A stretch of 32,711 nucleotides of DNA from Candidatus Woesearchaeota archaeon (lineage in GTDB: Archaea; Nanobdellota; Nanobdellia; Woesearchaeales; UBA10216): contig JACPBS010000008.1 of assembly GCA_016180195.1 (NCBI GenBank), positions 58,146 through 90,856 of the forward strand, in the 5' to 3' direction. The position numbers and the translations under genes are program-made. The notes beneath the pieces are model-generated. The model had not been told where the DNA came from and did not search any database. It was given only the letters and a program-made list of their open reading frames with translations. Each line of letters begins with the position of its first letter. Positions within the stretch are counted from its first letter, which is position 1. Below are positions 1 to 32,711 of this stretch, in pieces.

Positions 1-72
1 GGTGTGTTGACTGATGAGGGTGTGTTGACTGATGAGGGTGTGTTGACTGATGAGGGTGTGTTGACTGATGAA
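1..72 (+). repeat. Four in-frame copies of an 18-bp tandem repeat
   Basis: The unit GGTGTGTTGACTGATGAG encodes GVLTDE. Copies lie at 1-18, 19-36, 37-54 and 55-72. The first three are identical and the last differs at its final base. The array runs into the window edge, so its true copy number is unknown. Confidence 0.95.
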
Positions 73-1881
73 TCATTGGATGATAATGATATAGAAGTTG
101 TTGATGAGTGGTCTGATGGCGATGCACTGGATGAAACTCCCGATAAAGAATCCAGTTCAGGTATCCCCAACCAGGAAGAAATAGAAGCCTTGATTGCACT
201 AGCGGAAGCTGAAAGCAATGCAGAAGCAGAGGCAAGGAGCTTGGCTTTAAATGAAGGAAATGAAATGGCAACAGCCCAGGCTGAAGCTGAAGCACACGCC
301 ATGGCAGAAGCTGCTGCTCTCAGGGATGCAAACGAGCTTTCAGAGATCTGCTCTCCTGTAAGCTGCATACCATCCGAATCAATGGCAGTTGCCATATCAG
401 ATTCAACTTCGAAGGCATTCAGCCAGGCCACAGCATTAGCAAATGCGGCAGCCGCATCACTCGCTGATGCAGAGGCGGAAGCAAATTCCCATTCAGAATC
501 CATTGCAGCTGCCAAAGCACAGGCAATGACAGCTGCAGCCTCAGAAGCTGATTCAAGAGCAAAAGCTGAAAGCGAAACAGACAGCGACCTTAAGGCAATA
601 GCCCATTCAGAAGGCGCTTCATTCGCAAAAGCCGAGGCTGAAGCATTTGCAATCGCCGAAGCAGAAGCAGCAGCGCAAGCTAGCTCATTTTCAAAAGCCG
701 CCGCATTTGCAATGTCAATGGCAAAGGCATACGCAGATGCCACTGCAGAAGCAATGGCTGAAGTTCATGGATTGGCAAAGGCAAGCGGAAATGCAAAGGT
801 AAACATAGTATCAACTGCCAAGGCAAACGCGGAAGCTGCAGCTTTGGCTGCAGCTGATGCAGCTGCCAAGGCAAACGCAATGGCAGCCGCAGCAGCCGAA
901 TCATTCGCAAAGGCAAGCGCATTTTCAGAAGCAGCCTCATTTGCAGCCGCAAAGGCAAAAGCACATGCAGAGGCTGCTGCAGACCTGGGCTCCAGTGAGG
1001 CATCAATAAATGCCCATGTTGATGCACAGGATGCAGCGGAAGCAGCAGCAATGGCATCGGCAGATGCAAGCGCTGCAGCAGAAGCTGTCTCAAGCGCCAA
1101 AACCTCGTCCGAATCAGCATCACTTGCTGCGACCCAGGCAAAGTCCACTGTTGAATCAAAGCTGGAAATCGGAGCAGAGACCGAAGGAGGAGGCGTAACT
1201 CAAGTGTGCATACCGATAAATGATGCAATAAGAGCTGGCGAAAGGGCAAAAGCTCAGGTGCATGCAGAAGCAAAGGCTGCTGCAGAGCTAGAGGTAGCCG
1301 CTCACAAGCAGGCAATGGAGGAAGCAGAGGCTGAAGCACAATCCCACGCTGAAGCATCCGCCGACGCCCTTGAGGAAGCCAATGCTTTGTCAGGAGGGAC
1401 GCTCTTTGAGGAACTTTTCGGAGATGAACTGGACGATACCGGTGATTTCCCATTGGAAACGCAAGGTTCCGCAACAACAGCTACAACCAGCCAAGCAGTT
1501 GTGGAGGCAGATGACACGTCAGCAGCCTCAAGCGCAGTTTCCACTGCGCAGGCTGATGTTGAAGGCGTTGGGGACGCAACTGCATCTGTCCAAGCACACG
1601 CGATGTCTGCCTCAATAACAGATGATGCAGGATCAACAGGCTCTGCAGAGGCAGAATCCAATGCAGACGCTGGCATCTCCAATGAGCAGGGTGGAGCAGC
1701 TTCCGAGACATCCACCGAAGCCATTTCAGGAGCTTCGGCAGGAGAACACGGAAACCAGGATGATATGGCCAAGGCTGTATCCGATGTTCAGGTAACTATC
1801 GAGAACGCAGGAAGCAACCTGATCATAAGGATAAATGCATGGGCTGTTTCGCTTGTGAATAAGGTCTCAAGCATTTTTTAG
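1..1881 (+). CDS. Alanine-rich repetitive surface-type protein, 5' end missing
   Basis: The reading frame is open from the first base, so the true start and any signal peptide lie outside the window; the GTG at base 4 is only an internal repeat codon. Visible parts in order: four GVLTDE hexapeptides (residues 1-24), an acidic linker, then about 450 residues in which Ala falls at nearly every second position, interspersed with Ser, Glu, Lys and Thr. Three Cys break the pattern: a C-S-P-V-S-C pair near base 350 and one near base 1206. The C-terminal third is richer in Ser, Gly, Thr and Asp and ends in a weakly hydrophobic tail. It shares the short pattern N-A-x-V-N-x-V-S with the Ala-rich protein at 29982-30959. 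The next gene starts 5 bases after the stop. I do not recognise a family; a structural surface or extracellular role is inferred from composition and from the secreted neighbour. Confidence 0.8.
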   Translation, partial: GVLTDEGVLTDEGVLTDEGVLTDESLDDNDIEVVDEWSDGDALDETPDKESSSGIPNQEEIEALIALAEAESNAEAEARSLALNEGNEMATAQAEAEAHAMAEAAALRDANELSEICSPVSCIPSESMAVAISDSTSKAFSQATALANAAAASLADAEAEANSHSESIAAAKAQAMTAAASEADSRAKAESETDSDLKAIAHSEGASFAKAEAEAFAIAEAEAAAQASSFSKAAAFAMSMAKAYADATAEAMAEVHGLAKASGNAKVNIVSTAKANAEAAALAAADAAAKANAMAAAAAESFAKASAFSEAASFAAAKAKAHAEAAADLGSSEASINAHVDAQDAAEAAAMASADASAAAEAVSSAKTSSESASLAATQAKSTVESKLEIGAETEGGGVTQVCIPINDAIRAGERAKAQVHAEAKAAAELEVAAHKQAMEEAEAEAQSHAEASADALEEANALSGGTLFEELFGDELDDTGDFPLETQGSATTATTSQAVVEADDTSAASSAVSTAQADVEGVGDATASVQAHAMSASITDDAGSTGSAEAESNADAGISNEQGGAASETSTEAISGASAGEHGNQDDMAKAVSDVQVTIENAGSNLIIRINAWAVSLVNKVSSIF

Positions 1882-1886
1882 CCAAA

Positions 1887-2765
1887 ATGAGACTTTTTTC
1901 AATTTTTTTTATCATTCTTCTTTTAGCCCTGCCCGCTTTTTCATTTTCAGAGCCTGAGCGCGTTTCCCTGATGCAGATAAGGATGATGCAGGCAAGGGAG
2001 ACCTGGTCTGATCTGGTTTACTCGGCAAAATTCCTTTTTACATTTGACGATCATTCAAAGCTCAGGTTGCTTATGGATAGGAACGAGGAACTAAAATCAA
2101 GGCAGCAGGAATGGAACAGGATAAAGCAAGACATAATCAATCAAACTGATACCAGCACGCTGGAACAAACACAGATGGCAGAGCTTCTACGCAATGCCCA
2201 TTGGAAGCTGATAAGTGACGAGGTAAGCATTTCAAACAGGGTGGGGATGATACAAATGAATGCCAACAAGACAGAGAATACTGGGCTGCTTGCGGAAGCG
2301 CAGAATGCATCGAGGAAAATTGAATCTTCAAGTGTGCTGCACGGGCTCTCCATAATAGGAACAGAAAATTTTTCACAGGCAAAAAATTCAGAAACAGGGA
2401 TATCAATAACCTCGGGGGGAGAAAAAGGAAAGGTGACTGCAGAAGAGGCAAAAAGGCTTGTGGAGGAAAAGACGGGAATCGAAGCATCAGAAGGGACCAT
2501 ACAGACCAAGGAAGGGAAAGCTTTCTTTGTCGTCACAGGAAACAAATCAGATGAATCCGGCGGAAAGAAGACATTCAGATCCTATGAGGCATGGGTTGAT
2601 CCTGAAACAGGCGCCATAACAGCAGTATCGATAACGTCCTCATCTGCAAGCGAGGGAACAGGATCAAGGGCGGCTTCCCGTGCTGTTGGTGACCAGGTCG
2701 AAACCAGCACTCAGGTTTCCGAACAGGGAGCCTATGCGACGAGCAGCTCAAAATCCCGGGGCTGA
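1887..2765 (+). CDS. Secreted protein with DUF5667-like region and PepSY-like domain
   Basis: The 292-residue product begins with a clear signal peptide (Arg at 2, hydrophobic core about residues 4-18, then S-F-S-E-P). Residues 41-75 (S-A-K-F-L-F-T-F-D, then a charged helix rich in Lys, Arg and Glu) resemble the helical region called DUF5667 in bacterial and archaeal exported proteins. Residues 182-249 look like a PepSY-type fold: A-K-x-L-V, T-G-I, a G-K-A turn, then an A-W-V-D-P hairpin. The tail is rich in Ser, Gly and Ala. The same ~68-residue domain recurs in the protein starting at 31018, which also follows an Ala-rich gene. The start lies 5 bases after the preceding stop, so the two genes are probably co-transcribed. 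It ends 1 base from the convergent DsbA-like gene. Family assignments are by eye. Confidence 0.8.
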   Translation: MRLFSIFFIILLLALPAFSFSEPERVSLMQIRMMQARETWSDLVYSAKFLFTFDDHSKLRLLMDRNEELKSRQQEWNRIKQDIINQTDTSTLEQTQMAELLRNAHWKLISDEVSISNRVGMIQMNANKTENTGLLAEAQNASRKIESSSVLHGLSIIGTENFSQAKNSETGISITSGGEKGKVTAEEAKRLVEEKTGIEASEGTIQTKEGKAFFVVTGNKSDESGGKKTFRSYEAWVDPETGAITAVSITSSSASEGTGSRAASRAVGDQVETSTQVSEQGAYATSSSKSRG

Positions 2766-2766
2766 T

Positions 2767-3666
2767 TTATTTTCCTATCCCCTTCTTCAGCGACCTAAAA
2801 GACTGGGGACCTGTCAGTTTTTTCCCGTTTATGAAGAAAGTGGGTGTTCCCTTCAGGCCCAGGCTGACAGCTGATTCGTAATCCCTCCTTACCTTTTCCC
2901 TTGTCCTCCCGCTCTCAATGCATTCATCAAAAGTATCAAGGTCAATACCTGAATCTGAGGCCAGTTCCCTGATGTTCAGAAGGGCCTGTTTGTCACCAAC
3001 TGAATTATTGATGATGTGCTGCCTCAAGAAGATCGCATCATGCAGAGACCAGAATTTCCCCTGCTCATGTGCACAAAGCCCTGCCTGCGCTGCAAGCTGC
3101 CCATTATTGTGCTGTGGAAGAGGAAAGAATACTAAGGTAAGCCTCACATGTTCAGGGTATGCATCCAAAACTTGGGTGATCGCAGGCTGGGCCTCCCTGC
3201 TAAATGGGCATTGGAGGCAGGCAAACTCAATTATGTTGACCGGCGCTGACGCATTCCCCCTCACAGGGCTTCCATCAAGGCTCACTTCTGTGACTGAAAT
3301 GGACCTGGCTCCGGGAATCTGGCTAAACGGGCAGAAGCCGGAAGAATCCGGGCCATTGCAGTTCCCGTATGAAACGTAATTGAATACGCCCAACCCTATG
3401 GCAAATGAGGATGAAATGAAAAAAATCACCAACATCCAGGACAACAGAGTAAAATGCCTGAACACTATTTTCGCCATCAGGGGGGAAACCCTCAATGCCA
3501 GTGCTGTCGAATGCGCCCTTGCTCTCTGATCGAAAGTGCTTTCGCATTTCCTGAATGTCGCCATCCTGAAAACGCAATTGAACGATTCCGAAGCAAGGCC
3601 CCTGTATTTTGCAGAAAAAATTCCAAGCAGTCCGAAAACCACCAGTCCGATAATGCAAAAGACCAT
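2767..3666 (-). CDS. Membrane-anchored DsbA/thioredoxin-fold oxidoreductase
   Basis: The product has 299 residues. A hydrophobic helix at residues 2-18 is followed by a Cys-containing cytoplasmic-looking stretch (Cys31, Cys41), a second membrane helix at about 71-96, and an extracellular thioredoxin-fold domain. That domain carries C-L-Q-C at 150-153 after an E-F-A strand, and the cis-proline segment G-T-P-T-F-F-I-N-G near residues 273-281. This is the DsbA/BdbD-like layout, in which the CxxC makes or shuffles disulfides in exported proteins. Cys103 and Cys112, just after the second helix, could form a further disulfide. The ATG lies 4 bases after the stop of the cysteine desulfurase gene, so the two are co-transcribed. 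No VKOR or DsbB partner is visible. Exported Cys-containing proteins in the window, such as that at 29982-30959, are possible clients. Confidence 0.88.
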   Translation of the reverse strand: MVFCIIGLVVFGLLGIFSAKYRGLASESFNCVFRMATFRKCESTFDQRARAHSTALALRVSPLMAKIVFRHFTLLSWMLVIFFISSSFAIGLGVFNYVSYGNCNGPDSSGFCPFSQIPGARSISVTEVSLDGSPVRGNASAPVNIIEFACLQCPFSREAQPAITQVLDAYPEHVRLTLVFFPLPQHNNGQLAAQAGLCAHEQGKFWSLHDAIFLRQHIINNSVGDKQALLNIRELASDSGIDLDTFDECIESGRTREKVRRDYESAVSLGLKGTPTFFINGKKLTGPQSFRSLKKGIGK

Positions 3667-3670
3667 TTTC

Positions 3671-4873
3671 TTACCTGAGCCCTGCCAATTTTTTTATCTC
3701 TCTCACAAAAAGATCGGCTTCAGATTCCGTATTGTACAGGTATAGGGAAGCCCTCACTGAGCCCTCAATGCCCCTTGAGTTAAACCAGGAATGAACGCAG
3801 TGCTGGCCTGAGCGAACCATGATGTTGGCATTCCTGTCGAGAATCATGGCTATTTCATGATGATTCATCCCTTCCAGGGTGAATGAAATTATGCCTCCCC
3901 GCTGCACGGCATCCTCCGGTCCAAGAATCCTCAATCCCCTGATAGAGCTGATGCCCTCGCTGATTACCCTGTTAAGCCTTATCTCGTGCCTGATGATGTT
4001 TTCCTTCCCGACCCTATCAAGGTATTCACAGGCAGCAGCAAGGCCTATTGAGCCAGAATAATTCTGCAACCCTGCCTCAAACCTATGAGGGGGCTTGAGG
4101 AAAGAATGGCCTGAGTAAGTCGTATTCTCCACTGTTTCGCCTCCGACAATAAAAGGACTCAACGCCTCAAGCAGATGAGCCTTCCCGTAAAGGACGCCTG
4201 TACCATACGGGCCGAGCATCTTATGCCCGGAAAAGGCAACAAAATCAGCATCCAGTTCCCTGACATTTACCTTCTTATGGGGCATTGCCTGGGCAGCGTC
4301 CAGCATCACCAACGCGCCAGACTCGTGGCTGATCTTTATGATTTCCCTGACAGGCAGGCTGTACCCGTCCAGGTTTGAGGAAAACACAACCGAAACCAGC
4401 TTAACCCCGCCGCGATTAATCAAAACCCTGAAAGCATCAAGGTCAAACAGCCAGTCAGGAGATGAAGGCAAGACCTTGTGAACAATTCCCTTCCTATCCG
4501 ACAGCAGCTGCCAGGGAACAAGATTCGAGTTGTGCTCCCGGTCAGACGTGACAACAATCTCCCCCTTCTTAAGCTCGAGACAATTTGAGACAAGATTAAG
4601 CCCTTCGGTCGTGTTCCTCGTGAACACTACCTCGCCGGGCTTAGCACCAAGAGACCTTGCAATCACAGCCCGGGCATTCTCGTACTCATCGCTCATCCTC
4701 GACCCGAACCTATGGCTGCTCCTTCCTGCACAGGCTGTATATTCCTTATAAGCCTCGTTCATCTTATCAATTACCTGAACTGGCTTCAGCGACATGCAAG
4801 CAGAATCAAAATAAACAACGGGCTTGTCGCCTTTAAGAACATCAAAATCCTCCCTGATCCTTGCAATGTCCAT
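3671..4873 (-). CDS. sufS: Cysteine desulfurase, SufS/CsdA type
   Basis: This PLP enzyme removes sulfur from L-cysteine as a persulfide for Fe-S cluster or thiolated-tRNA synthesis. From the ATG at 4873 the product has 400 residues, the usual SufS length. The PLP lysine is K218 in S-G-H-K-M-L-G-P, and the catalytic cysteine is C359 in R-S-G-Q-H-C. Other class V aminotransferase landmarks are T-R-N-T-T-E-G, D-R-E-H-N-S-N and D-A-A-Q. An upstream in-frame start would add 19 residues that fit the family poorly. A TATA box (4896-4903) sits about 26 bases upstream of the 4873 ATG, so the shorter form is preferred. A perfect 10-bp inverted repeat lies just upstream of that TATA box. No SufBCD or IscU gene is in view. 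Confidence 0.92.
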   Translation of the reverse strand: MDIARIREDFDVLKGDKPVVYFDSACMSLKPVQVIDKMNEAYKEYTACAGRSSHRFGSRMSDEYENARAVIARSLGAKPGEVVFTRNTTEGLNLVSNCLELKKGEIVVTSDREHNSNLVPWQLLSDRKGIVHKVLPSSPDWLFDLDAFRVLINRGGVKLVSVVFSSNLDGYSLPVREIIKISHESGALVMLDAAQAMPHKKVNVRELDADFVAFSGHKMLGPYGTGVLYGKAHLLEALSPFIVGGETVENTTYSGHSFLKPPHRFEAGLQNYSGSIGLAAACEYLDRVGKENIIRHEIRLNRVISEGISSIRGLRILGPEDAVQRGGIISFTLEGMNHHEIAMILDRNANIMVRSGQHCVHSWFNSRGIEGSVRASLYLYNTESEADLFVREIKKLAGLR

Positions 4874-4895
4874 TCCTAGGGAAACACGCTTCTTG

Positions 4896-4956
4896 TTTAT
4901 AATCTTTCTTAAATAACAGTAAGCGATCATAGTATGAGTTATTTTGTCGCTTACTG
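4896..4956 (-). promoter_or_regulatory. Promoter with 10-bp inverted repeat upstream of sufS
   Basis: On the minus strand the TATA box TTTATAAT-complement lies at 4896-4903, about 26 bases from the ATG at 4873. A perfect inverted repeat, CAGTAAGCGA at 4917-4926 and TCGCTTACTG at 4947-4956, flanks a 20-base spacer directly upstream of the box. It could be an operator or activator site, or a terminator-like hairpin. Only the repeat itself is seen. Confidence 0.5.
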
Positions 4957-5010
4957 ATTTGTCAGAAACAAGCAGCCCATAAAATTGTTATTCTGATAAA
5001 GAAAACAGCA

Positions 5011-5034
5011 GCGACCGGGTCTGCTTCCCGGCGC
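5011..5034. other. GC-rich hairpin
   Basis: GCG-A-CCGGG pairs with CCCGG-CGC around a seven-base loop. It lies in the 230-base gap between sufS and the small secreted repeat protein. No gene is evident in this gap; the hairpin may be a transcript end or part of a small RNA. Confidence 0.4.
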
Positions 5035-5068
5035 CTGCATTCCAACCGCCTCCGATCATTACAAGGAG

Positions 5069-5088
5069 AATCACATTAAAATGTGATT
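5069..5088 (-). terminator. Hairpin downstream of the small secreted protein
   Basis: AATCACAT and ATGTGATT form a perfect 8-bp stem around TAAA (TTTA on the minus strand). It lies 15 bases past the stop of the minus-strand gene at 5104. No long U-run follows it, so it may stabilise the 3' end rather than terminate. Confidence 0.4.
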
Positions 5089-5103
5089 TCCAATGTTTTT
5101 TTT

Positions 5104-5469
5104 TTAGCTGCTGGCAAAAGCCCTGGCACTCGACATTGCAGAGGCGAAACTATTGCGTCCAGAAGCGAAAGCATTCGCGCTTGAGTGTGCGCTAGCTGAA
5201 GCGAAACCTCCGCCGCCCCAAAAATGCTTTCCGCCCTTTTTGCCCATGCTAATGGCGGTTGCGCTTGAGTGTGCGCTAGCTGAAGCGAAACCTCCGCTCC
5301 CAAAATGCTTGAATCCGAAATGCTTAAAGCCTCCCGTGCTAATGGCGGTTGCGCTTGAGTGCGCGCTTGCTGTCGCAATTCCGGATCCAAAATCGTGCAT
5401 AGCTAACGCTGAAGGCACAAGCGCAATGGCCAGAACTGCCACCAATAATAAACCAATAATCTTCTTCAT
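5104..5469 (-). CDS. Small secreted Ser/Ala/Gly/His repeat protein
   Basis: From the ATG at 5469 (M-K-K-I-I-G-L-L-L) the product has 121 residues: a textbook signal peptide ending in S-A-L-A, then a mature part of about 100 residues with three copies of a unit like G-F-A-S-A-S-A-H-S-S-A-T-A-I-S, separated by Gly/His/Lys/Phe linkers such as K-H-F-G. The alternating Ala/Ser pattern matches the style of the large Ala-rich proteins at both window ends. A GTG three codons upstream is in frame, but its bases form part of the Shine-Dalgarno GGGGTGAT that serves the ATG, so the shorter form is preferred. A TATA box lies about 22 bases upstream. I do not recognise a family. The His/Lys/Gly linkers could bind metal or polyanions, which is speculation. 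Confidence 0.8.
   Translation of the reverse strand: MKKIIGLLLVAVLAIALVPSALAMHDFGSGIATASAHSSATAISTGGFKHFGFKHFGSGGFASASAHSSATAISMGKKGGKHFWGGGGFASASAHSSANAFASGRNSFASAMSSARAFASS
5177..5297 (-). repeat. 37-bp direct repeat inside the secreted repeat protein gene
   Basis: Bases 5177-5213 and 5261-5297 are identical over 37 bp. They are offset by 84 bp (28 codons) and so stay in frame. A third, diverged copy begins near 5351. This looks like recent internal duplication of the coding repeat. Confidence 0.9.
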
Positions 5470-5497
5470 ACCAATCACCCCTTGAAATATTTATAAT
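5470..5497 (-). promoter_or_regulatory. TATA box and Shine-Dalgarno of the small secreted protein
   Basis: On the minus strand ATTATAAATATTT (5485-5497) is followed by GGGGTGATT (5473-5481) and the ATG at 5469. The Shine-Dalgarno core GGTGAT ends 4 bases before the ATG and decides the start. Confidence 0.65.
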
Positions 5498-5819
5498 CTC
5501 TCGGCTTTTTTCAAAGCAAAACTATATTGTTGATAGCATTAATAAAACCAATCAGGCATTTTATGCAATAAAGAATAATCGGGTTAACCAAATAATCAAA
5601 ATGTTCAATCTGATATTATAGCAAAGTGCATTAATAATGGAACTTTCGATATGTCAGAAATTGCTCTCAACGCAAACTGTTCGCTTTAGCGCGCAGTAAG
5701 GACGAGCAATTTCTGATCATGATCAAGAACACGCCCCGGGCTTTAGCCCGGCGGTTCTTGACATGCTGCAATTTCTGACATTCCAAAAATCAATGCGATT
5801 TACTATTAGATCTTGAAGA
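5498..5819. other. AT-rich gap without a gene, holding a structured element
   Basis: No convincing reading frame is present. Bases 5498-5651 are AT-rich with no clear signal. Bases 5652-5780 form a strong set of inverted repeats, listed separately. The rest (5781-5819) lies just downstream of the tRNA and contains a T-run on the minus strand (ATTTTTGG) that could end the tRNA transcript. Confidence 0.6.
5652..5780. ncRNA. Structured element with two alternative outer stems
   Basis: Arm A (TGTCAGAAATTGCTC, 5652-5666) can pair with arm B (GAGCAATTTCTGA, 5704-5716) or with arm C (CAATTTCTGACA, 5769-5780), but not both. Inside A-B is a small hairpin, ACTG..CGC-TTTA-GCG..CAGT (5677-5698). Between B and C is a long hairpin: CATG-A-TCAAGAAC (5718-5730) pairs with GTTCTTGACATG (5754-5765), capped by CCGGGC-TTTA-GCCCGG (5736-5751). 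Both inner hairpins share a TTTA loop. The strand and whether it is transcribed are unknown. It may be a small RNA, a leader, or a miniature element with IS200/IS605-like hairpin ends. Confidence 0.45.
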
Positions 5820-5892
5820 AGCCTCCGAGGGGAGTTGCACCCCCGACCTGCAGATTACAAGTCTGCCGCAATAGCTACTATGCTACGGAGGC
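5820..5892 (-). tRNA. tRNA-Thr (anticodon UGU)
   Basis: Read on the minus strand, the acceptor stem is GCCTCCG/CGGAGGC with discriminator T73, as expected for archaeal tRNA-Thr. The anticodon stem is GCAGA/TCTGC with loop CTTGTAA, giving anticodon TGT. The T stem is GGGGG/CCCCT. The length is 73 without an encoded CCA, and no intron is seen. The T loop reads TGCAACT, so position 55 is G rather than the near-universal T. The D loop has GC where GG is expected at 18-19. The D stem is weak (three pairs). Confidence 0.93.
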
Positions 5893-5918
5893 AATGTGCT
5901 TGCGAAAGAAAACCTCTG

Positions 5919-5934
5919 CTTAAATATTTATTGC
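5919..5934 (-). promoter_or_regulatory. TATA box for tRNA-Thr, overlapping the hydrolase stop codon
   Basis: On the minus strand AATAAATATTTAAG is centred about 35 bases before the tRNA 5' end. It contains the TAA stop (5920-5922) of the upstream alpha/beta hydrolase gene. Confidence 0.5.
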
Positions 5935-6849
5935 AGGAAGTGAAGTCTGCATGAAGAAAGCAGATGTGCGGTCAACAACGGCATCGAAACCTGGCTCTTT
6001 GAAGATTGACCTTGTGGATCTTGAATAAATATGATTGCCCTTATCTACGAATATAGCCGTCCCCGGCCTTTTACCCAACCACCTTGCCTTCAGCTCGGCA
6101 AGCAAGCCCTCTGTCAGGGTCTGATAGATGAATCCGTCGTTGTCTAGGAAAGTAAGCATGATTCTCGTATCCCTCGGAATGGCATCAATATAATGATCAA
6201 GGGGAACAGAACCCGCTATCTCGTGCAAAAGGCTCCTCGGCGAATCAATCCTGAAAGCCCCGAGCCTGCTGCACGAAACAGTACCGAAAGCGTATTTCAG
6301 ATTTATGCCTGCAATCACCAACTTGGCCAGTTTATCCTCCATGAACTCATTTCCCTTAACGCGATCATAAGCAGTGATGAGCCAAGGAGCCATGAACTTT
6401 AAAACCTCCAATGGGCTCATAGGGGTGCCAAGAAGGGATAGCGACGAATAGTGAACCTGGGATGCTGAAATCGCAATCGCATACCCGCCAAAAGAATGGC
6501 CAAACCCGTTAACTTTCCCGGGATGCGTATCCGAAAGCCTCCTGTTCAACTCGCTGCAAGCATCAACATAACTTTCGATGCTGAACCCCGATGTAGACCC
6601 TCCATGCTGCGGCGGAGAAAAAATGGCTGCCCTGAACCCTCTTTCAGAAAGAAGCCTCGCAGGAGCGTCGGTATTGTTATTCCAAGGATGGCCTGCACTG
6701 ATGAAACTATCTATTTTCGCAGACAATCCCGGTGCTGCTACAACCGAGCCCTTAAGATTGACCGGGTCGCGTGGCTCATAGATCCTGTACTCGAGCACGC
6801 CATCCCTTAAAGGCGCGTAAAGAGGGTCAATGTTAAAAGCGATGTCCAT
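5920..6849 (-). CDS. Alpha/beta hydrolase
   Basis: The product has 309 residues and no signal peptide, so it is probably cytosolic. The fold is indicated by an early strand (S-V-V-A-A-P-G), the nucleophile elbow G-H-S-F-G-G with S119, a late acid in T-F-L-D-N-D-G, and a catalytic-type His in K-G-N-H-I-Y. Substrate cannot be told; esterase, thioesterase and lipase-like activities are all possible. A lid of about 70 residues with hydrophobic stretches (L-E-V-L-K-F-M-A-P-W-L) lies after the elbow. The start ATG is 14 bases after the gatE stop, with no good Shine-Dalgarno, so it is probably translated from the gatE transcript. Its stop codon lies within the TATA box of the downstream tRNA. Confidence 0.85.
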   Translation of the reverse strand: MDIAFNIDPLYAPLRDGVLEYRIYEPRDPVNLKGSVVAAPGLSAKIDSFISAGHPWNNNTDAPARLLSERGFRAAIFSPPQHGGSTSGFSIESYVDACSELNRRLSDTHPGKVNGFGHSFGGYAIAISASQVHYSSLSLLGTPMSPLEVLKFMAPWLITAYDRVKGNEFMEDKLAKLVIAGINLKYAFGTVSCSRLGAFRIDSPRSLLHEIAGSVPLDHYIDAIPRDTRIMLTFLDNDGFIYQTLTEGLLAELKARWLGKRPGTAIFVDKGNHIYSRSTRSIFKEPGFDAVVDRTSAFFMQTSLPAINI

Positions 6850-6863
6850 TAGAAGAGGGCGGC

Positions 6864-8690
6864 CTATACCTGTTTTTTAAACTTTTCCAGAAGATCCACG
6901 ATCTTCTTCCCATCAGCCTTCCCCCTTAATCTCTCCATGGCCTTTCCAATCAGAGCATTAAAAGGCAACAACTTGTTCTGGGAAACTATCTCCCTTATCT
7001 TTTCTTCAAGCTCATCGTCAGTAAGCTTCCTGTATTTCCCAATGGCCTCATCAACCCGCACTCCCCTTGCACAATCCACCAGTATCTCAAAAACAGCCTC
7101 CCTAGCAATGGATCCCTTGCTAACATGCTGGAATATTTTTTCGAGAACTTCTGCAAAAAGCCTGATTTCGAGATTATGCCTTTTCTTTATCTCCTTAGGC
7201 GAAGTGAGGATGACTGACGCAATGAATGCTGGCTCAACATTCCCAAAGCTTCCTGACAGCCTTTCGAAATCAAGTGCAAGCTCAGACCTGGACATCTGCT
7301 GGGCCAGGTCTTTTGCAAGTCCCATCCCTTCATATTTCCTCGCCTTATCGGCAATCAACTCAGGGATCATTATGCCCTCTGCGTCGGGGATAATGGGCCT
7401 GATGTCGGTCTCCGGATACATCCTCGCCGAACCAGGCATGGGCCTCAGGAACGAAGATGTCCCATCAGGATTAGCCCTCCTAACCTCCCCGGGCACTCCA
7501 CGAATTGCTGTCATTGCCCTTTCCAGGATCGCATCAATCCCCTTCCACGCCTTCTCCTTCACGTCAGCAACGAATATGAACGCATCTTTTTCCCCGCATC
7601 CCAATTCTTTCCTAAGCCTGACAAAGTCCTTTTCATTTACCCCATGATTCGGAAGCTCATCGGAATGAATCGCCCCGCCCACGCCTGCAGAATTCCTGGC
7701 ATGCTCGGACAATTCCTTTCCAAGCCTTCGTCCAGGCACTATTTCCTTTCCGACAAGCCCTGCGAAACCCTTCAGCTTGACTGCCAATACAGAGCCTCCT
7801 GACGCTGTTACTTTTCTGATGAGTTCGGATTCCCCGCCAATCAAACCTGTCACGTCAACATGCTTGTCCTTCACATCCGCCTTCCTTTTCCTAAGCTCTT
7901 CTGATATTTCAATAAGCCCCTTCTGCCTATTCACCTCTGTCTCAGCAATCCTGGGCAGAAGCCTCAGGTCCTGAGCACCCTTTATCTCAACGCGTGCGCC
8001 CCCTTTTATTGAAACATTGATATCCTGCCTTATAGTTCCAATCCCCCTTCTAACCTTGCCTGTGCTCCTGAGCATCATGCCAATAGTCTCCGCAACCTCC
8101 TTAACGTGCTCGGGGGATCTTATGTCAGGTCCTGTTGCTATCTCAATAAGAGGAATCCCTAGCCTGGAAAGATTGTATGTTGCGAAATCAGGAAATGAAT
8201 CAACTATTTTTGCAGATTCCTCCTCTATGCATATTGTTGGTATTGTTACCTCCCCGAACGAGGTTTTGATCCTCCCGTTGATCGCTACAAGGGCGGTCCT
8301 CTGGAATCCGGAAGTATTTGATCCGTCAACAACAGTTTTTCTCATGACAAGAACCCTGTCCAAAACCTTTGCATTGGCCATCCTTGACAACAGGATAGCG
8401 GCAGCAAGCGCATCCTTGTTCATGTCATGTATTGGCTCCTCATCCATCTCAATAGCACATGTCGTGCTGTTGTATGCGTGGTAAATATAGCGCCTTTCCC
8501 TTCCCATCTCGTATTCAGCTGCAGAGTCGGTTTCACCTGTCTCCCCCGCAGCAGCAAGAAGCCTACGGGTAAAGACGATATCAGGGTCATCGTCCCTTAT
8601 CTCCGAGGGACAACTGCAGAACAACTTTCCAGTGTTCAACTGCTGATGCACCTCAATCCCTATCCTGATCTCAAGCTCACTTGATTCCAT
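6864..8690 (-). CDS. gatE: Glutamyl-tRNA(Gln) amidotransferase subunit E
   Basis: GatE is the tRNA-binding and kinase/transamidase subunit of the archaeal GatDE enzyme, which converts Glu-tRNA(Gln) to Gln-tRNA(Gln). The product has 608 residues, close to the family norm. The N-terminal GatB-like region is clear (R-I-G-I-E-V-H-Q-Q-L-N-T, C-S-C-P, Y-H-A-Y-N-S-T-T-C, D-G-S-N-T-S-G-F-Q-R-T). An AspRS-type insertion (about residues 270-400) includes P-M-P-G-S-A-R-M-Y-P-E-T-D just after it. The C-terminal helical tail domain is of the YqeY type (N-A-L-I-G-K-A-M). GatD is encoded upstream on the same strand, separated by two small genes. A TATA box 25 bases upstream of the ATG suggests its own leaderless promoter. 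Confidence 0.97.
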   Translation of the reverse strand: MESSELEIRIGIEVHQQLNTGKLFCSCPSEIRDDDPDIVFTRRLLAAAGETGETDSAAEYEMGRERRYIYHAYNSTTCAIEMDEEPIHDMNKDALAAAILLSRMANAKVLDRVLVMRKTVVDGSNTSGFQRTALVAINGRIKTSFGEVTIPTICIEEESAKIVDSFPDFATYNLSRLGIPLIEIATGPDIRSPEHVKEVAETIGMMLRSTGKVRRGIGTIRQDINVSIKGGARVEIKGAQDLRLLPRIAETEVNRQKGLIEISEELRKRKADVKDKHVDVTGLIGGESELIRKVTASGGSVLAVKLKGFAGLVGKEIVPGRRLGKELSEHARNSAGVGGAIHSDELPNHGVNEKDFVRLRKELGCGEKDAFIFVADVKEKAWKGIDAILERAMTAIRGVPGEVRRANPDGTSSFLRPMPGSARMYPETDIRPIIPDAEGIMIPELIADKARKYEGMGLAKDLAQQMSRSELALDFERLSGSFGNVEPAFIASVILTSPKEIKKRHNLEIRLFAEVLEKIFQHVSKGSIAREAVFEILVDCARGVRVDEAIGKYRKLTDDELEEKIREIVSQNKLLPFNALIGKAMERLRGKADGKKIVDLLEKFKKQV

Positions 8691-8708
8691 AAACTTGATA
8701 CCTCTTAC

Positions 8709-8722
8709 TGCTTATTTAAATC
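8709..8722 (-). promoter_or_regulatory. gatE TATA box
   Basis: On the minus strand GATTTAAATAAG is centred about 25 bases before the gatE ATG, consistent with a leaderless message. The rest of the 191-base gap (8691-8881) shows no gene. Confidence 0.55.
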
Positions 8723-8881
8723 TTTTTCCGGAAAAAATCCAAGCAGTCACAAACACCAATCCGGAGACCCGCAATCATTCCAACAACTGTTTTTACATTT
8801 TGTGGAAGCAGACGTGTTAATGAGGAGTCCGTTTGACAAAGAATTCCGGCCTTCATCAAGGATACTCGATTTTGTTGTATG

Positions 8882-9487
8882 CTAAGCAGCCTTCCTTTCC
8901 CGATTACCCTGCAACTTCTGGAATACCATCCCTATCTGCTTTTCAACCAGCTTGCTGTCAACCTGCAACTGGCCTAATCGAACAGCTTCCATCCTGACAA
9001 GGGTATCAAGCTCCTTCCAGAGCGCAGGATGGCCTGATTCGCCGCTGAGAATCCTGCTTACCTTTCCCTTTCCGAGCTCATTCTCCATCAATATCAGCAA
9101 TGCCGACTGCTTCTCAAGATCCTCAAGCATCAGATTAAGGAGGGATATGTCCCTATAAATGATCTCTGCATGTTCCCTGTATTCAGGCAACTGCCTGATA
9201 TGCATATATTCAACACCAAGCGACTTTCTTAACCTTCTCAGATCATTATCCTGCCTCGAAGCAATCGCCCCGATCAAGGCATTGGCAACTTTCCGGGCAG
9301 ACTCCAACTTCGACCGAGCGTCAGTCTTGTGCGACAATAACATCTGAGCCTGCATTAACAACGGGAAAAGTGTTTCATTCAAAACCTGCAACTTCTTTGA
9401 CTCGATGGCATTCTCCCGATCCATTACCGGGGAATTGCCTTTCATTTCCTTTTCAAGGAAACGGATTTGCTCATCAACAGTTGCCAT
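8882..9487 (-). CDS. Helical coiled-coil protein of unknown function
   Basis: The product has 201 residues from the ATG at 9487, which lies 1 base after the stop of the DUF2391 gene (TAA-A-ATG), so translation is probably coupled. A longer in-frame start exists upstream inside the DUF2391 gene but is less likely. The whole protein is predicted helical and charged, with heptad-like stretches (residues 1-35 and about 110-150), no signal peptide, no membrane segment and no Cys. It ends in a basic tail (R-E-R-K-A-A). I do not recognise the family. Its position between DUF2391 and gatE in the gatD-gatE run may mean a shared transcript only, not a shared function. Confidence 0.75.
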   Translation of the reverse strand: MATVDEQIRFLEKEMKGNSPVMDRENAIESKKLQVLNETLFPLLMQAQMLLSHKTDARSKLESARKVANALIGAIASRQDNDLRRLRKSLGVEYMHIRQLPEYREHAEIIYRDISLLNLMLEDLEKQSALLILMENELGKGKVSRILSGESGHPALWKELDTLVRMEAVRLGQLQVDSKLVEKQIGMVFQKLQGNRERKAA

Positions 9488-9488
9488 T

Positions 9489-10100
9489 TTAGTCCTTCCC
9501 AAGTGTATCTGCAGTGCAAGCCCCAATAGTTGCTATAAGCGAAACAGTTGCCGTCTGTTTGTACGCCTCCTGAAATGAATGCCCAAAGCTGGGAAATAAA
9601 AGATATAACACCAGGATTGACACGACTATTGATACGCTATAGAGAACAATCATTCTCAAGGGCAGGAACACAATAGCATTTGACTCCCTGATCTTCCTGA
9701 ACCCAGTGACGTAAAGAAAAACTATTCCAAGAATGAAAGAGACAACATATATGATAGAGGCTCGGGTCATTGAAAGGTTGTTTGCGATCTCAACCCCGTA
9801 ATAAACTGTGTAATGCAGTGTTGTGCCCACAAAAGCTCCAAGGCTTCCCCGAAAAACATCCTTGGTAGTTACCTTTGTAAGAGGATGCTGCTTCACCTCG
9901 TTCTCAACCTCTTTTTCTATCCTCTCGAGCTTCTCGAGCTCGGTAAGCTGCTTTTCCTCGAGCTGCTTTACCTCTTCCTCTTTTTTCTCCTCATCAAGTC
10001 CCTGCTTCTCTATTTTCAGGTCCTCCTTAAGCAGCCTCTCCTGGCCTTTAAGAACAAGATCCAGCTTCTTGCTTATTGAACCTCTTTTTCTCTTTTTCAT
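9489..10100 (-). CDS. DUF2391 integral membrane protein with N-terminal coiled coil
   Basis: The product has 203 residues. Residues 1-75 are a strongly charged coiled coil (runs of Glu, Lys and Leu after a K-K-R-K-R start). Residues 76-203 hold about four membrane helices with the DUF2391 signature: G-x-x-G-A-F-V-G-T-T-L-H-Y-T, R-A-x-I-I-Y-V-V-S-F-I-L-G, Y-V-T-G-F-R-K and G-H-S-F-Q-E-A-Y-K-Q-T-A-T-V-S, ending in G-A-C-T-A-D. Function of the family is unknown. The ATG directly abuts the gatD TAA stop, so it is in the gatD transcript. The coiled coil would face the cytoplasm. Confidence 0.85.
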   Translation of the reverse strand: MKKRKRGSISKKLDLVLKGQERLLKEDLKIEKQGLDEEKKEEEVKQLEEKQLTELEKLERIEKEVENEVKQHPLTKVTTKDVFRGSLGAFVGTTLHYTVYYGVEIANNLSMTRASIIYVVSFILGIVFLYVTGFRKIRESNAIVFLPLRMIVLYSVSIVVSILVLYLLFPSFGHSFQEAYKQTATVSLIATIGACTADTLGKD

Positions 10101-11396
10101 TTATATCAGGAAAGCCTCTTTTTCTGACCTTTCTGCAATCTCACCTATTAAATTTTTCGCTATAAGCAGCCTTATCTCATCCTTGCTGTGGTTGCTTAAC
10201 AGCCAGGCAAGCTTGATGAATGCGGTTTCAGGAGTCATGTCGCTCAGGTGACCAAGCACCCCTGCGGCCTTAATATCCCTCCCCGTGGAATAAACATCCA
10301 ACTGTATCCGCCCATAAATTGACTGCGAGGACATCACGACAGGCATTTTCGCGCAAAGCAGCCTCAGCTCCTCAAGGTTCCTCGAATGAATATTTGTTTT
10401 TTCGTCAACTGCATTAATCGGAAGCTGACCCAGTGCATATCCCTCAATGACAAGCCCGTCAAAATCCCTGTAAGACGAAAACTCCTCAGGATACATGTTC
10501 GGGTGTGCCTTCAGGATGCCTATTTTAAGGCCCTCATTAAAGAGCTTGAGGCCCAGCCTGCTTTTCTTATCCCTCTTCCTGTAATCACCTTTGAATTCTA
10601 TACCCCTCTCATCATAACAAACACGGGCAATAGGCAGAGCATTAATCGGCCTGAAAGCATCCCTCCTGCTTGTATGCATCTTTCTCGATTTCAACGCAGG
10701 AAGTATGAGGCATGAAGTGTCGCTTATTGTCTCATGCATGCAGATCGCAACACCTGCAAAATCCGAATTCGCTATGAAGTAAGCTGCGGAAAGAAGATTA
10801 AGCCTGGCATCAGTGCTTCCCCTGTCAGAGCTCCTTTGGGCGCCCACAAGGATAACAGGAATGCCCAAGCCCTGCAATGCAAATGAAAGCGCTGCTGAAG
10901 TGTAATGCAGCGTATCAGTACCATGAGTAATAATGATGCCATCAGCCCCGCTTTCCACTTCTTTCCTGACTTCCATGGCCATTACGTTGTAATGGGCCAG
11001 CCTCATGTCCTCAGACCACATGTTGCTAACAAGCCTTGAAGTAACATTTGCGATGCCATTCAATTCAGGGAACATAGCCAGAATCTCCTCAGGGCTGAAC
11101 CTCGCAACAACACCACCAGTCCTGTAGTCCACCTTGGAGGCGATTGTGCCCCCAGTGTGCAATATTGAAATAAGCGGGAGGCCTTTCCTCATTTCCACTT
11201 GGCGCGGCTTTTTAATGACCGAAGCTTCAACAAGTGGCGAAACAAGAACAGTCTTCCTTACCCTGCTTTTTTCCACGGCAACATTATAGCCGTTGGAAAG
11301 CTTCAAAACTATCGTTTCAGGGTCAGGGCTCTGAACAAGCGTGCCCTTCAGCACTTCATCATCAAGAACCAGCTCAATCAGGTCGCCTGGCTTCAT
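10101..11396 (-). CDS. gatD: Glutamyl-tRNA(Gln) amidotransferase subunit D
   Basis: GatD is the asparaginase-like glutaminase that supplies ammonia to GatE. The product has 431 residues, the normal length. An N-terminal SH3-like barrel (about residues 1-65, beginning K-P-G-D-L-I-E-L) precedes an asparaginase I-type domain with both catalytic threonine motifs: H-T-G-G-T-I-A-S at 80-87 and T-H-G-T-D-T-L at 157-163. The third landmark is G-A-Q-R-S-S-D-R-G-S-T-D-A. The start fits a TATA-like element (GATATAATAGG on the minus strand, near 11418) about 25 bases upstream. The next gene begins at the stop codon. GatE is encoded 1.4 kb further on in the same direction. Confidence 0.97.
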   Translation of the reverse strand: MKPGDLIELVLDDEVLKGTLVQSPDPETIVLKLSNGYNVAVEKSRVRKTVLVSPLVEASVIKKPRQVEMRKGLPLISILHTGGTIASKVDYRTGGVVARFSPEEILAMFPELNGIANVTSRLVSNMWSEDMRLAHYNVMAMEVRKEVESGADGIIITHGTDTLHYTSAALSFALQGLGIPVILVGAQRSSDRGSTDARLNLLSAAYFIANSDFAGVAICMHETISDTSCLILPALKSRKMHTSRRDAFRPINALPIARVCYDERGIEFKGDYRKRDKKSRLGLKLFNEGLKIGILKAHPNMYPEEFSSYRDFDGLVIEGYALGQLPINAVDEKTNIHSRNLEELRLLCAKMPVVMSSQSIYGRIQLDVYSTGRDIKAAGVLGHLSDMTPETAFIKLAWLLSNHSKDEIRLLIAKNLIGEIAERSEKEAFLI

Positions 11397-11437
11397 ACCG
11401 AGGAAAAAAATAGCCTATTATATCAATCTTTTCAATG

Positions 11438-11797
11438 TCAAGCAGCCTTCTTTATTTCGCGCGATGCATGCTCCACCCTTCTCTGCCTTCGGTTTGCTTC
11501 CCCTGCCCTTTCCTCAAGCTCCCGTGAGAATCTTTTCTGCATTTCCAGAAGACCCTTCTCCGACTGAACAAGCTGCTGAAGGTAATGGATCTTGTCAGGG
11601 CCGCTTGGACGGGTATTCATGTCACGTATGCCTGCATTGATTGCATCTATGCGCTTATGTACATGGCTTATCTGGTCAGCAAGTGCCTTTTCCCTTTCAA
11701 GAAGCGCCTTAAGCTTGTGGTATTCAGAAAGAATGAGAGCTATCTGAGCATGAAGCTTTTCCTCTGATTGCTGTGAAAAAAAACCAAACAAGCCCAT
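11438..11797 (-). CDS. Small coiled-coil protein following Cdc48
   Basis: The product has 119 residues. After M-G-L-F-G-F-F it is almost entirely helical and charged, with heptad-like Leu spacing at about residues 14-55 and a second helix at about 68-115 ending in a basic tail. There is no signal peptide and no Cys. The aromatic-rich N-terminus could bind a partner or membrane surface. The ATG lies 4 bases after the cdc48 stop, so the two are probably one transcript. The product could be a Cdc48 adaptor, but that rests only on position. Confidence 0.75.
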   Translation of the reverse strand: MGLFGFFSQQSEEKLHAQIALILSEYHKLKALLEREKALADQISHVHKRIDAINAGIRDMNTRPSGPDKIHYLQQLVQSEKGLLEMQKRFSRELEERAGEANRRQRRVEHASREIKKAA

Positions 11798-11801
11798 TTT
11801 A

Positions 11802-14072
11802 TTATCCCATATAAGCAGGCTTCTCCTCCTTGAGCTGCTTCGCCCTTACCTGCTTGAACTGCTCTCTAATCGCCTCATAAGCCTCCTCGATTTCCTTTGT
11901 GACAGACGACCTCACCTTCTTTAATGCTTCCTCAAAATTCTTCTCAGTGATAATCTTGGCATTCATATCCTTCCTCAAGGCAAGTATGGCAGCCTCCCTG
12001 CATACAGCCTCGATATCAGCACCGACATAGCCCTCTGTCTTGGCAGCAAGGCTTTCCAGATCAACATCCTTTAACGGCATGTTCTTAGTGTGAACTCCTA
12101 ATATAGCAAGCCTTCCCTTCTCATCCGGAACAGGGGTAAGAATCAGCCTGTCAAACCTTCCGGGCCTCATGAGGGCAGGGTCAACTATATCAGGCCTGTT
12201 TGTAGCAGCTATAATTACGACATCATACAAGTCTTCAAGCCCATCCATTTCTGTAAGAAGCTGATTCACAACCCTCTCAGTAGAATGGCTGTCGGATGAC
12301 ATTCCCCTTCTTGGCGCAAGGCTGTCAACCTCATCAAAAAAAATCACTGTAGGGGATGTCTGCCTGGCCTTCTTGAAAATCTCCCTCACAGCCTTCTCGC
12401 TCTCCCCGACCCACTTTGACAAAAGCTCAGGCCCTTTAACCTGGATAAAGTTGGATTCGCTTTCAGTGGCAACAGCCTTCGCCAGCAGGGTCTTCCCTGT
12501 TCCCGGAGCCCCGTAAAGCAGAATGCCTTTTGGAGGCTTGACCCCGAGCCGCTTGAAAGCGTCGGGGTGCTTTATGGGCCATTCAACAGCCTCGATCAGC
12601 TCCTGCTCAACATTCTCAAGCCCTCCTATATCAGACCATTTAACATTCGGAACCTCAACGAGAACCTCTCTCATGGCAGAAGGCCTTACAACCTTGAGCG
12701 CCTCCTTGAAGTCCTTCTTTGTGATCATAAGCTTCTCAAGAAGCTCTTTAGGAATAGGCTCCTCTTCCTGCAAGGTCAATTCGGGCAAAACCCTCCTTAG
12801 GACGATCATGGCAGACTCCTTGCAGAGCGAGGCCAGGTCAGCTCCCACAAACCCGTGGGTTATCGCAGCTATTTCCTTTAGATTTACATTTTTTGCAAGG
12901 GGCATATTCCTAGTGTGGATCTTAAGTATATCAAGCCTGCCTTCCTTGGACGGCACGCCGATTTCGATCTCGCGATCAAACCTTCCAGGCCTCCTCAATG
13001 CAGGATCCAGAAGGTTGGGGACGTTTGAAGCGGCAATTACAACCACCTTTCCCCTGCTTTTCAGCCCGTCCATCAGCGCAAGAAGCTGCGCAACAACCCT
13101 CCTCTCAACCTCCCCATGCACCTCTTCTCTTTTTGAAGCAATTGCATCAATCTCGTCTATAAAAATGATGCTTGGGGAATTTTTTTCCGCCTCCTCAAAC
13201 TTTTTCCTGAGGTTTTGCTCACTTTGACCATAATATTTACTCATTATCTCCGGACCGTTTATCAGGATGAAATGCGCATTGGTCTCATTGGCAACAGCCT
13301 TAGCGAGAAGGGTCTTTCCAGTCCCCGGGGGCCCGTGAAGAAGCACGCCCTTCGGGGCCTCGATCCCAAGCCTCTCGAAAATCTCAGGGTGCTTAAGCGG
13401 AAGCTCGACCATCTCCCTTATCTTGTTCATCTCCTCGCCAAGTCCTCCAATATCCTCATAGGTAACCTCGAGGGATGCTTCCTCGGAAATCTCAACAGCC
13501 TCTGGGTTGAATACAACCTCTGTAAGGTCGCTGACGATAATCGCCTGCTTAGGAATTGTCTCAACAACAAGGAATTTTATATCGCCGAAACCGAACCCGT
13601 AAACATCCTCGTCAAGCATCCTGAAAATGTCCTCAAAAGGGCTGTGAGCCATTGTTGCCCTTCTCCTGGTTCCTCCTCCCAGGGCAACAATATCGCCCTT
13701 TGTGAGAACCCTTCCTAGAAGCCCTTGCTTGAAAAGATCTGAAGAAGCACGAATGATTATGCCTTTCCTTGCAGGGGCAATGACAACCTTCTTTGCCTCC
13801 TTCACGTCAGCCTTCTGTATGCTTACGAAATCGCCAATGCTTGTCTTGGCATTTCTTCTTATGATGCCGTCCATCCTGATGATGTTAAGGCCAATATCGC
13901 CGGGGTACGCCCTGTCTGCTATTGCAACAGTTTTCCTTCCCCCCTCGATCTCGACTATATCACCAGGCCTGACACCTATCTGGTGCATGAATCCGGTGTC
14001 CATCCTGACGATTCCCTTGTTAACATCATCCTGAACCGCCTCGGCCACCTTGAGTTTCATGTCTTTGTCCAT
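11802..14072 (-). CDS. cdc48: Cdc48/VCP-type AAA ATPase
   Basis: This is a double-ring AAA unfoldase that extracts or remodels proteins, in archaea often for the proteasome. The product has 756 residues, the normal length: an N domain (about 1-185, double-psi barrel plus four-stranded barrel, including [10 protein letters not shown]), D1 with Walker A G-P-P-G-T-G-K-T at 247-254 and Walker B I-I-F-I-D-E-I-D, and D2 with G-A-P-G-T-G-K-T at 521-528 and V-I-F-F-D-E-V-D. Second-region-of-homology arginines (R-P-G-R-F-D-R) are present in both rings. The C-terminus P-A-Y-M-G resembles the proteasome-docking HbYX motif but has one residue too many. The start at 14072 has no Shine-Dalgarno; an in-frame ATG four codons later is an alternative. 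The gene starts 15 bases after the GT4 stop. Confidence 0.97.
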
Positions 14073-14087
14073 GGAAGCCGAAAAGAA

Positions 14088-15341
14088 TCATTTGGTAATA
14101 AATAAAGGTTTCGGATGGCATTTTTGCAAGCCCGTTCCTTTTTTAAGCAGCCTGTTGTAAATGTCCACATGTGCTCTGACAGATTTTTCTATTGAGAATG
14201 CCCGGACCAGAAATCTCGATTCTTTTCCCATTTTTGCCAGGGAGGCTTCACTTTTGCTGTTCATTTTTCTTATGGCATCCGCCAATGCCTTTACATCATC
14301 CGGATTGACAAGATACCCGTTCACGCGGTCCTTAACCAAGTCAGCAGTTCCGTGGGATCTCACACCCACGATCGGCAAGCCCGCTGCCATTGCCTCTGCA
14401 GTGACATATCCAAAAGTCTCTGAATCACTTGCATTTACAAAGAAGTCGTGGCTCTCAAAGAATTTTTGAAGCCTGCCCCTCCGGACCATTCCGGCAAAAT
14501 TTATTTTTTCGAATATTCCCAGTTCCCTTGCAAGCAGTTCCAGGCTTGGCCTGGCAGGGCCGTCCCCGACAATAGTAAGAATCAAGTTTTGGTCTTCCAA
14601 AATCGCCATTGCCTTGATCAGGTTGCCGATTTTTTTCTCGAATCCCAGCCTCCCGACAGTAAGAATCCTGTTTTTTTTCCTGTAGGAATTCTTTTTCCTG
14701 AAGTTTTGGATATCCACGGCATAAAATGCGACCTCGCAAGGGATTTTATTGCTCCTGATCTTGGCAGCAGAAAGCCTTGACGGCGCAATCACAACATCAA
14801 ACTTATTGAAAATAGCCTGCATAATCTTCCATATCATCTTTTTCTTGAAATAAGTCATCCCTATCCGCTTATCGAGACTTAGCTTTTTCATTGAGTCGCT
14901 TATCACTTTCGGGTACATGCCCGAAAGATCCGGCATCCTGATTATTGACATGTAGGAATGATACTCATCAAGGAATGCATGAAATGTCCCGACTGTGGGT
15001 ATTTTTTTGTATTTTGCAACGGCAAGTGCCATTATGTTCATGGGGCTAAACGCTGAATGAAAATGAATGATATCAGGCTTTTCCCTGACGAGCAGCTTGG
15101 CGAAGGACAGCGGGTTTGGGGTGCAGACCCATGCGTTCCTGTAAGAGGGCACATCAATTGCGTTAAGTTTCACTATTTTTACCGCAGAATCCCCAAAAGG
15201 ATTTTTTGCCTTGGAATTCGTGAAAACCGTAACTTCAAATCCATTTCTGGCCAATTCGGGAATGATTATCCTCAGAAAAACTGCGACTCCATTCGGATCC
15301 GGATAGAAGGTATCGGAAACAAAAACAAGCTTTTTTTGCAT
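14088..15341 (-). CDS. GT4-family glycosyltransferase
   Basis: The product has 417 residues. The N-terminal Rossmann half begins F-V-S-D-T-F-Y-P-D-P-N-G-V-A and contains P-D-I-I-H-F-H-S-A-F and G-T-F-H-A-F. The C-terminal half shows T-V-G-R-L-G-F-E-K-K, V-G-D-G-P-A-R-P, and the retaining GT4 signature S-D-S-E-T-F-G-Y-V-T-A-E-A-M-A-A-G-L-P. It would transfer a sugar from a nucleotide donor to a lipid or glycan acceptor, possibly a phosphatidylinositol-type lipid, given the resemblance to PimA-like and SQDX-like enzymes. No membrane helix is seen. A Shine-Dalgarno-like GAGGGG lies 6 bases before the ATG. It is upstream of cdc48 in the same direction. Confidence 0.92.
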   Translation of the reverse strand: MQKKLVFVSDTFYPDPNGVAVFLRIIIPELARNGFEVTVFTNSKAKNPFGDSAVKIVKLNAIDVPSYRNAWVCTPNPLSFAKLLVREKPDIIHFHSAFSPMNIMALAVAKYKKIPTVGTFHAFLDEYHSYMSIIRMPDLSGMYPKVISDSMKKLSLDKRIGMTYFKKKMIWKIMQAIFNKFDVVIAPSRLSAAKIRSNKIPCEVAFYAVDIQNFRKKNSYRKKNRILTVGRLGFEKKIGNLIKAMAILEDQNLILTIVGDGPARPSLELLARELGIFEKINFAGMVRRGRLQKFFESHDFFVNASDSETFGYVTAEAMAAGLPIVGVRSHGTADLVKDRVNGYLVNPDDVKALADAIRKMNSKSEASLAKMGKESRFLVRAFSIEKSVRAHVDIYNRLLKKGTGLQKCHPKPLFITK

Positions 15342-15378
15342 GTTTGCCCCTCGATTAACTTTATGGTTGCGCTCTTGC

Positions 15379-15786
15379 CTATTCTTCCCTTTTCACCTTC
15401 GGCAAGGGGACTGGGGGAGGAAGATTAATATCCCTGCTTAAAATCAGGGCCTCGATGTTGCACCTTGAAAGAACAGTATCAATTATCTCAGCCATAATCT
15501 CTTTTGGAAGGCTCTTATTCTTCTTCCAGCCCTTCAACAGGTTATCATTATCCTTTGGCTCTCCAAGATAAAGGACCTCGCCCTCGAAAAGCAGGTTTCC
15601 AACGTCCGGCTCATATTTCGAGGTGAACTCGAAGATGAACGAAAGCCCTTTCTGCTTCTGCTTGCCCATTGAAAAGTCGTTTTCCTTCACGTCGGTGATC
15701 GCCACGTTATTATTTATGTCAACCTTCCCAGTCACTGAATTCTTCTTCTCAATATTGATCTTCTTGAAGTTAAAGCCGATTATCAT
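15379..15786 (-). CDS. Conserved small archaeal protein of unknown function
   Basis: The product has 135 residues, beginning M-I-I-G-F-N-F-K-K-I and ending in a proline-rich tail (L-P-P-P-V-P-L-P-K-V-K-R). The body alternates beta-like stretches (V-D-I-N-N-N-V-A-I, F-I-F-E-F-T-S-K-Y-E-P-D-V-G) with a C-terminal helix containing S-R-C-N-I-E-A-L-I-L-S-R. This pattern is familiar from uncharacterised proteins found widely in archaea, but I know no function for it. It is cytosolic by composition. A TATA box (CTTTAAAAAG, minus strand, near 15811-15820) lies about 30 bases before the ATG. The GT4 gene follows 37 bases after its stop. Confidence 0.8.
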   Translation of the reverse strand: MIIGFNFKKINIEKKNSVTGKVDINNNVAITDVKENDFSMGKQKQKGLSFIFEFTSKYEPDVGNLLFEGEVLYLGEPKDNDNLLKGWKKNKSLPKEIMAEIIDTVLSRCNIEALILSRDINLPPPVPLPKVKREE

Positions 15787-15830
15787 GGTTCAAGGCAAAA
15801 ACAGCTTTGCTTTTTAAAGTTATTGGTAAC

Positions 15831-15998
15831 AAAAATCCGCCGCTCGGAGCTATCCTCGGCCTAAAGGCACGAGGCTTTACGCTCCTCACTTCAATGGCGG
15901 ATTTTTGGAACAATACACAAATTGCCCTAAAGGGCGGGGCTTTGAACCCAAGGCGAAATTTATTTGTAAGTCCGGCTTCGGTGAAAGCACCGTTCGGA
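15831..15998. ncRNA. Cluster of three hairpins in the ubiA-15786 gap
   Basis: Hairpin 1: AAAAATCCGCC (15831-15841) pairs with GGCGGATTTTT (15896-15906). It encloses GGAGC/GCTCC (15846-15850, 15881-15885) and CCTCG-GCC-TAAA-GGC-A-CGAGG (15854-15874). Hairpin 2: GCCC-TAAA-GGGC (15924-15935). Hairpin 3: TCCG..CGGTG-AAAG-CACCG..CGGA (15971-15999). On the minus strand the first two loops read TTTA, as in the element at 5652. The cluster lies just downstream of the UbiA gene and upstream of the promoter at 15811. It could be 3'-end structure, a small RNA or a decayed mobile element. The 222-base gap holds no convincing gene. Confidence 0.4.
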
Positions 15999-16008
15999 AG
16001 GCAGTTTG

Positions 16009-16788
16009 TCACCTCTTCATCCTGTGCGTCCTGATCAGCACTTTTATGTCCGGAGACAAATGGCTTCCGAACACACAGAAAGAAAAGACCACTGCCATCA
16101 GCAGGTACCATAAGGTGTATTTTGGGAAATCTGCGATGGCAAAGAAAGCAATAGCTGCAAAACATGCGACTTGTATTGCTAAAAGGTTTTTTCTTGTGTA
16201 TTTCATTAGCGTCTTGCGGGATTCCCATCCCTTAATATCCTTTTCCATGAGAAAAAACATGGATGCAAACCCGATTGAAAATGCAAGATACGCTAAAACA
16301 AGCATGAATGGGATATCGCTCACTACAAGGAAGATTCCCATCATCAATCTCAGCGGGTGTGTCAAGCTGTTGAAAAGTATGTCAAGATACGGTATTTTCT
16401 TGGCGATAAAAGTGAATGCCAGGTTGCACCCTATAAAGATGGAAAAAATGTAGACGAACGCCATGCCGAAGAAGATGTAAGCTGCCGCAAGCCCTGCAAT
16501 GATGAACGCCGTGGCAAAGATCCAGGCTGATTCAGGGCTTACCTTCTTTGATGGCAAGGGCCTGTGCTTTTTTATCGAATTCTTTGCATCAGATTCCATG
16601 TCTGCTATGTCATTTATTGTATAAAGCCCCCCATAGAGCAGGACATTAAATGCGATGTAGAGCATAAGCAGCGATTTCGCCAGCAGCAGTGAAAGCCCGT
16701 CTGAAAATGCGATGGCCCCAAGTATCACTGCCAAAAACGTTACATGGTACTTGAACCTTATCAGCCTAATGTAATCCCAGCATGCCAC
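16009..16788 (-). CDS. UbiA-family membrane prenyltransferase
   Basis: The product has 259 residues and 7-9 membrane helices. The first Asp-rich motif N-D-I-A-D-M-E-S-D (59-67) is followed by the typical K-x-R-P-L-P (74-79). The second Asp motif, near residues 130-145, is weak. The family joins isoprenoid chains to an acceptor: quinone ring, heme, glycerol phosphate (DGGGP synthase in archaea) or phosphoribose (DPPR synthase). The start codon is GTG at 16788, inside the preceding PAP2 gene (23-bp overlap). The UbiA-PAP2 pairing recalls the mycobacterial decaprenyl-phosphoribose pathway and favours a polyprenyl-phosphosugar product, but the archaeal DGGGP synthase role cannot be excluded. Confidence 0.88.
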   Translation of the reverse strand: MACWDYIRLIRFKYHVTFLAVILGAIAFSDGLSLLLAKSLLMLYIAFNVLLYGGLYTINDIADMESDAKNSIKKHRPLPSKKVSPESAWIFATAFIIAGLAAAYIFFGMAFVYIFSIFIGCNLAFTFIAKKIPYLDILFNSLTHPLRLMMGIFLVVSDIPFMLVLAYLAFSIGFASMFFLMEKDIKGWESRKTLMKYTRKNLLAIQVACFAAIAFFAIADFPKYTLWYLLMAVVFSFCVFGSHLSPDIKVLIRTHRMKR

Positions 16789-17239
16789 CCGACAACACCC
16801 ATATAAACGTGCTTACCAGTGCCGATAAAAAGGCACCGCCCAATACATCCACCGGAAAATGCTCCTTAAGATAAATCCTCGAATAAGCAACCCCTAAAGT
16901 AAGCAGGGCCGTGACTGCAAAAAGCATGAAGTCGCCATACTTAAAATTCACCATCATAGAAACTGCGGCAATCCTGGCAGTATGGATGCTGGGGAAGCTG
17001 CCTGCATCATACCTTTCGTAAAGGCTCTTGGCTCTTCTCGGAATCGGCCTGCTCTTCGGATATGCCAGCTTTATTGCGGCACATGCAATCTCAACAAGGA
17101 CCAGCGCGGATAATAATGCAATTGAAAAATCGAAGTCGATGCGCATAAAAAAAAGCAGGACTATTGAATAAAAAGCAGGCATTCCGAATAACGTCATTGA
17201 ATTAAAAAAGTCATTAATCAGGTGCTTGTGCAATTTCAT
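16766..17239 (-). CDS. PAP2-family membrane phosphatase
   Basis: The product has 157 residues and about 5 membrane helices. All three catalytic motifs of the PAP2/lipid phosphatase superfamily are intact: K57-x6-R64-P65, P83-S-I-H86 and S120-R-x5-H127-x3-D131. It would remove a phosphate from a lipid or polyprenyl phosphate at the membrane. The gene overlaps the start of the UbiA gene by 23 bp, so the two are coupled and likely act in sequence. Its TATA box (17261-17270) contains the stop codon of the upstream alpha/beta hydrolase. Confidence 0.92.
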   Translation of the reverse strand: MKLHKHLINDFFNSMTLFGMPAFYSIVLLFFMRIDFDFSIALLSALVLVEIACAAIKLAYPKSRPIPRRAKSLYERYDAGSFPSIHTARIAAVSMMVNFKYGDFMLFAVTALLTLGVAYSRIYLKEHFPVDVLGGAFLSALVSTFIWVLSGGMLGLH

Positions 17240-17260
17240 TTTATTACCGGCAACTGCGCT

Positions 17261-17270
17261 GTTTATAAAC
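17261..17270 (-). promoter_or_regulatory. TATA box of the PAP2-UbiA operon containing an upstream stop codon
   Basis: On the minus strand GTTTATAAAC is centred about 26 bases before the PAP2 ATG. Its TAA (17263-17265) is also the stop codon of the hydrolase gene. Confidence 0.6.
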
Positions 17271-18075
17271 CTTTTTGGGCCAAGAAGCCCAATATCTTTT
17301 TTTTAACCGCTTCAAAATTATTTATGACTAGCATATGATTTGCCTCGGGTATTATCGCGAATTTCGAATGTTTCACATGCTTGTGGATAATTCTTGAAAC
17401 AGGGATTGGAAAAACAGTATCCATGCCGCCTACGATAACCAGGCAGGGGACCTTTATGCTTTTCAATACGCCGATGCTGTTCAGGCCAACGAAGTTCTGG
17501 AAAGAAAAGAACCACGAATTAAAGGAAGTGTTACTGATGTCAGACCATATCCTTCTCGGACTCCAGCACGTTGTGCCCTTGAAAGCCTCAAAATCCCTGC
17601 GAGACTGCATCGGTCCCAAATGCTTCTTCTCCAGGATCAGGTTAAGAAGCTTGTGAAGCCCGGTAGGAGCTATCATCTTTACGCCTGTCGGGGCTTTGAA
17701 AGTTGTATCAATCAGGATGTAAGCTTTCGCCTTGTTAGGAAACAACTTCTGGAAATTAATCGCAACGATCCCTCCGAAGCAATGGCCAATAAGTACAAAA
17801 TCACTCACCCCTTCACTTTCCAGGATGAAGTGAAGATCCCTTGAAAAATTGTCCAGCGCGTAAAAGTGCCTTTTGTTCGGCCTTCCCGACATCCCGTGCC
17901 CTCTATAATCCACTGCGAGCGTAGAATACCCTTTGCGGCCGAAAAACCTCAAGTATTTTTCCCAAACCGCCAGATCCCCCCCAAGCCCATGAAGAAAAAC
18001 AAGGCATGTTTTAAACCTCTTCCTTATTCTGTAATTTATCAAGACATCATCAAAGCTTACTGCTTTTTTTTCCAT
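17263..18075 (-). CDS. Alpha/beta hydrolase with Cys at the nucleophile position
   Basis: From the ATG at 18075 the product has 270 residues. A TTG five codons upstream is possible, but the ATG has AGGTG 4 bases before it and a TATA box about 27 bases upstream. Fold landmarks are L-V-F-L-H-G-L-G-G-D (oxyanion region), D-Y-R-G-H-G-M-S-G, the nucleophile elbow G-H-C-F-G-G with C99 in place of Ser, the acid in V-G-G-M-D-T-V-F-P and His in E-A-N-H-M-L. A Cys nucleophile is known in dienelactone hydrolases and PHA synthases, so this may be active on thioesters or lactones, or have another role. It has no signal peptide. It is divergent from deoxyhypusine synthase and just upstream of PAP2-UbiA. 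Confidence 0.87.
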   Translation of the reverse strand: MEKKAVSFDDVLINYRIRKRFKTCLVFLHGLGGDLAVWEKYLRFFGRKGYSTLAVDYRGHGMSGRPNKRHFYALDNFSRDLHFILESEGVSDFVLIGHCFGGIVAINFQKLFPNKAKAYILIDTTFKAPTGVKMIAPTGLHKLLNLILEKKHLGPMQSRRDFEAFKGTTCWSPRRIWSDISNTSFNSWFFSFQNFVGLNSIGVLKSIKVPCLVIVGGMDTVFPIPVSRIIHKHVKHSKFAIIPEANHMLVINNFEAVKKKILGFLAQKGL

Positions 18076-18095
18076 CGGCACCTGCTGCAAATCCT

Positions 18096-18130
18096 GATTT
18101 TATAAATTTGCTGACAAACTTTTATATATC
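18096..18130. promoter_or_regulatory. Divergent promoters, hydrolase and deoxyhypusine synthase
   Basis: A minus-strand TATA box (AAATTTATAAAATC, 18096-18109) is centred 27 bases before the hydrolase ATG. A plus-strand box (TTTATATATC, 18121-18130) is centred 26 bases before the deoxyhypusine synthase ATG. Both spacings imply leaderless or very short-leader transcripts. Confidence 0.65.
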
Positions 18131-18150
18131 ATCTTTGTTCCTAAAACGAA

Positions 18151-19065
18151 ATGCAAAGAAAAGTCTCCCAAATCAACACCGAGAAAGGAATGACAGTCAA
18201 TGAGCTGGTGAAGGAAATGTCAGGCTCTGGAGTTATGGGCGCAGGCAGCCTCGCAAGGTCCGTTGACATACTCGAATCAATGATAAAGGACAAGGAATGC
18301 AGGGTCTTCTTCGGCCAGGCAGGGGCAATGGTTCCGGGCGGCATGAGAAACATACTGATAGACATGATTGAATCAGGATGGATCCATGTATTCGTGACAA
18401 CAGGAGCAACACTGACGCATGACATAGTCGAATCACTGGGCATAGGACATTACCAGGGATCGCCCCATGAGGACGATGAGAAACTCCATAAAAAAGGGCT
18501 GGACAGGATGTATGACAGCTACATGCCTGATTCTGCTTATCCCAAAATGGAGGATTTCCTGAATCAGGCAATAGCAGGTATGGAAACAGGGAAAACCTCG
18601 ATAAAGGATTTCCTCCAGGACATTGGCGAAAAAATCAAAGGCCCATCAATCCTTGCATCATGTGCCCGTAAAAAAATCCCTGTATTCTGCCCGGCACTTG
18701 CAGATTCAGGATTGGGCATTCAGGCATGGGGCATGGTCAGGAAAAAAAAGATAGAAGTATCCGCGTTTGATGACCTGAATGACATCATTGACATCTCCTG
18801 GACTGCGAAGAAAAAAGGGGTCTTTTACGTTGGCGGGGGCGTGCCTAAAAACTTCATACAGCAGGCAATGCAGTTCAGCAGGCAGGCGGACTATGCGGTA
18901 CAGATAACCACAGACAGGCCGGAGCCAGGAGGAAGCTCGGGGGCTCCGCTTCGCGAAGGCATTTCATGGGGAAAGCTTGGGGCAAAATCAATGCACGCTG
19001 ACCTTTTCTGCGATGCAACAATCGCGCTTCCAATAATCCATGCAGCACTTAAGGAGAGGCTATGA
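18151..19065 (+). CDS. dys: Deoxyhypusine synthase
   Basis: The enzyme uses NAD and spermidine to convert a lysine of translation factor aIF5A to deoxyhypusine. The product has 304 residues, typical for archaea. Conserved segments seen are G-A-G-S-L-A-R-S-V-D-I, T-T-G-A-T-L-T-H-D, H-E-D-D-E-K-L-H, P-V-F-C-P-A-L-A-D-S-G-L-G and the active-site E-G-I-S-W-G-K-L-G with K275 as the imine-forming lysine. The ATG is 26 bases after a TATA box. The stop overlaps the ATG of the next gene by 4 bases (ATGA), so the next gene is coupled. Some archaeal paralogues act on other substrates (homospermidine synthase-like), but the active-site block fits true Dys. Confidence 0.93.
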   Translation: MQRKVSQINTEKGMTVNELVKEMSGSGVMGAGSLARSVDILESMIKDKECRVFFGQAGAMVPGGMRNILIDMIESGWIHVFVTTGATLTHDIVESLGIGHYQGSPHEDDEKLHKKGLDRMYDSYMPDSAYPKMEDFLNQAIAGMETGKTSIKDFLQDIGEKIKGPSILASCARKKIPVFCPALADSGLGIQAWGMVRKKKIEVSAFDDLNDIIDISWTAKKKGVFYVGGGVPKNFIQQAMQFSRQADYAVQITTDRPEPGGSSGAPLREGISWGKLGAKSMHADLFCDATIALPIIHAALKERL

Positions 19066-19334
19066 AGGACCTAAAATCATTCGTATCGAAAACCAAAGTC
19101 AGGCTAATGAAGCCTGTTTTTGTTGTAGTTGAGGTAAAAACATCAAAAGCCAACCTTTCATTCAGCCCTTTTGTGGAAGTTAATGAAGGTAAAGCAACAA
19201 CCATGATCATTGATATTAAACACAAGAGGCTTCTAAAAACCCAAAAAGATTCTTTGCCTCATAGGGCAATACTGCTGGATGCTGTTCTGCCTTTTGGCCT
19301 TGTTGGATACGAATTTTGTCAAAAGTGTGCCTAA
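19062..19334 (+). CDS. Small protein between dys and tatD, function unknown
   Basis: The product has 90 residues. It overlaps the dys stop by ATGA and its own TAA directly abuts the tatD ATG, so it is a coupled middle gene of an operon. The sequence is mostly beta-like (P-V-F-V-V-V-E-V-K, A-T-T-M-I-I-D-I) with a Lys-rich centre, and ends in an F-C-Q-K-C-A tail whose two Cys could bind metal or form a disulfide. It has no signal peptide. I do not recognise the family. Tight coupling on both sides argues that it is real. Confidence 0.7.
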   Translation: MKDLKSFVSKTKVRLMKPVFVVVEVKTSKANLSFSPFVEVNEGKATTMIIDIKHKRLLKTQKDSLPHRAILLDAVLPFGLVGYEFCQKCA

Positions 19335-20081
19335 ATGATTTACGCAGACATTCACGCCCATCTTGACCTTTTCCCTGAAGTTGAACTTGCAGCGGTTCTG
19401 GAGCGAGCAGAACGCTCAGGGATCAAAAGGATCATAACGTGCGGCATTGACTTAAAGAGCAACAGGTCAGCACTCAAGATCGCGGAAAAACATGATCTGG
19501 TAAAGCCCGCACTCGGAATTTACCCTGCTGCGGGTGTCAGTCTTTCTGACGACGAGATCGAATCCGAAATATCCTTTATCAGAAGCAAAGACATCATTGC
19601 GGTCGCTGAGATAGGGCTTGATTACCATGAATGCCTTCCGGAGACATTTCCAAAGCAAAAAGAGGTTTTGGCCAAGCAGCTTTCCCTTGCCAGGCAGCTC
19701 GATAAGCCTGTTGTTGTCCATACAAGGAAGGCTGAGGCTGACACTGTTGAAATGCTTATCAACTCGGGTTCAAAAAAGGTTGTGCTTCATTGCTTCATGG
19801 GCAAGCTGGAGCTTGTAAAAAAGGCAGTTGATGCAGGATTTCATTTTTCCATTCCACTCATCATCTCAAGAAGCAGCCACTTCAGGAAGCTTGCTGAAGC
19901 AGTCCCTCTTAACAGGCTGCTCACAGAAACAGACGCGCCTTTCCTAAGCCCAATGCCCGGAACCAGGAGCGAGCCAGCCATGATTCAGGAAACAATAAGG
20001 GAAATAGCCAAAATAAAAGGACTGACAGAAGAAGACTGTGCCAACATCTTGTATTCCAACCAACAAAAACTATTCTTATAA
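19335..20081 (+). CDS. tatD: TatD-family metal-dependent deoxyribonuclease
   Basis: The product has 248 residues, the typical TatD length. Metal ligands of the amidohydrolase-type barrel are present: D-I-H-A-H (H7, H9), A-E-I-G-L-D-Y (Glu and Asp), V-V-H-T-R, L-H-C-F-M-G and T-E-T-D-A-P. Family members degrade DNA or repair oxidised 3' ends. It is the last gene of the dys operon and ends 8 bases from the convergent ClpX-like gene. Confidence 0.93.
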   Translation: MIYADIHAHLDLFPEVELAAVLERAERSGIKRIITCGIDLKSNRSALKIAEKHDLVKPALGIYPAAGVSLSDDEIESEISFIRSKDIIAVAEIGLDYHECLPETFPKQKEVLAKQLSLARQLDKPVVVHTRKAEADTVEMLINSGSKKVVLHCFMGKLELVKKAVDAGFHFSIPLIISRSSHFRKLAEAVPLNRLLTETDAPFLSPMPGTRSEPAMIQETIREIAKIKGLTEEDCANILYSNQQKLFL

Positions 20082-20089
20082 ACTTATAA

Positions 20090-21685
20090 TCAAAGCTCGC
20101 ATACCAAATCGGGCGTCACCCTGATCACATTGTTGCCATCAGCAAAGTTCCCGGGATCAAACATGATATCAGTGAATAACCTATGGCAGATTGCATCCAG
20201 GCCCCTGGCACCGGTTTCTTCAGGGCACAGGAGGGCTATCTTCTCAGGGGTTCCGGGAGCTATTAACAGCTCATAGCCCCTAAGCCTCAGCATTTCAGTT
20301 ATGCTTGTGATCACAGACCTCTTAGCCTCTGTCAAAATCCTGACCTTATCTTCTACAGTTAATGGACGAAACACGGCAGTGAAGGGAAGCCTGGATACAA
20401 GCTCAGGCATCAACCCATATGCAATAAGGTCTCTTGGCTCAACCCTTGAAAGGGCATAACTATCCTCGCATGCTCCATCACTGAGGAATCCAAGCCTCCT
20501 CTGGCCTATGCCGAGCCTCCTCCTGATAATTGATTCCAAAGATGAATTAGTGCCACCCCCATAAAAAGCCCCTGCTGCGACAAACAAAATATTCCGGGTG
20601 TTTAAGGCATATTTCCTATCCTTGCCGGTTTGGACAGTAGCCTCCTCAACCCACCCTATCAATTCAGACTGTAGCTTCTCACCAAACCCATTAACTCCAT
20701 GCTCGTCACGGGCCAGCTTGTCGATCTCATCAAAAAATACGACCCCGAAAGGAATCTCGCTTGTAGTCTTGGCTCTCATCTGGCCCAGAACGCTTGAAAG
20801 ATTATCACCGACATACCCCTCACTGGACTTCCCTGTGACTTTTGTCTGCAAAAAAGGGAGACACGCATTTTCCGCAAGCAATGAGACCATATAAGTCTTG
20901 CCCACTCCTGTAGGCCCAACAAGCAGCAAATTTTCCTTCCTCATACCCTTTCCCTGGTTCCTGACAAAAAGCATGTAATCGCAGAAAGCAACAGCAACAC
21001 ATTTTTTTGCCTCATCCTGCCCGATGATGTACTGATCCAGGTAAGAAACTATGGACTTCGGACTTTCCCAATTAATCCCCTTTCTGGCAATATTATCCGG
21101 TTGTCGCAATGTACTGCTTTGTCCAGCAGGCTTAGACCTGCTAAGAAGACCCCTTATTTGCGTGCCTGATGCTGTAATGTTATAACTGGCAGGGGAACCA
21201 GCCCGATTCTTATAAAACCCGATCTGCATGGTAGACTTTTCGTTCTCTGCAATCAGGATAACAGGATGCAATCCATAGGGACCTTCCAGGCCATATACAG
21301 GGTAAGTAAAAACAACTGTTTTTCCCTCCTTTTCGATAGAAGCTTCGAATTCCAAACCGGTCAGCTTCAAGGGAAAATAAAGAACATCATCCTTATGTCT
21401 ATGCTCTTCCACCCCTCCTGAACGGTTAAGCGTGTAATATCTTGCATGCAAAAATTCGGTTCTTTGCACGAAGCCTATAGCGACCTCCGTTAGCTTTCCG
21501 TCAATAGTGAAGCGGCCATGTATAACATCCTTGTTTGTAACAACAGGAAGAATATAAGCCGGGGACTCCGCTTTTTTGTTCCTTGCACAGCCATAACCGA
21601 ACCAAACGCTTTCACTGAATTGAATGCCTCCCAGGGCCTTTTCAAGCTCAGATTCCGGCTCATGCCTGAAGGTTATTCTTCCCAC
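20090..21685 (-). CDS. ClpX-like AAA+ ATPase with an unassigned N-terminal domain
   Basis: The product has 531 residues and a GTG start. Residues from about 206 on match the ClpX core: L-D-Q-Y-I-I-G-Q-D-E-A-K-K, Walker A G-P-T-G-V-G-K-T (257-264), pore-region G-Y-V-G-D, Walker B F-F-D-E-I-D-K-L-A (D319, E320), N-I-L-F-V-A-A-G-A-F, a loop with L-G-F (398-400) at the place of the ClpP-docking I-G-F, V-E-P-R-D-L-I-A-Y-G-L-M-P-E-L, and sensor-2 G-A-R-G-L-D. There is no ClpX zinc finger. Instead, residues 1-205 are beta-rich (L-K-L-T-G-L-E-F-E-A-S, V-V-F-T-Y-P-V-Y-G-L-E) and unknown to me. It probably unfolds proteins for a protease not encoded here. ClpX is uncommon in archaea, so bacterial origin by transfer is possible. 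Confidence 0.85.
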   Translation of the reverse strand: MGRITFRHEPESELEKALGGIQFSESVWFGYGCARNKKAESPAYILPVVTNKDVIHGRFTIDGKLTEVAIGFVQRTEFLHARYYTLNRSGGVEEHRHKDDVLYFPLKLTGLEFEASIEKEGKTVVFTYPVYGLEGPYGLHPVILIAENEKSTMQIGFYKNRAGSPASYNITASGTQIRGLLSRSKPAGQSSTLRQPDNIARKGINWESPKSIVSYLDQYIIGQDEAKKCVAVAFCDYMLFVRNQGKGMRKENLLLVGPTGVGKTYMVSLLAENACLPFLQTKVTGKSSEGYVGDNLSSVLGQMRAKTTSEIPFGVVFFDEIDKLARDEHGVNGFGEKLQSELIGWVEEATVQTGKDRKYALNTRNILFVAAGAFYGGGTNSSLESIIRRRLGIGQRRLGFLSDGACEDSYALSRVEPRDLIAYGLMPELVSRLPFTAVFRPLTVEDKVRILTEAKRSVITSITEMLRLRGYELLIAPGTPEKIALLCPEETGARGLDAICHRLFTDIMFDPGNFADGNNVIRVTPDLVCEL

Positions 21686-21706
21686 ACCTACTGAAAATTC
21701 AGTCCA

Positions 21707-21739
21707 TTATTAAAATTTTTTTAGAAAAGTTTATATAAC
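21707..21739. promoter_or_regulatory. Divergent promoters, ClpX-like gene and membrane protein
   Basis: A minus-strand box (AATTTTAATAA, 21707-21717) is centred 27 bases before the GTG at 21685. A plus-strand box (GTTTATATAAC, 21729-21739) is centred 26 bases before the ATG at 21760. Confidence 0.6.
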
Positions 21740-21759
21740 TCTTTTCCTGATTTTGGCTT

Positions 21760-22341
21760 ATGGCTGCATCCAACTTCGGGAATGCGATTGATTTCTTTGA
21801 CAAGATCGGGATATTTGACGTTGTCATCCCATTCCTCTTTGTGTTCACGATAGTATTTGCAATACTCGAGAAAACACGGATATTCGGAGTCGAAAAGTTC
21901 CCGGGGGGAGAAGAGTACACAAGGAAGAACCTGAATGCCATGACTGCATTCTCAATAGCCTTCTTCGTGATAGCATCTGCAAACCTTGTCCGGGTAATAA
22001 ACGAGGTTGCGGGCAACATGATACTGCTGCTGATAGGCTCAGTATTCTTCCTCATGCTGGTAGGCTCCTTTCACCAGGAGACCAAGGAAGGCTTCTTCCT
22101 GGAGAAAGGGTTCACAAGGAACGCATTCATAGGGATAATGTTCACAGGGCTCGTGGTGATCTTCCTGCACGCGATAAGGACAAAAGACGGCAAGACGTGG
22201 CTTGACCAGATATTCGAATGGATCAGGGACTTTGGAGTGAATGATGCAGTGCCTTCCATAGTGCTGGCATTGGTAATGATTGGCCTGATCCTGTACATAA
22301 CCCAGTCACCAAAAGCACCTGAAGGGCAAGCAGGCAAATGA
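21760..22341 (+). CDS. Four-helix membrane protein A of a paralogous trio
   Basis: The product has 193 residues. Four membrane helices lie at about residues 20-37, 60-85, 87-103 and 123-140, with a fifth near 165-183. The first block, I-G-I-F-D-V-V-I-P-F-L-F-V-F-T-I-V, is followed by a loop with K-T-R-I-F-G and then N-L-N-A-M-T-A-F-S-I-A-F. The same block order recurs in the next two genes, which are similar in size, so the three look like an ancient tandem duplication. I know no function. The trio heads the region that also encodes a FlaI-type ATPase and FlaJ-type membrane protein, so a role in that machine is plausible. The start is supported by a TATA box 26 bases upstream. Confidence 0.82.
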   Translation: MAASNFGNAIDFFDKIGIFDVVIPFLFVFTIVFAILEKTRIFGVEKFPGGEEYTRKNLNAMTAFSIAFFVIASANLVRVINEVAGNMILLLIGSVFFLMLVGSFHQETKEGFFLEKGFTRNAFIGIMFTGLVVIFLHAIRTKDGKTWLDQIFEWIRDFGVNDAVPSIVLALVMIGLILYITQSPKAPEGQAGK

Positions 22342-22393
22342 TTAAATTTTTAAAGAGGCACGTCTAAAATTCATCAAAAAGCGGTGATATGAT

Positions 22394-22984
22394 TTGGCTG
22401 AAGGGTTCAACGATGTTTTTTTAATGCTGGATAGCCTTGGGGTCCTTGATTCACTCCTGCCATTCCTTCTCATATTTACGATAATATACGCGATTTTAAA
22501 CAAGACAAAAATAATCGGCGAGGGGAGGAAGAATTTTAACGTAATAGTGGCGCTGACACTTTCCTTGATGGTGGTTATACCTCACATAACAGGAAGGTAT
22601 CCCAATCCGCAAAGCGACCCTGTGGTGATAATCAACACGGCCATTCCAAACATATCAGTCATAATAGTGGCGATCCTGGCAGTCCTGCTCATCATAGGTA
22701 TTTTCGGGAAGAACCTGGATATCGCAGGAACATCCCTTGCAGGATGGGTCGGCATCGGGGCGTTCATAGCTGTTGCTTGGATCTTCGGATCCGCAGCCGG
22801 GTTTTTCGGGGAAGGCTTCTTGGCATTGCCCGCATTCCTCCAGGACCCTGACACGCAGGCGCTAATAGTCATGATACTTGTGTTCGGCCTCATAATAATG
22901 TTCATAACATCTGAAAGGGAAGGTCCTAGCGTAACAGGAGGGCTCGGGAAACTCATCGATGGGATCGGCCGATCAATAAAATAA
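22394..22984 (+). CDS. Four-helix membrane protein B of a paralogous trio
   Basis: The product has 196 residues. It starts at TTG (22394): GGTGAT at 22383-22388 lies 5 bases upstream, and the ATG at 22389 is out of frame. L-G-V-L-D-S-L-L-P-F-L-L-I-F-T-I-I-Y aligns by eye with protein A, including the following N-K-T-K-I-I-G and N-F-N-V-I-V-A-L-T-L-S. Further helices lie at about 87-107, 115-137 and 150-170. Long Ile/Val/Ala stretches with Gly suggest tightly packed helices. The next gene starts 4 bases after the stop. Its function is unknown and its context is shared with the pilus-like cluster. Confidence 0.8.
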   Translation: MAEGFNDVFLMLDSLGVLDSLLPFLLIFTIIYAILNKTKIIGEGRKNFNVIVALTLSLMVVIPHITGRYPNPQSDPVVIINTAIPNISVIIVAILAVLLIIGIFGKNLDIAGTSLAGWVGIGAFIAVAWIFGSAAGFFGEGFLALPAFLQDPDTQALIVMILVFGLIIMFITSEREGPSVTGGLGKLIDGIGRSIK

Positions 22985-22988
22985 TAAA

Positions 22989-23546
22989 ATGGCAACTGTC
23001 CTCGACTTGTCCTTGTTGAACACATTCATGCCAGTATTCAGCTGGATTTTCTCATTCCTCCTGGTTTACGGGTTCCTTGAAGTGACACAGATATTCAAGA
23101 ACAGGGGAATCCATGCCATGATTGCCTTTGTGTTCTCGATCATGGTCGCCATATCAGGAACTGCGACAGCCACGATAACTGCAATGACACCATGGTTCCT
23201 GATAATGATATTCTTCATATTCATGGTTTACCTGATCTCAAACTTCATGGGCATTGGCACTTCAGAAATCCTCGGGGCCATAGGAGGGAAGGGTGCAGTA
23301 TGGTGGATATTGATAATAGGATTCATAATACTGGCATCCGGATTAAGCCAGACCTTTGGACAGAATCTCCTGGCTGCCCGCCAGGGAGGCAACGCCACAG
23401 AGGTTCCAACAACAACCGGACCTGGCTCAACCCATGGGCAGGCAGTGCTTTTCGTGTTCTCAAACCCAAAAGTGCTAGGAATGGTGCTGATCTTCTTCAT
23501 AGCTGCGCTGACAGTGGCAATGATGACAAGCCCTGTCAAGCCTTGA
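22989..23546 (+). CDS. Four-helix membrane protein C of a paralogous trio
   Basis: The product has 185 residues and lacks the charged N-terminal run of the other two. The helix F-S-W-I-F-S-F-L-L-V-Y-G-F-L-E-V-T-Q-I-F aligns with the first block of A and B, then N-R-G-I-H-A-M-I-A-F-V-F-S-I-M-V-A matches their second. Helices follow at about 62-82 and 98-118, then a Gly/Thr-rich outside-type loop and a last helix at about 162-180. It is the last of the plus-strand trio and ends 3 bases from a convergent coiled-coil gene. Confidence 0.8.
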   Translation: MATVLDLSLLNTFMPVFSWIFSFLLVYGFLEVTQIFKNRGIHAMIAFVFSIMVAISGTATATITAMTPWFLIMIFFIFMVYLISNFMGIGTSEILGAIGGKGAVWWILIIGFIILASGLSQTFGQNLLAARQGGNATEVPTTTGPGSTHGQAVLFVFSNPKVLGMVLIFFIAALTVAMMTSPVKP

Positions 23547-23549
23547 GCC

Positions 23550-24197
23550 TTATTTGGACTTCTTCAGTTCCTTAACAGTTCTGGAAAGCTCGTTGACGTT
23601 TTCCGTAAATGTAGGCAGAATCTTCTGGAACACCTTCTCCAGGGCCTTAAGCTCAGTCCCCACGTTAGTGATGTTCTGATCATAGTCGCTGATCTTGGAC
23701 AACACGGCCTTCTGCAAATTGTCAAAACTCTGCTTCAGTTCCGTCTGTCTCTGCTCGAGCGCCTTCATGTTTGACTCCATGGTGTTTTTCCATTCAACTA
23801 TCTTGTTAATATCCTTAAGAAGATCATTCCATTTCTCCTCAATAATCGCTTCTGCCATCTCCTCGATCTTTTCATCATATCCCTGTTCAGCATCCTGCGG
23901 TGCCTGTTCCTCAAAAGCAGGCTCCTCAGGCGGGAGATTTGGCATCTGCTGGGGCTGCTGCCCCTCGTTGAAGAATGGAGCCCCGCTTATCTTCTCGCCA
24001 GACCTTCCGATCTCAGCCTGGTTAAGAGCATCAAAAATCTGATGGGTCTTGTAGCCGCTCCTCTGAAGGCTTTCAATGACCTTTGCATTGGAAGCTCCCT
24101 GCTGCCTAAGCCTTACAACCTCATCCAAAGCAGAAACCTGGGGTTGCTGGGGCTGCTGCTGGTTAACCTCTTTTTTCCCCATTCCGAATATTGCCAT
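23550..24197 (-). CDS. Coiled-coil protein with Gln/Pro-rich linker
   Basis: The product has 215 residues and no signal peptide. The layout is a short M-A-I-F-G-M-G-K-K head, a Gln/Pro run, a small helical domain at about 22-65 (V-V-R-L-R-Q-Q-G, then S-G-Y-K-T-H-Q-I-F-D-A-L), a Pro/Glu/Gln linker, and a long coiled coil at about 105-213. The helical domain resembles a UBA/winged-helix-sized module but I cannot name it. Its TATA box overlaps the stop of the adjacent coiled-coil gene. Given its position inside the pilus-like region, it may be a cytoplasmic scaffold like the FlaC/D/E coiled-coil proteins of archaella; that is an analogy, not homology I can show. Confidence 0.78.
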   Translation of the reverse strand: MAIFGMGKKEVNQQQPQQPQVSALDEVVRLRQQGASNAKVIESLQRSGYKTHQIFDALNQAEIGRSGEKISGAPFFNEGQQPQQMPNLPPEEPAFEEQAPQDAEQGYDEKIEEMAEAIIEEKWNDLLKDINKIVEWKNTMESNMKALEQRQTELKQSFDNLQKAVLSKISDYDQNITNVGTELKALEKVFQKILPTFTENVNELSRTVKELKKSK

Positions 24198-24218
24198 TTC
24201 AGACTTTACCTGATGAAG

Positions 24219-24228
24219 ATTTATAAAT
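24219..24228 (-). promoter_or_regulatory. TATA box of the coiled-coil gene, containing a stop codon
   Basis: AATTTATAAAT on the minus strand is centred about 26 bases before the ATG at 24197. The TAA at 24221-24223 is also the stop of the upstream gene. Confidence 0.6.
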
Positions 24229-24595
24229 TTTGTTTATTCCCAGAATCAACAGCCTCCCTCACGATTTTCTCAACCTCGTTATGCGTAACAAAATTAAGCG
24301 GCTCCCAGAGATTCAAGTATTTCTTCAGGACATCAACTTCCTCCTTTTTGGAAAGCGTTGAAAGCTCCTTCGCTATGATATCAATTTTTGCGTTTATTGA
24401 CTCAAGGCCTTTTTTTATTTCTGCAATCTCCAAATTAATGGCCTTTATCTCTGAATTCACCTTCTTCCCAGACGACAGGGAGTTCTGCTCATCCACCTGA
24501 ATCCTCCTCACCAGATTGCTGTACCTCTCTTCGAGAGTCCTCAACCCCCTGAGAGATTGCTCGGTCTGCTGGGTTTCCTGAAAGTTTTGCTGCAT
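24221..24595 (-). CDS. Coiled-coil protein, possible accessory of the pilus-like machine
   Basis: The product has 124 residues. Residues 1-90 are a coiled coil with regular Leu/Ile spacing (E-I-K-A-I-N-L-E-I-A-E-I-K-K-G-L). A conserved-looking terminal module follows, Y-L-N-L-W-E-P-L-N-F-V-T-H-N-E-V-E-K-I-V. A coiled coil ending in a Trp/aromatic module is the style of FlaD/FlaE-type archaellum proteins and of accessory coils in DPANN pilus loci, though I cannot show homology. It is transcribed divergently from the ATPase gene. The minus-strand TATA-like TTTATTTATC at 24621-24630 lies about 30 bases before its ATG. Confidence 0.75.
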   Translation of the reverse strand: MQQNFQETQQTEQSLRGLRTLEERYSNLVRRIQVDEQNSLSSGKKVNSEIKAINLEIAEIKKGLESINAKIDIIAKELSTLSKKEEVDVLKKYLNLWEPLNFVTHNEVEKIVREAVDSGNKQNL

Positions 24596-24602
24596 AGGAA
24601 CA

Positions 24603-24642
24603 TATATAAACAGGCTGTCCGATAAATAAATGTTTCGGTGGT
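24603..24642. promoter_or_regulatory. Divergent promoters and Shine-Dalgarno of the ATPase gene
   Basis: The plus-strand TATA box TATATAAAC (24603-24611) predicts a start near 24634, just before GGTGGT (24637-24642), which is 6 bases from the ATG at 24649. The minus-strand box TTTATTTATC (24621-24630) serves the coiled-coil gene. Confidence 0.5.
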
Positions 24643-24648
24643 CAGATA

Positions 24649-26919
24649 ATGGAGGGTCTAAAAGAGGAGTGCTTCGGACACGACATAATAAGGGAGGGCG
24701 AGGACAATGTACTTAGGATAAGCTGCGACCAGTGCCCGTATTTCCCCTCAATAGAGGACAATGCCCTTGTCATGTCCAAGACAATTGACCTAATGGCTTC
24801 TAACCCGGGAATAACCCGGCTTGTTTTTTACCAGCGGCGGGATTATGAGTATGATTACGAGCAGACCAAGATACTTATGGAGATCGCCAAGATACAAAGC
24901 CACCTGGTGAAAAAAGGATTGGGGTCTTACGGGTCTTTCGGGTTTAACGCAAGGTCGGACAAGAGCTTCATAGAGCTTCAGAACCTCATACAAAACACCC
25001 TGAGATCAGACCCGATAGCAGCATACGTTGAGCTAAAGCGAGTCCACAGGAGGGAAATGCTGCTTCTCGACTCGATCCCCGCCGAATATGCAACCCAAAT
25101 CAAGACTTACATGGGCCTGCTGGAAAGGATAATCAGGCTGCTTGAGGGAACAAGGTTGATTGCCCTGGCAAAATCAAGCATAGCAGGCTACAAGCTTGGA
25201 GACAGGTCAGTATATAGGGAAATATTCAGGCCGATGACAAAGCCTGATTTCATGTTCACAAAGATCATGGCATCCTTCCCTCCTGAAGGCGAGGAAATAG
25301 ACAGCTACAAGGTTGGGAACACAGACATACTAATATTCAGGGTACCTGATTCCATCAAGCTTCTTTACCACATGACCCCTCCCGAGTTTAAGCTTTCCGA
25401 GGAGAAATACGAGCTCCTTGACACCGCCCGCTCAATCATTTCCGAGCACAAGCCGCAGAGATCTGAATTCGTCGACCCAGAGAGGCTCAGGCAAGTATTC
25501 ACGAATGTCGGCTCTGACCTGATTGAGGAACTTGCATCTTTCAGAGGCATGAAGCTTAGGAACTCGGAGATCAGGGAGCTCGCAAGCATACTTGTAAGGC
25601 ACACTATTGGATTCGGACTAATAGAAGTCCTTCTGCAGGATGAGAAGGTGCAGGACGTAACTGTCAACAGCCCAATGGGAACCATACCAGTATTCCTGGT
25701 TCATCAGGAATTTGATGACTGCTTCACAAACATAATCCCCACACCCAATGAAGGCGATTCCTGGGCTTCAAAGCTCAGGCTCCTGTCAGGAAGGCCTCTT
25801 GACGAAGCCAACCCAATACTTGACAGCGAGCTTGTAATTCCGAACGCAAGAGCAAGGGTGTCAGTAGTCAGCCCGCCGCTAAACCCATCAGGGTTGGCAT
25901 TCGCACTAAGAAGGCATCGTGACAAGCCGTGGACGCTGCCCCTTTTCGTGAAAAGCAGGATGATGACAAACCTTGGTGCCGGCCTTTTGAGCTTTCTGAT
26001 TGACGGGTCAAGGACTATTCTGGTAGCGGGCACTAGAAGCGCAGGAAAAACATCCCTCCTCGGAGCTATAATGACTGAAGTGATGAGAAAATACAGGCTG
26101 ATCACGATTGAGGACACGCTGGAGCTTCCGGTCTCGGCGCTAAAGGATCTTGGATACAATATACAGTCCCTAAAGGTTGCGAGCGCAATGACAAAAGGGA
26201 CGAACGAGGTTTCCGCAGAGGAGGGGATAAGGACAACGCTCAGGCTCGGCGATTCAGGGCTGATAGTAGGAGAAGTAAGGTCGCTGGAGGCAAAGGCCCT
26301 TTACGAGGCAATGAGGGTCGGGGCCCTTGCAAACCTGGTTGCAGGAACCATACACGGGGATTCACCCTACGGGGTATTTGACAGGGTGGTCAATGATCTA
26401 GGCGTGCCCAAAACATCGTTCAAGGCCACCGACATAGTGGTAGTGGCAAACCCGATAAGGAGCGCTGACGGGCTTCATAGATGGAGAAGGATAACCCAGA
26501 TCACGGAAGTCGGAAAATTCTGGGAAAACGATCCAGTCCTAGAAAAAGGATTCAAGGACCTGATGAAGTACGATTCACAGACAGACTCGCTTGAACCAAC
26601 AGTTGACCTCCTGAATGGAGAAAGCGATGTACTGAAAGCCATAGCAGGAAATGTCAAGGAATGGTCTGGCAGCTGGGATGCTGTATGGGATAACATCCTC
26701 CTCAGGGCAAAATTAAAGGAAGCCCTGATCGGGTATTCAGAATCCGGAGGCATGCCTGAACTTCTGGAAGCACCCTTCGTCATCCAATCAAACGACCAGT
26801 TCCACAGGGTATGCGACTCGATAAAGGATGAAATAGGCTCCCTTGACAGCAGGAGAATTTTCTTCGAGTGGAATGAATGGATGAAGCGGGCTGTGAAAAA
26901 AACAACACTTGCAAAGTGA
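24649..26919 (+). CDS. Type II/IV secretion ATPase, FlaI/TadA type, with Cys/His N-terminus
   Basis: This hexameric motor ATPase would power assembly of a pilus, archaellum-like filament or secretion complex. The product has 756 residues. The N-terminus has C8-x2-H11 and C26-x2-C29, a possible zinc site. A long helical domain (about 50-330) precedes the CpaF/FlaI core: N-terminal sensor part (about 340-440), Walker A G-T-R-S-A-G-K-T-S (461-469, K467), Asp box I-T-I-E-D-T-L-E-L-P, Walker B G-L-I-V-G-E-V-R (537-544) and His box A-G-T-I-H-G-D (565-571). About 120 residues follow the core. It is larger than typical FlaI (about 530 residues). The FlaJ-like gene starts 4 bases after its stop. Confidence 0.92.
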   Translation: MEGLKEECFGHDIIREGEDNVLRISCDQCPYFPSIEDNALVMSKTIDLMASNPGITRLVFYQRRDYEYDYEQTKILMEIAKIQSHLVKKGLGSYGSFGFNARSDKSFIELQNLIQNTLRSDPIAAYVELKRVHRREMLLLDSIPAEYATQIKTYMGLLERIIRLLEGTRLIALAKSSIAGYKLGDRSVYREIFRPMTKPDFMFTKIMASFPPEGEEIDSYKVGNTDILIFRVPDSIKLLYHMTPPEFKLSEEKYELLDTARSIISEHKPQRSEFVDPERLRQVFTNVGSDLIEELASFRGMKLRNSEIRELASILVRHTIGFGLIEVLLQDEKVQDVTVNSPMGTIPVFLVHQEFDDCFTNIIPTPNEGDSWASKLRLLSGRPLDEANPILDSELVIPNARARVSVVSPPLNPSGLAFALRRHRDKPWTLPLFVKSRMMTNLGAGLLSFLIDGSRTILVAGTRSAGKTSLLGAIMTEVMRKYRLITIEDTLELPVSALKDLGYNIQSLKVASAMTKGTNEVSAEEGIRTTLRLGDSGLIVGEVRSLEAKALYEAMRVGALANLVAGTIHGDSPYGVFDRVVNDLGVPKTSFKATDIVVVANPIRSADGLHRWRRITQITEVGKFWENDPVLEKGFKDLMKYDSQTDSLEPTVDLLNGESDVLKAIAGNVKEWSGSWDAVWDNILLRAKLKEALIGYSESGGMPELLEAPFVIQSNDQFHRVCDSIKDEIGSLDSRRIFFEWNEWMKRAVKKTTLAK

Positions 26920-26923
26920 AATA

Positions 26924-29101
26924 ATGGCAGGGGAAGAGGAGCTTTTAAAAAGGTACAGGAGAAAGCTTGAAGAGGAATTCTCACAGCAGGCATCCAGCAG
27001 GAATACGTTCTCTGCAAACTACGTTGACTTCAAAAAGGAATTCCTCCCAAAGCACCTCTCAGCATACGAAAAGCTGTGCAACCTCAGTGAGAAGATACTG
27101 AAGATAAATCCTGACAAAAAGTCGACAGAGGATCTTACAGAGCAGCTTGAGCTTTGCCACCTGGGGGTAACCCCTGCAGGGGTATACAGCCTTGCCATAC
27201 TTTCGGGAATAGTCATCTTCGTCGCGGTAAGCCTCACAGGATTCCTGCTCTTCGGCTCGATATTTTTCATTGCCTACGCCCTTATCGTAGCATCTGTTAT
27301 CCTGGCAGCACTGATAAAGCTGCCTGAATTTTTCGGAAACAGCTGGCGCCTAAAGGCATCAAACCAGATGGTACAGTCAATTTTCTATGTATCTACGTAC
27401 ATGAGACACACGTCAAACCTGGAGCTTGCAATAATGTTCGCCTCAGACCACCTCTCTCCGCCGCTCTCAATTGACCTGAAAAAAGTATTATGGGACGTGG
27501 AAACAGAAAGATATGGGTCAATAAAGGAAAGCCTTGATAACTACCTTGAACGATGGAAGAAATGGAACCCTGAATTCATAGAGTCATTCCACCTGATAGA
27601 AGGATCCCTCTTCGAGTCGTCGGAGGAAAGAAGGCTTTCCATGGTTGACAAGGCCCTCAACGTCATGCTGGAGGAGACCTATGAAAAGATGCTAAGGTAT
27701 GCACACGACCTGAAAGGGCCAATAACAATGCTCTACATGCTCGGCATAATACTCCCTATCCTCGGTCTTGTAATACTGCCACTAGTTGCATCGTTCATGA
27801 CTAACGAGAAAGGAGGCCTTGATTCAGGCCAGCTCGCCCTTTACCTAATCTTGCTGTATAACATAACAATGCCGCTCGGAATATTCTACCTCAGCAAGAT
27901 AGTGCTCTCAAAGAGGCCGACAGGGTATGGTGAAACAGACATAAGCGAAGAAAACCCTGAGCTGAGAAAATACAGGAATTGCATCATTAAAGTAGGGAAC
28001 AATGAGACTGCGATAAACCCGATATACATTTCAATAGCCATAATAACCCTTTTCCTGCTCATAGGCCTTAGCCCGATCCTGGTGAAGCTGGTTGTCCCAA
28101 AAGAACTCCTTGTATCAGGGCCTGATGCTGAAGGATCAGTCGACATTTTCAAGAAAATGATGCTTGATTACAGGCTTGATTCGAACGACAACCTGATCGG
28201 CCCGTATGGGATAGGAGCTGCGATAATAAGCTTCCTTATCCCCCTCGCATTCGGTGTCGGCATAGGAATATACTACTCCGTAAGATCATCCAAGGTAGTG
28301 AAGTTCAGGGAGAACACCAAAAAACTAGAGGACGAATATGCATCGGCATTATTCCAGCTGGGAAACAGGCTTGGCGACGGCATGCCTGCAGAAATCGCCT
28401 TTGGAAAGGTAGCTGAAACCACCAGAGGCTCAGCTTCCGGAGACTTCTTCGCCCTGGTGAGCATAAACATACGAAAAAAAGGGATGGGAATCCAGCAGGC
28501 AATCTTCGACCCCATAAAAGGGGCGCTGATATATTTTCCATCATCCATCATAGAAAGCTCAATGAAGGTCCTCCTGGAAAGTTCAAGAAAAGGCCCTCTC
28601 ATAGCATCCCAGGCTCTCATAAATGTGTCAGAATACATAAAGCAGATCAACAGGGTAAATGAAAGGCTCAGGGACCTGATGGCAGACGTGATATCAGACA
28701 TGAAGCAGCAGACCCACATACTGGCACCCGCAATAGCCGCCATTGTAGTGGGGATTACCTCGATGATTGTTACAATACTTGGAAACCTGAACCAGCAAAT
28801 CGGCAAGATAGGCACGGATACACCAACCCAGTCACTAAAAGGAGTGGTTGACATCTTCGGACAGGGCATACCGACATACTATTTCCAGATAATAGTCGGC
28901 ATATACATTGTAGAGATCGTGTACATACTCACCATACTAACCAATGGGATAGAAAACGGGGCGGACCACCTCAGCGAGGAAAACAATCTCGGGAAAAACC
29001 TGACCCGAAGCACGATACTCTACTCAGTAATATCAGCGATAGTGGTCATAGCATTCAACCTCATAGCTGCAATGATAATGCAAACACTCACCCCTATGTG
29101 A
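26924..29101 (+). CDS. FlaJ/TadB-C-like membrane platform protein with two T2SF domains
   Basis: From the ATG at 26924 the product has 725 residues (a TTG start 5 codons earlier lies inside the ATPase gene). A charged N-terminal cytoplasmic part with Cys52 and Cys78 precedes helices at about 85-107 and 110-130. Then comes a cytoplasmic T2SF helical domain (about 145-260), helices near 262-290, 298-322, 357-383 and 420-445, a second T2SF domain (about 455-595, with L-F-Q-L-G-N-R-L-G-D-G-M-P-A-E-I-A-F), and closing helices near 598-620, 650-675 and 697-722. This is the doubled platform typical of archaeal FlaJ-type proteins. It would work with the adjacent ATPase. The last 8 bases overlap the convergent DUF3096 gene. 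Confidence 0.9.
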   Translation: MAGEEELLKRYRRKLEEEFSQQASSRNTFSANYVDFKKEFLPKHLSAYEKLCNLSEKILKINPDKKSTEDLTEQLELCHLGVTPAGVYSLAILSGIVIFVAVSLTGFLLFGSIFFIAYALIVASVILAALIKLPEFFGNSWRLKASNQMVQSIFYVSTYMRHTSNLELAIMFASDHLSPPLSIDLKKVLWDVETERYGSIKESLDNYLERWKKWNPEFIESFHLIEGSLFESSEERRLSMVDKALNVMLEETYEKMLRYAHDLKGPITMLYMLGIILPILGLVILPLVASFMTNEKGGLDSGQLALYLILLYNITMPLGIFYLSKIVLSKRPTGYGETDISEENPELRKYRNCIIKVGNNETAINPIYISIAIITLFLLIGLSPILVKLVVPKELLVSGPDAEGSVDIFKKMMLDYRLDSNDNLIGPYGIGAAIISFLIPLAFGVGIGIYYSVRSSKVVKFRENTKKLEDEYASALFQLGNRLGDGMPAEIAFGKVAETTRGSASGDFFALVSINIRKKGMGIQQAIFDPIKGALIYFPSSIIESSMKVLLESSRKGPLIASQALINVSEYIKQINRVNERLRDLMADVISDMKQQTHILAPAIAAIVVGITSMIVTILGNLNQQIGKIGTDTPTQSLKGVVDIFGQGIPTYYFQIIVGIYIVEIVYILTILTNGIENGADHLSEENNLGKNLTRSTILYSVISAIVVIAFNLIAAMIMQTLTPM

Positions 29102-29231
29102 GAAGAAGAATCAAGCCTATGATGATGAAATACAGCCCAACAATATAATTAAGGAACCTTGGAAAAATAACTACCAGAAGCCCGAAAACTATGCTGATGA
29201 TCGCCTGAATCAACGTAAAAGTCGTTGGCAT
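29094..29231 (-). CDS. DUF3096 small membrane protein
   Basis: The product has 45 residues from the ATG at 29231. An amphipathic start is followed by two membrane helices, I-I-S-I-V-F-G-L-L-V-V-I-F-P and I-V-G-L-Y-F-I-I-I-G-L-I-L, with P-R-F-L-N-Y between. This matches the short DUF3096 family pattern (ends L-N-Y-I-V-x-x-Y-x-I-x-x-G). Function is unknown. The frame extends 99 codons further upstream, but a TATA box centred 26 bases before 29231 (TTATATTTTCC, minus strand) and the family length support the short form. Its 3' end overlaps the FlaJ-like gene by 8 bases. Confidence 0.82.
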   Translation of the reverse strand: MPTTFTLIQAIISIVFGLLVVIFPRFLNYIVGLYFIIIGLILLLT

Positions 29232-29250
29232 TACGCTATAAAGAATTAGG

Positions 29251-29326
29251 GAAAATATAAGCCTGTCTATATAATTTTCAAAAAACCTTAAATATAAAGA
29301 TAGTGCAAGAGGAAAAAAAGAGGTGG
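29251..29326. promoter_or_regulatory. Divergent promoters of DUF3096 and the small conserved protein
   Basis: The minus-strand box is at 29251-29262. The plus-strand box CTTAAATATAAAG (29287-29299) predicts a start near 29318. AGGTGG (29321-29326) lies 6 bases before the GTG at 29333 and decides that start. Confidence 0.55.
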
Positions 29327-29332
29327 TTTTAA

Positions 29333-29548
29333 GTGCTAAACGACTGCAATTACAGTAAGATAAGGCTTCTCCACGACCTGAGCAGGATCGTGTGGTATAT
29401 AGACAACCATGCGAAGAAAGACGCTGAATCAACAGGGCATGTTCTTTGCGGAAAAGTTTGCGAAGAGCTAAAGGCTGACATTGAAAAGAACATGGAAAAA
29501 CTGAGGGCAGCCGTAGAAGGCCTGTCAAAGGAAGGAAAATTCGATTAA
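29333..29548 (+). CDS. Small conserved archaeal protein, function unknown
   Basis: The product has 71 residues and begins at GTG with a strong AGGTGG 6 bases upstream. It is all helical: C-N-Y-S-K-I-R-L-L-H-D-L-S-R-I-V-W-Y-I-D, a His/Cys-containing turn (G-H-V-L-C-G-K-V-C, possible metal ligands), then a charged amphipathic helix ending in L-S-K-E-G-K-F-D. This pattern is familiar to me from uncharacterised proteins of uncultivated archaea, but I can name no function. It has its own promoter and is not obviously linked to the pilus-like cluster. Confidence 0.78.
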   Translation: MLNDCNYSKIRLLHDLSRIVWYIDNHAKKDAESTGHVLCGKVCEELKADIEKNMEKLRAAVEGLSKEGKFD

Positions 29549-29968
29549 AATCAACAGTATATGCTATAATATAATCTCAAATGCTCATATCACAATAGAA
29601 CAATGCAGACAAAAAGTGGCTGCTGCCAACAAGTAAATATTCTTTGTATAGCGAGCGCATCAAAATAAGAATGCAATGCGCCGGCCGGGACTTGCGATGC
29701 AAAAAGGACCGCTTTCCACAATTCGAAATTCCGGACAATGGCATCGCCATCATCTCCCGGATAAACGGCTTGGAAGGCCATTGTCATGCCATTAGACCAC
29801 CGGCGCACAAGTGGAAAAGAGCGTTATCGCATATTTTTAAATTTTTGCAATTCCAGCAAAAGAAGGCTTTTTACAATGCCAAAAATTGAAAATAAGCCTC
29901 TTTTTCGGAATCGTTTCAAGAAACTAATATGCTTGTGAAACAATGATTCTCCAGGACAATATGAACTT
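29549..29968. other. Gap without a convincing gene, containing inverted repeats
   Basis: Two reading frames of 72 (minus) and 81 (plus) codons overlap each other here, with no Shine-Dalgarno and no recognisable product. Bases 29677-29807 hold nested inverted repeats, listed separately. A strong TATA-like stretch (TTTTTAAATTTTT, about 29835-29847) and a weaker one near 29928 could serve the Ala-rich gene at 29982. Confidence 0.55.
29677..29807. ncRNA. Nested inverted repeats, possible structured RNA
   Basis: TGCGCCGG (29677-29684) pairs with CCGGCGCA (29800-29807). Inside, ACAATGGC (29735-29742) can pair with GCCATTGT (29777-29784), or ATGGC (29738-29742) can instead pair with GCCAT at 29746-29750 around ATC. 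The GC-rich stems stand out against an AT-rich gap. Strand and transcription are unknown. Confidence 0.35.
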
Positions 29969-29976
29969 GGAGGTGA
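29969..29976 (+). promoter_or_regulatory. Shine-Dalgarno that fixes the start of the Ala-rich gene
   Basis: GGAGGTGA, a near-perfect complement of archaeal 16S rRNA 3' ends, lies 5 bases before the ATG at 29982. It rules out the in-frame ATG at 29943. Confidence 0.75.
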
Positions 29977-29981
29977 GATTG

Positions 29982-30959
29982 ATGAGGCTATTTATTGCAG
30001 GAGTATTAGTTGCAATAATGTTGTTAATGCCTGTAGCCATAGCTGATGGAACATCCATGGCTTTAATACAGTCAAGCTCTAATGCAGGAGCTATGTCACA
30101 GGCTGAGGCAGAGGCATTGGCAGCAGCAAAGGCCATGGCAGATTCATGGTCGACTTCACTAGGACACGCAGCTGCAGCATCAGATGCACAGGCAGCAGCC
30201 AAAGCTAGTGCGGCCTCAAAGGCAGACGCAGCTGCAGACGCAGTTGTAATACAAGACCCAATGGCAGCGGCAGAGGCATTCGCAGAGGCAGCCGCATACG
30301 CCAGGGCAGAAGCTGAAGCATGGGCAACAGCAGCGGCAGAATCAAATGCCCAGGCAGATTCAGCAGCAGACGCAATTGGATTTGCAGTGGCAACATCCAA
30401 AGCTTATGCAAAGGCAATAGCAGAGTCAAATGCTATGATAAATGCACAGACACAGGGCAATGCAATGGCAATTGGAACAGCTGATGCGTGCGCAAGAGCA
30501 AGTGCACTTGCCAAGGCATCGGCAGAAGCAGCAGCCAAGGCAAGCGCGATGGCAGCATCCGTTGCAACAGCAGCCGGCAATGCGGACGCATTTGCAGCGG
30601 CAGCAGCCAAGGCAGCGGCAGATGCAAGCGCATATGCAGCGGCAGCAGCACAACTTATGCCGAATTCAGACGCCGCAGCTAGCGCCAGTGCGGACGCAAT
30701 CGCAGCAGCGAATGCAGCAGCAGCTGCAAAGGCAGCAGCATTGACAGCGTCTGAAGCTGTTTCAGCATCCAACACATACCTTCTTGCAATAGCCAAGAAT
30801 GTATCCAATGCAAAGGACCTTGCTGATGCATGCGCAAACGCACAGGTAAATGTAGTTTCCAAGGAACCGACGAAAATCGTCAAGAATGTTCCCAAAGTAA
30901 AATGCAAGAACATTCTTTGGAGGGGAAAAGTAGTGAAGAGACTGTGCTACAGAAGGTAG
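29982..30959 (+). CDS. Secreted alanine-rich protein with basic Cys-containing tail
   Basis: The product has 325 residues: a signal peptide (M-R-L-F-I-A-G-V-L-V ... A-I-A), about 240 residues with Ala at roughly every second position (A-E-A-E-A, A-K-A-S-A, A-D-A-S-A patterns), and a basic C-terminus of about 40 residues (N-A-Q-V-N-V-V-S, then K-C-K-N, then R-L-C-Y-R-R). Four Cys are present: two in D-A-C-A-R/N and two in the tail, so disulfides are possible. The composition and the N-A-x-V-N-x-V-S pattern match the protein at 1-1881. I know no family; a structural role on or outside the cell is inferred. A hairpin-U-tract terminator follows its stop, then the PepSY-domain gene 58 bases on. 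Confidence 0.85.
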   Translation: MRLFIAGVLVAIMLLMPVAIADGTSMALIQSSSNAGAMSQAEAEALAAAKAMADSWSTSLGHAAAASDAQAAAKASAASKADAAADAVVIQDPMAAAEAFAEAAAYARAEAEAWATAAAESNAQADSAADAIGFAVATSKAYAKAIAESNAMINAQTQGNAMAIGTADACARASALAKASAEAAAKASAMAASVATAAGNADAFAAAAAKAAADASAYAAAAAQLMPNSDAAASASADAIAAANAAAAAKAAALTASEAVSASNTYLLAIAKNVSNAKDLADACANAQVNVVSKEPTKIVKNVPKVKCKNILWRGKVVKRLCYRR

Positions 30960-30966
30960 ATTTTAT

Positions 30967-30988
30967 GGGCTGTTTTCAGCCCTTTTTT
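30967..30988 (+). terminator. Hairpin and U-tract terminator
   Basis: GGGCTG-TTTT-CAGCCC is followed directly by TTTTTT. This looks like a bacterial-style intrinsic terminator and also supplies the U-tract archaeal polymerase needs. It sits between two genes in the same direction, so it may set their relative output. Confidence 0.75.
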
Positions 30989-31017
30989 ATTTTCATAATC
31001 ATTCGGGGTGGTACTTA

Positions 31018-32711
31018 ATGAGAAACTGGACTTTGGCAATCGTAATGGTACTGATAATGATGCCTGCAGTTAACGCCCAGTCATCATCTTCAGGATACAT
31101 AAGCGATTTTTTGGAAAGAATATGGTCTATGATCGAGGAAACGCAAACCTTTGAACAGCCCGATCAGGAAGTAATTGAAGACGATCAAGGCGATGATGTT
31201 GCAAAGGCAAAGCAGATTGTCTACAGACAAACAGGAATAGACATGGATGATGCAGAAGCAGAAGTGTTAGAGTGGAATGGAAAGAAGTCTGTTCTTATCA
31301 CTTCAGCCAAATTCGATGATTCGGGGAGTGGCAAAATGCAATCCAGCTTCATCGAGGCGATGGTAAATCCGGAAGATAATTCCATCTCATCAATTACGAT
31401 GAACACATTTTCCAGATCAGAAAATCTTAATCTCGTACCTGAAGAAGCAGCCCAGACAATGGCTGACATGATCTCGGATTTGTTACTGAAAGGGAAAAAT
31501 ATACAGGCTGCAATTGCAGAAGCTGAAGAAGCAATAACGGCTGACAGGATTGCCAGGCGAGAAATAAAGGATAGGTTTGAGGACGATGCAGAGATCGAAG
31601 ACCTGTTTGAATTAGAGGTTGAGGATGAGTTTGAGTTTGAAGTTGAGGATGAGTTTGAATTAGAGATTGAAGATGAGTTTGAGGATAAGTTTGAGTTTGA
31701 GGATGAGTTTGAATTAGAGATTGAGGATGGCGTGATCAAGAAAGTTAAAAAATTACCCAACGCAACGAATATTACGAATGTCACGGAGGCTATCGCAAAT
31801 GCAAGCGCGAATGCAACAGCTAACGCGACTGCAAATGTAACTGTAAATGTTACAATAAATGCCACGGCAAATGCGAGTGCAAATGCAACAGCGAATGTAA
31901 CAGTTGTTGTTAAAGTACCTGTGCCTGTTGTAGTTGTTCCAATAGTGCAGCCTTTACCTCCGGCTGTCCCTCCAATTCCTGTTGTGATTGTGCAGGTTCC
32001 GCCTCCGGTGCCTCCGCCGGTTCCGCCTCCGGTGCCTCCGCCGGTTCCGCCTCCGGTGCCTCCGCCGGTTCCTCAGATACCTCCGCAGGTTCCGCCTCCG
32101 GTACCAGAAATACCTCCACCAGAAGCGGGCGCTGAAATACCTGTCCTGATTGAGGTGCCTGTTCCAGAGGTATTGCCTGAGGTTCCAGAAGAGATACCTG
32201 AAGTAGTGCCTGAAGAGATTCCAGAACAGCTTCCAGTTTCAGGCGAATGGATGGATCCTGACGTGTTTTATGTGCTCCTTGAGGATTATGTGCCAGAAGC
32301 TGAGGAAGCTGAGGGAGTTGAGTCAGATAGTTTTGATGAGCCTTATGAGGACTATCAGGATGAAACATCTGAAGAAACATACACTGGGGATGATTACATT
32401 CAGGATGAAACATCTGAAGAAACATACACCGGGAATGATTATGACATATCTTCCTATGATTCCTATGACGGACAGAATTATGCCGGCGAGGGATATGCTG
32501 TTCCTGAATATGAATCATATGGTGGCGATAATTATGATATTCCTGCCTATGATGAATCAGCATACGAAGGAAGTTCAGAATCAGGGGCAGTGACCGATAT
32601 GAATGATGTTGGTGGTGATGTTGGCGACGCAGGTGGTGATGTTGGTGATGTTGGCGACGCAGGTGGTGATGTTGGTGATGTTGGCGACGCAGGTGGTGAT
32701 GTTGGTGATGT
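31018..32711 (+). CDS. Secreted multidomain protein: PepSY-like, sequon tract, Pro stalk, Gly-Asp repeats (3' end missing)
   Basis: The frame stays open from the ATG at 31018 to the window edge: 564 complete codons and no stop. Order: signal peptide (1-20, ending V-N-A-Q); a Ser-rich linker; a PepSY-like domain at about 58-128, similar to that in the protein at 1887; a helical segment (135-190); acidic repeats of F-E-L-E-V-E-D type (197-237); 12 N-glycosylation sequons in 48 residues (248-295); a Pro/Val stalk (301-406); an acidic Tyr-rich part with a 15-residue direct repeat (Q-D-E-T-S-E-E-T-Y-T-G at 447 and 462); and G-D-V-G-D-A-G repeats from about 532. This is the architecture of a glycosylated cell-surface stalk protein. 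A weak Shine-Dalgarno (GGGGTGGT) precedes the ATG. Any anchor lies beyond the window. Confidence 0.85.
   Translation, partial: MRNWTLAIVMVLIMMPAVNAQSSSSGYISDFLERIWSMIEETQTFEQPDQEVIEDDQGDDVAKAKQIVYRQTGIDMDDAEAEVLEWNGKKSVLITSAKFDDSGSGKMQSSFIEAMVNPEDNSISSITMNTFSRSENLNLVPEEAAQTMADMISDLLLKGKNIQAAIAEAEEAITADRIARREIKDRFEDDAEIEDLFELEVEDEFEFEVEDEFELEIEDEFEDKFEFEDEFELEIEDGVIKKVKKLPNATNITNVTEAIANASANATANATANVTVNVTINATANASANATANVTVVVKVPVPVVVVPIVQPLPPAVPPIPVVIVQVPPPVPPPVPPPVPPPVPPPVPPPVPQIPPQVPPPVPEIPPPEAGAEIPVLIEVPVPEVLPEVPEEIPEVVPEEIPEQLPVSGEWMDPDVFYVLLEDYVPEAEEAEGVESDSFDEPYEDYQDETSEETYTGDDYIQDETSEETYTGNDYDISSYDSYDGQNYAGEGYAVPEYESYGGDNYDIPAYDESAYEGSSESGAVTDMNDVGGDVGDAGGDVGDVGDAGGDVGDVGDAGGDVGD
31606..31728 (+). 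repeat. Acidic Phe/Glu/Asp coding repeat
   Basis: The repeat encodes variants of F-E-L-E-V-E-D-E and F-E-F-E-D-E. Hydrophobic and acidic residues alternate, which suits a beta-strand or a calcium-binding acidic surface. GAG/GAT/TTT codons dominate, with local near-identity indicating slippage-type growth. Confidence 0.8.
31759..31902 (+). repeat. Tract of 12 N-glycosylation sequons
   Basis: In 48 codons there are 12 N-x-S/T sequons (x is Ala, Val or Ile), mostly spaced every 4 residues. Codons for Asn, Ala and Thr vary among copies (AAC/AAT, GCA/GCG/GCT, ACA/ACT/ACG), so the pattern is kept at protein level rather than by recent DNA duplication. Confidence 0.9.
31996..32067 (+). repeat. Three copies of a 24-bp repeat encoding V-P-P-P-V-P-P-P
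   Basis: The unit begins GTTCCGCCTCCGGTGCCTCC. Copies at 31996, 32020 and 32044 are identical, which points to recent expansion within the proline stalk. Confidence 0.92.
32356..32445 (+). repeat. Two 45-bp direct repeats in the acidic Tyr-rich region
   Basis: Units at 32356-32400 and 32401-32445 both begin CAGGATGAAACATCTGAAGA (Q-D-E-T-S-E-E) and differ at a few bases near the end. Confidence 0.85.
32611..32711 (+). repeat. 30-bp tandem repeat encoding G-G-D-V-G-D-V-G-D-A, running off the window
   Basis: A short first unit (32611-32631) is followed by identical 30-bp units at 32632-32661 and 32662-32691 and a partial unit to the last base. The true copy number lies outside the window. Confidence 0.93.

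What the first reader, a model, noticed from the sequence alone, without database searches (positions are those of the whole stretch)
21760..29101. Type IV pilus-like machine with an unfamiliar set of accessory subunits
A FlaI/TadA-type ATPase and a doubled FlaJ-type platform are preceded by three mutually similar multi-helix membrane proteins and two divergent coiled-coil proteins. None of the usual archaellum partners (FlaH, FlaF, FlaG), no pilin with a class III signal and no prepilin peptidase are seen. The similarity among the three membrane proteins (P-F-L-x-x-F-T-I block, then K-T-x-I-x-G, then a second aliphatic helix) is seen directly by eye. That they form one machine with the ATPase is inferred from position. 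A secretion or surface-assembly system with an unusual membrane ring is possible, and its products might be the Ala-rich proteins at the window ends.
Basis: partly seen in the sequence, partly recalled or inferred. Interest (0 to 1): 0.62.

Follow-up and report, generated by a model that had tools for sequence, protein, structure and literature searches.

The report
Motor half of an archaeal pilus machine
The window carries the engine of a pilus-like machine shared by nearly all archaea of one phylum of tiny, probably host-dependent cells; its likely filament genes lie elsewhere in the same genome, and in the window's own order of these archaea one of them often ends in an enzyme that cuts bacterial cell walls, which hints at what the machine touches.

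Summary
The seven genes are real and at the stated coordinates. The genome is a woesearchaeote (DPANN). The ATPase is near-universal in the phylum (266/279 genomes), as is the first membrane-protein family (269/279). The layout TM-TM-TM> <CC1 <CC2 ATPase> platform> recurs across about 40 families, so the 'one machine' inference is well supported. The three membrane proteins are mutually homologous five-TM proteins without a known relative or fold.

The absence of pilins and peptidase is only local. In other orders a run of pilin-like genes follows the platform gene (57% of same-strand ORFs against 5% upstream). The orthologous operon, ending in the same RPA-like gene, and a prepilin peptidase lie elsewhere in the window's genome. 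In Woesearchaeales the last pilin-like gene often carries a peptidoglycan-enzyme domain (SLT, M23, YkuD; 10/30 above cut-off, 15/30 with weaker hits).

ATPase + platform + two coiled coils was already reported in DPANN (Hamm 2024, 'Locus 2'), and so were peptidoglycan enzymes in Woesearchaeota. The membrane trio, the pilin operon and the pilin-enzyme fusion I found nowhere in the held literature. Verdict: a type IV filament machine, new variant of a known kind; its role in contact with bacterial walls is inferred, not shown.

The parts
21760..22341 (+). TM1: five-TM membrane protein, 193 aa, first of three paralogues
   Evidence: hydropathy; family in 269/279 genomes of the phylum; AF2 model pLDDT 79, pTM 0.47, no PDB or viral fold match
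22394..22984 (+). TM2: five-TM membrane protein, 196 aa, paralogue of TM1 (TTG start)
   Evidence: hhalign with TM1 E 3.5e-32
22989..23546 (+). TM3: five-TM membrane protein, 185 aa, more distant paralogue
   Evidence: hhalign with TM1 1e-17 and TM2 1.5e-16; 57/59 relatives
23550..24197 (-). CC1: short helix-turn-helix-like N-terminal motif, P/Q-rich linker, C-terminal coiled coil, 215 aa; convergent with TM3 (3 bp gap)
24221..24595 (-). CC2: coiled-coil protein, 124 aa, conserved C-terminal K-Y-x-x-L-W-x-P-x-x-F-V-T motif
   Evidence: weak Nup88 hit, weak FlaC_arch hits in 9/29 relatives, weak reovirus sigma-1 hits
24596..24648 (.). 53-bp divergent intergenic region between CC2 and ATPase, presumed to hold both promoters
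   Evidence: promoter function inferred, not tested
24649..26919 (+). secretion/pilus ATPase (T2SSE, TadA/FlaI type), 756 aa, with a long N-terminal region without PDB match
   Evidence: 266/279 genomes; intein insertions in some relatives
26909..29101 (+). FlaJ/GspF-type membrane platform, 730 aa, overlaps the ATPase by 11 bp

Best explanation
The interval is the motor half of a type IV filament machine of the DPANN phylum Nanoarchaeota (here a woesearchaeote). The ATPase, probably a hexamer, drives the GspF/FlaJ-type platform. The two coiled-coil proteins most likely form a cytoplasmic scaffold, in the position the FlaC/D/E proteins hold in archaella. The three five-TM paralogues most likely form the membrane-embedded part around the platform. 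The substrates are pilin-like proteins with class III-like signals, encoded right after the platform gene in other orders and in a separate operon in the window's genome, cut by the single prepilin peptidase found there. The last, largest pilin-like protein probably sits at the tip or is pushed out; in Woesearchaeales it often carries a peptidoglycan-enzyme domain, so the machine probably works in cell-cell contact, at least sometimes with bacteria. Shown by computation: homologies, gene order, distribution, signal enrichment, domain fusions. Inferred: that these parts form one complex, that a filament is built, the roles of the trio and coiled coils, the tip position, and the target.
For: ATPase in 266/279 and TM1 family in 269/279 genomes, with 7 shared absences (P 8e-9). 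Order and orientation conserved in named Woesearchaeota and in other orders, the latter scored with HMMs trained on the former. Platform fold match. Downstream of the platform gene in other orders 106/187 same-strand ORFs have a class III-like signal against 7/133 upstream (P 4e-24); in nine loci a gene of family A9 starts within 200 bp of it. A8 and A9 pilin-like families in 39/39 relatives. The window genome's operon ends in the same RPA-like gene as the contiguous operons. Prepilin peptidase in the genome and in 57/59 relatives. The only PDB hits of A9 at E<=1 are a flagellin and a protein found as a 139-chain assembly (weak). Terminal pilin-like proteins: SLT, M23 or YkuD above cut-off in 10/30, none in 19 A9 proteins, with catalytic motifs; terminal gene on the same contig and strand as A9 within about 13 kb in 22/30 genomes.
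Against: Four of seven genomes lacking both ATPase and TM1 keep A9 (3/7 lost against 2/23, P 0.07), so the pilin-like operon may serve another ATPase; the window genome has two more type IV pilus-type loci. In two deep families (loci L164-L167) the membrane proteins are not next to the ATPase. The TM1 model is of modest confidence (pTM 0.47) and matches nothing. Half of the terminal proteins show no peptidoglycan domain, and the 30 were drawn with an SLT-bearing query, which may favour SLT. Shared absences may be assembly gaps. No expression or structure data.
Confidence: 0.6

Rival explanations
1. An ordinary type IV adhesion or DNA-uptake pilus; the trio and coiled coils are lineage-specific helpers and the peptidoglycan domains are incidental cargo of one subunit.
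For: The core (ATPase, platform, pilin-like proteins, peptidase) is standard; in other orders the last pilin-like protein is only 240-262 aa, with little room for an enzyme domain.
Against: Trio and coiled coils are as conserved in place as the ATPase; enzyme domains of several unrelated folds recur at the end of the same pilin-like family.
Confidence: 0.25
2. A type II secretion-like pseudopilus that pushes enzymes, including the terminal protein, out of the cell instead of building a long surface pilus.
For: Many different small pilin-like subunits and one large last subunit recall T2SS minor pseudopilins; enzyme domains on the terminal subunit.
Against: No secretin or other T2SS-specific part seen; archaea of this group lack an outer membrane (general knowledge).
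Confidence: 0.25
3. A derivative of the archaellum motor (motility).
For: ATPase scores about as high with FlaI as with TadA; weak FlaC_arch hits for CC2 relatives.
Against: No FlaH, FlaF, FlaG or archaellin hit among the interval's proteins; best PDB match of the ATPase is a GspE, then CpaF, before FlaI.
Confidence: 0.05
4. The trio is an unrelated membrane transporter that only sits next to the pilus motor.
For: No functional data; in some genomes the trio is on another contig or away from the ATPase.
Against: Conserved adjacency over about 40 families, co-distribution with the ATPase, no match to any transporter family or fold.
Confidence: 0.12

Closest known systems
DPANN type IV pilus 'Locus 2' with coiled-coil proteins (Hamm et al. 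2024, PMC11291902)
   Same: CpaF-type ATPase, TadC-type platform and two coiled-coil proteins together, in Woesearchaeota, Pacearchaeota and Nanoarchaeota; weak Nup88 and sigma-1 resemblance of CC2 mirrors their 'nucleopore' and sigma-1 remarks
Archaeal type IV pili, clades 1-4 (Makarova, Koonin, Albers 2016, PMC4858521)
   Same: VirB11/TadA-family ATPase, TadC/FlaJ platform, class III-type pilins, peptidase
   Different: The models I read contain no trio of five-TM paralogues and no divergent coiled-coil pair; that paper notes nanoarchaeal ATPases of clade 4F without identifiable cognate pilins
Archaellum
   Same: FlaI-like ATPase, FlaJ-like platform, coiled-coil accessory proteins
   Different: No FlaH, FlaF, FlaG or archaellin in the interval; has a membrane trio not known from archaella
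Large extracellular lytic transglycosylases of Woesearchaeota/Pacearchaeota (PMC8204110, PMC9723730) and archaeal peptidoglycan hydrolases that kill bacteria (PMC12352652)
   Same: SLT-type and other peptidoglycan enzymes in archaea without peptidoglycan, read as attack on bacteria
   Different: No link to pilins or a type IV machine in the passages read; 'pilin' and 'type IV' do not occur in PMC12352652

Membership tests
Type IV filament superfamily | secretion-type hexameric ATPase | tested here: met
   T2SSE above cut-off; TadA/FlaI profiles; PDB GspE/CpaF/FlaI hits; hexamer itself not tested
Type IV filament superfamily | GspF/FlaJ/TadC-type membrane platform | tested here: met
   OutF cytoplasmic-domain fold, prob 0.99; weak T2SSF in 6/32
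Type IV filament superfamily | pilins with class III-type signal | tested here: met
   not in the window; operon on another contig of the genome and contiguous with the motor in other orders
Type IV filament superfamily | prepilin peptidase | tested here: met
   Peptidase_A24 at G000 C11:16722, 54-57 bits; 57/59 relatives
Type IV filament superfamily | assembled filament | not testable with these tools
   needs microscopy
DPANN Locus 2 (Hamm 2024) | CpaF + TadC + two coiled-coil proteins in one locus | tested here: met
DPANN Locus 2 (Hamm 2024) | sequence homology to NAR1_03220 and NAR1_01690 | not tested
   those sequences are not in the collections at hand
Archaellum | FlaH, FlaF, FlaG and archaellin present | tested here: not met
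   no hit among the interval's proteins in Pfam or NCBIfam
Archaellum | FlaC/D/E protein | tested here: inconclusive
   9/29 CC2 relatives hit FlaC_arch at E<=1, best 0.02
VirB2-type T4SS pilin (for the trio) | PF18895 above cut-off | tested here: not met
   14 bits against 26.6; 2/41 members weakly

The most novel reading that the evidence does not exclude
Woesearchaeota use this phylum-wide machine to press an exchangeable peptidoglycan-cutting tip protein against bacterial envelopes, as bacterial-host episymbionts or predators; the three five-TM paralogues form a membrane complex not known from any other type IV system.
Probability: 0.33. Interest if true: 0.87.

Novelty: new variant of a known kind. 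Interest (0 to 1): 0.64.

Why it matters
Host contact defines these small-celled archaea, yet the hosts of uncultured Woesearchaeota are unknown. A motor conserved in about 95% of the phylum, a named set of likely substrates and a tip candidate with recognisable enzymes give concrete proteins to express and label, and turn 'do some DPANN archaea live on bacteria?' into a testable question. The trio is a candidate new part of the type IV filament family.

Tried and rejected
Ala-rich window-end proteins as substrates: Sec-type or no signals, not conserved beside the motor in the nearest relative. Trio as known transporter or T4SS pilin: no hit above cut-off, no PDB sequence or fold match, no viral fold match. 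Sequence proof of an internal repeat in the platform: none. Homology of CC1 to CC2: hhalign probability 48%, unconvincing. Co-loss of pilin-like A9 with the motor: inconclusive. PDB searches with A7, A8 and A9 gave only weak or generic hits.

Full report
What is there. The window lies on a 120-kb contig of a 1.23-Mb, 97% complete genome. The nearest named records are Candidatus Woesearchaeota MAGs. Seven ORFs fill 21760-29101: TM1, TM2, TM3 on the + strand, CC1 and CC2 on the - strand, then ATPase and platform on the + strand. Gaps are 52, 4, 3, 23, 53 and -11 bp: TM3 and CC1 are convergent, CC2 and ATPase divergent, ATPase and platform overlap.

Identity of the parts. The ATPase passes the Pfam T2SSE cut-off, scores with TadA and FlaI profiles, and as a family profile finds GspE, CpaF and FlaI in the PDB; fourteen relatives show 72% mean column identity. 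The platform has no Pfam hit of its own, but 6 of 32 relatives touch T2SSF and its AlphaFold model (pLDDT 80, pTM 0.76) matches the OutF cytoplasmic domain with Foldseek probability 0.99 and TM 0.73, although the E-value is poor. The three membrane proteins are homologous to each other (control), each with five hydrophobic segments, and resemble nothing known. CC2 has faint FlaC, Nup88 and reovirus sigma-1 resemblances, none conclusive.

Is it a unit? ATPase homologues at E<=1e-50 occur in 266 of 279 genomes of the phylum, the TM1 family in 269 of 279; seven genomes lack both, more than expected by chance (P 8e-9), with the caveat that neighbours can be lost together in assembly gaps. In 80 named Woesearchaeota loci plus the window, the divergent CC2 is next to the ATPase in 57 of 68 testable, the platform follows in 63 of 69, three same-strand membrane proteins lie upstream in 38 of 50. 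In 37 loci from other families and orders, scored with HMMs trained on the first set, the figures are 31/37, 34/36 and, for at least two membrane proteins, 27/35. Exceptions: two deep families keep ATPase and platform but not the adjacent membrane genes (L164-L167).

The missing pilins. In non-woesearchaeal orders the platform gene is followed by genes beginning like MEKRGQSLPLNVIVIAIIVVVVLVVLVAYFLGG. A simple class III-like rule fits 106 of 187 same-strand ORFs downstream and 7 of 133 upstream. Two families were defined, A8 (about 120 aa, conserved cysteines) and A9 (about 280 aa); both occur in 39 of 39 near relatives. In the window's own genome they lie on contig C25 at about 85.6-93.1 kb (locus L191) as an operon of about nine genes, several with clear signals (KKKG|ISPAIIILATIAFTA, KRG|QYIVVYSLIGLT, KKG|EQTAIIVTLVF), closed by a replication-protein-A-like gene. 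The same RPA-like gene closes the operon in loci where motor and pilin genes are contiguous (L133, L134, L136, L144). A prepilin peptidase is on contig C11 and in 57 of 59 relatives. A caution: four of seven genomes without the motor keep A9, and this genome has two further pilus-type loci, so the pairing of operon and motor is likely but not proven.

The last pilin-like gene. In the window's genome it is 429 aa, with an SLT lytic-transglycosylase domain just above Pfam's cut-off. In 30 Woesearchaeales genomes (selected with its N-terminal 180 aa after a full-length search) the same N-terminal domain is followed by SLT (4), M23 (5 above cut-off, 1 below), YkuD (1), and sub-threshold SLT_3, VanY/M15, 3D or NlpC/P60 (1 each): 10 of 30 above cut-off, 15 of 30 in all, against 0 of 19 A9 proteins. 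M23 members keep HxxxD and HxH, SLT members keep E-S...G-[IL]-M-Q (the motif scan did not find these in the weakest members). The terminal gene lies on the same contig and strand as A9, within about 13 kb, in 22 of 30 genomes. These archaea are not known to make peptidoglycan (general knowledge), which points outward, to bacteria.

How it likely works. The ATPase turns ATP into motion of the platform, which lifts pilin-like subunits out of the membrane after peptidase cleavage; that is established for type IV filaments in general and inferred here. The trio, whose conservation tracks the motor and not the variable substrates, is best read as the membrane frame of the motor; the coiled coils as its cytoplasmic frame. 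The large terminal protein is best read as a tip or exported subunit whose enzyme is exchanged between lineages. Tip position, filament and target are unproven.

What is known. Hamm et al. 2024 (PMC11291902) described two conserved pilus loci in cluster 2 DPANN, the second with CpaF, TadC and two coiled-coil proteins, expressed in Nanohaloarchaeum antarcticus; the window's core fits that description, though direct sequence comparison was not possible. Makarova et al. 2016 (PMC4858521) catalogued archaeal pili but mostly without DPANN. Jarett et al. 2018 (PMC6142677) discussed a FlaJ/TadC homologue in Nanoarchaeota. Peptidoglycan enzymes in Woesearchaeota and the idea of bacterial hosts or prey are published (PMC8204110, PMC9723730, PMC12352652). 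Not found in the held open-access literature: the five-TM trio, the phylum-wide pilin-like operon with its RPA neighbour, and the fusion of peptidoglycan enzymes to its last pilin-like protein. Subscription papers, supplements and preprints were not searched, so this is not proof of novelty.

Noticed in passing
L191:5610-13141 (own genome, contig C25): Pilin-like operon of about nine genes ending in an RPA-like gene; the last pilin-like protein carries an SLT domain. Exchangeable peptidoglycan-enzyme domains (SLT, M23, YkuD) on the same N-terminal domain in relatives.
   Followed up: yes
L202, L203, L204 (relatives G008, G001, G025): The ATPase gene is interrupted by inteins (Intein_splicing + LAGLIDADG) near residues 486-491 of the window protein or at a second site (G025); split matches suggest more cases (G009, G018, G055, G064).
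   Followed up: partly
window 4-1881 with 1887-2765, and 29943-30959 with 31018-32709: Two pairs at the window ends: an Ala-rich low-complexity protein followed by a secreted protein with a similar PepSY-like segment (KTGIEASEG.../RQTGIDMDDA...); PepSY-like DPANN proteins are mentioned in PMC6393860. Short tandem repeats at both window ends.
   Followed up: no
L133:5079-6093 and equivalents in L134, L144, L149: In other orders a PRC-barrel-like 90-aa gene sits directly before TM1, with a TraB-like gene (not recorded in L149) and a membrane-protein gene on the opposite strand upstream.
   Followed up: no
window 20090-21685 (-): 531-aa ClpX/Cdc48-type AAA protein directly beside TM1; not conserved next to the cassette in the nearest named relative (L046).
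   Followed up: partly
L078 and L113: Public records titled Patescibacteria and Methanosarcinales carry this cassette; probably mislabelled or mixed assemblies.
   Followed up: no
L235:651-3413 (own genome, contig C22): A separate 921-aa frame, predicted membrane protein, matches the SLT part of the terminal pilin-like protein.
   Followed up: no
downstream of the platform in many Woesearchaeales loci (e.g. L053, L070, L087): A small OB-fold-like gene and replication or tRNA-synthetase-type genes follow the cassette; OB-fold genes thus flank both motor and pilin operons.
   Followed up: no
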